From positions 115,122,218-115,186,217 of the forward strand of contig OW804098.1 in assembly GCA_942159475.1 (NCBI GenBank): a stretch of 64,000 nt of DNA, given 5' to 3'. Positions within the stretch are counted from its first letter, which is position 1, and every line of letters begins with the position of its first letter. The notes beneath the pieces are model-generated. The model was not told where the DNA came from, searched no databases, and worked only from the letters and a program-made list of their open reading frames with translations. This DNA comes from Sthenelais limicola (taxonomy: Eukaryota > Annelida > Polychaeta > Phyllodocida > Sigalionidae). Shown here piece by piece: positions 1-64,000 of the stretch. The translations under genes and the position numbers were made by a program.

Positions 1-833
1 GAGGGAAAGAATAATGTGCCCATCTGTGATGTGTTTCAGGAAAATGAGTCATAAGTTGCAAAATTGATATTTTTCAAAGTGTTTTTTTCACAAGATCATA
101 TTATTGGAATGTTCTGATTTTTGGAGAGTTCTTCACCCATAGCTATATTAATTAATGTATCAAATTTCAGGACAATCTATTCAATTCAATTCAATTCAAT
201 TCAATTCAGAAATTCTTTATTGGATGGTTTTGTTCACAATAGGTCGGTCAAATCTGGCACAAGGACATGCCAGTTCTTCCAATGACTGCCGACGTCTCTC
301 TTGAATTTTTCGTTACAACAATAACATGAAAGTCCCTTTATAGGGCTTCGTAACAACTTAATAATAACAACATGTCAGCTTTGAATGAGATGAATATTTA
401 CATCTGAAAACAGTAGATGAGGGTCCTAGCTTATAACAGTCTAAATTATTTGTATGCATCGTTATACATTAATTTTTAAAGGATACATTGTAACATACAG
501 TTCCTCAGTTATGTCCAGCATGGAGCACTAATACAAGTTATACTGTCTGCGGACTGAGAGGCGAGAGCGACATAGATAATTACAGTTAGAGTTGGCAGCG
601 GTGACAAATAGGAACACACATTTTCTAGGCAGGAGCAGTAACATTCTACAGTGAAGAAATAAAGTATCACAGTGGATTGGTAAGTTGATTTGAGAGAGAA
701 GGCATACTAATCGGTGTATGCTAATTCAGACATTAGTGATGATTATAAGTATAAACAGTCATATTTCAGTGTGAGCAGAAATATGTCACACTCTAATGGT
801 TGATAATAATATAATGTTATAACAGTACTAAGA

Positions 834-3734
834 TCAGAAAGGCGCAAGAAGCTGTTGCGTATATTTCCTAAATGAGGAACTGTCCTCTATTTTATGCGCT
901 GCTGGTTTCAGCTCATTCCATCGTATTCTAGATTTATATGTTATAGAGTCAGTGACCTTCGTCAACTTGGTGGTCAAGACTGTCATGTTTCTTTTACCAT
1001 TTGCGTGACTTCTAGTTGGTAGGTCTCTTATATCAATATTATTTTTATTTTGGGACAAGTAAAAAGCAATATCTAAAATATGTTTATCCCTTCGCGTTTG
1101 TAGGGGCCAAATATTTAGGGACTCATGCTCGCGATCCACATTGTCGTATTTGGATTTATTAAAAATTATCCTTAAAGCTAAATTTTGTTGGGACTGTAGT
1201 TTTTGTAGTATGGCTTTCGGGGCAGAATCATAAATGAAATCACAATAATCAATATTTGGAAGGATAGCTAACTTATATATATCATGTTTGGCTTTGTGAG
1301 TCAAGGAGTCCTTGGCTTTATATAATAATCTAACTTTAGAGGTAATTAATTTCAGAGTGTTACTGACATGCGATTTGAAGGTAAGTAGATCATCGAGCAT
1401 GAAGCCCAAGTATTTGTACTCATGAACTAAGTCTAATACAGCAGTGCCAAGGGTAAGATCAATGGCAGAGTTCAATGTTTTCGACCTAGATGCATAACTT
1501 AAAGAGAACGACATGGCCTTGCACTTAGAAGCGTTAAGGGATAGTTTGTTTTGGGCGCACCATAAGTATATATTGTTAAGATCGTTTTGAAGATTGTGAT
1601 GAAGAGTATCAATTTTAGAATTATGATAATAAATGACAGTGTCGTCTGCGTAATGTTGAATTTTGGCATGACGGACTACTGAATGTAAATCGTTAATATA
1701 AATTGTAAATAATATTGGGCCCAAAATGGTACCTTGTGGGACACCATAGGTAACTATCCCTTCTTCTGATTTTTGGCCATTTACACTAACAAACTGTCTC
1801 CTATTCCTGAGGTAATTTGTGAACCAAAGTAACTCCATGCCTGCTATTCCATAAGTTTCTAATTTATCTAAAAGAATTTTGTGATGGACCGTATCGAACG
1901 CTTTGCTAAAATCAAGGAAAACTGTCTTGTTAAAAAGCTTATCGTTCAAATTTGTATATAAGTTATCGAGGAAATCTACTTGAGCTTGTTGAATAGAATG
2001 ATTTTTACGGAAGCCATATTGGTTGTTATTAAATAGATTATTGGACTCAAAGTGATCGGTAAGCTGTTGCTGTACAGCTGTCTCAAGAATTTTAGCAGGC
2101 ATGGAGATACAAGATATGGGCCTGTAATTCGAGGCGTTCAGTTTACTGCCTGCCTTATATAACGGTGTTACCCGCGCCAACTTGAAAGAACTGGGTATCT
2201 TACCCAGGAGTAAAGAAATATTAATAACATGCGTCATTTGATCAGTTAAAGCTAGTAGACATGATTTCATAATAGTGGCCGGGATGAAGTTAATTCCGGA
2301 ATTCTTCGATACATCAATTTTCGAGATGATTTTCCCCACTTCCCTAGAAGACAACTCGCAGAACTTAAAATTGGGTACATCATATTCACTGGGGGTTTTT
2401 AAGTCAGAGTCAGCGGTAGTTGCGCAAGGGGGGATCTTCTTGGCAAGATTGGGGCCGACATTAAGGAAATAATTATTGAATTCAGTTGGTATTTCAGGCG
2501 GGTCTATCGCCTGGCCGTCCTTTTCTAGATATATAGTGCTACTCTTTTTGAGTTTCTCCGGGTTAATCAAAGGTCTTAAAAATTCCCAGAACTTCCGGGG
2601 GTTTTTATCATAAAATTCCAGATTAGCCTTAATAAACTGTGCTTTCGCTGTCTTACATTTAGAATTGGCCAGCCGCCTTAGGACTTTAGCCTGGTGTAAT
2701 AGTTCTGAGTCACATTTTAATTTAGCAAGTCTGAATAACTTGTCCCTTTCATTCATTATTAGTACTAGATCGGCGGCCATCCATTTTGGTTTGGTCCGAA
2801 CATTCCTAAACTTTTTTAAGGGGCACATTTTATCCAGATAAAATTGAATAGCATTTAGTATAATATCCCAGCACTTTTCCGGATCCGAGTTACTATAGAA
2901 CGGTTTCCAATCAAGATTCTTAAGAATTTCACTAAGGATCTTTTGGTCTAGGTGTTTTGTACACCTAGCCCAAAAGGTGTCAATATTATAAGCAGTGCGA
3001 GCCTTTTTCCTAACCAGGAAAATGGGGAAATGATCAGACAAATTTATGTCAATTGCACCAGCTGTGCTAACAAGGGAGGAGTTCGTGTAGAAGTGATCGA
3101 TTGTGGTTTGAGATCTGAGAGTCAATCTAGTGGGTATCTTTATGTGTTGAACTAGGGAGAAATCGTTTATCAAATTCTTAATTTCTGAAGAGAGATTAGT
3201 GGTAGAGGTGTCTATTACGTTAAAATCTAGGTTAAAATCACCCATCATATAAAGTTCGTGCGATTGATTTAATTTTGAAAGAATTTCGCGTAATTTTAGT
3301 ATTAATGTTTTCGTGCAACCACTAGGTGGTCTATACACATTCAGTATAGTACAACATTTGTTCATACCTTTTTTGACTATGGCAACTTGTACTTCTAGGT
3401 CTTTACTTGATATATTTAAATCCCTATAGGTCTCAGTGTCAACCACTAGTTCGTTCTTAAAATATATACACAACCCTCCTCCTCTTTTTCTCGTAGCTCT
3501 GTCTAAACGATATAATGTGTAGTTTTGCAGTTGTATTGCGTTATCATGAGTGCTGGCATTGAGCCAGGTCTCGTTGAAACCCAAAACATCTACATCCCCA
3601 CCTGATGTCAAGAACTCTATTTGTGTAAAGTGCTTGGAAAGGCTACGAATATTCCAAGACACTAATTTTAAGCCTTTCAAATTTTTCAAATCAGCGAAGG
3701 AGCACAGTAATGTACTACCAGTATCCGTCGCCAT
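834..3734 (-). CDS. Endonuclease-reverse transcriptase (ORF2-type protein) of the non-LTR element
   Basis: 966 aa from an ATG at 3734. Residues about 20-245 form an apurinic-type endonuclease: the Asn of SWNIRS, the Glu of FNETWL, MGDFNLD, the Asp-His of IDHFY and the terminal SDHFPI block are all visible. Residues about 515-790 are a reverse transcriptase, with NYRPISC, FLDFSKAFDTVHH, GVPQGTILGP and the catalytic YADD at about residues 695-698. The C-terminal 170 residues have the usual non-LTR thumb and tail. There is no RNase H domain. The protein should nick target DNA and prime reverse transcription from it. There are no internal stops, so it could be active. It lies 1.8 kb downstream of the SGNH ORF, an unusually long gap for this element type. 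Confidence 0.93.
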   Translation of the reverse strand: MATDTGSTLLCSFADLKNLKGLKLVSWNIRSLSKHFTQIEFLTSGGDVDVLGFNETWLNASTHDNAIQLQNYTLYRLDRATRKRGGGLCIYFKNELVVDTETYRDLNISSKDLEVQVAIVKKGMNKCCTILNVYRPPSGCTKTLILKLREILSKLNQSHELYMMGDFNLDFNVIDTSTTNLSSEIKNLINDFSLVQHIKIPTRLTLRSQTTIDHFYTNSSLVSTAGAIDINLSDHFPIFLVRKKARTAYNIDTFWARCTKHLDQKILSEILKNLDWKPFYSNSDPEKCWDIILNAIQFYLDKMCPLKKFRNVRTKPKWMAADLVLIMNERDKLFRLAKLKCDSELLHQAKVLRRLANSKCKTAKAQFIKANLEFYDKNPRKFWEFLRPLINPEKLKKSSTIYLEKDGQAIDPPEIPTEFNNYFLNVGPNLAKKIPPCATTADSDLKTPSEYDVPNFKFCELSSREVGKIISKIDVSKNSGINFIPATIMKSCLLALTDQMTHVINISLLLGKIPSSFKLARVTPLYKAGSKLNASNYRPISCISMPAKILETAVQQQLTDHFESNNLFNNNQYGFRKNHSIQQAQVDFLDNLYTNLNDKLFNKTVFLDFSKAFDTVHHKILLDKLETYGIAGMELLWFTNYLRNRRQFVSVNGQKSEEGIVTYGVPQGTILGPILFTIYINDLHSVVRHAKIQHYADDTVIYYHNSKIDTLHHNLQNDLNNIYLWCAQNKLSLNASKCKAMSFSLSYASRSKTLNSAIDLTLGTAVLDLVHEYKYLGFMLDDLLTFKSHVSNTLKLITSKVRLLYKAKDSLTHKAKHDIYKLAILPNIDYCDFIYDSAPKAILQKLQSQQNLALRIIFNKSKYDNVDREHESLNIWPLQTRRDKHILDIAFYLSQNKNNIDIRDLPTRSHANGKRNMTVLTTKLTKVTDSITYKSRIRWNELKPAAHKIEDSSSFRKYTQQLLAPF

Positions 3735-5526
3735 GACAAGTAAACGTCAGTAACAGTAAGAAGAATACGTTTGGAATTTTAACTAAGCATAAATTCATCT
3801 AAATTCATCCAACCCGATGAAGACTATGTACATTTTGTACGTGGATTTTTACACAGGACTTATGCATTCTCTTGTGGTTATTAAACCACTACTATATAAC
3901 ATTAAGTGACATTAAGTGACAACAAGCGACAAAGAACTCACAATACCATCTGAGATACATTTTGATATGGCTTAACTCACGTTTGCTTATTAAAATTGTA
4001 TCGGTACTAGCAATATAGCTCACAAGATGGGGATCCAATTAGAGATCCATAAGAGTAATGAACAGCAATACGCATAAGTGGCAAGCTAAAGTTAGTCGAA
4101 GTACAATTTTATCTTACAATAACAGCGATGAATGAGAGGTAGGTAAATGAAATGAGAATAAGAATAATACATAGTCGATAAGCGAATGACGTCAATCAAC
4201 TGAATAATTAAATAATTAATTAAGTATAGTCAATCAACTGAATAATTAAATAATTAATTAAGTATACATTGTGATGAAATTACTCAGATTAACAACTGAT
4301 TAAGTGGACAGGAGCTAGTTCGGTGTGAATGGCATATCAAAACGCCGTAACATTATTATTACTCAGCGATCATTATATCAAAAACGCCGTAACATTATTA
4401 CTGGACTAATGTTAATGTTAACTATAAAATGATGAATTAATGAGTGAGTTGGTGCATCGAACCTTCTCTGCGAGAATAATAAACATAACTGGGCTGATTA
4501 TAGTCAAGTGAATAAGTTCAGTTATGACAGTAACTATATTATTTGCGCTTTTGGGCTGAAATGATGAGGCAGGATAAGGAGATAGGAGGTACTAAATCAA
4601 GTTACCTCAATAATCTAACCGATCGCGGGCTCATCGCTCCAGCCGGTTGGCTTACAGCATTGGGTTTTCCATAATCATGAGTATTCTTCACTATTTTTAA
4701 TAATACTATTTTAATGACACCCCCCAATAACATTAACACCTCTATATAGATTCTCAGCATGAAGAGTATACATTTTACACATTGAAGCATTGGGGATGGG
4801 AGTACCTCTATGAAATACCTTGGGAGACACAGCTTTGCCTGAATATTGTATCAGATCAGATTAGATTGACAATAGGTAATACGTTACGACCACATTTTGA
4901 GATATTATAGCATTGAAATAGTGAGGTCCTGAGCAGTATACTATCTTACAAGTATCCAGGGTTATACAACTATATTAATAAAAGTGATTGGCCGGATTCG
5001 TTTATGAGATCGTGAACTAGTGTTACAATAGACATTATTCAGAAGTTTCATCAAATGTAGTCATAGTAGTCATTTCATGAATAATGATAATATTGGGTAT
5101 AATACCTGTTAAACCAATTAGTTGATTCTCAATAAGTCTACGGAGTATGAGAGCGACGGTGTATGACAAGACAGGGGAGAGAAACTAAATCAAGTTATCT
5201 CAATATCAAGTTCATCAACCGACTAGTCATGGCCTTGATTATTATTGTTGTAGTAGCTTGTGATTTTAAAGTTACAGTTCAGGTAGATCTATGTCGTGTG
5301 GTAAAACATTTGTAGAGAGTTTCAATGCAAGTCTGCGTGTGCAGAAATGTCAGTGATTTCGAGCTGATTTTACTGCAGAGGTGCTTCTGAAGCATATCGG
5401 AATATACACAATAGTCTACAAGAGTAAGAGCGAATACCGATTGATAATACTAATTTAACGACGGTGAATTGACATGCCCGATAGGAATTAGTGATGTCCG
5501 ATTTGGTCCAGTACTGAAATAGATTT
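3735..5526. other. Long non-coding spacer between the SGNH ORF and the endonuclease-RT ORF
   Basis: No ORF above about 60 codons is convincing here. It is AT-rich and holds two short internal duplications: a 35-bp tandem pair at about 4195-4264, and a repeated AAAACGCCGTAACATTATTA motif at about 4338 and 4380. It sits inside the element, between the target duplications. It may carry a downstream promoter or translation signal for the RT ORF, or be a later insertion; neither is shown. Confidence 0.6.
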
Positions 5527-6219
5527 TCAATTATGGGGTCCTCTGTAATCAAGGCGCGCCGAGAATGTCTTGCATATAGCTATGGCCCACTTTTCCTGGA
5601 GGTATGGAGATAAGTGGCAGCCGTCTAATGCCATATTGAAGTAGTTGTGGGTGTAGGTGGAATTATTTGGGTGATACCTATGGATGACCCTTTGCGTCCA
5701 AGGTGTACCTACCCCATTGGAGATATTAAAATCTTTAATCATTTGTATAGCGGTTTCTACTTGTTGGTTAAGCTTCTCTTGAAGAGGGTGGTCGGGAACT
5801 TCCTCTATGGAGATGTCTCCTTGCTGGAGTTCTTTCCTCCTATTATAACGGTTAATGTGCATCCCTGTTATAGGGGAGAAGCTAACATAGGTGCGTTGAG
5901 AAAGGTGATTAGTGATGTAATCATATGAGTTACGCAGCTCTTGGGATAAGTCTTCTTTCATTAATTCAATATCAGAGTTACGAAGTGTGACTAATTTGGT
6001 GTACTTATCTTTGGTAGTCAGGTTACATAGCCCAGACATAACAAAAACATGACTCGGCGCGAGTCGATGAAGATCATCAGTAGCCTGTAGGACTGATTGG
6101 TATATGGTGGCACCTGATGATGAGGAGAGTTCAAAGGAAACATTCGTGCTAAGCTGACTCCTTATAGCTGGGCCGAGTGTCCTTACTCGGGAGTCGCCTA
6201 CTATCAAAATAGAGTCCAT
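5527..6219 (-). CDS. SGNH/GDSL-hydrolase-like protein of the non-LTR element
   Basis: 230 aa from the first in-frame ATG at 6219; the frame is open to about 6318 but without an earlier ATG. SGNH blocks can be seen: VGDSRVRTLG near the N terminus (nucleophile Ser in GDS), VMSGLCNLT in the middle (block III-like) and DGCHLSPY near the C terminus (Asp-x-x-His dyad). Esterase domains of this fold are known in CR1/L2-type ORF1 proteins; here it is a separate ORF. It is in the same frame as ORF1 but separated from it by two stops (6328-6330 and 6319-6321), so it probably needs reinitiation. The substrate is unknown. It is unrelated to the lipase genes later in the window beyond the shared fold. Confidence 0.75.
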   Translation of the reverse strand: MDSILIVGDSRVRTLGPAIRSQLSTNVSFELSSSSGATIYQSVLQATDDLHRLAPSHVFVMSGLCNLTTKDKYTKLVTLRNSDIELMKEDLSQELRNSYDYITNHLSQRTYVSFSPITGMHINRYNRRKELQQGDISIEEVPDHPLQEKLNQQVETAIQMIKDFNISNGVGTPWTQRVIHRYHPNNSTYTHNYFNMALDGCHLSPYLQEKWAIAICKTFSARLDYRGPHN

Positions 6220-6327
6220 GTTGTTGTCAGTAATATGAGCGATAATATGGAGGCTAATAGTTCCAGGTCGAGATATATAGAAGTAAGTCACAGTGTCGCA
6301 TTTGGCACTCAAGGTGAGTTATGTAAG

Positions 6328-8406
6328 CTAAGCCCGCTTCTGTAGATCTTGTTTTAGCTTTCCCAAAATTTTTCCACAAAGATTAGAACCTTCAAAATCT
6401 TTGGAAAGCAGCTTTGATCTGAGTCCGTTTTGGTCTAGGATCCGAGGAAGATTGCACCCGGTGGCCCACTTCCTGTCCGTGGTCATTTCATAGAATCTCG
6501 TCTGCGTGAGATTTACTAACTTTTTCTGTATATATTTATTCTGCTCGAATTTTTGCTTGATTATTTCCTCTAAGACACTTTTTTCCTTCTTTTTCCATTC
6601 CGGGGTTGGAGTTAGTTCCATCCTGGCTTTCCGCTTGACTATATAAGGATTCGGTGTATGTCGGAACTCATCGGCAAGTTCCGGCCGACCTAGTTCTGTA
6701 GCTTTTGCAGACTGAAATGCATGCTCTGCGGATTTGTACAGTTTTCCTTTATAATCAAATTCTGACGGATGAAAATTTGAGAGGAACGAGTGTTCGCTCT
6801 TAAATCCAATTCCACGCCCGTTATCAACATCCACTGACCTGGCATCCTCCGGTCTACAGCCATCTGGGAGCGTGTGTAAGTCCCGGCTAGTGAAGGATTT
6901 GTTGTCCGTCAGAATGTGGCTGCCACGATGCTCTGACGTACGATTATTGAGCCGTAACAGTTGTTGACAATCACGTAGAATATGGTATTCATAAGCAGGG
7001 ACAATCAAGCCTTGTTTGTTTATCTCGAGCCGAGCAAAACGAGTATCTGAGTGACGGACATCGGATATGTTCTCTGCTAACTTAGTGAGAATCACTCCAG
7101 ATTTGGACTTGACGAAGACTGGCCTAATAATTTTGTCGTCTAGTAGGCCGATTCTATATACTTCAACTATGTCATCAACATCAAAATCTTGATCCAGTTT
7201 TCTAAAGACAACATGGATTGTATTGACTATGTCGTCCTCCCCGAGCTCAGTGATGTTCTCCAGTACTACGAACTTGCGATGATCGTGGGGAGGAGGGACA
7301 CGAGGAGCACGGGGAACACGAGGTCGTCGAGGAGGCATATGTGTTTGCGGCCATTGAGGCGGCATGGGCGGCGTGGGCCTCCAACCTGGAGGCGGTCTGT
7401 TCTGATACCCCGGGGGAGGATGAGTAAATGGAGGAAATTGCAAAACTTGTTTATTCGGAGCTTGGCTGACGTGAGTACTACTGTTAGAAATCTTATTAAG
7501 GCAAGATTCTGTGTGTGCAGCGAGCGTATCAATGGATGTTGTTATTCTTTCAACTCCTGATTGCCCCTCGGTGCGAAGTGCTTTCAGATCTGCGTGTAGG
7601 CTGTCCGATGACAGTGCGGTTTTTACATCCTTTACATTTCGACCCAGGCCACCCAATTCGGCCTCAAGACTGGAATATTTGGCATTTAAATCAGTCCCTA
7701 GTTTCTCTATTTCTGATCTCAAATCTGTGATGGAAGATTTAACCTCCTTAATAGATGATTCAATGCGGCCTTCTGTAATTTTAATGCTCGATGTGACAGC
7801 CGCCTCTAGTATAGGTGTCAATTTGAGAGTTAACGAGTTAAGGAGGCTGTCAGTGGGGTCCGCTAATGAAGTGTTAGGGCTTGACCTGCTTGTATTTGTA
7901 TTTAGTTGAGATCTTGTCTCTTCAATGTTAAACAGTATGTCCTTCATTTTATCTAGGTTTTGAGACCTTTGGAGCAATAAATTGCGGACACTATTTGTGC
8001 TTGAGGCATCCTTCGGGGAGGATACAACTCTCGATGATAATAAAGTGCTACTGTCACGACTCTCCTTCGATGGGATCGATTCTGTGGTCGAGACGAAGAG
8101 ATCGATATCACAAGGTAGTGTGGCATTTTCGGCATTTATATTTGGGGAGCTTTTATCGAACTTAATTTCATTCTCACTGGAATCTTGTTGTGAGAGCTGC
8201 AAATTTCGATTTGATAACTGCTGAGAGAGCACCGCTTGATGCACCGGTGATTGTACCAGCGATGGGATACTTCCACTGGAGCCTGAGATCGGTGTAGAGG
8301 TCAACAAGCTTACATGAGAATCATTTTCTAATTTCAGTGATTCTGAGAGTGTTAGATCAATATCAGGTATTTTAGTCCCCTGTGATAGTTGGTTTTGGTC
8401 CGCCAT
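6328..8406 (-). CDS. ORF1 protein: coiled coil, proline-rich linker, RRM-like region and C-terminal NADAR domain
   Basis: 692 aa, ATG at 8406. Residues 1-140 are Ser/Thr/Asn-rich and probably disordered. About 175-300 is a coiled-coil-like stretch rich in Lys, Glu and Leu heptads. About 320-375 is proline-rich with a basic Arg-Pro run. About 380-500 resembles the RRM-like nucleic-acid-binding part of LINE ORF1 proteins (FVVLENITE, VYRIG, RPVFVKSKSG). About 532-690 matches the NADAR family: HSFLSNFHP, YKSAEHAFQSAK, PEWKKKEK, KFEQN, FYEMTTDRKWATGCNLP. NADAR proteins act on ADP-ribose-type substrates, and some are reported to remove ADP-ribose from guanine in DNA. ORF1 normally coats element RNA; the NADAR domain is the odd part. 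Its catalytic role here is inferred. Confidence 0.85.
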   Translation of the reverse strand: MADQNQLSQGTKIPDIDLTLSESLKLENDSHVSLLTSTPISGSSGSIPSLVQSPVHQAVLSQQLSNRNLQLSQQDSSENEIKFDKSSPNINAENATLPCDIDLFVSTTESIPSKESRDSSTLLSSRVVSSPKDASSTNSVRNLLLQRSQNLDKMKDILFNIEETRSQLNTNTSRSSPNTSLADPTDSLLNSLTLKLTPILEAAVTSSIKITEGRIESSIKEVKSSITDLRSEIEKLGTDLNAKYSSLEAELGGLGRNVKDVKTALSSDSLHADLKALRTEGQSGVERITTSIDTLAAHTESCLNKISNSSTHVSQAPNKQVLQFPPFTHPPPGYQNRPPPGWRPTPPMPPQWPQTHMPPRRPRVPRAPRVPPPHDHRKFVVLENITELGEDDIVNTIHVVFRKLDQDFDVDDIVEVYRIGLLDDKIIRPVFVKSKSGVILTKLAENISDVRHSDTRFARLEINKQGLIVPAYEYHILRDCQQLLRLNNRTSEHRGSHILTDNKSFTSRDLHTLPDGCRPEDARSVDVDNGRGIGFKSEHSFLSNFHPSEFDYKGKLYKSAEHAFQSAKATELGRPELADEFRHTPNPYIVKRKARMELTPTPEWKKKEKSVLEEIIKQKFEQNKYIQKKLVNLTQTRFYEMTTDRKWATGCNLPRILDQNGLRSKLLSKDFEGSNLCGKILGKLKQDLQKRA

Positions 8407-9134
8407 TGTATTTTACATAAATAGTCATTCATAAAGGCACATTTGTAAAGTTGATAAAGTTCAGAGGTGGGCGATGATAGAGGCCTCGAGCTTACCAAGG
8501 GCGACGTCCCTTGCGGCTGTCAGTTTAGGACAAGTAGAAACCTTTGCTCTCTAATATCTGGCCGTCCTCTAGCGATCACGTCCAATAGTCTTCATCTTCA
8601 AAGTCTAGATGTGTTTACGAATAGAAATTACCATTTGTGTGGTTATATGCCTAGTTTTCCAAACTGGATTATATAATTTTAGCCCAGAGCGAGCATCACG
8701 ACGTTGTTGCGACGTATTATGTATTGAGCATGTCTATATCTATGTTATATATCCATGCGTTTTAAAGGTCCTCATATGGACTACATTTAATTACTTTACT
8801 GTTTATTGACCCCCAGAAATATTGGAAACTTTTTTTTCAAAAACGAAAATATCAAACTTAAAATCTAGAAATACTTATTAGATTATTAGACTGTTTACTA
8901 TCATTGGAATCGGCTAAATCTCATCTTTTCAAATATAATGGTATCTCAAAATCTATTTTTTGCGACTTATGACTCATTTTCCTGAAACACATCACATCTC
9001 TGCATTGATATGTTGTCTCCGGGATCATTCAGGAGGCGACACCTTCTTGTATCTTTGGTTCAAACCCCTTTCACAAGATGGCCTCGTAGTATGGGTTACA
9101 GCTCACACGACGGAACTAGCGTTCTCTTTCCATT

Positions 9135-9936
9135 TGTGATGTGTTTCAGGGAAATGAGCCACAAAAATGGATACTTTTCAAAGTCATTCATTCACAAGAT
9201 CTTTTATAGAAATGTTCACATTTGTGTTGTGTTTCAGGAAAATGAGTCATAAGTTGCAAAATTGATATTTTTCAAAGCGTTTTTTTCACAAGATCACATT
9301 ATTGGAATGTTCTGATTCTTGGAGAGTGTCACTTATAATTATGTCAATCGATGTATCAAATTTCAGGACAATCTATGTAATATATCCTTTCATTTTAAAG
9401 GTGCTCATATGGACTGCATTTAGTTTCTTTACTGTTTATTGATCCCCAGAAATATTGGAAATCTTTTTTTCAAAATGAAAATATCAAACTTAAAATCTAA
9501 AAATACTTATTAGATTATTAGACTGTTTACTATCATTGGAATCGGCTTGATCTCATCTTTTCAAATATAATGATATCTCAAAATCTATTTTTTGCGACTT
9601 ATGACTCATTTTCCTGAAACACATCACATTTTTTAAAGTATGTACCATTAAACCTTAAACCATTATGAATGCATTTATCAAATGTCAGTACTGTGTACTA
9701 AATATGTCCTTGCATTTCTAAGGTCATCCTATTGAGTATAATTAGCTACTAGTGCTGGTCTATTCAGAAATATTGCTTTTCTTTTTCAAAAATATAAATA
9801 TAAAACTTAAAATCTCTCGAAGTACTTGTTAGTTTTCCTAATGTTTACTATCATTAGAATCGGCTTGATCTAATCTTTTGAAATATATAATGATATATCT
9901 CAAATCCACTTTTGACTCATTTTCATAAAACACATT
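9135..9936. repeat. MITE A copy split by another A copy (9135-9222 and 9629-9936)
   Basis: The left portion starts TGTGATGTGTTTCAGG and the right portion ends with degraded ATGACTCATTTTC-type sequence. The younger copy at 9223-9628 lies between them. This is the more diverged outer copy. Confidence 0.75.
9223..9628. repeat. Intact MITE A copy nested in an older A copy
   Basis: 406 bp with both TIRs (TGTGTTGTGTTTCAGG and TTTTCCTGAAACACATCACA). It closely matches the copy that received the retrotransposon and provides the empty-site sequence GACAATCTATGTAATATATC. Confidence 0.88.
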
Positions 9937-10188
9937 AGTATTTAAAGATTTGTATTCAGCAATAGAACATTATGTAACAGTTATACTATTCTCAGGACGT
10001 GCTGATTTTACTTACAAAAGTGACAAAATATTACAATAATTATATTAATCAGATGACAAAGACAATTTACATACCTTTGATTTTGATACAGATACTAAAG
10101 TAACAGTAAAATTTATCAGAGGCTAGCACTTAGGCAATTTAAACGAAAAAAAGAATAATAAAAAAACGTTAAAATCCAATCCCAGTAT
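9937..10188. other. Unique AT-rich DNA, no feature seen
   Basis: About 250 bp between MITE clusters, upstream of lipase exon 4. I searched it for a GDS-block exon (exon 3 of the plus-strand lipase) and found none. Confidence 0.5.
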
Positions 10189-10430
10189 ATGGGTCAGATT
10201 TTCAGAAAATGTACAATTGGCAGCTGTACACATTTAGTAAATTCTGCTAAATTAGACTGAAAAATGGTCAATACTAGGTATATCTGAGTATTATTTGGTG
10301 TCGCATTGATTTAAAGTATCAGTTCTGTTTTGTTAAACTGCATTTTGAAGCTCATTTTTGTCTTAAATGTGGGTTATTTGAGAGCATTGGTGAAGGTGAA
10401 TTGTACATTTTCTGAAAATCTGACCCATAT
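10189..10430 (+). repeat. MITE B copy
   Basis: Both TIRs are present and flanked by TA-rich sequence; full length about 240 bp. Confidence 0.88.
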
Positions 10431-10568
10431 ATCAAACAGAATAGTTCTTTCTCAACGAGAAGGGTCATAATTATATTTCACACACAAACCATCAAAAACA
10501 TTTTCCCCTAGACACCACATCAGATTATATCATTAAATTTAACCCCAGTGAATGAAGTGCCTATTATA

Positions 10569-10809
10569 TATGGGTCAGATTTTCAGAAAATGTACAATTC
10601 GCCTTCACCAATCCTCTCAAATAACCCACAATTAAGACAAGAATGAGCTTCAGAATGCAGTTTAACATAGCAGAACTGATACTTTAAATCAATGCGATAC
10701 CAAATATACTCAGATATCCCCGGTATTCTTCATTTTTCAGTCTAATTTAGCAGAATTTCCTAAATAAGTAGAGCTGCCAATCGTACATTTTCTGAAAATC
10801 TGACCCATA
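10569..10809 (-). repeat. MITE B copy
   Basis: Both TIRs are present. It ends about 30 bp before lipase exon 4. Confidence 0.88.
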
Positions 10810-10838
10810 TATATAAGACTATGCTATCTACTTTGTAG

Positions 10839-13800
10839 ACTGGATGTGGGGTCAAGGCCACCAGTGTGATTGACGTGTTAAAGCAGAACCGTGGGGAGGC
10901 GTGGTCTATGGGAGGCCGCGGCAGTATTGAGCAGCACATTTATACATTACCAAGTACGTACAATATATGGGTCAGATTTTCAGAAAATGTACAATTTACC
11001 TTCACCAATCTTCTCAAATAACCCAAATTTCAGACAAAAATAAAGTTCAAAATACAGTTCGACCTAACCAAACAGATTGCTAGAATCAATGCAATGCCAA
11101 ATATACTCGAATTTACCTAGTATTGGCCAATTTGCAGCCTTATTTAGCAGAATGTACTAAATGTGTACAGCTGCCAATTGTACATTTTTTGAAAATCTGA
11201 CCCATATACATTACCAAGTACGTACAATTGTGATGTATTCCAGGAAAATGAGTCACAAGACGCAGAATTGATATTTTTCAAAGTGTTTTAGTCATAAAAT
11301 ATCATTGTTGGAATGTTCTGATTTTTGGAGGGTTGAGCACTTATGGTCAATTCAATTCAATTCAGAAATTCTTTATTGTACGTTCTTAATTACAACAGGT
11401 CGGACAGATCTGACACTCGGACATGTCAGGTCTTCCACTGACTGCCAACTTTTTTCTTGAAGTGATTTTTTTTTTTTTTTTTTCTTTTTTTCTTTTTTTC
11501 TTTTTTTTTTTTTCCTTTTCTTTTTTTTCCCTTCTTTTTTCCTGTTTTTTTTTTTTTTTTTTTTTTTTCCCTTTTTTTCCCTTTTTTTTTCTTTTTTTTC
11601 CTTTTTTTTTTTTTTTCTTTTTTTTCCCCTTTTTCTTGAAGTGATTGTTACAAGTAAAATTCCCTTCATGGGGCTTAATATTAACAGAAAGTTAACTCTG
11701 GATCAGATGAATACTGTAAACGTATTAATGTTCGTGCAGTATTTATTTTCGCTATTTTCGCGCACCCCCCCCCCCCCTGCGCGAAAATAAATCCTGCGGG
11801 AAAGGTATAATTATTGCATATATTATTGCATAAACAATGTGTGAAACTTCCTTGCTGCGCGAATTTAAATCCCCGCGAAAAGTGGCAAAGCACTTAGTGC
11901 GCGAAAATTTATCTGGGTGAAAATAAATACGTTTACAATTAGTTACATATGAAAAGGAAGATGATGGTAGTAGCTAACAGTTATTATTATTGACATTATT
12001 ATCATTGTTATACATTGATATAAAGAGGGTACACTGTACACAACATGTTGTGTACAGTAACAGGTATATTGATAAAAGAGGGTACACTGTTGTGTACAGT
12101 AACAGATGCTGATTTAAGTAAGGTAACATGCAAGAACACAGATTTGTAGGCAAGAGCAGTAACACTCTACTGGTCATCTGAATCTATGTACCAAATTTCA
12201 CGACATTTAATCAAATATATCCTTCCGTTTTGAAGGCCTTCGTATGGAGTGTATTTAGTTACTTTATTGGGTTACCCACCCAGAAAAATTGCAAACATTA
12301 TTTTCAAAAATAAAATTATCAAACTTAAAATATAGACATATCTATTAGATGTCCTAGTGTTTATTATCATTTGAATCGGCTTGATGTCCTCTTTTCAAAT
12401 ATCATGGTATCTCAAAATCCATATTTTACGACTTATGACTCATTTTTATGAAACTGATCACAAGTGTACTTACAAACAATTGTCATATATTGGTGAAATA
12501 TCCAGAAAAGGCACAATTCACATGCAGAAACCCTCCCTAATAACCCAGATTTAATACAGAAATGAGACTCAAAAGGCAGTTCAACATATTCAAACACATC
12601 CTTTGAATCAACACAATACCGAATATATTTAGATGTACCCAGTATACCCAGCTATCAATTGTACATTTTCTGACGATCTGACCCATATCCCCATATATAT
12701 GTGAGGCGCTCCATCAAAAAGAGTCCCATGTCGGCAACTTTCATTTTGAGATATAGGGCTCCAAAGGTGGTATAGGACTTTTTCGGTCGAAAACTTTTTT
12801 TCCCGTAATATTAATCTTTATTATGTTTTTTTTGAGACTGGAAAATATTTTGTACCAAAAACAATTATTTACGCTTCATAACGGCCGGTAAACATTTTCC
12901 TAACATGGTTGGATGGGTTTAAACAAAGGAGCCGAAGGCTATTTTTCACTAAATTCACTCGTACGCCATGGACATTTGATCGTAGGGTACCCCAGCACAT
13001 TTGGTATCCTCGGAAAGCCGCGAATCTCCTCTAGCCAATGGGATTCTTCCCTTTTGAATCGCCGCGTAAGTAAACCAATCACAGAGCTCTCTCCAAGTGC
13101 ATTCGGCGTAAACAATGGTTGCTAGGGTCGTCAAGGGAGCCCACGAGGGGTTGATACAGCCCTGTGATTGGTCCAGCCGCTTTAAAAGATCAACTTCCGG
13201 CTGACGCCATCTTCTAGCGTGGTCTTGGATTTGAATCGAAGCGACCAGTTATTCCTCGATTCCAGACGATACAAGACGTGTTTTACTCTCCAACAAAGTT
13301 TTAAATGGACCAAGGTTTATTATTTAAACATGGAAGCTGAGGCCACCGTCGCAGACGCTCTTAATGGCATCGCTCGAGCCAATTTGGGAGGTGTTGTCGA
13401 CAACGCCGAATGGCGTAACCTCATCGAAGAGTATTTTGTGTTCAACGAGGAAACAGAGACGGTGGAATCTGACTCAGATGGAGAACCAGACGTCCCTGAT
13501 CAGCCTGAAACTCCGGAGACGAACGAAGAAGAAGTTGAGGAAGCATCAGAACCTATTCTTATTATTGATCACATGCAGGCATCCTGTTTTTTTTTGTTTT
13601 TTTTTTTTTTCCCTTTTTTTCCCTTTTTTTTTTCTTTTTTTTCCTTTTTTTTTTTTTTCTTTTTTTTCCCCTTTTTCTTGAAGTGATTGTTACAAGTAAA
13701 ATTCCCTTCATGGGGCTTAATATTAACAGAAAGTTAACTCTGGATCAGATGAATACTGTAAACGTATTAATGTTCGTGCAGTATTTATTTTCGCTATTTT

Positions 13801-16800
13801 CGCGCACCCCCCCCCCCTGCGCGAAAATAAATCCTGCGGGAAAGGTATAATTATTGCATATATTATTGCATAAACAATGTGTGAAACTTCCTTGCTGCGC
13901 GAATTTAAATCCCCGCGAAAAGGTGGCAAAGCACTTAGTGCGCGAAAATTTATCTGGGTGAAAATAAATACGTTTACAATTAGTTACATATGAAAAGGAA
14001 GATGATGGTAGTAGCTAACAGTTATTATTATTGACATTATTATCATTGTTATACATTGATATAAAGAGGGTACACTGTACACAACATGTTGTGTACAGTA
14101 ACAGGTATATTGATAAAAGAGGGTACACTGTTGTGTACAGTAACAGATGCTGATTTAAGTAAGGTAACATGCAAGAACACAGATTTGTAGGCAAGAGCAG
14201 TAACACTCTACTGGTCATCTGAATCTATGTACCAAATTTCACGACATTTAATCAAATATATCCTTCCGTTTTGAAGGCCTTCGTATGGAGTGTATTTAGT
14301 TACTTTATTGGGTTACCCACCCAGAAAAATTGCAAACATTATTTTCAAAAATAAAATTATCAAACTTAAAATATAGACATATCTATTAGATGTCCTAGTG
14401 TTTATTATCATTTGAATCGGCTTGATGTCCTCTTTTCAAATATCATGGTATCTCAAAATCCATATTTTATGACTTATGACTCATTTTTATGAAACTGATC
14501 ACAAGTGTACTTACAAACAATTGTCATATATTGGTGAAATATCCAGAAAAGGCACAATTCACATGCAGAAACCCTCCCTAATAACCCAGATTTAATACAG
14601 AAATGAGACTCAAAAGGCAGTTCAACATATTCAAACACATCCTTTGAATCAACACAATACCGAATATATTTAGATGTACCCAGTATACCCAGCTATCAAT
14701 TGTACATTTTCTGACGATCTGACCCATATCCCCATATATATGTGAGGCGCTCCATCAAAAAGAGTCCCATGTCGGCAACTTTCATTTTGAGATATAGGGC
14801 TCCAAAGGTGGTATAGGACTTTTTCGGTCGAAAACTTTTTTTCCCGTAATATTAATCTTTATTATGTTTTTTTTGAGACTGGAAAATATTTTGTACCAAA
14901 AACAATTATTTACGCTTCATAACGGCCGGTAAACATTTTCCTAACATGGTTGGATGGGTTTAAACAAAGGAGCCGAAGGCTATTTTTCACTAAATTCACT
15001 CGTACGCCATGGACATTTGATCGTAGGGTACCCCAGCACATTTGGTATCCTCGGAAAGCCGCGAATCTCCTCTAGCCAATGGGATTCTTCCCTTTTGAAT
15101 CGCCGCGTAAGTAAACCAATCACAGAGCTCTCTCCAAGTGCATTCGGCGTAAACAATGGTTGCTAGGGTCGTCAAGGGAGCCCACGAGGGGTTGATACAG
15201 CCCTGTGATTGGTCCAGCCGCTTTAAAAGATCAACTTCCGGCTGACGCCATCTTCTAGCGTGGTCTTGGATTTGAATCGAAGCGACCAGTTATTCCTCGA
15301 TTCCAGACGATACAAGACGTGTTTTACTCTCCAACAAAGTTTTAAATGGACCAAGGTTTATTATTTAAACATGGAAGCTGAGGCCACCGTCGCAGACGCT
15401 CTTAATGGCATCGCTCGAGCCAATTTGGGAGGTGTTGTCGACAACGCCGAATGGCGTAACCTCATCGAAGAGTATTTTGTGTTCAACGAGGAAACAGAGA
15501 CGGTGGAATCTGACTCAGATGGAGAACCAGACGTCCCTGATCAGCCTGAAACTCCGGAGACGAACGAAGAAGAAGTTGAGGAAGCATCAGAACCTATTCT
15601 TATTATTGATCACATGCAGGCAGTTGTGGACAAGGAACGGGAAAAGTGCTCCACGTTTCGGTAAGTGTTGGTGCTCTGCAGCCATCTTTTCTATCGTGTG
15701 TGTTGACATGCTGGGGGACGCGATCTGAAAACTATGCTATGTACATCCCTGGAAATCATTCCAAATCTATAATCCAATGCTGTTATATGTGCTAGATACC
15801 TTGTGGGTATATTTAGAGGTTCTAAAATTTAATTGGTGTATGTTTTAAGTCGCATGGTGTTGTTCGTGCGTGGGGAGTTTAAGGCCCTCGAGATCTGGGG
15901 AGTAGCTATTTACTTGGGACGTCTGAGATTCCTTACTCGTCTCGTATGGAATGTAGGGTTAAAAATACATTGTTTGTTTGTGTCATTATGGGCAAATTAA
16001 AATCTAGGATTTTGTCCATTTCAGATGTAACTGCCGATTGTTTAACGGCGGGCCATGCATAGACCAGTTCACTGTGGAACAGCGCATCTCTCATCGGTCG
16101 GAACATGACCAAATCCATCGAGGTAATTTCAAAATAATGTTTTTCTCTATTGCCTCATTGCCTATACATGCCTGTATAATACTCATTCAGTATTTTAATC
16201 AGTATTTTAAGCTGTAGCTTGTTAAATAATGAGGACACGTGCTACCCAATTACATAGGATAACTAATTACGTAGGATAACTGTAGGGACTCAGACTAAGA
16301 TTGGTGTCGGTGATATTAGTCAGTCACAAATTCATTTTTACATTATTGTTATACTGTCGTTTCAGATGAGCTCGACATGGCACTCTTTGGCGTTTTCAAT
16401 ACTGTTACTGACAACAGTGATCGATGCAGTCCAACCAAGAAGGGGCGCCAGTGGAAGGGAGAGAGAAAACACCCAAAGAGCCACTACAGGATGCATAACA
16501 AGCCTATTTGCAAAGCTACCTTTAAATTCCTTTACAAGTGAGTGTTATCATGAATCTTGTGGTGCCCATTAATACTGAACATTAGATAGCTATTCATAAT
16601 AACATGATTATTTGCTAAGAATCAATATTTTGGTATTGTCATTTTAAGATCCTGCATTATGTTCAATTTCTTCCTTTGTCAACGATTAAATTATTATTAA
16701 TTATTTTTTCTATTTCTTTTCTCTCCCTTCACTTCTAGGATTAGCCAAAACTTGCTGACAGTTTTGCTAAAATCCTTCGCTGAGGATGGTCTGGTCACTC

Positions 16801-19800
16801 GTTCACGACAGGGTGGTGGTCACCGTGCTGTGAGGTCTTTGCCAATAGATGACCTGAAGAACACTATCAACTTCATCACATCTTATGCCGAAACACATGC
16901 TCTTGTCTTGCCAGGCAGAGTATCTTCTCACCACAGAGACGACATCTTAATTCTCCCCTGCCGTTCTACAAAAGCTGAAGTTCATCGTCTTTACACACAA
17001 GCCATGCAAGAGACTGGCAATAGGGCTGTTGCCTACTCCACTTTTGGTCATTTATGGCGCAAGTATCTTCCTAAAATAGTCACAAGTCGTCCCATGACCC
17101 TCTGCTGGGAGTGCCAGCGTAATAACAGAGACATTTTCTGTAGTAGTAATTTACCTGATGTTGTGAAAGCTGCCAAGTTAAAGAAACAGCAGAAACATTT
17201 AGACAGTGTAACCGCCGAAAGAACTCTTTATCAGAAATTTTGTGCTGATGCAAAAGAAGCGTACAGAGACAATGGTGAACCCCCCCTTGGCAAACATGCC
17301 CCTTGCTCATGTGACATTCGAGTACATCTCAGTTTTGACTTTGCACAACAAGTGCATTTACCTTCTTACCCGATGCAACCAGGTCCCCTTTATTTTCTCA
17401 CCCCGAGGAAGGTAGGCCTGTTCGGTATTTGCATGGAAGGAATGCCTAGACAAGTTAACTACCTTATAGATGAGAGCCATTGCACCAGTAAGGGGTCAAA
17501 TGCAGTTATTTCTTATCTGAATCATTACTTTGAAAACTATGGTCTGGGGGAGAAAGATTTAGATCTTAACTGTGACAATTGTAGTGGCCAGAACAAGAAC
17601 CGGTATGTTTTGGCCTATTTGATGTGGCGTGTCCTTACTGGAAGGCACAGGTCTATTACACTTAACTTTTTGATTACTGGGCACACTAAGTTTGCCCCCG
17701 ACTGGTGCTTTGGTCTCTTGAAAAAACAATTTCGTCGGGACAACGTTTCTTCTCTTCAGCAATTAAAAGCCAGTGTGCAGCGCAGTACGCCAGGGGGGGT
17801 CAACCAGGCCCAACTTGTAGGTGATGAAAGGGGTACTGTTTTTGTTCCATTGTACGACTGGCAGGCATTCCTGTCACCTTTCTCCAAATCTTTTCCAGGT
17901 ATCAAAGGGTATCATCATTTTGAATTTTCTAGTGACAAACCTGGTGTTATTTCTTTCAGGCCATTTGTAGGCCCTGAAGATAGTGGTACTTTTAAAATGC
18001 TTACTGTTGATGTGGGTGATGTCCCTCAGGACAACCCACCCATTGTACCTTCTCCTGGACTGTCTGCATACAGACAGTGGTATCTTTTTAATTCTATTCG
18101 TGATTTTTGTACCGAAGAAACCAAAGACATTATGTGCCCCAAACCAACTGTACCTGAAGAAGGGCCAGGGAGGGGGGGGGATGGCTACATTGTACAGGCT
18201 CCTGCAGTCGCCCCAGTAAGAGGTAGAGGGAGGGGAAGTGGAAGGGCTAGAGGAAGAGGGAGGGGTAGAGGAAGGGGAAGGGGAAGGGGAAGGGACAGGG
18301 AATCTTCTTCTGATGAATCATTAGAATTAGGTGGTGATGAATCTTCTGAGGAGGAGGAGGAGGAGGAACCTCAAGAGGAACCTCAAGCTAGGGGTAGGGG
18401 TAGGGGTAGGGGTAGGGGTAGGGGTAGAGGAACAGTAAGGGGAAGGGGCAGGGTAAGGGAATCTTCAGAATCTTCTTCGGATGGGGAGGTTGCACCTCCT
18501 CCAGCAAAGAGAGGTAGGGGGAGGGGGAGGGGAAATGTTCAGCAACGCCGGCCAGGGAGGGGTAGGGGTAGGGGTAGGGGTAGGGGTAGGGGCTGACTGC
18601 TATTTTATTGATTTTATTACTGATTTTATTACTGATTTTATTACTGGTGAATACTGTTGTACATTTTGTTTTGTTAGAATGAATAGGTGTGTTATCATGT
18701 ATATATTGCAAGCACTGCACCGAAGAATTTTGTACAGAATTATTATACTCGTGTTAACAGGGTAATAAAATAAAAAATATTAAATGAAATGCACTGATTT
18801 TTTTATATATTGTGGCCCTACTAGTCTATAATACCTGCCCCAAATCTGAGAAAAATCCAATCATATGAACTGGTCATTTTGCATGACGACGCGTCCGACA
18901 TAAATCCCACAAAAGTCTCCTAGAAATGTATTTTGCCCAAATTTCACCCAATTTTCATCGCGCGATAAAATGATAAGTTACTAAGTAAATGAACTGAATT
19001 TGGTATATGTTATGGCTATGGCAGTTAGTAAAGTGTGTCCCAAATTTCATAGAAATCGCTTGATAACAAATGCCCGTAACCAAGGATGGCGCGCCGAAGG
19101 TCACTCGCCGAACTTAAACAGGCTGTATCTCAGTTTCCGGCTCCTCCAGTAACCGCGTCCCTTAAATACTCACCGCAACCATAGAATTATACCCAATAGG
19201 CCTAAAATTAAGCTCTATACATCATTGGAAAGCTCTTTCCTGCTGCTTACCCATCCAATAGCTAACTCCAAAATCGATTTGGCCGACATGGGACTCATTT
19301 TGATGGAGCACGTCTCATATAGGAAGTTTGGATATGGGTAAGATTTTCAGAAAATGTACAATTCACCTTCACCAATCCTCTCAAATAACCCACATTTAAG
19401 ACAAAAATGAGCTTCAAAAAGCTATTTAACATAACAGAACTGATACTTTAAATCAATGCGATACCAAATATACACAGATATTACCCGGTATTCTGCATTT
19501 TTCAGCCTAATTTCAAAGAATTTCCTAAATGTGTAGAGCTGCCAATTGTACATTTTCTGAAAATCTGACCCATATTATATATGAACATTTAACAGACTCC
19601 ATGTGGATTTTATTATTCGTGTAGCTATTATTATTGTCAAAAAGGAGGAAAAATCTCTATAGAAAAAAATACTGCAAATTTTGATACTAATTTAGATGTG
19701 ATAACATATTATATCTAGTATTGTCTTTTATGTTAAAATGTTCAAACTCGAAGTTAATCATATTACTTGCTTCAATACTGAAAAACCTCTTGAATGGTTG

Positions 19801-22800
19801 TAACAAAGTCAGAAGTTTTATATGGGGGTAAGATTTTCAGAAATGGACAATTGGCAGTTCTACACATTTAGGAAATTCTCCTAAATTAGGCTGAAAAATG
19901 GTGAATACTGGGAATATCTGAGTATATTTGGTGTCACATTGATTTAAAGTATCAGTTCTGTTATGTTAAACTGTATTTTGAAGCTCATTTTGTCTTAAAT
20001 GTGGGTTATTTGACAGAATTGGTGACTTGTACATTTTCTGAAAACTTGACCGATGGGCTCTATGAGAATAGCATGAATTTGTAACTTGATCCAATCAAAT
20101 TTATCCAAAACAAACACAATATATATATGTGATGTGTTTCAGGAAAATGAGTCATAAGTCGCAAAAAATAGATTTTGAGATATCATTGTATCTGAAAAGA
20201 TGTGATCAAGCCAATTCCAATGATAGTAAACAGTCTAATAATCTAATAGGTATTTCTAGATTTTACGTTTGATATTTTCGTTTTTGAAAAAATAAGTTTC
20301 CAATATTTCTGGTGGTCACTAAACAGTAAAGTAACTAAATGTAGTCCATATGAGGACCTTTAAAATGAAAGGATATATTACATAGATCGTCCTGAAATTT
20401 GAGACATTTATTGACATGACCATAAGTGACACGCTCTCCAAAGATCAGAACATTCCAATAATGTGATCTTGTGAAAAAAACACTTTGAAAAATATCATTT
20501 TTGCGACTTATGACTCATTTTCCTGAAACACATCACATATATATATGATACTCATGAATATGCTATTTGCAGATATTCTCCGTAAGTTCAATCCTAATCT
20601 GAAAGGATGGTCAGATGGTTACGGAGATGCAGATGCAGATTTGTCATGGCTCAATGTAGCTGTCATTGGGGACAAAGCAGAGTGGGTATTATTTGATCAG
20701 ATTTTGAGAAAATGTACAATTAGCAACTGTACACATCTAGTGAATTCTGCTAAACTAGGCTGCAATTTGGTCAATACTAGGTAAATTCGAGTATATTTGG
20801 CATTGCATTGATTTTAGCAATCTGCTTGGTTAGGTTGAAATGTATTTTGAACTTTATTTTTGTCTGAAATTTGGGTTATTTGAGAGAATTGGTGAAGGTG
20901 AATTGTACATTTTCTGAGAATCTGACCCATTAAATAACACACCGGGACTTTGAATTATGAATGAATTTAGCCCTGCCACTGGTAACCATTAGAGAATATC
21001 CAATATTAACCTACAGAAACATGCTTCAGCAATAAAAGATTTAAAAAAAATATTGTTGAATGTTTGAATTATGTCAGGATAAAAACCCACTCAAACTAAG
21101 AGGTAGGGAGGTACAAGTATCTTGAATAAAAACGTCCCTAAAAATGAAATAATAGGATAACATCCTGTGTTTTTACTTTGTGTATTTACCTAACCATGTT
21201 CTTTCTCAAGATGAAAAATATTGTTACTCTTACATGGATCAGATTTTCAGAAAATGTACAATTCACCTTCACCAATTCTCTCAAATAACCCAAATTAATG
21301 AAGACAAAAATGAGCTTCAAAAAAGTTTCACATAACCGAACAGATTCTTTAAAACAACACAACCCCAAATATACTCAGATATACCCAAAATTTACCAATT
21401 TTTAGCAGAATTTAGCAGAATGTCCTTAATGTAAAGAGCTGCCAATTGTACATTTTCTTAAAATCTTACCCATATGTTTATGCACTAGTTCCCTGAAACC
21501 CCGCCTGCCGCAGTGCTGATGACACTGGTATTTACCTTTAAGAAGTGGGATCATTTCTTATGCACCAACCTTCTATTTGATTGCTTTGATTTGAAGGGAC
21601 ATGCCAAATCAAATGGAAATGCTTATTAGGAAGATGGAAAATGACCCGAGGATTGATATTAAAAATGACTGGAAATTGGTAACACTTCTGACAGGTGGGA
21701 ATGAAATGTGCAGCTACTGTGAAAATTATGTAAGAGCTTTTTAATTATTAATGTGTCAGATTTTCAGAAAATGTTAAAAACAGGCTGAATTTTGTTATAT
21801 TCTTTAAAAAGGCGGGGACATACTAGCAGCGACAAGCCTTGCAATAGGCTTTGCAATAGGCATCTGCAATAAAAATTTGACCTAGGAGTGCAGTTTATCA
21901 CAGGCCTGTGAGCCCCTTTGTGATAACCCTTGCAATAGTCTTTTAACATGCCTTAGTCCCCGTTTGTTGGGCTGGCCTGGACAGTTATATACATACAGAC
22001 AAGTGGTACTAGTGTTGGACTTATGTTTCGGGGCAACCACTTACATAAATGAAAATACAAAACTGTATTTACTGCGCAAAACGGCAAGATCATGGCTTTC
22101 CACTGGTTTATTTTGCTTCGAAATCATTTCTAAATAGTTGTTAATGATAGCTCAACAAAAGGGGACTAAAGCCTTTAGATCCTTCATTTATGGTCCTTCG
22201 TTTTCTCTAAGCCTCCCTGAAAGGTAAGGTTCCCAGGAGGCTTAGAGAAAACTCACGACCATAAACTCAGGATCTAACTGCTCATCATGATAAGAAATGC
22301 GATGTTTGCAATAAACGTTTGCAATAGGCTCTGTGATAACTGGGCCAATCACAAAGGTTGCAAGGCTTATTGCAAGGCTTATTGCTGCTAGGCTGGCGCC
22401 AACTTTAGTACATGGGTCAGATTTTCAGAAAATGTACAATTGGCAGCTCTACATATTTGGCAATTTCTGCTTAAAAAATTATGAGTTTTGGGTATATCTG
22501 AGTATATTTGGTATTGCAATGATTTAAAGTATCAGTTCTGTTATGTTAAATGTGGGTTAATTGAGAGGATTGGTGAAGGCGAATTGTACATATTCTGAAA
22601 ATCTGACCCACATAAACTAACCTTTCATCAACAGATTGATTACACAGTTTGTTCATTTTTTGACAGACTCGCTATAGTCCAGAGAAATTCAAAAACGACT
22701 TTAGAATTGCTCTGGACAAACTCAAGGCTAGTGTTCCACGTGTTTTGGTGAATCTAGTCTCCATGCTGGATGTGGGAATACTGCCTGAGGTACTGCCTGG

Positions 22801-25800
22801 GTGGTACTGCAGCGCCATGCAGTGGTAAGCACACACAACTTCTCATCCACGTCTGGCTATAATTGCAGTGACAGTTTAAAGAATTCGGCATTGAATTACC
22901 ATGATATAGAAACTGCATGTTTTTTTAGAATAAATTTTATTGAGACGGATTTCGTAATACACCATCTCATCACAAATCTCATCATAACCCAAATTTATAC
23001 AAAAATGAGACTCAAAATACAATTCAACATAACCAAACACATCCTTTGAATCAACTCAATACCGGATATACTCAGATATACCCAGTATTTATCCCTTTTC
23101 AGTCTAATTTAGCAGAATTTACTAAATGTGTAGAGCTGCCAATAGGGGAATTGCATAGCCGCCATTTTGAATCTTGATTCGCATGGAATCATGGGACTAA
23201 GTCTAAAATCTGTAGAAAACATACCATGTTCAGGATGAACTATTAATTTATCAATGGTCTAAGGTCAATATCTTTGTGTTTTACATGTTTCCTTAACCCA
23301 AGCCTCCATGTTACTGGAGATCACGTTTGATTTGATATAAATATCCATGTGTCATACATGATTCCATGACACAAGTCGCCATCTTTCCCATCATGCATTT
23401 GGTTAACATAGATCATTTATACAAGCTATGATATTGTTGAAAACATTCTTGCAATTTTAGATGAAAATGTTGCCAAATATTTGTATGTCAGTTTCATCAA
23501 AATCCATCCCATCCTGCACTGTAACAGACATGCGCAGTGGCACATGCAAATCCCATATTGTATATTTTCTAACGATGTGACCCAAATAGGAAGCTGTGCT
23601 ATTGTGCTAAGAACGCAACCACTCGTCCTGAACTAAAGGAGGCCCAGGTGGAGTATTACGAGGGACTGCTAGACTTAGCGACCAGTGGACGATACGACAC
23701 GACAGATGACTTCACTGTCATCCTCCAACCTCACCTGCTGCACATGGAATATCCTAGAGATGTGGGTGACCAATTTATTGTTTTTTAAACTTTTATTGAC
23801 AAAATTTCACATTTGGTGCTACGTTTCATGTGTCAAGTGAAAAACAGGTTATGTATACATCAAAGTGATAATAGCTAACAAATTTATATATGGGTCAGAT
23901 TTTCAGAAAATGCACAATTGGCAGCTATACACATTGAGTAACTTGTGCTAAATTAGGCTGCAATTTGGTCAATACTAGGTAAATTCGAGTATATTCGGCA
24001 TTGCATTGATTCTAGCAATCTGTTTAGTTAGGTTGATCTGTATTTTGAACTTTATTCTAGTCTGAAAAAACACTATAATCTGACACTTTTTCTAGCCCTT
24101 GACGGGAAAACTTGATCCAAGCTACATAAGCTATGACTGTTTTCATCCAAACGAAAAGGCTCATGTTGGACTGGCATACACACTATGGAATACTATGGTA
24201 CGTGGTATCTGTTTATATTATTTAGGCCTTATTATGCATAAAATGTGAGGATTGTATCTGAGGGGGCTATATGGGTCAGATCTTCAGAAAATGTACAATT
24301 CGCCTTCACCAATCCTTCAAATAACCCTCATTTATGAGAGAAATGAGCCTCAAAATGCAGTTTAACATAACAGAACTGATACTTTAAATCAACTTGATAC
24401 CAAATAATCAGATATACCCGGTATTCATAATTTTTCCGCCTAATTTAGCAGAATTTCCTAAATGTGTAGAGCTACCAATTGTACATTTTCGGTCTTCACA
24501 TTCTTGCATTCGTTATTGATGAGAGAACCTAGGGAAGATATGCTGGAAGATATGTTGTAAATGGTGACTTTGTTGAATGGCAGAAATGCCGTATGAGCAT
24601 TTTGGGGGCTCTGAATCATTGACAACATGTGTTATAAATGAGGTATGACATGCTATGTGTTCTATATCCATCACATTTAAAATGAACTAAGCACTATAAA
24701 TAACAGTATAAGAATAACAGAATAACATAACAGTTTCTGTCATGAATTTGTTTTTTCCGGGCATGTGGGAAGACCTACCACGTTGAGTCATTGGTCCAGT
24801 TCTCTAACTGGTTTATAATATTTCTGGAGGTGTGGTAATAGTCTGTTTATATATTATCAACACAAAGCAAAAATGTCCGAATTGTTATATAAATGTAACT
24901 ATTTAGTTGCTAAAAACAAAGAAGACGTATATAGAAAGAGAAAACTTTCATGTAAATTGTTATGAATTTAAATATTTAAATAAGATTCATGAAAATGGTA
25001 TATACCCTGATTTAATTGTTTATCAATGTGTAATCTTTCTGAAGAAACATTAGATCAGATATAGCGGTGAATAAGATCTTAATATAAGCTTCTATTAATA
25101 GTTTTTTTAAAAATGTATGATAAACAAAAAACGGTTCAAGGCACTCTTGGAAGAGCTATGTTCACAAAGAAAGATAAATGACCCTTCTTTTCTATGTAAT
25201 TGTATTGCAGTTTGGAAATAAAAACACTTATATATATATTGCAGAATAACATTTCATATTTATTAATTTTCCCACGAACTCTGCTCGACCTATTTGATTG
25301 GTTTGTATGCCATCTGTTCAACACATTCATAAGGTTCAATGTGATGTTTTCATTCCCTACATATATATATATATGGGCAAACTTTTAACAATGAATTGAG
25401 AGAGTTCCCTAAAGAAGAAGAAAATATTAATCAATTATCACCATGATTTTTAGTCATATCGTTGATGACTTTAATTGTGAATATTCATGTGACCACCAGA
25501 AAATAAATATATCCATGAGGATAAGGTGATACATAGATATAGTTCTCTACTGTTTTATACTATGACTAAATGGGTTATTCACTTCTAACGGGAAGAACAC
25601 ACCCATTTAATAGTTTGTTCATTTCTGTATGTATGTAATACGGAATTGTTGACGTCATCAATTGGTCTGATATCATCAATGAAGGTGATATATTGACTAA
25701 TCACAGATGAGCATTCTTATAGCCGTGACTCGGGATTCCACACATTCAGAATAAACCATGGGCTTTGTTAACCACTTCAGTCAGCCTAATACAATTGCAA

Positions 25801-28800
25801 GAATGATGATTTTTATTATTTCCAAGTCGTAGTATCAAGAAAGAATTGTACTCAAGGTTAAGAACTACTCATGTAATTCAATGGCAATGGCATCCAACGC
25901 AAAATGAAGTGTAAACTTGAGCCATTGAATCACACTTGTAGTTCTAACCACTCGTTCAGTTCTGTCTAATTATTTCTTTTTTTCTAGTAGCAATTTATCT
26001 TGAAATTGAGGCAAGCATGGGAACATCCGGGTAGGACAGTGGGTTCATTTTTCCAAATAATCATGTAATTTAATCAATGTCTCTGGCCTTGAATGAATTT
26101 TCTTCTAAAAATAGACAAAAGATTCCTGAATGACGTGTCATGCATGCGCCATTAATTATACTGTACACAAGAGAAACAGGCCATAGAATCTAGGAAACAT
26201 TTCAGAAAAGCAATAGAAAACACATATAAAGAATGAGACAAACAGTAAGTGGGCCCCTCTCCCCAAGAAGGGAAAGATGTAATAATTTACTTTATTTTTT
26301 TACCATTATCTTAATCCTATTATTATAGGAGTAACTATTGGTGTTTTATTTATACAGGCAGAAGGCTAGATGAAACTAGCTTACCCCGATTTAATCCTGT
26401 ACTGGATTGTTACGATAGATACGTTGTTATATGTCTTAGACCTATATTACTTAAACTCACTGTGTGCCATATATATATTAGCTTATTCATAAATGTCAAG
26501 GGAACGGCCGGACGATCTGGGTATACATCCTAAAAGGTACCTAGAGGCCTGTCAACCTCTTCGTCAATGTAATTTAAAACCCTTGATGAATAAAAGATTG
26601 TTCTATTCTATTTCTATTCTATTCTATTCTAAGTCATAACGATGGAGTTTACTTTTCAGTTAACCCCGGTTGGTAATAAAACCCGAGCGTATCCTGTCAA
26701 CGAGGAGTTAAATAATATGGTTTTCTCTTGTCCAACCAAGGTATGTATAAGAATCACCTATACTAGTCAGTCTAGGCCCAAAGTTGAGAGAATCCCTTCA
26801 AACGGAGGAAAAGCCTCTCTCCTCAAACTGCAAAGTGCTATTATAATTCCATTAAGACCGCATAATTCGTTATAATCCCATTAGAAAGCCTAGTCCTAAG
26901 CCAGGAAATCGATTAGCGAAGTAGGCGTCTTATTACTGACATACCATTCTTTTCTGATGTGCGGGTTTGGGCCTGGCCTGTAGTGTGTTTGTGATAATAC
27001 TAATGGATGTGCTGTTTTAATTAGAAAGATGTGGATATATGGATGAAATCGCCAGAAAATGTACAATTCACCTTCATCATTCCTCTCAAACAAAACAAAT
27101 TTAAGACGAAAATGAGATTCAAAGTTCAGTTCCACAATACCAAACAGATTGTTTGAATCAGGGTAATATGAAATATATCAAGTTAGCACACTTTTAGCCC
27201 ATTTTCATGAATTATTACCATTATTTATTTTTTATAAATTCACATTCTCGTGAAAATTGCTGTGAACGTTATAAGCTTTGGGTTATAACAGTCATGGCTA
27301 TCCATGACTGTTATAACATTTCAGTTATAACATTCACAACAAGCTGAAATGATGCGTTGATATGACATGGTGATTGCTATGGTGGTTAATTATATGGTGC
27401 CTGATTATACGAGCTGATGTGCTTGCTGATGAATTATAAACAGCTGGGGGATTGCTGCCTTGCTTGCTGGTGTGTTATTGAAGGCTGGATGCTTTCTTTG
27501 TTGTTCAATTCTTATCACTTGGCGTGACCACAACCCCACTCTGACCACATGTGGTGAGAGGCCTGGGGTGGCGAGGGCCAGGGCGAAGGGCAGTAAATTG
27601 GCGGTAATAGTGATTATCTCTTATCTGGTCATTAGCAGTGGCGTGCCCCTCACCATTCCTTAACGACTTAATTGCAATTTTAAAAAATCATTTTAAACTT
27701 TTGAGTTTGGGTTACCTGTATCACACTTATTTCAATACAGCATCAAGTAGATAGTAAAGAGCAGAAAAACTGTCCTTCCCCAGTTCAAATACATGCAGTA
27801 CAAGTGGAGATATCTTAGCTAAATGGAAGTAACCGCCGGTTTTGGCTATAGATCGGTGGGAAATGGAGATAAAAAGAAACGGGTAGGCCTTTCTAATAAA
27901 TCCTAGGCGGACGCGATCGACCAAATATAAAGAACAAAATAAAAAATAACAACCGTTGATATATATATCGAATTTACTGTGAAAAAAAACTGTATATAGT
28001 TTTAAGAAAAAAAGTTAGTTAGGCCTGATAGTCCCAATGCAAAACAATGAAAAAGATCCCCCATAACTACAAAGGCCCAATACTTTGGAACAGCCTTCCC
28101 CATATGTAAAGATGGAATTCCGAGTGTTCATGAAAGAATTTATACTAGCTGAATAGCTTTGCAGCCTGAGTCGCCTCACCACATCCTGTTTTCCAAATGA
28201 ATTTGGACTATGAAGCAGTGTGTCCAGTAATCAAATATTAAATCAACTTTGTACACACTGGCTATATTGGAGCAAAGTTAAAAAAGAAATATGATTGCAA
28301 TTATCAAACATTTGAAACGGGAAAGCAATAATACACAATGATATTTTCAGCTTAAATAAATAAAAAGGAAAAAGTATTATAGAATTACGATAATTTTTGT
28401 TCATATCAATATCCTAAGATCACTTGTCTATTCATTTAAACATAGATCGTATAGTGGGAGCTTCACAATCATTGATTTAAACAACACAAAATCGCAATAT
28501 CTAGCCTTTATGGTAAAATGATGAATACCCAACAGATTTCAAATGCGGAATCAATGACAAACTTTATCGTATGGGGAAAGTAATGGAATGAAAATGATTT
28601 ACAAAATTCATTGAAGTTGAACAATCAAACAATAAAACAATAATAATAATTGTATTGGGAAAATCATTTCAAAGTGATCGTTGATTTATTTTCCACAAGC
28701 ATTAGATATGATATTCTCCCCCTAATATGTTCTTTTAGAATTGTTGGTGTAAGATTATCAATGAAATAAGGTGGGGGGGGGAGTCACTCCATATTAAGAT

Positions 28801-29730
28801 TATCAATGAAATAAGGTGGGGGGGGGGGGGGGGGGGGAGTCACTCCATATTAGGACGTAGAAACTGGTTGCGGAGTATAGGGCCTGCCTAGGGAGGATGA
28901 TGATACTAAAACAGTGAGAAGTGAAATGAGCCGAAATGACCTTCTACACGCTGACCACCTTATCTATTAAAGATAAGATAAGATAAACACGTGCCCGGCC
29001 CCGTGTTTTACCCACAACCATCTTTTTCCTCTCTCAAGCATCAGTTTATATTTTCAAGGAGCTACATACATACACACGGGTTGGGCCCTGTGAGGGAATG
29101 AGATTAATTTAATGCCCCCATATAGTTAGCTATAGTTTGAATGCAACACTGGGGTGCGAGGCTCGCCACTTCTTTGAAGTAAATAAAAAAAAGTAACTTG
29201 GACCCTACAATAACGACAACAGGAAATTAAATGAGTTGGGTAGAAATAAAACACCTGTCTAGTTTAGGAAAATATTTAAACAAAAGTTGAAATTGAGTTG
29301 GGTAACTCTCAAACAGCTGGTGAGTCATAAAAGGCCATAAATGTCGGAACAAGGCAGTGGGTAAGATTGGTGATAAGGGCTTAATTAATTATCTAATTAT
29401 CTAATTGGATGAGTGACGTGTGCTAAATTAGTTAACACATGGGGACTGGCACATTAGTCAAGTTGTATCAGCTCAATAACAATTCCTCGGCCCTCCGGGC
29501 CTGCGGATTGTTATTGGCGATACAACATGCCTAACGCTGGTCCTCATGTGTTAACCAATGCATATACCCAATATATTGACCATTTTCCAGTCTATTCTAG
29601 CATAATTGACTGAATTTGTAGATCTGTCGACATGTATACATTTTCTGAAGATCTGACCCATCCATGAGATTGATATCTTTAATTTCAGGAGCATCCTTAC
29701 ATATTCACGAGTAAGAATAGCGTGGACTGA
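10839..29730 (+). CDS. Phospholipase B1-like SGNH lipase gene, exons 4-11 (5' exons not in window)
   Basis: Exons: 10839-10953, 20573-20681, 21597-21729, 22667-22824, 23590-23761, 24096-24197, 26660-26740, 29689-29730 (TGA). All junctions are GT-AG and the frame holds throughout. Visible blocks are GEAWSMGG, VAVIGDKAED (oxyanion Gly), LLTGGNEMC (block III; the family has GGND, here Asp is Glu), TRYSP and YDCFHPNEKAH (catalytic Asp and His). Exons 4-9 match the minus-strand gene's exon lengths exactly, and 3 codons separate exon 10 from its partner. The C terminus stops at FTSKNSVD and lacks the partner's Lys/Ala/Ser tail. The exon with the nucleophile Ser would be exon 3, which I could not find, so it is upstream of the window or lost. 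Intron 4 (9.6 kb) contains the DUF7869 transposon. It would be a secreted or membrane lipase if complete. Confidence 0.88.
10968..11205 (-). repeat. MITE B copy flanked by a 23-bp direct repeat that includes a splice donor
   Basis: Both TIRs are visible. ACATTACCAAGTACGTACAA occurs on the left (within 10942-10964) and again on the right (within 11206-11228). The left copy covers the last bases of lipase exon 4 and its GT donor; the right copy is a duplicate of that donor. Confidence 0.85.
11466..11636. repeat. Low-complexity T/C tract
   Basis: About 170 bp of T runs broken by C, bounded on both sides by CTTGAAGTGATT. A shorter version lies at 13586-13675. Any ORF across it (poly-Lys or poly-Phe) is an artefact. 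Confidence 0.9.
11705..11938. repeat. MITE E copy (duplicate at about 13747-13979)
   Basis: The ends are TGTAAACGTATT and its inverted copy AATACGTTTACA, with several GCGCGAAAAT-type motifs inside. It inserted in the truncated retroelement. A relative is at 47652-47932. Confidence 0.65.
12500..12692 (-). repeat. Diverged MITE B copy (duplicate at about 14541-14733)
   Basis: The right TIR is recognisable (TTGTACATTTTCTGACGATC), the left is decayed (CCAGAAAAGGCACAATTCAC). It immediately precedes the left TIR of the DUF7869 transposon. Confidence 0.7.
12698..12737 (+). repeat. Left TIR of the DUF7869 transposon, extra copy from the tandem duplication
   Basis: It is identical to 14739-14778 and lies 2,041 bp upstream of it. 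With the extra promoter and partial exon it forms an orphan 5' end. Confidence 0.85.
13330..13581 (+). pseudogene. Orphan duplicate of exon 1 of the DUF7869 transposon gene
   Basis: ATG at 13330 begins the same MEAEATVADALNG protein as the intact copy at 15371. The match ends after the codons for HMQA. The reading frame then runs into the T/C tract and would encode a Phe-rich tail. No splice donor follows, so it cannot join exon 2 by itself. The promoter in front of it is identical to that of the intact gene, so it may still be transcribed. Confidence 0.85.
15071..15255 (+). promoter_or_regulatory. Promoter of the DUF7869 transposon gene
   Basis: CCAAT boxes at 15076-15080 and 15116-15120, an inverted one (ATTGG) at 15208-15212, a TATA-like TTTAAAAG at 15222-15229, then an ETS-like ACTTCCGG and a GCCATCTT YY1-like motif near the expected start. 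The same promoter occurs 2,041 bp upstream in the duplicated unit. Confidence 0.6.
15371..18596 (+). CDS. DUF7869-like protein, putative transposase, four exons, 805 aa
   Basis: Exons: 15371-15660, 16025-16122, 16366-16537, 16739-18596 (TGA). All introns are GT-AG and phases fit. ATG at 15371 has A at -3 and G at +4; the frame extends upstream only to a GTG. The N terminus is acidic. Exon 2 encodes a Cys cluster (CNCRLFNGGPC). Exons 3-4 give HNKPICKATFKFLY, then a CWEC zinc-like pair near 309. A probable RNase H fold has Asp at about 387 (SFDFAQ), 466 (CDNCSGQNKN) and 508 (GHTKFAPDW), which could be a DDD triad. From about residue 685 the tail is Arg-Gly repeats split by Ser/Glu-acidic stretches. 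Family name is from memory; the transposase role rests on the flanking TIRs and the DDD-like spacing. Confidence 0.82.
18764..18769 (+). terminator. Polyadenylation signal AATAAA of the DUF7869 gene
   Basis: It lies 168 nt after the stop codon, with a second overlapping AAATAAAAAA just after. A three-copy TGATTTTATTAC repeat lies between stop and signal (18608-18645). Confidence 0.6.
18770..19279. other. 3' flank of the DUF7869 gene inside the transposon
   Basis: About 500 bp between the polyadenylation signal and the right TIR. No ORF or repeat is recognised. Confidence 0.5.
19332..19574 (-). repeat. MITE B copy
   Basis: Both TIRs are present, 15 bp beyond the right TIR of the DUF7869 transposon. 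Confidence 0.85.
19821..20055 (+). repeat. MITE B copy
   Basis: Both TIRs are present with several mismatches (GGGGTAAGATTTTCAGAAAT on the left). Confidence 0.8.
20128..20537. repeat. Intact MITE A copy
   Basis: 410 bp with near-perfect TIRs and TATATA on both sides. It is the clearest full-length member in the window and ends 35 bp before lipase exon 5. Confidence 0.9.
20689..20930 (+). repeat. MITE B copy directly downstream of lipase exon 5
   Basis: It begins 8 bp after the GT donor of exon 5, so the intron starts almost inside it. The left TIR is degraded (GATCAGATTTTGAGAAAATG). Confidence 0.8.
21234..21474 (-). repeat. MITE B copy
   Basis: Both TIRs are recognisable; some internal changes. 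Confidence 0.82.
21815..22395. repeat. MITE G: about 580-bp element with GCAATAGGC-rich ends
   Basis: The left end holds CTAGCAGCGACAAGCCTTGC and the right end is an inverted relative of it (GCAAGGCTTATTGCTGCTAG). GCAATAGGC-like motifs repeat near both ends. The centre has a 16-bp inverted repeat (TTTTCTCTAAGCCTCC, about 22201-22252). Confidence 0.55.
22411..22612 (+). repeat. MITE B copy, internally deleted
   Basis: Both TIRs are present, but it is about 200 bp rather than 240. It lies about 55 bp before lipase exon 7. Confidence 0.82.
22970..23587 (-). repeat. MITE B copy split by a C MITE, abutting lipase exon 8
   Basis: B sequence runs from about 22970 to 23142, is interrupted by C, and resumes at 23557-23587 with TGTATATTTTCTAACG then GTGACCCAAATAG. 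The last AG is the splice acceptor of exon 8. Confidence 0.78.
23143..23556. repeat. MITE C copy nested in a B copy
   Basis: It begins TAGGGGAATTGCATAGCCGC and ends GCACATGCAAATCCCA. About 414 bp, the longest full C copy seen. Confidence 0.85.
23888..24075 (+). repeat. MITE B copy truncated next to lipase exon 9
   Basis: The left TIR and about 180 bp are intact, then it stops about 20 bp before the exon 9 acceptor. The right TIR is reduced to AATCTGACAC. Confidence 0.75.
24269..24490 (-). repeat. MITE B copy, right TIR truncated
   Basis: It is intact from TATGGGTCAGATCTTCAG to TTGTACATTTTC, after which unrelated sequence follows. Confidence 0.8.
24491..26480. other. AT-rich intron 9 sequence, no feature recognised
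   Basis: About 2 kb without a convincing ORF, TIR pair or MITE of the local families. A TA microsatellite lies at about 25360-25376. Confidence 0.5.
26481..26635 (+). mobile_element. Probable 3' tail of a non-LTR element
   Basis: The stretch ends in TGAATAAAAGATTGTTC and a (TTCTA)n microsatellite (26592-26635), the usual 3' architecture of several LINE clades. No coding part can be recognised, so this is tentative. Confidence 0.35.
26768..26980. repeat. MITE D copy
   Basis: It starts CAGTCTAGGCCCAAAG and ends in inverted, decayed TTTGGGCCTGGCCTG. It begins 27 bp after lipase exon 10. Confidence 0.75.
27033..27215 (-). repeat. MITE B remnant
   Basis: The left TIR is degraded (GAAATCGCCAGAAAATGTAC) and the right TIR is missing. 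Confidence 0.65.
27282..27317. repeat. Perfect 16-bp hairpin with 4-nt loop
   Basis: GTTATAACAGTCATGG at 27282-27297 pairs with its exact inverted copy at 27302-27317 around CTAT. Additional GTTATAAC motifs flank it. Confidence 0.8.
28045..28160 (+). pseudogene. Relic of a non-LTR ORF2 C terminus
   Basis: One frame reads HNYKGPILWNSLP and another continues as FRVFMKEFILAE, the common C-terminal pattern of LINE reverse transcriptase proteins. A stop and a frameshift separate them. The rest of the element is not visible. Confidence 0.45.
28754..28851. repeat. 45-bp tandem duplication with long G runs
   Basis: GATTATCAATGAAATAAGGT, a G run and AGTCACTCCATATTA occur twice in succession. The first G run is about 9 nt and the second about 18 nt. 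Confidence 0.85.
28860..29560. other. Unique intron sequence, no feature seen
   Basis: About 700 bp of intron 10 of the plus-strand lipase. A short AAGATAAGATAAGATAA repeat is at about 28969-28985. Confidence 0.45.
29565..29661 (-). repeat. MITE B right-half remnant before lipase exon 11
   Basis: It runs from CAATATATTGACCATTTTCC to the right TIR (CTGAAGATCTGACCCAT) and ends 27 bp before the exon 11 acceptor. Confidence 0.7.
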
Positions 29731-29896
29731 ATACCAAACGTATCTTCAGAGATGCTGGCAGATAGAGTCCATCACAGAATTAGTATCATGAGATCTATAG
29801 CTATTCGTCCATTCTCATCAAATAGAGCTTCACAATTGTACACAACATTTACCTTTTTATTTGATGGATGGATAATAATATTGATTCGGTAGATTG

Positions 29897-29902
29897 AATA
29901 AA
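29897..29902 (+). terminator. Polyadenylation signal AATAAA of the plus-strand lipase gene
   Basis: It lies 167 nt after the stop codon. A second AATAAA follows at about 30060. Confidence 0.5.
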
Positions 29903-30060
29903 TCACTCATGAGTCGTCATCTTCGGGTTTGTAATTTTGCTTATCTTATTTGGTCCAATATTTCGTAAATTCGTAAGTTTTGAAGAGTTTTTATACGTTA
30001 GAAACGCGTAAGGATTGTATAAGGGAGTTGCACATAATGTTTTTGATATAATGTGCAGAA

Positions 30061-30566
30061 TAAAGGTGTGATTCCACTGGATTGCTTGTATCTATGCTCA
30101 TGGCGTGCTCTTGCTTTGCTTATTCATAGTGTGCATTTCTTTCCCTCTTCATCTGCTTTTATATTTAGTGAAATAGAAGTGCAGAGCGATTCTACTTGTT
30201 TGCTTGTATCCTTATGAAATCAATGGCAAGGTTGTTGGTCCGCTCTCATTGTGCTATTAGCCTGCTACTTAAGCAGGCAGAAATAGTGTTGTGTTGTTGC
30301 GCTCTCATTGTGCTATTGGACCGCTACTTAAACTGGCAGAAATAGTGTTGTGTTGTTGTGCTCAAATCAAACACATCAGATATTAGCACAATGTCAAAAA
30401 GAAGCACCAACATTATATTTTAAGAGCATATAGAAAGCGCAGTGACCAATTCTATTGCACTGCTCTTGTTTCGCTTTAACTTCTCTTGTTAGGCGGTCGG
30501 GAAAATAAAAAGAGCGGACTATGAGGGGACCAAATGAGCGATCCAGTGGAATCGCAGCCTTAGGTT
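30061..30566. repeat. MITE H: about 500-bp element with internal tandem repeats
   Basis: The left end has GTGTGATTCCACTGGAT and the right end is the inverted relative ATCCAGTGGAATCGCAGCCT. Inside, a 63-bp unit (CGCTCTCATTGTGCTATT to GTGTTGTGTTGTTG) is repeated in tandem at about 30240-30360. It lies between the two convergent lipase genes. Confidence 0.65.
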
Positions 30567-30718
30567 GTTCCAGGATAATTTTTTCAAGGGGGACTGCGGT
30601 GGAAATGAAGAGTCCAATTATGTGAATAATTGATAATAGTAATTAATGATATTGATATGAAATATTTGGTAAAAACGAACAAATGTAATCACACAACATG
30701 AAATCTTAATATCATACT

Positions 30719-30724
30719 TTATTT
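30719..30724 (-). terminator. Possible polyadenylation signal of the minus-strand lipase gene
   Basis: AATAAA on the minus strand, about 580 nt after the stop. If used, the 3' UTR would contain a whole B MITE. Confidence 0.35.
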
Positions 30725-30917
30725 TGACATCTTTACAATGTAAGTTTTTTACATGTTGAAAGATGAAATTAATATAATCATCCAGTATAAATTCTGTCTG
30801 AATCGATGCAGAATACCAGCATTAACTCAATTAATTAATTTTAATCAATTAATTTAATTTGATTCTATCACTGTTTATCCTTTTATCATTATACCTCAAC
30901 AACACCCAACGCTTTGC

Positions 30918-31158
30918 ATATGGGTCAGATCGTCAGAAAATGTACAATTCGTCGTCACCAATTTTCTCGAATATCCCAAATTCCAGACAGAAATGAGGTT
31001 TAAAACACAGTTCACCATAGGCCAAAAAGATATTCCTAACCAATACAAAACCAAATATATACAGATGTCTAGTATTTATGCTTTTTCAGTCTAATTTAGC
31101 AGAATTTACTAAATGTGTACAGCTGCCAATTGTACATTTTCCGATGGTTTTACCCATA
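30918..31158 (-). repeat. MITE B copy
   Basis: Both TIRs are present (left GGGTCAGATCGTCAGAAAAT). It lies just downstream of the minus-strand lipase stop codon. Confidence 0.82.
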
Positions 31159-31305
31159 TACATTTTTATATCACCGGTTATCACATCCCCGTAAATGCAA
31201 AAATTGATCGCATCGCGATCGCATATATGCATAATTCAGATCTACACCAAATTCCATCAACAGAAAGTTCAGAAGAATCCAGCCTTCGTGTAATTACTAT
31301 TGCAT

Positions 31306-34300
31306 TTAGTTCTTTTTAGCCGCTTGAACCTTAGGCGTTTCGCCGTGGACGATTTTCTTCAGAGTAGATGAAGTTTTCGCCGGAGATTTCGCCGGAGATT
31401 TCGCCGATGATTTCGCCTCCGTCATCGCACTATTGCTGTTAGTGTAAATGTATGGACGATCCTGCAATAACAAATGAGATAGAAATATTAAAATATTGAA
31501 CAAAATGAGATATTTCTGTGAATGGATGTTTACTACCTTAACATTTGTGATGTGTTTCAGGAAAATGAGTCATAAGTCGAAAGATTTATATTTTATTCAA
31601 AAGTGTTTTATTCACAAGATCTCTTTGTAGGAATGTTCTCATATTCTGGGTATCTAATGTTCCGAGTCGTATGAATCATTTCTGATAACAGATTAAATAA
31701 TCTCATTTGAACAACAGGATTCCCAGTTGCCATAGAATAAATCTACTCATAGTTATCCCAGTGAGAATGCACTCTATGATGGATCAGGTGCAATAATACA
31801 TACCTGTGAAGGGCACGTATAAATCATCTCCTTTAGTTCGTTTAGATTGGTTGAGTGCGGCTTTTGTCCGACCGGAGTGAACTGCAAGACAAAGGGGAAT
31901 ATAAAACTTTTTAATGTTTTAGATGACTCGGTAGAAACAAAAGACTTAACTCCTGTCAGTTTCCCTATGTTCTTTTATCTGCTGAGATGATAGAGATTAT
32001 CCCTACGCGTTTCGACTTTAACTGGTGGACTTCTGCAGGGCAATATATTATGACTTTATTATCAAACTATATCAAGACCGCTCTGGACTGTATGTAAATA
32101 AAAAAAAGGCCAGATAATAAATCATATGTTCTCATAAGGCATTGGACGGTAGGACAGATTGAGGAGTGTTTTGAAACACAAGTAGTGGTTGATACGAAGT
32201 TATTAGTAATTTGGGTTAATATTGGTTTGAAGAATGTTAGGGTTTTACTTGATGAATATAAATCGCTTTATTTTTAAATGTGGCAACGTCTGAAACACAT
32301 CCATGGTGGATTTTTCAATTTTGATGTAACAGTAGATGTTCATGCCCTAAATGATTTTTTTTAAAAAAAATGATCATTTCTCTATAATGACATCGGGGTT
32401 ACTCACCATGGTGTTCCATAGAAGGAATGCGAGGCCTTGGTGAGCCTTTCTGTTAGGGTGGAAACAGTCGGGGGCAATGTAGCTGGGGTCATAAGCACCA
32501 GTCTTAGGCTGAAATAACAAGTGTTTTATATTAGTCATCTCCCTAGAAACTGGTAGACATACATGTATTTAAAAGATATACTGCCAGATTTTCAGAAAAT
32601 GTACAATTGGCAGCTGTAGACATTTAGTACATTCCGCTAAATTAGGCAGCAATTTGGCCAATTGTAGGTAAATTCGAGTATATTCGGCATTGCATTGATT
32701 CCATCAATATGTTAGACCAGGTTTAACTGTATTTTGAACTTTATCTTCGTCTAAAATTTGGGTTATTTGTGAAGATTGGGGAAGTTGACTTGTACATTTT
32801 CTGAAAATCTAACCCATATATACCGGTATACCACTACTACTACTACTACTCACATCTCTAGGGAAATCTTGATCCACCAGGTGGGGCTGCAGCACCACAG
32901 TGAAATCCTCCCGGGTATCGTAGCGCCCGCTGGTGGCGAGAGCGGCCAACTGTTCATAGTACTGGACCTGCACTGGGCGGATCTCAGGACTCGTGATATC
33001 GCTGCGTGCGCAGTTACACAGCCCCCTGAAAAACAAATGGGAATTAAATTACATTAAGAGGCGAAACTACAAGCCGTGATGTGTTTCAGGGAAATGAGTC
33101 ACTTTGAAAATATTCTTCAAAGTATCTTATTCACAAGATCTCTTTGTACGAATGTTCTCATTTTTTTGTTCTCTAATGCTCTAAGTCATATGAATCCATT
33201 CCCCAAATTTCAAGACCGTGTATTAAATATATCCATAGATTTCTAAGCTCATCCTATAGTGTATATTTAGCTACTTTACTAGTAATTGTCCACCCGATCT
33301 TGTTTACAGTTACAGAGCCCCTTGAAAAGCAAATTAAATTACTTTAAAGGTGAAACCACAGACCCTCAAGGACGTGAAGTTTTTTTTATAAAACCATCTT
33401 TGATGGAAATGAGATAGAATTGACGCCCAGGGCACACAATGAAATTAGATGGTTTCAGTTGGAGACAGATACGCCTATAGGTTACACATTTCAGCAACTT
33501 CGGACTCCGGGGAGTGTTTCATAAAAGTAAGATGAAATCTTACGATATTTATAAGATACGTCATACGATAAATTATAAGATTGTCATACGATGTATCTCA
33601 CGATATAAGATATTGTCTTAAATGTTACTACTCTTTTTCAAAGAAGAATTATATATGAGTCAGATTTTCAGAAAATGTACAATTGGTAGCTCTACACATT
33701 TGGGGAATTCTGCTAAATTAGGCTGAAAATGTTGAATACTGGGTATATCGGAGTATATTTGGTATCGCATTGATTTATAGTATCAGTTCTGTTATGTTAA
33801 ACTGTCATTTTGAAGCTCATTTCTGTCTTAAATGTGGGTTATTTGAGAGGATTGATGAAGGCGAATTGTTCATTTTCTGAAAATCTGACCCATATATATT
33901 TCTATAGGAGTGGATTCACCCCTACCCAACGGTTTTCTGATAGAGCACGACGCTATACCTATGGGTTGTTTTTTTTTACAAATGTTTTTATTCTTGTCAT
34001 GCTATCACTGCCTAGGTTTCACCTGCAGTTCTATTGTTCGCTTTGATATTATATCTCTGCCCGCAAATGGAAATTTGAAGGCCTGTCTTATCATGTCTGT
34101 GTTACATTGTCATTAATTAATTAACTATATTCCTTTAGGCTAAGTGGTATATTATTTAGATTATCTCTTTATATAAATACTAGCTTCTGCATTGTCATCT
34201 CGCAGAGTATGTTCTAAAGTATTGTATTATTTTTTTGTAACAACAGGCAATTCTGAGAATAGCATCAGTGATGTAATGTCCTTACTCCTGAATAAAAATA

Positions 34301-37300
34301 TTTTTCAAATCAAAGTAAAAAAAAAAATCTTTTTGTTCGTTTTTATGATATTGGTCAGATTTTCAGAAAATGTACAATTGGCAGCTGTACACATTGAGTA
34401 AATTATGCTAAATAAGGCTGCAATTTGGTCAATACTAGGTAAATTCGAGTATATTTGGCATTGCATTGATTCTAGCAATCTGTTTGGTTAGGTTGAACTG
34501 TATTTTGAACTTTATTTTTGTCTGAAATTTGGGTTATTTGAGAATATTGGCGAAGTTGAAATGTACATTTTCTGAAAATCTGACCCTTGTTTGTTTTTAT
34601 GATATTGACTTACCAATGAAGCACTGAACAGAACCATCCAGTCTTTATCTTTGGTACTGGCGTGACGTCAGCCATTGGCACCAGGTTGACAAGGACGCGG
34701 GGAACCTCGGCGTGCAATTTATCCAACGCGTTGCGAATGTGTTGACCGTACATTGTCGGCGAATATCGTACCTAAATCAAAAGAAAATGAACTTAAGAAT
34801 AATGGAATACAATGTTGTTCGAGGTACAGGAAAATATCGAACCGATATTAGAGCCATACTAGGAATCTACAGGGAAATCGCCAATCAGAAATATAGATGT
34901 GAGAAAAGAAGTAATATGATGATAATTTGTTTTAAACAGGGGAAGTGTGTCTTTAGACAGTTCCTGCTTAGGAAATCCTGTTTTCCTGCTTTTATTAGCT
35001 TTTTGTGTGAACAAACAATTCCCCCGAAATCAGGCATTGTCAAAACACTTTTTAGGTGGGGGGAGGTTTTTCTTGGTAGAGGGTGAGGGGGGGGGGGGGG
35101 GCGGGGAGGGGGTCTATCGGAAACAGACAAATCGTTTGCCTTTTCTAGGTAGTGATGGGAGGTAAATCGGAAACGATTCAAATGATGGTAAACATCAAGG
35201 ACATCTAAAAAGTATTTCTATATTTTAAGTTTGATATTTTTATGTTTGAACACAAGTTTGCAATCAATCGAAAACAAACATATTGGTCTGGCCTTAAGCC
35301 TTGGACACACACAGCCGATTTGTCCGCCGATTGCCCCCCGATTTGGGTCTTCCATTTCAAGTCCTAGTTTATGTTTTTGAAATAACATCAACCAAGATTG
35401 GAAATTAAATCCTAGGATTCATTAGAAGACCAAAATCGGGTGACATTCGGGAGCCAAATCGGCTGTGTGTGTCCACGGCTTTAGTTTAAGCAATAATAGA
35501 GGCTGATATGCTACTCACTCTGTCCTCACAATATTCACACATGTCGTTGCCACCGATGAGGAGGGTGACCATTTTCCAGTCGTTGTAATAATCAATGCGT
35601 ATGTCTTTCTTCATCAGAGCAATGAGGCGGTCTACTTGTGGTGGTACATCCCTGCAGATAGTAATATGGTATCTTTGTTAGCTATAATCTCACTCTCTCT
35701 CTATATATATATGGGTCAAGTTTTCAGAGAATGTATAATTGGCCTTCACCAATCTCCTCAAATTATCCAAATTTAAGACGAAGATAAAGTTCAAAATACA
35801 GTTCAACCTAACCAAACAGATTGCTAGAATCAATGCAATGCTGAATATACTCGAATTTACCTAGTATTGACCAAATTGCAGCCTAATTTATCAGAATTCA
35901 CTAAATGTGTACAGCTGTCAATTGTACATTTTCTGAAGATCTGACCCATATATGAGTCAAGTTGTCAGAGAATGTATAATCGGCCTTCAACAATCTCTTC
36001 AAATAATCCAAATTCAAGACGAAAATCAGGTTTAAAATACAGTTCAACATAACCAGACAAATGTATTGAATAAATACAATACAGGATATACTCAGATATA
36101 CTCAGTATTTATCATTTTTTACTCTAATTTAGCAGAATTTGAGGGATGTGCAGAACTGTAGATTGTGCACTTTCTGTGAATCTGACCCATAATATATGAC
36201 AATAGCATCTATTTCAAATTATGGATATGTATTCAGGTTGATATATATTCCACATACTTTTGCAATCTATTTTAAATCCTCGCCAATACGTAATATTAAA
36301 ATCAAACATATATTCCAATATTCGTCCTATTATCTTAAGGGTCAGATCGTAAGAAAATGTACAATTGGCAGCTGTACACATTTAGGAAATTCTGCTAAAT
36401 TTGACTGAAATATTGTCAATACTAGGTATATCTGAGTATATTTGGTATCGCATTGATTTAAAGTATCAGTTCTGTTATGTTAAACTGCATTTTTAAGCTC
36501 ATTCTTGTCTTAACTGTAGGTTATTTGAGAGGATTGGTGAAGGCGAATTGTACATTTGTTGGCTATTTCACCCTTAAACAATACAACAAAAATGAAAAAA
36601 AAATGTTGAAAAATAAAATTATTTAAAAACTTACTCTGCTTTGGCTCCGGGCACAGCCTGGTTGAGCCAAGCGTTACTGCTGCCTTCACCGCCGTAATCT
36701 ACAGAGTAGCCTTTGACGAACGGGTTGAACGTCTTCATCACATCTTAAATACAAATATGAACTTTTTGTTAAATTAGAGAATAAATAACACTTCTAGTGT
36801 CTAATTCGGACAGCCTGAGATAACCAACATGGCGTTGACAGGTCCTAACATCTCCCTTTTCCCTAATTTTATCTATGATATTAATGTATATAATTGATTA
36901 ATTGTATTTGTATATGAAACAGTGAGAAATAAAAATGTTCTAATCTAATCTAAAAATATTCAAATGTAATGTTTCAGGAAAATGAGTCACAAGTCGAAAA
37001 AAAAAATGGACTTTGAGATATCAACATATTTGAAAAGATGAGATCAAGCCGATTCCAATGATAGTAAACGGTAGTAAACTAATAAGTATTTCTATATTTT
37101 TAAGTTTGATATTCTTAGTTTTGAAAAAAAATGTTTGCAATATTTCTGAGTGGACATTTAAAGTAGCGCAGGAAAATAAGTCATAAGTCGCCAAAAATTG
37201 ATTCTGAGATATCATCATATTTGAAAAGATGAGATCAAGCAAATTCCAATGATATATGTCTGTAGTTTTTTTTAAAGGTTTACATTATTTCTAGTTCGGC

Positions 37301-40300
37301 AATTGCCAGTAAAGTAACTAAATATACTCCATACAAAGACCTTCAAAATACAATGTCCTGATATTTGGTACATAGATTCATATGACTAAAGGTACCAAAC
37401 CCCCACCCCACCCTACCCCACCCCCACCCCCAACCAGAACATTTGAGGAAAGAGATCTTGTGAATAAAACACTTTGAAAAATATTAATTTTGCCGCTTGT
37501 GATTGAAACATTGTCCTGAAAGACACCGCAAATATTTATGAAACGCATAAAATAGTTAATCTAGTCACATTACAATTGGCCAGAGTGTAATCTACTTTGT
37601 ATCGGTATTGGCGATTCGAAATTGGCCGGAAATTTGATGGGACAAAATAAGCGGATTGATGTTTTCAGCCTTAATCAAAACTGCTGGTCTATTTTCAATT
37701 TTAATTAAAATGCTCCTTGTGTTTCCTAATCAACCGATCCGAATCTCATTAGGCAACCTGCCTATCCAAATAATATCCAAGCAAAACTCGAAATAGAGAT
37801 TGGAATCGGGGGTTATTTGTGTTCGAAGAAAATGAGTCACAAGTCGAAAAGAAATGATTTTCAGATAGTATCATATTTGAGAAGATGAGATCAAGGCGAT
37901 TCCAATGATAGTAAACATTATGACATATAATAAGTATTTCTATATTTTAAGTTTGATATTTTTTATTTTTTAAAAAATATTTTTGGGAGCATAATTATTA
38001 GTAAAGTAGTTACATATACCCTATAAGGTGACCTTAGAAATGCAAGCCTATATCTAATACACAGTCCTGGAATTTGGTAAATGCATTTATACGACTTCAG
38101 AGGGTACATACTTCAAGAATAAGAATAATCCCACAAAGAAATCTTGTGAATAAAACACTTTGAAAAATATAAATTTTGCGACTTGTGACTCATTTCCCTG
38201 TGAACACTAACCATTTCATAGTTGACAAAGCAGTCTAGATACAAACCCTCAGATTAGATAAGAATGGTATATCAGTGATTGGACCCCTACTTCGCTTATC
38301 GGTTTCCTGACCTAGGACTAATTTGCTGAATTTATAATGGCACTTTGTGGTTGGAGGCGAGACACTCTAGGTCCAAACCTTCACATCAGATCAGAATGGT
38401 ATGTTAGCCTACCTCACTTATCAGTTTCTTGTCCTAGAACTCAACCTTTTAATGGGAATATAATGACATTTTGCAGTCTTAAATGAGTTATAATGACTCT
38501 TTGCGGCTTGAGAGGCCGAGAGGCTTTACCTTCATTTGAAGGGACTCTCTGAAGTGTGGGCCTAGACTGGAGAGGCTTTTAAATCCCTCCGTTTGAAGGA
38601 ACTCTCTCACCTTTGGGCCTAGACTGCAAAGTTATACTTACTTGCCAAGGTATGGACACCGCCTTCCAATGACTTGTCACCCCCAATGCTCCACGATTCA
38701 CCGCGTTTCTCTCTCAACACAGTTACAGCTGTCATTGCATCGACGCCATTCCCCGCCTGCAAGATAAATATTACAACACATTTTAGTTTGGCGGAAAATC
38801 CGATTCGCGTCAGAGTAACTTTGGATGATCTAATGGGTCATTTTTTTAGAAAATGTTCAATTCAACTTCGCCAATCTTCTCAAATAACCCGAATTTCAGA
38901 CAAAAATAAAGTTCAAAATACAGTTCAATCTAACCGATTGCTAGAATCAATGCAATGCCGAATATACCCGAATTTACCTATAGTATTGGCCAAATTGCCA
39001 AAATCCGATTCGCGTCAGAGCAACTTTGAATGATCTAATGGGTCAGATTTTCAGAATATGTACGATTCACCTTTACTAATCCTCTCAAATAACCCAGATT
39101 TCAGTTCAATCTAACCAAACATATTGCTAGAATCAATGCAATGCCGAATATACTCGAATTTACCAAGTATTGACCAAATTGCAGCCTGATTTTGCAGAAT
39201 TTACTAAAGGTGTAGAGCTGCCAATTGTACATTTTCTGAAAATCTGGCCCTAATGGCATTGGAAACCTTGAGTAATAATACTTTTTAAATCATGAGCTTA
39301 CCGTAATTGAATCACCAAGAGATGCAATAACGTCAATGTCTTGAGGTCTCAGTTTGTGCACTGTAAATAAAGAGAAAAAATGTACAGTTCGCCTTCACCA
39401 ATCCTCTCAAATAACCCATATTCATGACGGAAATTAGCTTTAAAATGCAGTTTAACATAACAGAACTGATACTTTAAAACAATGTGATACCAAATATACT
39501 CAGATATACCCACAATTTATCATTCTTTTAGCAGAAATAACTAAATATGTAGAGCTTCCAATTGTGCAATTTCTGACGATCTGACCCTTTACCACCAAAT
39601 ACAATTCAAAAACAAAATTGCTGGACCTACAGTTTGGGTGTCATTAGAAAATAGACAAAATTAATGAATAAAAGAAAAAAGAATAAAGAAAGTGTTAAAT
39701 TATAATCGTATATATATAAAGTAATTAATACTCCCATTAAATATGTATCTTTATGATGATCACCTCTAGATTAAAACCATATAATAATTATTATATTATT
39801 ATTAGGTATTTATTTTTTATTTTTTAATAAATGTTATTGATCGAAGTTCCACAAGCTGTGATAGTTCTCATTCGTCAATTCAAATCAAAATAATATTTTA
39901 TTATTATTATTAAAAAATAAAAAATAAATTTATATGTTTTACCTGATGTTGGTACGGTTCCATCCCTAGCGGGAATATCACAAGAGAACTGGAGCTGGAG
40001 GTTGAGGTACTGAGACTGTTGTGCAACCCCCTTCTCCCACTCCGCCCGCCACTTGGGCTCAGATTCTATCTTTCTGGCCAGATTGAACATGAAGTTTCTG
40101 AACTTGTCAGGCCCTGCCCCTGGTTCTGAAAGAAAGGCAGACATATGTCAAACAAAAGATAAGAGAATTCTTTAAACAAACATAAGATAAGGTAATTCTT
40201 TATTCGTCAAAGATGGTACAGACAAAAAGGTTGTAGTCGTCTCAAAAAGTGGTCGTCCAGACCATACCTTTCTTGCGTTTCTTCTCTTTGTTACATAATA

Positions 40301-41479
40301 TTTAAATTCTACCTAAACTACGTACTGGAACTGTATGCGTATGTAAATCACACAATACGCATCTGAGATGATGATTCAAAAGGCATCTGAGTTACATTTG
40401 TATATTACAGTTTAGAATAGGGTTCTGTCTTTCGACATTAAATTAAACTAAAAGTAAGTAAAAACTACAAAATGTTAGTCTCAATGTCATTATCAATTCA
40501 TCATAAGGAAATGTCAGTGTCGGAATTCTGAAGCTTTTTTTTCATGTTGAATCTTTGAAACTGATATCAACTTGGGGATGTGGGGTGGCCGAGTGGTCAA
40601 ACGCATTGGGTCGGGCCAGTGGCATTAGTAACATGTTGTGGGTTTGAACTACGATTTCATAATATTTAAATTCTACCTAAACTACGTACTGGAACTGTCT
40701 GTGTATGTAAATCACACAATACGCAACTGCGATGATGATTCAAAGGAGATCTGAGTTAGATTTGTAGTACAGATTAGAATGGGTTCTGTTAGGATTAACA
40801 ATGTAAATTAGATTAAACTAAAGTGAATGAAAACTACAATTAGTCTCAATCTGAATATCAATTTGCCACAAGGAAATAGTTGTGTTGGAATTTGAAAGTT
40901 TTCTTTTGTGTTGAAGCTTGGAAAGTAATATTAACATGCATGGGGATGTAGTATATGGGACAGATTTTCAGAAAATATACAATTGGCAGCTGTACACATT
41001 TGGTAAATTCTGCTAAATTAGGATGTAATGTGGTTAATACTAGATAAATTCGAGTTTATTCGGCATTGCATTGATTCTAGCAATCAGTTTGGTTAGGTTG
41101 AACTGTATTTTGAACTTATATTTTCGTCTGAAATTTGGTTTATTTAAGAGGATTGGTGAAGTTGAATTGTACATTTTCTGAAAATCTGACCCATCAACAG
41201 TAGCATGAGTGGCATGTTGTGGGTTCGACTCGATTTCACCTCCTCCCAGGTACTAGAGGAAGACCACCATTCTGGTAAAAAAAAGATGTAAAAAAACAAC
41301 AAACCATTCTTAATTAGTCAGTTTTGTCATTACAAACCATTAACGAGTCCCATGAGAGCGCGTCCATTAAAAGTTTTCAGCGCAATAATTTCTGTCGCAA
41401 ATTAAATAATGAAGGCTTTACCTGCAGAGGCGACAGAGGCGACAATTGCACCCAGTATAATCGTGACGAGGAGAGCCAT
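31306..41479 (-). CDS. Phospholipase B1-like SGNH lipase, complete 11-exon gene, 440 aa
   Basis: Exons, 5' to 3': 41479-41422, 40125-39943, 39360-39302, 38756-38642, 36743-36635, 35651-35519, 34771-34614, 33025-32854, 32508-32407, 31881-31804, 31461-31306. All junctions are GT-AG and the 1,323-nt frame is continuous. The N terminus MALLVTIILGAIVASVASA is a signal peptide, so the enzyme should be secreted or luminal. The blocks match the PLB1 family: ASLGDSIT with AGNG (nucleophile Ser98), GESWSIGG, QAVPGAKAED (Gly171), LLIGGNDMC (Asn210), RYSP and PDCFHPN (Asp343, His346). The family hydrolyses ester bonds of phospholipids. The last exon adds a Lys/Ala/Ser/Pro tail with SAKSPAKSPAKTS, absent from the plus-strand copy. 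Human PLB1 has four repeats of this domain; this gene has one. Function in this animal is inferred. Confidence 0.93.
31546..31680. repeat. MITE A left half
   Basis: It begins TTGTGATGTGTTTCAGGAAA and fades after about 135 bp. It lies in intron 10 of the minus-strand lipase. Confidence 0.75.
32580..32817 (+). repeat. MITE B copy
   Basis: The left TIR lacks the first bases (GCCAGATTTTCAGAAAATG); the right TIR is intact. A short (ACT)n run and the exon 8 donor follow within 36 bp. Confidence 0.82.
33075..33297. repeat. MITE A left half flanked by a duplicated lipase exon 8 acceptor region
   Basis: It begins GTGATGTGTTTCAGGGAAAT. About 33009-33074 (the 5' edge of exon 8 plus intron) recurs in diverged form at about 33306-33372 on the other side: CAGTTACACAGCCCCCTGAA against CAGTTACAGAGCCCCTTGAA. 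Confidence 0.75.
33650..33893 (+). repeat. MITE B copy
   Basis: Both TIRs are present and flanked by ATATAT. Confidence 0.85.
34350..34588 (+). repeat. MITE B copy next to lipase exon 7
   Basis: Both TIRs are present. It ends 25 bp from the exon 7 donor. TTTTTATGATATTG occurs on both sides. Confidence 0.85.
35060..35112. repeat. G-rich run in lipase intron 6
   Basis: GGGGGAGG, then GAGGGTGA, then a run of about 16 G, then CGGGGAGGGGG. It has quadruplex potential. Confidence 0.8.
35296..35483. repeat. MITE F: 188-bp element with 24-28-bp TIRs
   Basis: The left end is AAGCCTTGGACACACACAGC followed by CGATTT. The right end is its inverted relative (AAATCGGCTGTGTGTGTCCA then CGGCTTT). It lies in intron 6 of the minus-strand lipase, about 36 bp from exon 6. 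Confidence 0.82.
35710..35949 (-). repeat. MITE B copy
   Basis: Both TIRs are present (left GGGTCAAGTTTTCAGAGAAT). Head to tail with the next copy. Confidence 0.85.
35952..36190 (-). repeat. MITE B copy, tandem with the previous
   Basis: It starts 2-3 bp after the previous copy and is more diverged, so the two are separate insertions rather than a fresh duplication. Confidence 0.82.
36338..36577 (+). repeat. MITE B copy, diverged ends
   Basis: The left TIR is GGGTCAGATCGTAAGAAAAT. The right end reads GTACATTTGTTGGCTATTTC. Confidence 0.75.
36780..36955 (+). mobile_element. Possible 3' tail of a non-LTR element
   Basis: It ends GAGAAATAAAAATGTTC followed by (TAATC)n-like repeats at 36939-36952. 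No coding part is recognised. Confidence 0.3.
36964..37530. repeat. Composite MITE A
   Basis: An A copy whose left end is repeated: GTTTCAGGAAAATGAGTCAC at 36972 and CAGGAAAATAAGTCATAAGT at about 37167, each followed by the GAAAAGATGAGATCAAGC region. A C-rich run (CCCCACCC repeats) lies at about 37399-37433. Confidence 0.7.
37818..38206. repeat. MITE A copy
   Basis: It spans from GAAGAAAATGAGTCACAAGT to the inverted right TIR ending near 38206. The outermost bases are decayed. Confidence 0.75.
38231..38626. repeat. MITE D, composite of about two copies
   Basis: It begins CAGTCTAGATACAAACCCTC; a second start (CACTCTAGGTCCAAACCTTC) is at about 38368. It ends CTTTGGGCCTAGACTG, 15 bp before the exon 4 donor of the lipase gene. 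Confidence 0.75.
38797..39252 (-). repeat. Two MITE B copies in a 204-bp tandem duplication
   Basis: The B sequences are 38834-39000 (truncated) and 39040-39252. The stretch ATCCGATTCGCGTCAGAG through AATGGGTCA occurs at about 38797-38843 and again at 39002-39047. Confidence 0.78.
39380..39588 (-). repeat. MITE B copy, left TIR truncated
   Basis: It begins AATGTACAGTTCGCC, 20 bp upstream (gene sense) of the lipase exon 3 acceptor. The right TIR is intact. Confidence 0.75.
40290..40950. repeat. Diverged tandem duplication, about 355-bp unit
   Basis: AATATTTAAATTCTACCTAA through GGGGATG occurs at about 40299-40580 and again at about 40658-40950. A SINE-like segment follows each unit. Confidence 0.75.
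40583..40668 (+). mobile_element. tRNA-derived SINE fragment
   Basis: GGTGGCCGAGTGGTCAAACG resembles a tRNA A box and GTGGGTTTGAACTACGA a B box, at roughly tRNA spacing. It is not a complete tRNA gene. Confidence 0.5.
40955..41192 (+). repeat. MITE B copy inserted in the second SINE-like unit
   Basis: Both TIRs are present (left GGGACAGATTTTCAGAAAAT). Confidence 0.85.
41200..41300 (+). mobile_element. SINE 3' part
   Basis: AGTGGCATGTTGTGGGTTCG carries the B-box-like motif, followed by a body absent from the first unit and an A-rich tail with AAAAAAGATGT repeats. Confidence 0.45.
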
Positions 41480-41594
41480 TTCCAGCAGTTGTTTTCTTCT
41501 ATTCTTCTTCTTCTTGTTTCAGTAGTTCTTCCTTTCTTTGTCCCGTCTTCCTCTCGTCCCCTGACTATACCTCGCTGGTGGTGGTGTGACCGTG

Positions 41595-41665
41595 ATTGTG
41601 GCCCTATACCAAGGGAGATGGGTTTATATGGTAGACGCTGTCATGACGTTCTGACGTCATTGTGA
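41595..41665 (-). promoter_or_regulatory. Core promoter of the complete lipase gene
   Basis: On the minus strand a perfect palindromic CRE (TGACGTCA, 41652-41659) precedes a TATA box (CATATAAACC, 41621-41630). The expected start is near 41595, giving a 5' UTR of about 115 nt. This suggests cAMP/CREB-type control, untested. Confidence 0.6.
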
Positions 41666-41885
41666 CAGTTAAGAATGTCAAGGAGATTTTGAGGAGAAAG
41701 TGAAATGTCTCACGCCATGGTGCTGGTACCTGGATCTTGATAAATTATGTCTCTGTGATAAGGGCTCCTCACCTTATACATTGGCGATAATAGCAGACGA
41801 TTGTAATCATAATACTACGTCGCTTGAAAAGATAACGGAGTTCTCTGTACGTACTTGGTACGTGTCGTCGGGGTGGTTTCAAAAG

Positions 41886-42407
41886 TGTGATGTGTTATAG
41901 AAAAATGAGTCACAAGTCACAAAATTATATTTTTCAAAGTGTTTGATTCACAAGATCTTTTTGTTGAAATGTTTTCATTTTTGGGCTGCCTAATGCTACT
42001 TGTAGCATGAATACATTTACAAAATTTCAAGACAGTTTATTAAATATATCCATGCATATCTAAAGGTTATCATTCAGCTACTTTACTAGTCAAGGTCTAC
42101 TCAGAAATATTGCAAATGTGTTTTTTTTTCTTCACAAATATAAATATCAAACTTATAATATAGAAATACGTATTAGATGTCCAACTTACTAATAAAGTAA
42201 CTAAATATTACTCCATAGGATGACCTTCAAAACGCAGGAATATATTTAAAACACTGTGTTAAAATTTTGTACATCAATTTATACATAATCTAAAGCGCTT
42301 AATTCCCCATAAATTAGAACATTTCAACAAAAAGATCTTATAAATGAATCCCTTTAAAAAAATGACACTTTTGCGACTTGTGACTCATTTTCCTGAAGCA
42401 CATCACA
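41886..42407. repeat. Composite MITE A copy
   Basis: The left TIR (GTGATGTGTTATAGAAAAAT) and right TIR (TTTTCCTGAAGCACATCACA) enclose about 520 bp. The middle holds parts of two copies in opposite orientation. Confidence 0.72.
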
Positions 42408-42435
42408 CATCTCAGTAGGGACAGAGCTATCCATA

Positions 42436-42640
42436 GAAGGGACAGATCTTCAGAAAATGTACAATTCACCCTCACCAATCCTCTCAAATAACCAAAAAAT
42501 GCATCTTAACATATCAGAACTGATACTTTGAATCAACACGACACCAAATATACTCAGATATACCTGGTATTCATCATTTGTCAGCCTAATTGAGCACAAT
42601 CTTCTAAATTTGTAGAGCTGCTAATTGTACATTTTCCAAA
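42436..42640 (-). repeat. MITE B copy flanked by about 40-bp direct repeats
   Basis: ACATCACACATCTCAGTAGG through CTATAGAA-type sequence lies on both sides (about 42399-42439 and 42643-42682). The right TIR is cut at GTACATTTTCC. Confidence 0.8.
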
Positions 42641-42700
42641 AACACATCACACATCTCAGTAGGGACAGAGCTACCTATAGAACGCCCGATATTATCAACA

Positions 42701-45625
42701 ATGTCGTCACAACACGGACATCCTCCTTATCATCGTATCAGTGAAAGGGAGAGTTATTTGCTGTTTAAACATCATCCCATTGTCGCTAACAATAGGTAAG
42801 GTTCGTTGACACCGTGACCCACAATTTAGATTACAAGGACATGGATTTAGAGAGATATATCATATCGCATGCTTGAAATATTTACTACCGCTTTTTACCG
42901 AATGATATATTAGATCATTAATATTTGGATTGTCTTGGTTTCTTAACAGCCTAGGTCCAAACGCTCAGATCACTGTGTATATCCGTTTTAGGAAAATGAG
43001 TCATAAGTCGCAAAATATGGATTTTGAGGTACCATGATATTTGAAAAGAGGAGATCAAGCCGATTCGAATGATAGTAAACACTAGGAAATCTGATAAATA
43101 TTCCTATATTTTAAGTTTGATAATTTTATTTTTGAAAAAAAATGTTTGCAATTTTTCTGGGTGGGTAATAGCCAATAAAGTAACTAAATACACTCAAAAT
43201 AAGGCCTTCAAAACACAAGGATATATTTAACTCAATGTCCTGAAATTTGATACATAGATCCAGATGACTATAATTTATGCTCAATCCCCCAAAAATCAGA
43301 ACATTCCAACAAAGATATCTTATGACTAAAACATTTTGAAAAATATCAATTCTGCGACTTGTAACTTATTTTCCTGGAACACATCACAAATGAATGGTAT
43401 GTCGGTGACTGGACGCCTACTTCGCTGATCGGTTTCCTGACCTACTAGAACTCGGCGTTCTAATGCATGGGATTATAATGACATTTTGTGGTCTTAATGG
43501 CATTATAAAGGCACTTTGCGGCTTTCCCTCCGTTTGAAGGGACTCTCTCATCTTTGATATGAGATTTTCTTTTTTTATCGTCAGATAATTTCACAGTGTT
43601 TTACGTTTCAATCGGGCTCTGACGACGTTAGGGCCCAATGATGCTAGGGCCCAGGAACCTCGGACGCTAGGGCCAGAGTCCAGACATTAGGGCCCACTCA
43701 CCTTCAGACGTTAGGGCCCACGGCCCTAACGTCTGAAGGTGAGTGGGCCTTTTAATTTTAAACACAGAATATATCACCCATAATTTTATACATCGGGAAG
43801 CGACTTCTACAATTCCATTCACAGAGAAAAACAATCTTTCTTAGAATTCAATTTATCTCAATAAAACAGTATGGTATTTTGAGAGCCATACGAGATATGC
43901 TGTATCTTTTTAAATGGACGTAATAAAACTCGTTTGGATGTTTTGCCTTGTATTGTCTGAAACCTGGAGCAAAAAGAGCGTAGGTGCATATTTATGAGTA
44001 ATATATATGGGTCAAGTCTTCAGAAAATGTGCAATTCACCTTCACCAATCCTCTCAAATAACCCACACTTAAGACAATGATGAGCTTCAAAATGCAGTTT
44101 AACATAACAGAACTGATACTTTAAATCAATGTGATACCAAATATACTCAGATATACCCCTATAGTATTCATCATTTTTCAGCCTAATTTATCAGAGTTTC
44201 CTAAATGTGTTGAGCTGCTAATTGTACATTTTCTGACGATCTGACCCATATGCACATGTATATGTACCGACAGATTTTCAGAAAATGTACGATTCGCCTT
44301 CACCAATCTTCTAAATAACCCAAATTTAAGACAAAAATCAGGTTCAAAATACAGTTCAACCTAACCAAGCAGATTTATTGAATGAATACAATACGGAATA
44401 CACTAAGATATATACCTAGTGTATAAGTGTAGATTGTACATTTTCTGAAAATCTTATCCATATACGGTTATATGTGATGTGTTTCAGGAAAATGAGTCAT
44501 AAGTCGCAAAACATAGATTTTGAGATTCCATTATATTTGAAAAGATGAGATCAAGCCGATTTTAATGATAGTAAACAGTCTAATAATCTAATAAGTATTT
44601 CTAGAGTTTAAGTTTGATATTTTCGTTTTTGAATAAAAAAGTTTCCAATATTTATTGGGGTCAATAAACAGTAAAGTAACTAAATGTAGTCCATATGAGG
44701 ACCTTTAAAACGAAAGGATATATTACATAGATTGTCCTGAAATGTGATACATCGATTGATATAGCTATAAGTGACAAACACTAAAATAATTAGAACATTC
44801 CAATAATGTGATCTTGTAAAAAAAACACTTTAAAGAATATCAATTTTGCGACTTATGACTCATTTTCCTGAAACACATCACATATTGTTGAAGGAGCTAC
44901 CTCAACCTGTAGGCTACTCTACACTGGTTTCTAGACATATTCCGGCCAGTTGACCACAACAAAGCTGACCGCCTCAGTAGCCAGAGATGTCTCGATTTGA
45001 TTTTTTTAAAAAAAATCTTAGGGCGGACTGTTCATCTAAGTTCGAGCCAATAAATAATATATATTCACATTCAGTCTTGACTTCTACCTGATAATGATAT
45101 GAAAAAGCGAGATAATGTATCATTACACAATGATATCTGATAAGTTAAACTTTGCACAACTTACCTTCACTAAAAGACATATTTATTACCACTTGTGGTG
45201 CTCTGATGGGAACAAACTTCAACATCGCAGTTGGTGTTGTAAATCAAAGTAAGTGAAGAAATATGGAATCAAGTGAGGACTTGTGAACTTATACATGCTT
45301 ATAATACAGGTACAGTCTAGGCCCAAAGATGAGAGAGTCCCTTAAAACGGAGGGAAAGCCCCAGCTTATGTTCTCATGAAAATACAGTCTAGGACCAAAG
45401 ATGAGAGAGTCCCTTCAAACGGAGGGGAAGTCCCAGCTTATGTTCTCATGAAAATACAGTCTAGGACCAAAGATGAGAGAGTCCCTTCAAACGGAGGGAA
45501 AGCCGTGTACAGCTGCCTCAAACTGCTATACCTCTCTTTATATCTGCAGTATATGTAAAAGGATGTCTTCTGGTAACGCTGGTAATAGTTATGTGAATGA
45601 TACTTCACAAGTTGCTGTTAAATTG
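42701..45625 (+). CDS. Possible start of an unidentified gene (exons 42701-42795 and 45550-45625)
   Basis: An ATG at 42701 with A at -3 opens 31 codons (MSSQHGHPPYHRISERES and so on) and ends at AG|GTAAGG, a good donor. A second stretch after CTGCAG at 45549 continues in the same frame (ICKRMSSGNAGNSYVNDTS) to TTG|GTGAGT. I find no third exon that fits phase, and I recognise no family. The 2.7-kb gap contains MITEs A, B and D. Both pieces could be chance ORFs. Confidence 0.22.
42948..43560. repeat. MITE D copy split by MITE A (42948-42974 and 43390-43560)
   Basis: D sequence (CAGCCTAGGTCCAAACGCTC) stops where the A copy begins and resumes after it with GAATGGTATGTCGGTGACTG. Confidence 0.7.
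42975..43389. repeat. MITE A copy nested in a D copy
   Basis: 415 bp; left TIR is degraded (GTATATCCGTTTTAGGAAAA), right TIR ends ACACATCACA. Confidence 0.78.
43627..43749. repeat. Array of TAGGGCCC motifs ending in a perfect 28-bp hairpin
   Basis: ACGTTAGGGCCC-like motifs occur about five times from 43627. The last is part of a perfect inverted repeat: 43691-43718 pairs with 43722-43749 around the loop CAC. The arm includes CTCACCTTCAGACGTTAGGG. Confidence 0.9.
44007..44250 (-). repeat. MITE B copy
   Basis: Both TIRs are present (left GGGTCAAGTCTTCAGAAAAT). Confidence 0.85.
44267..44463 (-). repeat. MITE B copy, internally deleted
   Basis: Both TIRs are recognisable; about 45 bp missing near the right end. 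Confidence 0.78.
44473..44882. repeat. Intact MITE A copy
   Basis: 410 bp, TIRs nearly perfect, TAT-rich flanks on both sides. Confidence 0.9.
45312..45508. repeat. Three tandem copies of a MITE D end
   Basis: CAGTCTAGG(C/A)CCAAAGATG through GGGAAGTCCCAGCTTATG is repeated about every 69-72 bp; the third copy continues into ordinary D-like sequence. Confidence 0.82.
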
Positions 45626-45844
45626 GTGAGTCGTGGTAATGAATAATGGATATATTTCTATGATATAACAGAACTTCTTGTGTATCAAGTATGAATTTCG
45701 TATATTATTAGTTTATTGTTGAGAGGCAACGCGCGAGGACATCAACTAGGTCGACATGCGTCTTTATTAGTGTGGTTAAGTGTACAATGGCCTTTGTTTG
45801 TAAGACAACAATACATCCACCAGGCAGATATTTACCTAGCAACA

Positions 45845-45897
45845 CTTTGACAAATATTAATTTTGCGACTTGTAACCCATTTTCTTGTAACACCAGG
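45845..45897. repeat. MITE A right-end remnant
   Basis: GACAAATATTAATTTTGCGA followed by CTTGTAACCCATTTTCTTG. Confidence 0.6.
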
Positions 45898-46154
45898 CAT
45901 GTGATCGGAAGCAGTAACTTTGCTTTCATACAAACGAAACTACTTCCTTGTCAGACAGGAAAAGTGCCATCATTGCTTCCTGTCAGGAAGGAAATTGGCA
46001 ATAAATGTGAATGTAAATCTCCTGGGGAAATTAAATGCCATCTTGCCATTTCAAAAGCTGTCTGTCCGTATTTACGGAAATGATTGCGAGTAAAATATTT
46101 CTGCGTTTCTGTAAATGTTGGCCAGGGAGAGAAGATGTATGCAATCACACCTGA

Positions 46155-46395
46155 ATATGGGTCAGATTTTCAGAACATGTACAATTCAACTTCACCAATC
46201 TTCTCAAATAACCCAAATTTCAGACGAAAATAAAGTTCAAAATACAGTTTAACCTAACCAAACCGATTGCTAGAATCAAAGCAATGCCGAATATACACGA
46301 ATTTACCTAGTATTGGCCAAATTGCAACCTAATTTAGCAACATTTACTAAATGTGTAGAGCGGCCAATTGTACATTTTCTGAAAATCTGACCCAT
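46155..46395 (-). repeat. MITE B copy
   Basis: Both TIRs are present. Confidence 0.87.
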
Positions 46396-46412
46396 GTATC
46401 TGTTAAACTAAT

Positions 46413-46653
46413 ATATGGGTCAGATCTTCAGAAAATGTACAATTCGCCATCACCAATCCTCTAAATTATCACACATTTAAGACAAAAATGAGCTTCAAAA
46501 TGCAGTTTAACATAACAAAACTGATATTTCAAATCAATGCGATAACAAATATACTCAGATATACCCGTTATTCTTCATTTTTCAGCCCAATTTAGCAAAA
46601 TTTCCTAAATGTGTAGAGCTGCCAGTTGTACATTTTCTGACGATCTGACCCAT
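46413..46653 (-). repeat. MITE B copy
   Basis: Both TIRs are present; flanks are ATATAT on both sides. It lies 18 bp from the previous copy. Confidence 0.87.
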
Positions 46654-47338
46654 ATATTCGCCCTTGTATATTCCAGTAGTATATCAAAAGAGCATGGACA
46701 CTTTTCAAATCAAATATTGTTACACCATGTTGTAGCATACTTATTTAACTTAATATTTTTTTAATTAGTTGAATATAGGTTTTAATGTATTTCGGTATAT
46801 GTTCTTTGTGTATAATAAAGGGTTACACCCCTCCTCCTTTAATGGACGTGCCCTAGTCACGTGGTAAGCACGTCTCCTTTGTTCTAATTACAGCCCGGAG
46901 GCGGGGGTGGCCGGGTATACCCTCTAAAAAAATTTTTAATATTTTGTATTGGCCACATTACATTACAAATCATTATTTCATCTTCATTTCCAAATACGCA
47001 TAACAGACAGAGCTGTTATTTTTCATGCGTTGCCTTAAAATTTTACATAAAAAAATACCCTATCAGACATTGAATATGTGATTATGATGTTTCCATTACC
47101 ATCTACAATTATATAATTCCAAACTAATAAACATTTGGCTGGTCTATGCGCCACGGTTCTTTACCTTTAACATCAATCTTATCCTGTGCGATAATTACCT
47201 ATACGATTATGTTTGTTTGACATTCGGCTATCATAATGAAATCCCCCTCCCCTCTGGATGGGTAGGCGGTAAGCCTTCATATAAAGGCCTACCGCACTGT
47301 AAGCTGCAGGCAGAGAGAGGTTACCACCACGATACTAT
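46654..47338. other. Unique intergenic DNA
   Basis: No ORF, TIR pair or known family. A GC-richer patch at about 46840-46925 looks transposon-derived, but I cannot name it. Confidence 0.45.
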
Positions 47339-47577
47339 ATGGGTCAGATTTTCAGAAAATGTACAATTCACCTTCACCAATCCTCTCAAATAACCCAAAT
47401 TTCAGACGAAAATAAAGTTCAAAATACAGTTCAACCTAACCAAACAGATTGCTAGAATCAATTCAATGCCGCATATACTTGAATTTATCTAGTATTGACC
47501 AAATTGCAGCCTAATTTAGCAGAATTTACCAAATGTGTACAGCTGCCAATTGTACATTTTCTGAAAATCTGACCCTT
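47339..47577 (-). repeat. MITE B copy, near-identical to the one at 53080
   Basis: It matches 53080-53318 base for base except in the last 10 bp or so. All other B pairs here differ at many sites. Confidence 0.9.
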
Positions 47578-47651
47578 ATACATCTGTACAATAAACCTCA
47601 AGGATTCCACAATACCATCTTATTATTCATGTTACAACCACTGTAACAAAA

Positions 47652-47932
47652 TACTGTAAACGTATTTATTTTCGCGCAGATAAATATTCGCGCACACAAT
47701 ACGTTTACACCTCTTCGAACGGATTTAAATTCACCCAGCAAGGAAGTCTCACACCTTTTCTTCTTTTTTTTAAATTTCAAATTAGAACAATTTACATTTA
47801 CATTATCATATCAAAAACGCATGTCGACCCTGACCTTGTTTATGCAGTAATTGAACCTTTTGCGCTGGATCTATTTTCGCGCACAAAGGTGGGTGTGCAA
47901 AAATAGCAAAAATAAATACTATGCGAACATTA
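47652..47932. repeat. MITE E copy
   Basis: It begins CTGTAAACGTATTTATTTTC and holds repeated TTCGCGCA motifs; the right end is less clear (AAAATAAATACTATGCG). Confidence 0.55.
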
Positions 47933-47933
47933 A

Positions 47934-48171
47934 TGGGTCAGATTTTCAGAAAATGTACATTAGGCAGCTGTACACATTTAGTAAATTCTCCTAAATTGGG
48001 CTGCAATTGCGTCAATACTAGATAAATTCGAGTATATTCGGCATTGCATTGATTCTAGCAATCTGTTTGGTTAGGTTGAACTGTATTTTGAACTTTATTT
48101 CCTTCTGAAACTTGGGTTATTTGAGAAGATTGGCGAAGTTGAATCGTACATTTTCTGAAAATCTGACACTA
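47934..48171 (+). repeat. MITE B copy
   Basis: Both TIRs are present; the right end reads CTGAAAATCTGACACT. Confidence 0.85.
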
Positions 48172-48454
48172 ATATGTTTACAGTAGCCACTTTACTGACG
48201 GTAATAAAGTTGACACGCCACCAGCAACTGGAGGAACAGTGAAAGTGGATTTCCTCCTGCTTGATTTCAATAGGGGATTTGCATGGCCGCCATTTTGAAT
48301 ATTGATTCGCATCGAATTATGGGACTAATGGTACAGTGTAAAATCTGTAGAAAACATGTCATGTTCAACATCGTACTACCTACCAATAACTAGAAGGGGA
48401 ACTTTGCCTTGATGGCCGGCTGTCAAGTGACCGCCAAACCACCCAAATTGAAAG

Positions 48455-49525
48455 TTACTCAGTCTTAGCACATCCAGAAGAGCAGTCGAGTCTGGTGGTG
48501 ACGAAATTCTCGATAGTCAGTTTCCTGTCATCAGGAGTAGCTAAGTACAAAAACACAGCATGAGAACGCCAGTCACCCAAACATTTGATATCAGCCAGGG
48601 GGACACCAATAGAATGCAGATACATAGTGCCACCCCGACGAAGGGAGTGAAGGCCCGCTTCAGCAGGGTCGAGGCCTACGGACTTGACCAGTCGTTTCAG
48701 GAAGGTATGAACCTCACCGTATAAGAGCGGAGCCCAGCTCTTACCGGAAGGCTTCATGAACAGGGGGTCCTCTGGCTTGCCAGGCACAAGAGACATCATC
48801 CAACGCAACATGCTGACCACATCCAACGCACCCACTAGCGTACTCATGAGGGGAATATTCAGAGTCCGTTGCCTGGCCTGAATAGTTTTAGTGGAGCGCA
48901 CAGTAACATACACCAAGTTGCCCTTGAAGGAAATGTCACGCCTGAGGAGGATATGTCCAGCAAAGGTCGAATCACCCACAAGATTCGACTTGCGAAGAAG
49001 GGAGCGGAATGATAGGGCAATCACAGTCCAGCAGATCCTGTCATACACGGAAGAATCAATAAAACGATGCATAGCCACAAGGTTGTCAACCCCTAATGGC
49101 CGCTTTTGAGTCACTTGGTCGCCCAGCGTATTCCTGATGCCCGCCATGCACATCTTAACCATGAAGCTCTCACGGAATGTAGGCTCAAAACCGTACACTC
49201 TATGCAGTCCCATAATGGCAGATAAGTAGTTGTTAACCGTGGAATATTTGCTGGATAAGCTGATCATGACGAGGAAGCAAACCACAGTTTTCTCTGAAGC
49301 AGGGAGAGGGGTCAACTGGTGGCTGGCACAAAATGACAGGAAGCGCTTCCACTGCGAGCTCCGGGTGGCTAAAGTATTGGTCGAGTAGGCCGAAGCAATA
49401 ATCTTGGAAACTTCCACATCCAGGGCTGCTAACGGGGCATGATCTGGAACATATAGAGAACACATCCTCTGGTAAGGCCTTGGTATCATAAATGCGGGAG
49501 AGCGCATCAGCCAGGTAGTTATCAT
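48455..49525 (-). CDS. Tyrosine recombinase of the Ngaro-like element
   Basis: First in-frame ATG is at 49525; another at 49465 (MCSLYVPDH) is also possible. The frame overlaps the end of the RT ORF by about 290 nt in a different phase, usual for this group. The N-terminal SAM-like region holds TRSSQWKRFLSFC. Catalytic residues visible are Arg in LLRKSNL, His-x-x-Arg in GLHSLRRGG, and Tyr in HAVFLYLATP. Recombinases of this kind insert circular cDNA. The frame has no stop, so it may be functional. Confidence 0.87.
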   Translation of the reverse strand: MITTWLMRSPAFMIPRPYQRMCSLYVPDHAPLAALDVEVSKIIASAYSTNTLATRSSQWKRFLSFCASHQLTPLPASEKTVVCFLVMISLSSKYSTVNNYLSAIMGLHRVYGFEPTFRESFMVKMCMAGIRNTLGDQVTQKRPLGVDNLVAMHRFIDSSVYDRICWTVIALSFRSLLRKSNLVGDSTFAGHILLRRDISFKGNLVYVTVRSTKTIQARQRTLNIPLMSTLVGALDVVSMLRWMMSLVPGKPEDPLFMKPSGKSWAPLLYGEVHTFLKRLVKSVGLDPAEAGLHSLRRGGTMYLHSIGVPLADIKCLGDWRSHAVFLYLATPDDRKLTIENFVTTRLDCSSGCAKTE

Positions 49526-51746
49526 GAGTGTTAATATACTGAACAGATAGGTGGCATTTAAATACGGAACAGATCCAGAAAATATGCCGCAGTAAGGCCA
49601 TACAGTTAGAGTTGATACTATGGCCCTTGCCCACCATATGCAGAACTTGCAGGTTGTCACTATGGCAAATAATATGGGAGCCTGGGAAGCGCGGGGCGAG
49701 GCGAAGTAGGCCGAGCCAGACAGGGATCAACTCAAGGAAGTTGATGTTCAGACCTTGGGAAATGGATGAAGTGTTAATGTCGCACCAATGGCTATGGCCC
49801 GCAACGCAAGGACTCATATCTAAATCACACACATGCGGGGAATAATAACCAGCAAGCCAGTCATCGGCCGCATACAGTCCAAAGCCCTGCATTGACGAGT
49901 CTGTTACAAACCACGGGCCCTGCCCGAAGTTGAAGTCAATTATGGGGGAGACACCATTGAAGTCCGCAGCCACAAGGCGCCACCACTGCAGATCCTTAGT
50001 GAACTCATCATTCAATCTAACTCTGGGGTTAGAGTCTACTGGAAGGCCGCGTAACAGGCTAACTATACGGCGGGAAAAGGTCTTGGCACCACGAATTACT
50101 TTAGCACAGTGGGCCAGCACACCACACAAACGCTGCAGTTGGCGCTTAGTTGCTCTGGAACGATGCTCGAAGAAGTAAAGCTCGGCGTGCAGCTTCAGGA
50201 CCTTATCATCTGGGAGACAAAGGAGCATATTAACCGAGTCCAACTCTATACCAATATATGTAGTGCGGCAAGATGGGGCAATCACCTTCTTCCATGAAAT
50301 GTGAAATCCTAGTCCCAACAGCAGGCGGAAGAGAACTGTCTGGTAGAAGACACATTCATCACGAGTCTCAGCTAATATGATGAAATCATCGATATAATTG
50401 AAGATACGGGAGCACCCCCTGCGCACCATGCACCTGGATATGAAGTTGGATAATTGTGTGAAGATAAAAGGCGCGCAGCGGAGCCCGAAGCAGAGACGTG
50501 TATCAACCAGAAACTTGCCTCCGTCCTTGAAGGGCCACCACAAGCCCTGGAATGTCCATTGTGAGGGATTAATAGCTACAGTCCTGTAGGCCGAAGAGAT
50601 ATCTATTGTACACATGTAACAATTACGGGTCATAACACTAGCCACCTCTTGGATTGTATGGTATTTAAAGGACTTGCAAGTACTAGACATGTAGCAATTA
50701 ATAGAGGAGCCCAAGGGGCGCTTACAGTCAGTAATGGGCCTATAAGCTCCGCCCCGCTTGGGAACTGCACCAATAGCATGTACACAGCGAGGGGGGGTAT
50801 CAACAACTTTGAATTTCCCTGCATCTAATTCAAGTTGAATTAAGTCATTCACAAAGGCAAAGGCATCAGGCTGAAGAACTGAGGCGTAGTTCTCACAATT
50901 ATATGACGGTATCATAGAAGATTGGTCGACGATATCAAAGCCATCAAAGACGCCTTTGAGAAGATAACTACGAAGAAAAGGGTCGGTTTCATGTCGTAGT
51001 TCATCAGACCAAGCAGTAGGGTTCAACTGTGACCTGAACCCGCCGATGTAGTGGGGAGAAGCATAGTGGTGACTCAGATCAATGAAGGGTGACTGGCGCA
51101 ATTCATCAACAATAGTACACATGGTATAATCAATGCTAGCAAAGGACAGATCATCAACGTTTGCAAACAAGACATCAGCATCATATGGTACATTGTCAAC
51201 ATCAGAACATGACAAACTATCACAAGGGTAACAGCAACCCAGTACATCATCAATATGGTCAACATCAACACAGTCGACATCACAAACATCATCGCAACTA
51301 CTACAACAAGTACATGTGACAGCGGGGAGAGTAGAGCAAGCAAAGGAATCAACGGTAGTACAACCAGGGTGATGGACATGATTACATACATCAGGGGAAG
51401 ATAATGCGCGAACAGGATTATCAAGGCAAGTATCAGTACAAATAACTTTACGACCCACGGGAAGTACATTCTCATAGCGTGATGTAAACAAAGCACAAGA
51501 GTCCGAGTCACGAGAGGCGTCGATAAGTCCCTGGGGAGAAGATACGGCATTGCAATCGGTAGATGACCAGCGTAATAGATGCTCAGCTCCAGGAACATGA
51601 TTGTTGTTGACATCAGAGAGGTGGCGGACTTGAAAAGGACGAGAGAATGAAGATTTTGCAATGTCCGAAGTGGGCAAAACACACGGGTCTGAGGAATGGC
51701 CGCCATGACAGATCCCGCTCTCGCATACTCTCGTGGGCGAATGACG
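49233..51746 (-). CDS. Reverse transcriptase-RNase H (pol) of the Ngaro-like element
   Basis: About 837 codons, open from directly after the gag TGA. There is no ATG near its start, and it is in the same frame as gag. The first 230 residues include an odd Cys/Asp-rich stretch (CCSSCDDVCDVDCVDVDHID and on). The RT core has GAVPKRGGAYRPITDC, TIDISSAYRTVAI, CFGLRCAPFIF and the catalytic YIDD (about residue 428 counting from 51677). RNase H follows with FVTDSSMQGFGLY, NFLELIPVW, ICHSDNLQVL and HDNYLADALSR. No methyltransferase follows. It would copy element RNA into DNA. Confidence 0.88.
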   Translation of the reverse strand, partial: RHSPTRVCESGICHGGHSSDPCVLPTSDIAKSSFSRPFQVRHLSDVNNNHVPGAEHLLRWSSTDCNAVSSPQGLIDASRDSDSCALFTSRYENVLPVGRKVICTDTCLDNPVRALSSPDVCNHVHHPGCTTVDSFACSTLPAVTCTCCSSCDDVCDVDCVDVDHIDDVLGCCYPCDSLSCSDVDNVPYDADVLFANVDDLSFASIDYTMCTIVDELRQSPFIDLSHHYASPHYIGGFRSQLNPTAWSDELRHETDPFLRSYLLKGVFDGFDIVDQSSMIPSYNCENYASVLQPDAFAFVNDLIQLELDAGKFKVVDTPPRCVHAIGAVPKRGGAYRPITDCKRPLGSSINCYMSSTCKSFKYHTIQEVASVMTRNCYMCTIDISSAYRTVAINPSQWTFQGLWWPFKDGGKFLVDTRLCFGLRCAPFIFTQLSNFISRCMVRRGCSRIFNYIDDFIILAETRDECVFYQTVLFRLLLGLGFHISWKKVIAPSCRTTYIGIELDSVNMLLCLPDDKVLKLHAELYFFEHRSRATKRQLQRLCGVLAHCAKVIRGAKTFSRRIVSLLRGLPVDSNPRVRLNDEFTKDLQWWRLVAADFNGVSPIIDFNFGQGPWFVTDSSMQGFGLYAADDWLAGYYSPHVCDLDMSPCVAGHSHWCDINTSSISQGLNINFLELIPVWLGLLRLAPRFPGSHIICHSDNLQVLHMVGKGHSINSNCMALLRHIFWICSVFKCHLSVQYINTHDNYLADALSRIYDTKALPEDVFSICSRSCPVSSPGCGSFQDYCFGLLDQYFSHPELAVEALPVILCQPPVDPSPCFRENCGLLPRHDQLIQQIFHG

Positions 51747-52706
51747 TCACTGCCGGGAATCCCGGGGTTTCCTCTGGGGACACCCCACGGCACGATGATC
51801 CAGTTTGCACAACCGGCAATGATGCTTGCGAGTACAACTAGAGGCAGTATTAGCACAATTGCGATAGTTCCAATCGTAACACACATCGTCTGGGAAGTCC
51901 ACAGGAATCCTAGACCTCCCTGATCTGCATGTGCCAGCCCCAGTAGCAGATGGAGTAGACGAGGCATGCTGCTGCGCACTGGGTTGTTGTTGTTTACCCA
52001 GCTTACGCAACGACGGACTGAAGCCCACAGCCACACACAATGGGTCTCCGGCGCTGAAGGCGTCCAATCTACCGTTGGAGACTTTGTCTACCATTCTATG
52101 ATCATACAAGGCATATGCTTTGTCTTGGAAAGTGTCATTAATGCCCTCCTCTGTCAAGAAGCTTAGGTGATCAAGGTAACTGGCAATATCACCGTCCGAC
52201 TCCAACAAGTGCACAGCCACTCTGACCATCCCATGGACTAACTCACGATATGAAAGCTTGTTGTGATCCAAATTCTTAACAGGGGTCTTATACAGTAGAT
52301 GCTGGACATAATACTCCGGGCGGAGAGGCATACGTTTGTCCTTTATTGCAACGGCAGGATCCAATGAGATGGCCACATCGTGGAGCGCGTTGGTCAAGCT
52401 AGGGTCCAACACTCCGGACAAGCCACTACCCATAACGTTGTCAAAATGGCCGCCGGTCGCACCTTCACCACCGCGACCTGTATTACCGGCAGGCACCAAC
52501 TTCAGAACTTTCTTGAATTGGTCTGACATCACGTCCATCTTGTCCAACATATCGGAAATCTCAGCACTCTGACCAGCATTAAGACGACGGAGTTCGGTAA
52601 TATCCAAGGCTGCATGAACTTCCTTCTTTACATTTTGCAACAGCTTCGGTGCGGTATTTACACACAGACACCCCCGGTCTAGGGTGGGAATATCCGCACG
52701 CTCCAC
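51747..52706 (-). CDS. Gag-like protein of the Ngaro-like element, ending in a TGA in frame with pol
   Basis: The frame opens after a TAG near 52718 and has no ATG before the conserved-looking ERADIPTLDRGCLC; a GTG at 52706 is the only early start-like codon. An ATG at 52716 lies in another frame (MGKCGACGYSHPRPG) and is followed at once by GGTAAGT, a splice-donor consensus, so a spliced or frameshifted start is possible. The middle has VLKLVPAGNTGRGGEG. The C terminus has a Cys/His cluster, CYDWNYRNC then CTRKHHCRLCKLDHRAVGC, a zinc-binding nucleic-acid module as in DIRS-group gags. The single TGA (51747-51749, context CAG TGA CGT) separates it from pol. Confidence 0.8.
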   Translation of the reverse strand: MERADIPTLDRGCLCVNTAPKLLQNVKKEVHAALDITELRRLNAGQSAEISDMLDKMDVMSDQFKKVLKLVPAGNTGRGGEGATGGHFDNVMGSGLSGVLDPSLTNALHDVAISLDPAVAIKDKRMPLRPEYYVQHLLYKTPVKNLDHNKLSYRELVHGMVRVAVHLLESDGDIASYLDHLSFLTEEGINDTFQDKAYALYDHRMVDKVSNGRLDAFSAGDPLCVAVGFSPSLRKLGKQQQPSAQQHASSTPSATGAGTCRSGRSRIPVDFPDDVCYDWNYRNCANTASSCTRKHHCRLCKLDHRAVGCPQRKPRDSRQ

Positions 52707-53079
52707 ACTTACCCATGACTAAACCAAACGAATACACACAGAAAAATTTTTCACACGTGAAGGAGTAAGTGAAGGTGTGGTGAGGTTGGTAGCCGAGGAG
52801 TAAGTGACTGTCACCGGTGCGGGAACCTGGCAGGTAGAGAAGACCGACGCTAGGTGGCGACAGTCCGACCAACCTCATTTATATAAATATATAATGTGAA
52901 CAACATATATTGAAACGAATATTTATCAATACTGTAATATCAATATCCATGTGTTATACATGAATCTATGACACCAGTCACCATTTTTCCCATCATGCAT
53001 TTGGTTCTTATAGACCATTTACACAAGCGATGATATTGGTGAAAACATACTTGGAATTTTCGATAGAAAATGCTGCTAT

Positions 53080-53318
53080 ATGGGTCAGATTTTCAGAAAA
53101 TGTACAATTCACCTTCACCAATCCTCTCAAATAACCCAAATTTCAGACGAAAATAAAGTTCAAAATACAGTTCAACCTAACCAAACAGATTGCTAGAATC
53201 AATTCAATGCCGCATATACTTGAATTTATCTAGTATTGACCAAATTGCAGCCTAATTTAGCAGAATTTACCAAATGTGTACAGCTGCCAATTGTACATTT
53301 TCTGAAAATCTGCCCCAT
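53080..53318 (-). repeat. MITE B copy nested in the C MITE, near-identical to 47339-47577
   Basis: Both TIRs are present; the last bases read CTGCCCCATATA instead of CTGACCCTTATA. Confidence 0.9.
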
Positions 53319-53564
53319 ATATGTTTGTATGTCAGATTTCAACAGAATCCATCCCAGGATGCACTGTGACGGGCATGCGCAATGGCACATGCAACTCCCC
53401 TATTGTAGTTCGGTCAACGTTTTTGCTTTAATCCTTCAACAAGTTTACATATGAATAAATCGATAACCTACAACTTCAGCTCAATAATAGCTGCATGAAT
53501 GTGTTTATTCCACGGTCGACCGAGATATAATTAATGTGATTCAATAATAGCTGCATGAATGTGT

Positions 53565-53768
53565 TCAGTCTAGGCCCAAAGTTGAGAGAGTCCCTTCAAA
53601 CAAAGGGAAAGCCTCTCACCTCAAACCACAAAGTGCCATTATAACTCCATTAAGACTGTAAAATGTCATTATAATCCCATTAAAACGCCATTAAAAGGTG
53701 AGGAAACCGATTAGCGAAGTAGGCAGACATACCATTCTTATCTGATCTGAATGTTTGGACCTGGAGTG
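53565..53768. repeat. MITE D copy
   Basis: It starts CAGTCTAGGCCCAAAG and ends TTTGGACCTGGAGTG. A 46-bp stretch beginning TGTGTTTATTCCACGGTCGA lies on both sides (about 53499 and 53767). Confidence 0.82.
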
Positions 53769-53839
53769 TGTTTATTCCACGGTCGACCGAGATATAATTA
53801 ATGTGATTTTTCTCAGTTGTTTATTATAATATAATTATT

Positions 53840-54048
53840 CAGTCCAGGCCCAAACCCTCAGATCAGATAAGAATGGTATGTCAGTGATTAGACGTCTACT
53901 TCGCTAATCAGTTTTCTATCGGCGTTCTAATGGGATTATAAAGACATTTTGCGGTCTTGATGGAATTATAATGGCATCTTGTGGTTTGAGGTGAGAGGCT
54001 TTCTCTTCGTTTGAAGGGACTTTTCCCTCTTTGGGCCTAGACTGTATT
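53840..54048. repeat. Intact MITE D copy
   Basis: CAGTCCAGGCCCAAACC on the left and CTTTGGGCCTAGACTG on the right, with TATT on both sides. Confidence 0.85.
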
Positions 54049-54167
54049 GTTTTGGAAAATGGTACACACTGTCATCTAGAAATTGAATACAAAATATAAC
54101 GGAATATTTCAGAGATTGAGGAGAGCAAGGCAGAACTCTGATGTAAGTTTGTGAAAGCGTGGGTGTA

Positions 54168-54249
54168 TATGGGTCAGATTTTCAGAAATTTGGGTTATTT
54201 TATAGGATAGGTGAAGGCCAATTGTACATTTTCTGAAAGTCTGACCCAT
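54168..54249 (+). repeat. MITE B solo-TIR derivative, about 82 bp
   Basis: Left TIR, about 30 bp of the right arm, and right TIR only; flanked by TATA on both sides. Confidence 0.85.
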
Positions 54250-54297
54250 ATATAAACCAAATCAAATTGTCTTGACAAGAATATGTCTGTGATGTGT

Positions 54298-54445
54298 TCC
54301 AGAAAAAACAATTCACAAGTCGCAAAAAAGATTTCATCCCATTTGAAAAGATGAGATCAAGCTGATTCGAATGACAGTAAACATTAGGACATCTAATACG
54401 TATTTCTATATTATTTTTAAGTTTGATATATTTTTTTTTAAAAAA
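54298..54445. repeat. MITE A left half
   Basis: It begins TGTGATGTGTTCCAG and fades after the TTAAGTTTGATAT region. Confidence 0.7.
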
Positions 54446-54670
54446 CCAAACCCGTTACTTTTTTTTGGGTATTTCTATTTTACCCATACTGAAAAAGCAA
54501 AAAAATCACTTTACTCCATGTTGGTGTATGTACCACATGCTATTGGTATGGGCGGGAGTAGTGCGGTAATTTGCACCAGTTCCACACGTGTGGTATTTCT
54601 CCTGTCCCCAGTAAACATAGCCATATAAGGTAAGCATAGCAACGTGGGAGTAAATATAGATCCTAAATTT

Positions 54671-54787
54671 AAATGTGGTACTTGGGACACTATTACACTG
54701 TCCTCGATGTTTGTTTTCCTAACCCATGTGGGCCACAAAACAAACATCTTGGACAGTACAATAGTGTCCCGAGTACCACATTCTCAT
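54671..54787. repeat. Imperfect foldback, about 46-bp arms with 20-nt spacer
   Basis: AATGTGGTACTTGGGACACT pairs with AGTGTCCCGAGTACCACATT, continuing through GATGTTTGTTTT and AAAACAAACATC, with a few mismatches. Confidence 0.85.
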
Positions 54788-55034
54788 TAGGTTCTATCTA
54801 TTACTTATCTAATACCTTTCTACTGGAACAAAATGGAAATCAGAGGCTTCAGGATTGAGACTTCCGTACTTTCTTGAGAACAGTCTACCTCCAGGAGACT
54901 TTGGATGGGGTTGATAAACCAAGTGTAACCCAGAGCTGAGCCGAGTGGAAAGGGAGAGGGCAAAGAAAGAATGAAACCACGAGTCCTGTACTAAATTATG
55001 GCTCACATACTTTATTACCTTAGACAACACTATA

Positions 55035-55276
55035 TATGGGTCAGATTTTCAGAAAATGTACAATTCGCCTTCACCAATCCTCTCAAATAACCCACATTTA
55101 AGACGAAAATGAGCTTCAAAATGCAGTTTAACATAACAGAAGTGATACGTTAAATCAATGTGATACCAAATAATTATACTCAGATATACCCAGTATTCCT
55201 CATTTTCCAGCCTAATTTAGCCTAATTTCCTGAATGTGTAGAGCTGCCAATTGTGCATTTTCTGAAAATCTGACCC
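55035..55276 (-). repeat. MITE B copy
   Basis: Both TIRs are present. Confidence 0.87.
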
Positions 55277-55925
55277 AAATAACACAACACCACCGTCTCC
55301 CATAGTGATTCCTACAAGTATTTGCACTATTTTTCTCCACTTCCGAAATATTCTTTACCTCTACCGATTCTCTATGTATCTAGAATTAGGATTTGTCTAC
55401 ACTGTGAACCAATGTTTATTTTGTGCTGATTAACTGATACCTTAGGAAGCTCACTCTCTTAAGAGGTTCGCTTCCTAGTATATTATACTTACTAGTATAC
55501 TTGAACATCTTTACCTACATGGGTCACACTCTGAGCCAGTGATTATCCCAATATCTTTTTCATTATTATTGCCATTTCTGTCATTATCAATATTATTGAA
55601 ATGGCTATTGGTACTGCTTCATTTCTACTCCTAAAAATCACATTGATTTATTGTATGACTTTATCTAATAATGCGAGCTTGCAGTTCATTTAAATTTGAT
55701 ACACGTATCAAAGGAGCTAATCTCCTATGTAATTAATTCCTAATTTGAACCTGGGTAGGTTAGAACAACCTGGCTTCTCCGGGAAATGATATCTCCCAGG
55801 TGAAATAAAATCTTCGAAAAAAAATAATAAAGCGGAGCTGCCACGATTATTCATGTAAAAATGTAAACCCAATCAGAATGGAACTGATTGGGAATAGAGG
55901 GAGGAGTTAAATCCTCACAGTGTAC
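55277..55925. other. Unique intergenic DNA
   Basis: No ORF above 60 codons, TIR pair or local MITE family recognised. Confidence 0.5.
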
Positions 55926-55928
55926 CGC

Positions 55929-56161
55929 ATATGGGTCAGATTTTCAGAAAATGTACAATTGGCAGATATAGTAAATTCTGCTAAATTAAGCTGAATTCGG
56001 GCAATACTGGGTAAATTCGAGTATATTTGGCATTGCATTGATTCTAGCAATCTGTTTGGTTAGGTTGAACTGTATTTTGTACTTTATTTTCGTCTGAAAT
56101 TTCAGTTATTTGAGAAGATTGGCGAAGTTGAATTGTACATTTTCTGAAAACTTGACCCATA
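55929..56161 (+). repeat. MITE B copy
   Basis: Both TIRs are present; CATATG flanks the element on both sides. Confidence 0.87.
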
Positions 56162-56572
56162 TGCAGAATTGTTTACATTGTAGTTAAATACCATATTTTA
56201 AAGTCCAAGTAGGCCTACGCTATGAGGGTTAATTGGAAGATCTGCAGGTTGCAGATATTGCATTCCGATTTCAATGTAAATATACTTTTTTTTTCAAATA
56301 TTTTGTTATTGGACTTCAATTTAACATCACTGATCTTTAAGAGTTAGAAAATACGCACGACTAACAAATGTAGTTTTCTTTGGTGCGTCGCCAAGAAATC
56401 ATAATTACGATCTTAATTACTTTTCAACCCAGCAGATCTTTATCGGGCTCCGCTGCTATCATATATAATAAACAATAGCTTCATTCTAAACTATGTGGCC
56501 TTAAATGTGCATGTACTTTGAAATGAAACTATGATCGTGATATTGATAAGCTGTCTTGAAATTTAGTACATG
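56162..56572. other. Unique intergenic DNA
   Basis: No recognisable feature. Confidence 0.5.
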
Positions 56573-56809
56573 GGTCAGATTTTCAGAAAATGTACAATTG
56601 GCAGCCGTACACTTTTAGTAAATTCTGCTAAATTAGGCTGCAATTTGGTTAATACTAGGTAAATTCGAGTATATTTGGCATTGCATTGATTCTAGCAATC
56701 TGTTTGGTTAGGTTGAACTGTATTTCGATCTTTTTTTTCCGTCTAAAATTTGGGTTATTTGAGAATATTGGCAAAGTTGAACTGTACATTTTCTGAAAAT
56801 CTGACCCAC
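56573..56809 (+). repeat. MITE B copy
   Basis: Both TIRs are present. Confidence 0.87.
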
Positions 56810-56867
56810 GTGTATTCATGCTACAAAAGGCGTTATGCACCACACAAATAAAAACATTCGCACAAAT

Positions 56868-56930
56868 ACATCTTGTGAATGAAAGCAATTTTGCGACTTG
56901 TGACTCATTTTTCTGTGACATATCACAAGT
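56868..56930. repeat. MITE A right-end remnant
   Basis: CATCTTGTGAATGAAAGCAA followed by the inverted TIR ending ATATCACA. Confidence 0.65.
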
Positions 56931-57177
56931 TTATGCAGAGCCTTTGAGGAGTGATAAGACAGTCAAGCCGTAAAGATGTTAAAACATTTAATGTACGTAC
57001 AGCCCACACTATAATCACATCTGCTACTCATAGATTGCCACTTCTGGAGGCTTATTGCCTAGAATGCAAATACCCCCTCATTATATCATGCATTAATTAG
57101 GCTAGTCTGCATCAAATGATTTCCCTGAATTCTCTCTAGCAAATTCAATCAATTTCTAAAGGCAATTTGCATCAAAT

Positions 57178-57215
57178 GTGATGTGTTCCAGGAAAATGAG
57201 TCCCAAGACTCAGGA
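57178..57215. repeat. MITE A left-end remnant
   Basis: TGTGATGTGTTCCAGGAAAA and about 15 further bases only. Confidence 0.65.
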
Positions 57216-57284
57216 CTCAGAACAATTTCAATGATGTAGGGGGGGAAGGAATTTTGCACAAGACTTTAAGAAACGATCATACAA

Positions 57285-57630
57285 TAGGGGGTTTGCATAG
57301 CCGCCATTTTGAATCTTGATTCGCATGGAATTATGTGAGTAATGGTACAGTATACAGTCTATATAAAACATGCCCTGTTCAACATGGACTATTTATCAAT
57401 GCTCTAATGTCAATATTCATAAGTTACATATGCTTTCATAACACAATCTCAATATTTCCCATCATGCATTTCGTTTTGATAGATCATTTATAAAAAAATA
57501 TGATATTGGTGAAATTATTCTTGCAATTTTCGATAAAAATGTTGCCAAATATTTGTTTGTCAGATTTCATCAGAATCCATCCCAGGATGCATTGTAGCAG
57601 ACATGCGCAGTGTCGCATGCAAATCCCCTA
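57285..57630. repeat. Intact MITE C copy
   Basis: It starts TAGGGGGTTTGCATAGCCGC and ends GCATGCAAATCCCCTA, with TA at each edge. About 346 bp. Confidence 0.87.
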
Positions 57631-57783
57631 TTAAATTCAATTTCAGTTTCTTATAGGTGTAATATTAAACGACTCAGTTATACAGTCAGTGATATTTACT
57701 GATATCTTTAGTGTTATATTGGTATCATATTAATTTGATATAGATTGACAATTAAAATGTCAAAACTATGCCAACAGCAGAAA

Positions 57784-57853
57784 TAGGGGATTTGCATAGC
57801 CGCCATTTTGAATCTTGATTCGCATGGAATTATGGGACTAAGGGTACAGTCTT
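57784..57853. repeat. MITE C left-end fragment
   Basis: TAGGGGATTTGCATAGCCGC and about 50 bp more, then unrelated sequence. Confidence 0.8.
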
Positions 57854-58674
57854 AGATGGAAGGAAGAGCTGGTTATACTGGCCCTGTTTCCCCATGGTTT
57901 ATTGCAATGAGCGGGTCACTGGGCAAAGGGTTGACAGGTCCTTGTCATAAATATCTCCCACTTTTCTCTCTTCTTAAAGGACCAAAGGAATCCTGTGTCA
58001 ACTACTTTCCGGACAGACTATAGTTTATGAGGCCAACTCCTTCCATCATTCAGAGATCAATGCACTTTCAAATCATATCATTTTCGTGACGATGAGAAGA
58101 AGATAACGGAAAAGAAAATAGAGCTTCGTGAATTAGAGTCGGATATCAATTATCCTTCCGAAATTATCAAGAGACATTTTTGATGGAGTGCATAATTAAT
58201 TTTCTGATAGAAGTTTAGATAAGAAATAGGGCTTGTCATTAAGAGATAGCGATGTAAGGATGATGACGACAATGAAGGAGGAGACCTGATAAAGCGATCC
58301 ACATTGTGAGATAGCGATTGTGATCAAATAGGTTCCAAGAGCCTCTGTAGAAATATATACCTGTTCTTTTATTAGCTTCTTAACTCCCACACTCACAGTG
58401 TTTACGGAATAAGGGCAACTGTTTTTATATTGTATCGTACCTTGGAATATGTATAATTGTACTATAATAAACAGAAATCACGTAACTTGAGTAAAAATGA
58501 CTTTAAATTACATAATTATAATGATAACAACTAATTCATGTAAACATCTCGCTATTTGTAAAACTTTTCGTCGGAATTCAGGCTTTCCTGAGAATATTCG
58601 TGCTATATGTATGGAAATGTTCAATGACCTGAATAAAATATTTTTAAAATCAAAATAAAAGAATTGTGATGTAC
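57854..58674. other. Unique intergenic DNA
   Basis: No convincing ORF. The end (CTGAATAAAATATTTTTAAAAT) resembles 34290-34320, so both may be tails of the same repeat. Confidence 0.4.
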
Positions 58675-58917
58675 TTCAGGAAAATGAGTCACAAATCGCA
58701 AAAATGATATTTTTCAAAGTGTTTTTCTCAAAAGATTTTTTTGTTGAAATGTTCTGAGTTTTGACGGGCCTATCTCTTCCGGTCATATGAATCGATGTAC
58801 TAAATTTCAGGACATTGTATCAAATATATCTTTGCATTTTAAAGCTTTTCGTATGGAGTATATTTAGTTACTTTATAATTAATTGACTTGTGACTCATTT
58901 TCCTGTAACACATCACA
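58675..58917. repeat. MITE A copy, internally deleted
   Basis: Both TIRs are present, but only 243 bp; the section after TTTAGTTACTTTATAATTAA jumps to the right end. Confidence 0.82.
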
Positions 58918-59082
58918 TTTGGTCTAACGGGGGTATGACTGGGGACTTCCAACTCGAGATTTTGATTGATTTGAAAAACATTTTTATTCAGGAACAAAGA
59001 TATCATATCGCAGAATAAAACCTGGGGCTGACGAATATCTCTTCATTACTGTTATTCTTTCACGAAAGCCTCGACTCATATA

Positions 59083-59314
59083 CATGGGTCAGATTTTCAG
59101 AAAATGTACAATTCGCCTTCACCAATCCTCTCAAACAACCCACATTTAAGACAAAAATAAGCTTCAAAATGCAGTTTAAAATAACAGAACAGATACTTTA
59201 AATCAATGCGATACCAAATATACGTACCCGGTATTCATCATTCTTCAGCCTAATTTAGGGAGAATTCCCTAAATGTGTAGAGCTGCCAATTGTACATTTT
59301 CTGAAAATCTTACC
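59083..59314 (-). repeat. MITE B copy
   Basis: Both TIRs are present. Confidence 0.86.
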
Positions 59315-59945
59315 CACCTAGACTATTGTCTGGAGGAGGTTCCGTGTGCAAGTCTGAATGTACTTAGTTTCTCTCCAGAATCAATTAGTATTTGAAAATT
59401 AAAGATTGGAACACTACCAATAAAATATACTTTGTGAGATCATAGTCTTTAGGGATGCCAATTTTTGTAGATAAAATGTTTTTGCATAACCATGATGAAC
59501 ACAAGGGGGCGCTTTTTCCGTGTTTTTTTTTCTGTATTTGTGTAATACACTTGAGTTCATTTACAGTTTCAAATTTGCCTTATCCATATAAAAACAAGGG
59601 ATTGATATGTTCTTAAAGTGCATGAAATGAGCTTTAATTTGATCTCCCATGTACTAACCCCTACGAATCTACAGTTCCCGATGTGCATTGGAAAATCCAC
59701 CAATGCATGCAAAAGTGCATCTGACCAGTCACATAAGTGCAATCCGCTCAAAAAAGCAGTTTTGCACCTGATTCTGCACCGGGTGAAAGGTGCATAATCT
59801 GATGCACTTCTAAATGTGTATCAAAGTTATGTATCTAAATCGGGTGTAAATGCACAAGCTGCAAGCAGTTGAATTATTTATCAAGTGATGAACATGTAAA
59901 TATTTGTACTGATGAAGAATATTTGGGCCTGTACTGCATATTCCA
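59315..59945. other. Unique DNA rich in GTGCA words
   Basis: About 59690-59860 has repeated TGCA/GTGCAT words. No gene or TIR pair. Confidence 0.4.
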
Positions 59946-59948
59946 TTA

Positions 59949-60000
59949 GTGATGTGTCACGGGAAAACGAGTCACACGTTAGAAAATTCATATTTTTCAA
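59949..60000. repeat. MITE A left-end remnant
   Basis: GTGATGTGTCACGGGAAAAC with ATTCATATTTTTCAAA following. Confidence 0.6.
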
Positions 60001-61500
60001 AAAACGCATTCTTTTTTATTTCATTCATAGGCCTATGATATATTCAATGCTCAAATGCATTCTCTCCTGTTCCACATTTTGTATTGGATATAAATGCTAA
60101 TAATTATATGCACAAACTCACCATGTCTACATAGCAATGAAAGTGTCTCACTGAGTGCATCCTAATTGCGTATTTCACACCTGGTCAGTAGTCTATCGTT
60201 GGGAGGATCAGAAACGCATTATAAATTGGGTCCATGGAGTAATTTGATTTTATTTGAGAATCTTAGATATTCATCTGTATAACCTAAATAATCGTAACAC
60301 TTCTATCACAAATAATAATTCAAACCGAATTCGTGCCCACAAGTACCATGAAATTATACACTACAATGAAGCCAGAATAGCTGACACTGCACACTCACCT
60401 GGCATTCACACTCACTGTCGCGCCTACCTCACACTCTATTCTCTGACACTCATACTCACTCTCTGACACCAAGTAAAAGAAACCCCTATATGAGTAATTC
60501 TCCCAATCGGGGGTCATTTGGTTTTCCAACCTAGGGTGTCTACAATTTTATTTGGGATCATCATCCATAATTATAACCATTTTATTTGAATTCTTTGGCA
60601 AAAATAAGACTTAGGAATCCCACTTTCAAAGCTCTTATGCCAAAATCTTCGCCACTATTGTGATAAAAGAGCTTTTTCAGGCTAGAAAATATATAATGAT
60701 TATGGAATTTCAATATAGTACACAGCCTGATTCAGAAAATATATGACTTCTGCTGAAGAAAAACGATTTCTACACATGAACACACGTTCCTCATTATGAG
60801 AAAACACAATATTCATGTAATCATACATTTAAACTGATCTAGAATTGGAAACTATTGTTTTGGAATATTTGTGTCGCGTTACCACATCTATAGTTTCCTA
60901 ATAATGAAATACCTTAAGAAAAAAACCATTAATATTTGTTATAATCTCGCTGTTATGCCATAGCATCGCCGTTATGCCATAATTATTAGAAATAAAGAGA
61001 TCCTACTATTTTAACACTGTAATTGTATAGAAATATAGCGGATATTTTGACAAAAAGTTATTGAAACTTTGGTTACAACCAGGTCCTATTTTGGCGGATT
61101 ACATTGATTCCCTAGCTGTGACTTTGTCAGTTGATATTACTGGCATAATTAATGGGTATTTCAAATCAAGTTTACACTATATTATTTGATATATCTGGTT
61201 TAATGTAGCCGAAATAAGGCAACAAATAGGGAAACGTTGAGGTTTCTGAAGCATAGGTGTAGGCTCAAATATTAAGGAATCTAGGGACAAAACAGACAGA
61301 AGGTAGTTTTTGCTATTTTTGCATAGGAATAGCATTGCATATACCATATATCATCAATAGATATATGTGATAATAATCACAATTCAATATATGTGATAAT
61401 GCTAAATATAGCTTCGAGAAAAATGCTGTTATCAATGATCACTATTTCTTTTATATTAAAATGATTCAATCAATTGACAATATATTCCTTCCCCTCCTCC
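60001..61500. other. Unique intergenic DNA
   Basis: About 1.5 kb without a convincing gene. A CACTCAC-rich patch lies at about 60390-60470. Confidence 0.45.
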
Positions 61501-61503
61501 CCA

Positions 61504-61532
61504 TTGTGACTCATTTTCTGTAATACATCACA
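61504..61532. repeat. MITE A right-end remnant
   Basis: TGTGACTCATTTTCTGTAATACATCACA only. Confidence 0.6.
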
Positions 61533-61624
61533 AATGCGCTGTTTATTTGAAATGATTTTGATACAACTACTATTCTCCAAGGGATATGTGTAGATGGTAG
61601 AGCTAGCTAGAGTCCCTGAGAATG

Positions 61625-62168
61625 TGTATAATTAATAAGAGGTTAGGCTAAGTATAGCCTAAGATGATGTAATAAGAAGAGCAGCGGTTTGTCCTGTTTA
61701 GACATAATATTTTATTGGAAACCATGGGTTTATATATCATATTACATGTCAGTGCGCATGCGTGCGCATGCGTAATTAATATCCAATCATATGCATTACA
61801 TTTGCATAACCAATAGTAAACATTTATCAAGTATTTGACCACAGGGGGTCGCTTGTATAAACCAATAGGAGAAAGGAGATTATTATTTGGGTCAGCCTTC
61901 TTAAGTTAATTAGCCAATGAGATATAATTAGTGGCTGCCCAATCAGGTACTCTAGAGTTAGGTTGAACCCGTAGGAGGGTCAGGATGACCCCCTATGGAG
62001 TATTCTAAGAACTAACTGAGGTAGACTAGACTTGCCCTAGTCACCTTACATAATTAATATAATATTCATAATTCAATGTAACCTTATATAATAATATTGG
62101 GTAATGTATATAACATATCATTAGGTGATATTACGTAATGTTATATCATGGCATTATGGATCGTGACA
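61625..62168 (-). repeat. Candidate 3' LTR of the partial LTR element
   Basis: On the minus strand it would start TGTCACGATCC at 62168, right after the purine-rich GGAGTTGGGGGCGTTA, and end TTATACA at 61625, giving TGT...ACA ends and 544 bp. It contains inverted CCAAT motifs, a TATA box (GATATATAAACC, about 61729-61740) and AATAAA (61711-61716). The 5' LTR is outside the window, so the boundaries cannot be confirmed. Confidence 0.5.
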
Positions 62169-62962
62169 TAACGCCCCCAACTCCGACGGATGTCTCTCCG
62201 TAGACATATAATATTTTCAAACATTTGTGCAATTTTTATACAACAATGGAAGGTAAAAAAAATGAAACCATGGTGCGAATCATAAAATATGTATAGGAGG
62301 TGTATTTGAATTATTTCTACAACGTTATTACTAATATCTTGGCTCGTATACGTAGATTTGTTCCATAAAAACCTCTGTCAGCCTATGGGCCGGGCGTGGA
62401 GACATTTTAGTCCTCTGGTAACAAAAATGTGGGTTCATTCATGCGAACTATAATACCTTTGTTAATTGTACAAAATAAAGAATAGTCACATATGTCTCTT
62501 GACTTTAACCTTTTTGTGGTTCTTATGTGTATTCGGTATACTGTTCGCTCCCTTATTATACGTAGAGCAATATTTTAACGTGTGATAACCTTCACTGCTA
62601 CTCATGGTAAATATCAGTCTGAACCTTCAAAAATACTAAACATAACTAATCAATCAATCTAGAACATTCATATGGCGAGCTCATATATAGATATATTTGG
62701 TCAGAGTTGAAAAACATAACCATGACCGATATCTGTACTTAAGGTAAGAGTTCTATCTACTTATTGGTCAGAGTTGAAAAACATAACCCTGGCCGATATC
62801 TGTACCTTTTTTTTTTTTCTAGAATTCGTCTGAAAAATATAAATGTCAATTATACATTTCACATAGTTTTTATGCAGTGCTAAATAAGACAATTCCCTTC
62901 TGGTGTCATTGAAAATTGGTCGTCATACACTCTTGAACTTGAGTATTTAAATCATTTTAAAT
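62169..62962. other. Non-coding stretch between membrane ORF and candidate LTR
   Basis: It contains a 66-bp tandem duplication at about 62698-62806 (GGTCAGAGTTGAAAAACATA, then CCGATATCTGTAC) and a T run at about 62808-62820. Confidence 0.55.
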
Positions 62963-64000
62963 TTATTCGGCTGATATGTCAGTAGGTTTGTAAGAGAAAG
63001 CTTTAGCAAAGTTGAGTAGAGGATTTATTGGTTCCTCTGACTTCATTTCTACAATGTGGTTATCCTTTTCCTCTATGTTATCATTAGTATTGGAGATGGT
63101 CACTGGTTTGCTAAAATTCGATATCATTACTACACGCTTGGGTATGGTCTCATCGTCGAGCATGCCTTTCATGGAAAAGTGTGCTTTTCGTGGCAATTGT
63201 ATGTCCGTTGGCAAGTAGAAGTCTTTCTCCTTGTCGTTAATCGACATTTTTAGTGGTCCTGACCATTCCAGATTGACCGTTGATTTGAAACATGAGGAAG
63301 TTGTGATATCAGTGATAATTGGAGCTGAAATTGGTGTCACCGAATCGATTTCATATGGGAGTTCGAGTAGGGGCAGGGAATAATGTGGATTTCCATATAA
63401 CTTTAGGATGATATGAGGCGTGGTTCTTGTTTTCTTTGAAATAAGTCCAATTTTCTTGGAGCAGCAGGTCTTGCATTTCTTAATGATTTTGATTGCGAGG
63501 TATATGAACATTACTATGATGAAGGCTGCAAACAAGTTCTTTGTGTCTTTGTGTGATAATAACTGGTTGATTATCTGAGGTGATTTAGTTGCTTGTGGGA
63601 CTTCAAATGTGTAAGATGAGTTCTTCTGTTTTGATATGATATCTTCCACCTCCGACAAGAATTTGTAACCACTCGCCGCCCTTGTGAAAGCTATCATTGG
63701 GGCTGCGCGGTGTGTGCGATATAGGGCGAATAGTGCCAATAACATAGATATGCATGAAAATAAGGGGGATAAATAGTCCCAAGCAGAGTTCTGAAATATT
63801 GTTGCAATCCAAGATTTCTCTTCTTCCACCTTTGCTTGGACATGTGGAATAACTAATTCTGTTGCATTCTTTAATATTGCATTTGCAAAAGGCAATAGGT
63901 CCACGCTTGTGGTTTCGTCCATTACAGGCCTGTTTGCAAGTTTTGCTAAGAAATGCGAAATATTTGGAGGAATGAATTGGATTGGCTTCCTGTGTGTGCT
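62963..64000 (-). CDS. Envelope-like membrane protein of an LTR element, C-terminal part
   Basis: The frame is open from the window edge, through an ATG at 63922, to the stop at 62963. The visible 345 residues have two hydrophobic segments: SPLFSCISMLLALFALY (about 63720-63775) and LFAAFIIVMFIYLAIKI (about 63480-63535), the second followed by a Lys/Cys-rich KKCKTCCSKK. The rest is hydrophilic. Position upstream of a candidate purine tract and LTR suggests an envelope-like third ORF of a Gypsy- or BEL-type element. I recognise no diagnostic envelope motif, so an unrelated host membrane protein remains possible. The part upstream of the window would decide. Confidence 0.45.
   Translation of the reverse strand, partial: STHRKPIQFIPPNISHFLAKLANRPVMDETTSVDLLPFANAILKNATELVIPHVQAKVEEEKSWIATIFQNSAWDYLSPLFSCISMLLALFALYRTHRAAPMIAFTRAASGYKFLSEVEDIISKQKNSSYTFEVPQATKSPQIINQLLSHKDTKNLFAAFIIVMFIYLAIKIIKKCKTCCSKKIGLISKKTRTTPHIILKLYGNPHYSLPLLELPYEIDSVTPISAPIITDITTSSCFKSTVNLEWSGPLKMSINDKEKDFYLPTDIQLPRKAHFSMKGMLDDETIPKRVVMISNFSKPVTISNTNDNIEEKDNHIVEMKSEEPINPLLNFAKAFSYKPTDISAE

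Follow-up and report, generated by a model that had tools for sequence, protein, structure and literature searches.

A predicted YbiA-type NADAR domain at the end of the ORF1 protein of a CR1/L2-like LINE

Structure and insertion of the element

The 64,000-nucleotide stretch of DNA analysed here, referred to as the window, carries on its minus strand a LINE with two open reading frames upstream of the one coding for its endonuclease and reverse transcriptase (RT). The features of the element are collected in Table 1. Papers are cited by their PMC numbers.

Table 1. Coordinates of the LINE and its features, given as window positions
Feature	Position	Strand	Remarks
5' copy of TSD	8738–8743	−	6 bp, ATAGAT
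Full-length CR1/L2-like LINE	181–8737	−	8557 bp; sits in a tandem-repeat unit
5' UTR	8407–8737	−	from the 5' junction to the ORF1 ATG
ORF1	6328–8406	−	692 aa; low-complexity N terminus, coiled-coil-like stretch, Pro-rich linker, RRM/CTD-like region, C-terminal NADAR
NADAR domain	6343–6798	−	PF08719 match; residues 539–690 of the frame
Second ORF with SGNH-hydrolase motifs	5527–6219	−	230 aa from ATG; in the frame of ORF1
Spacer	3735–5526	−	1.8 kb; perfect 2 × 38-bp tandem repeat at 4191–4266
ORF2	834–3734	−	966 aa; AP-type endonuclease and RT (GVPQGTILGPILF, YADD)
3' microsatellite tail	179–208	−	6 × 5 bp, GAATT-type on the element strand
3' copy of TSD	175–180	−	6 bp, ATAGAT

Window positions 8738–9940 and 1–185 are host repeat units at the target of the LINE; copies lie 632 bp apart, and further copies as well as inverted ones are present. 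Alignment of the joined flanks of the element with a paralogous unit within positions 9480–9290 (score 171) demonstrated no gap at the junction, the single gap of 2 nt being located further downstream, and shifting the 3' flank by 4, 8 or 12 positions either way lowered the score to 137–164. From this TSD-bounded match to an empty site it follows that the 8557 bp, NADAR domain included, moved as a single unit. Two adjacent insertions were ruled out, since the two ends of the element converge on a single position of the paralogous empty site, where 6 bp are duplicated. Bacterial contamination was also ruled out, as the window is part of a 130-Mb contig in a 1.13-Gb assembly with multicopy relatives.

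ORF2 was matched by the Pfam profiles PF00078 (1e-38) and PF03372 (1.2e-10); according to Pfam, both the AP endonuclease and the RT are present in it, as required for a LINE of the CR1/L2 type. The ORF2 motif GVPQGTILGPILF is taken here to be the RT motif of the Jockey type, the human L1 counterpart of which reads GTRQGCPLSP; Tx1 elements are grouped with L1. The TSD of 6 bp fits the short CR1/L2 type and not the 13–15 bp of the L1 type: TSD length is described as peaking at 3–5 bp in CR1/L2 and at 13–15 bp in the L1 clade, and most ZfL2-1 inserts have a TSD of 1–8 bp (PMC4245944). As judged from its sequence, the element is an intact-looking CR1/L2-like (Jockey-superfamily) LINE, the ORF1 protein of which ends in a predicted NADAR domain of the YbiA type. 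The original prediction had described it as an otherwise standard CR1/L2-like element; its CR1/L2-like nature stands, but standard it is not, given the ORF with SGNH motifs and the long spacer.

The longest internal frame of the spacer has only 82 aa, with no hidden ORF found there. No structured RNA was found at the junction of ORF1 and the second ORF (z +1.18), and neither a tRNA nor an Rfam match reaching the gathering score was found in the window. The GC content amounts to 35% in the spacer, 44% in ORF1 and the second ORF, and 37% in ORF2, which hints at a mosaic element. Elsewhere in the window, positions 48455–52718 of the minus strand hold, in overlapping frames, an RT (2.3e-11) and a tyrosine-recombinase-like ORF (1.4e-4, below the cut-off), presumably a DIRS/Ngaro-like element. 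A 631-aa ORF at positions 16701–18596 of the plus strand matches DUF7869 (1.1e-20) and is rich in RG at its C terminus; it may code for a further protein of a mobile element.

The NADAR domain and its neighbours

The presence of a NADAR domain at the C terminus of ORF1, as originally predicted, is borne out by the Pfam profile of the superfamily (PF08719; 68.6 bits against a curated cut-off of 35.1) and by the predicted structure of the C-terminal domain, which has the NADAR fold. Its one NCBIfam match was TIGR02464 (riboflavin-intermediate N-glycosidase), below the cut-off of that family. The domain shares 25% identity with the YbiA-type NADAR enzymes (E. coli YbiA, 2b3w; P. nicotianae NADAR, 8bau). 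In the P. nicotianae enzyme, ADP-ribose is contacted by K50, R79, W89, R93, W133, D130, E43 and E125 (PMC11543638). Alignment demonstrated that seven of these eight residues (E43, K50, R79, W89, E125, D130 and W133) have their equivalents in the window NADAR, the one exception being R93, which is replaced by Glu. The catalytic glutamate is E114, positioned within the last β-strand of the model (112–114), as in the YbiA subfamily, which is defined by a catalytic Glu in that strand (PMC11125620). Traits of the DarT1-associated (BC4488) NADARs are absent, the catalytic position being occupied by Glu and not Asp, and none of the Pfam matches obtained for the three ORFs of the element is an ART domain. 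Compared with 80 other NADARs, the window domain keeps 22 of the 34 columns conserved in at least 90% of them, and two glycines invariant in all 80 are alanines in the window copy. Three outcomes had been named as speaking against the original prediction, i.e. the lack of a significant NADAR match, missing pocket residues and a fusion unique to this copy. None of them arose: the profile match is significant, the ADP-ribose pocket is kept, and relatives with the same fusion are present in multiple copies in the genome.

Upstream of the NADAR domain, a simple heptad count indicated a coiled-coil-like stretch at about residues 205–250 of ORF1. The RRM/CTD-like region (about 376–530) was assigned by eye, with no significant Pfam or PDB match and a model of low confidence; outside the NADAR domain, the structure predicted for the C-terminal 319 residues is poor, the block pLDDT in the RRM/CTD-like region being at most 64. 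In the relatives, the stretch preceding NADAR resembles by eye the coiled coil, RRM and CTD of an L1-type ORF1p, with no such match in Pfam.

The second ORF contains GDS at position 8, GLCN at 63 and DGCH at 199 (230-aa numbering), and thus the Ser, Gly, Asn and His of the four SGNH blocks (block letters according to PMC5408684) are all present. Its match to the Pfam SGNH profile PF19040 (E=0.055) is below the cut-off. ORF1 and the second ORF are found in one frame, parted by two in-frame stops (TAG, then TAA) 6 nt apart, with the open stretch covering 5527–6318. An SGNH-like ORF occupies the corresponding position in five of ten other NADAR LINEs (L047, L048, L049, L051 and L054); in L047–L049 the Ser and the DxxH are kept, the Gly of GDS is replaced by Thr or Ser, and the Asn by Asp.

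Relatives in the genome and selection on the domain

A search of the genome (1.13 Gb, 161 contigs) with the NADAR family gave 5561 loose candidates, 150 of which were scored; the window's own copy scores more weakly and lies outside these 150. All 150 matches exceeded the Pfam cut-off, an internal stop occurred in two and was absent from 148, and approximately 130 (132 counted by eye) were located within frames of at least 380 aa. The best 30 loci were examined with 1.5 kb on each side. Downstream of the NADAR, ORF2 sequence follows on the same strand in 19 loci and an SGNH-like ORF in 9, i.e. in 28 of the 30, and L014 and L023 have neither within 1.5 kb; the downstream queries included ORFs from some of the 30 loci themselves, and the matches at L015 and L037 could be separate insertions. 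Eleven loci were taken with 4–8 kb, ten of them being of the ORF1 type (L044–L047 are also among the 30). Endonuclease and/or RT sequence was found downstream in all ten (7–8 kb each), with some ORFs of the 4–8 kb loci cut by the ends of the stretches or split. The RT motif GVPQGS.LGP.LF was detected by pattern in the window, in four of the first six loci and in L052; L051, L053 and L054 gave no match to it. In the eight loci displayed, the NADAR domain is internal and followed by a tail of 152–346 aa rich in low complexity; in the window it is C-terminal. The window LINE thus has many and varied relatives in the genome, the ORF1 of which retains a NADAR domain as well.

At L050 (G000:C1:94853300-94857300), a stand-alone NADAR ORF of 162 aa is positioned at 1949–2434 of the minus strand; contig C1 has two more matches like it, likewise in 162-aa frames. 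A neighbouring ORF looks by eye like the type-B DNA polymerase of Polinton/Maverick-like elements, with no Pfam match.

In public protein databases, the animal coverage of which is uncertain, a search within the fused length range gave 847 candidates, none at E ≤ 0.001, and a search with the single NADAR domain gave 25 candidates, none of them confirmed. An alignment-based search returned 1407 NADARs, the 120 listed spanning 141–245 aa; it admitted short proteins only and is therefore uninformative on fused forms. Viral contigs scanned with NADAR, ORF1 and ORF2 gave no confirmed relative, and a scan of genome contigs yielded one bacterial NADAR.

Residue conservation and selection were assessed in 32 loci (the best 30 together with L048 and L049), comprising 25 distinct NADAR sequences. 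As the loci were drawn from the 150 top-scoring NADARs, the residue counts are biased upward. The equivalents of E43, W89, E125 and W133 were invariant (32/32), that of K50 was K in 23, R in 8 and I in 1, and that of D130 was D in 26 and N in 6. The equivalent of R79, a phosphate contact, is lost in all 32 loci and kept in the window, and that of R93 is K or R in 12 of the 32. In a bacterial NADAR, K-to-R replacement at the K50-type position left in-vitro hydrolysis intact and caused loss of the antitoxin function (PMC11543638). Since the equivalents of R79, K50 and D130 vary, the handling of substrate may differ among families. The copies with Asn at the D130 position (L025, L038 and L040–L043) are related to each other, and a change in specificity is possible there.

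Out of 496 pairs of NADAR sequences, 17 were informative (0.1 < dS < 1.2), and all 17 had dN/dS values of 0.05–0.09 (median 0.07); these pairs represent two family groups, are non-independent and lie outside the window's own family. A further 28 pairs with dS up to 0.1 carry little information, some of them having more non-synonymous than synonymous changes, like fresh copies, and the other pairs are beyond the dS range or saturated. For L044 and L045, dN/dS was 0.052 in upstream ORF1, 0.049 in NADAR, 0.296 in the tail, 0.073 in the endonuclease part and 0.063 in the RT part, and for L024 and L030 it was 0.042 upstream, 0.074 in NADAR and 0.335 in the tail; as dS above 1 is near saturation, the values of both pairs are to be read as a ranking. 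The contrast between domain and tail is found within a pair and should therefore be independent of the best-score sampling. Furthermore, the similarities of NADAR and RT covary over seven elements (Mantel r 0.95; 4 of 5040 permutations), a covariance driven largely by the group L044–L045–L046 and the pair L048–L049. It is clear that NADAR is under purifying selection in the two family groups tested, about as strict as that on the RT, for which dN/dS was compared in one pair (L044 and L045).

Possible role and known systems

The ORF1 protein most likely coats the LINE RNA via its coiled-coil/RRM-like part, so the NADAR domain would ride in the ribonucleoprotein. It would hydrolyse N-glycosidic ADP-ribosyl adducts on the LINE RNA, the nascent cDNA or the target DNA, guanine being the known substrate base; uncleared adducts would block reverse transcription or target-primed integration, and a host ADP-ribosyltransferase would be their source. 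The NADAR profile and fold, the kept pocket, the single mobile unit, the multicopy fusion and the purifying selection together point to this reading, and the probability that the NADAR borne by ORF1p clears ADP-ribosyl adducts from LINE nucleic acids or target DNA is estimated at roughly one in two. The adducts may represent host defence, damage or a normal state of RNA processing. In vitro, the four E. coli-linked NADAR types assayed, YbiA included, strip guanine in DNA of its ADP-ribose, and YbiA and a phage NADAR, active in vitro, fail to protect cells from DarT1 (PMC11125620); activity thus does not reveal the target. The guanine-ADP-ribosylating enzymes of clams invoked in the original prediction are in print as an activity that six edible clams are reported to have (PMC11209040); should the host be an animal of this kind, adducts of host origin would be conceivable.

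Among the alternatives, a role in RNA maturation or RNP assembly, by which NADAR would process NAD- or ADP-ribose-derived RNA ends or recruit host RNA-processing machinery, is considered unlikely: its main argument is SNA-3 of nematodes (PMC9303266), joined by the suggestion that NADARs of transposable elements process RNA intermediates (PMC12477816), but the NADAR chemistry of the cited papers, N-glycosidic hydrolysis, counts against it. Somewhat less credence is given to NADAR as a reader, which by binding ADP-ribose would anchor the RNP on ADP-ribosylated chromatin, e.g. at DNA breaks, and steer target choice. The add-ons of Jockey-superfamily ORF1 proteins do include PHD domains, elsewhere readers of histone marks (PMC4120745), and the variation at the R79, K50 and D130 positions between families would suit such a function; however, a pure reader should be able to dispense with the catalytic Glu, and neither the two Glu of the distal-ribose site nor the two Trp vary across the 32 loci. 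Removal of small ADP-ribose-derived signals or metabolites around the RNP (cyclic ADPr-type signals, riboflavin-pathway intermediates), as proposed for phage NADARs (PMC9503650) and in line with TIGR02464 as the sole, sub-threshold NCBIfam match, has a low probability, because diffusible substrates would need no fusion and the fusion to ORF1 suggests a substrate near nucleic acid. A captured fragment without a role is very improbable even though none of the 847 public candidates provided a fused relative and the selection evidence comes from family groups other than the window's own, since the fusion is multicopy in several families and dN/dS, at 0.05–0.09 in 17/17 informative pairs and equal to that of the RT in the pair compared, rules it out for the two groups tested.

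If the clearance of adducts is accepted as the preferred reading, it may tentatively be extended: hosts would base-ADP-ribosylate retroelement RNA, cDNA or integration sites, and several animal LINE lineages would for this reason depend on an ADP-ribose eraser of their own; in that case the strict conservation of the domain would be a sign of a so far undescribed animal defence, or repair barrier, that works through ADP-ribosylation of nucleic acids. The physiological role of NADAR across eukaryotes, animals included, has been called unclear (PMC11125620). As selfish elements, the spread of which depends on efficiency, hold NADAR under RT-like constraint, a direct substrate test would tell what must go for a LINE to jump, and if the substrate is a base adduct, ADP-ribosylation of nucleic acids would become a candidate for a barrier that animal hosts raise against retroelements.

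With regard to known enzymes, the window NADAR resembles the YbiA-type enzymes (2b3w, 8bau) in its fold and the residues of the distal-ribose site, but those stand alone whereas it is fused to a retroelement protein. The DarT1-associated NADAR antitoxins (DarTG1) belong to the same superfamily and likely share the reaction; they have, however, a catalytic Asp and a linked darT, in contrast to the Glu of the window NADAR and the absence of a partner ART domain from the ORFs of the element. ZfL2-1, which also has an SGNH-type sequence upstream of the endonuclease and RT, carries the esterase in ORF1 (PMC3905857), whereas in the window the SGNH motifs form a separate ORF after the NADAR-bearing ORF1. 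SGNH esterases are further described from CR1, RTEX and Penelope elements of chordates, cnidarians and sponges (PMC3905857). Among the 448 Jockey-superfamily elements analysed in PMC4120745, esterase ORF1s were found in vertebrate subgroups only, and no NADAR is listed in Table 1 of PMC4120745.

The fusion of NADAR with ORF1 as such is already known: in the Pacific oyster (Crassostrea gigas), several Tx1 LINEs appear to have a NADAR of the YbiA family in their ORF1 proteins, again a case of an animal LINE, and one Gypsy lineage of Ectocarpus has a NADAR in Pol (PMC12477816). Beyond that paper, no further NADAR of a transposable element was found among the literature matches listed, judged by titles and abstract openings, with subscription papers outside the search. 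Compared by description only, the oyster LINEs are labelled Tx1, whereas those of the present genome have the Jockey-type RT motif, a short TSD (in the window copy) and, in half of ten loci, an SGNH-like ORF; the available text on the oyster elements describes them without a selection test, copy number or residues (PMC12477816). What appears to be new is that LINEs with an RT of the Jockey type bear the fusion, that it is abundant, that an SGNH-like ORF accompanies it, and that there is evidence for selection on it.
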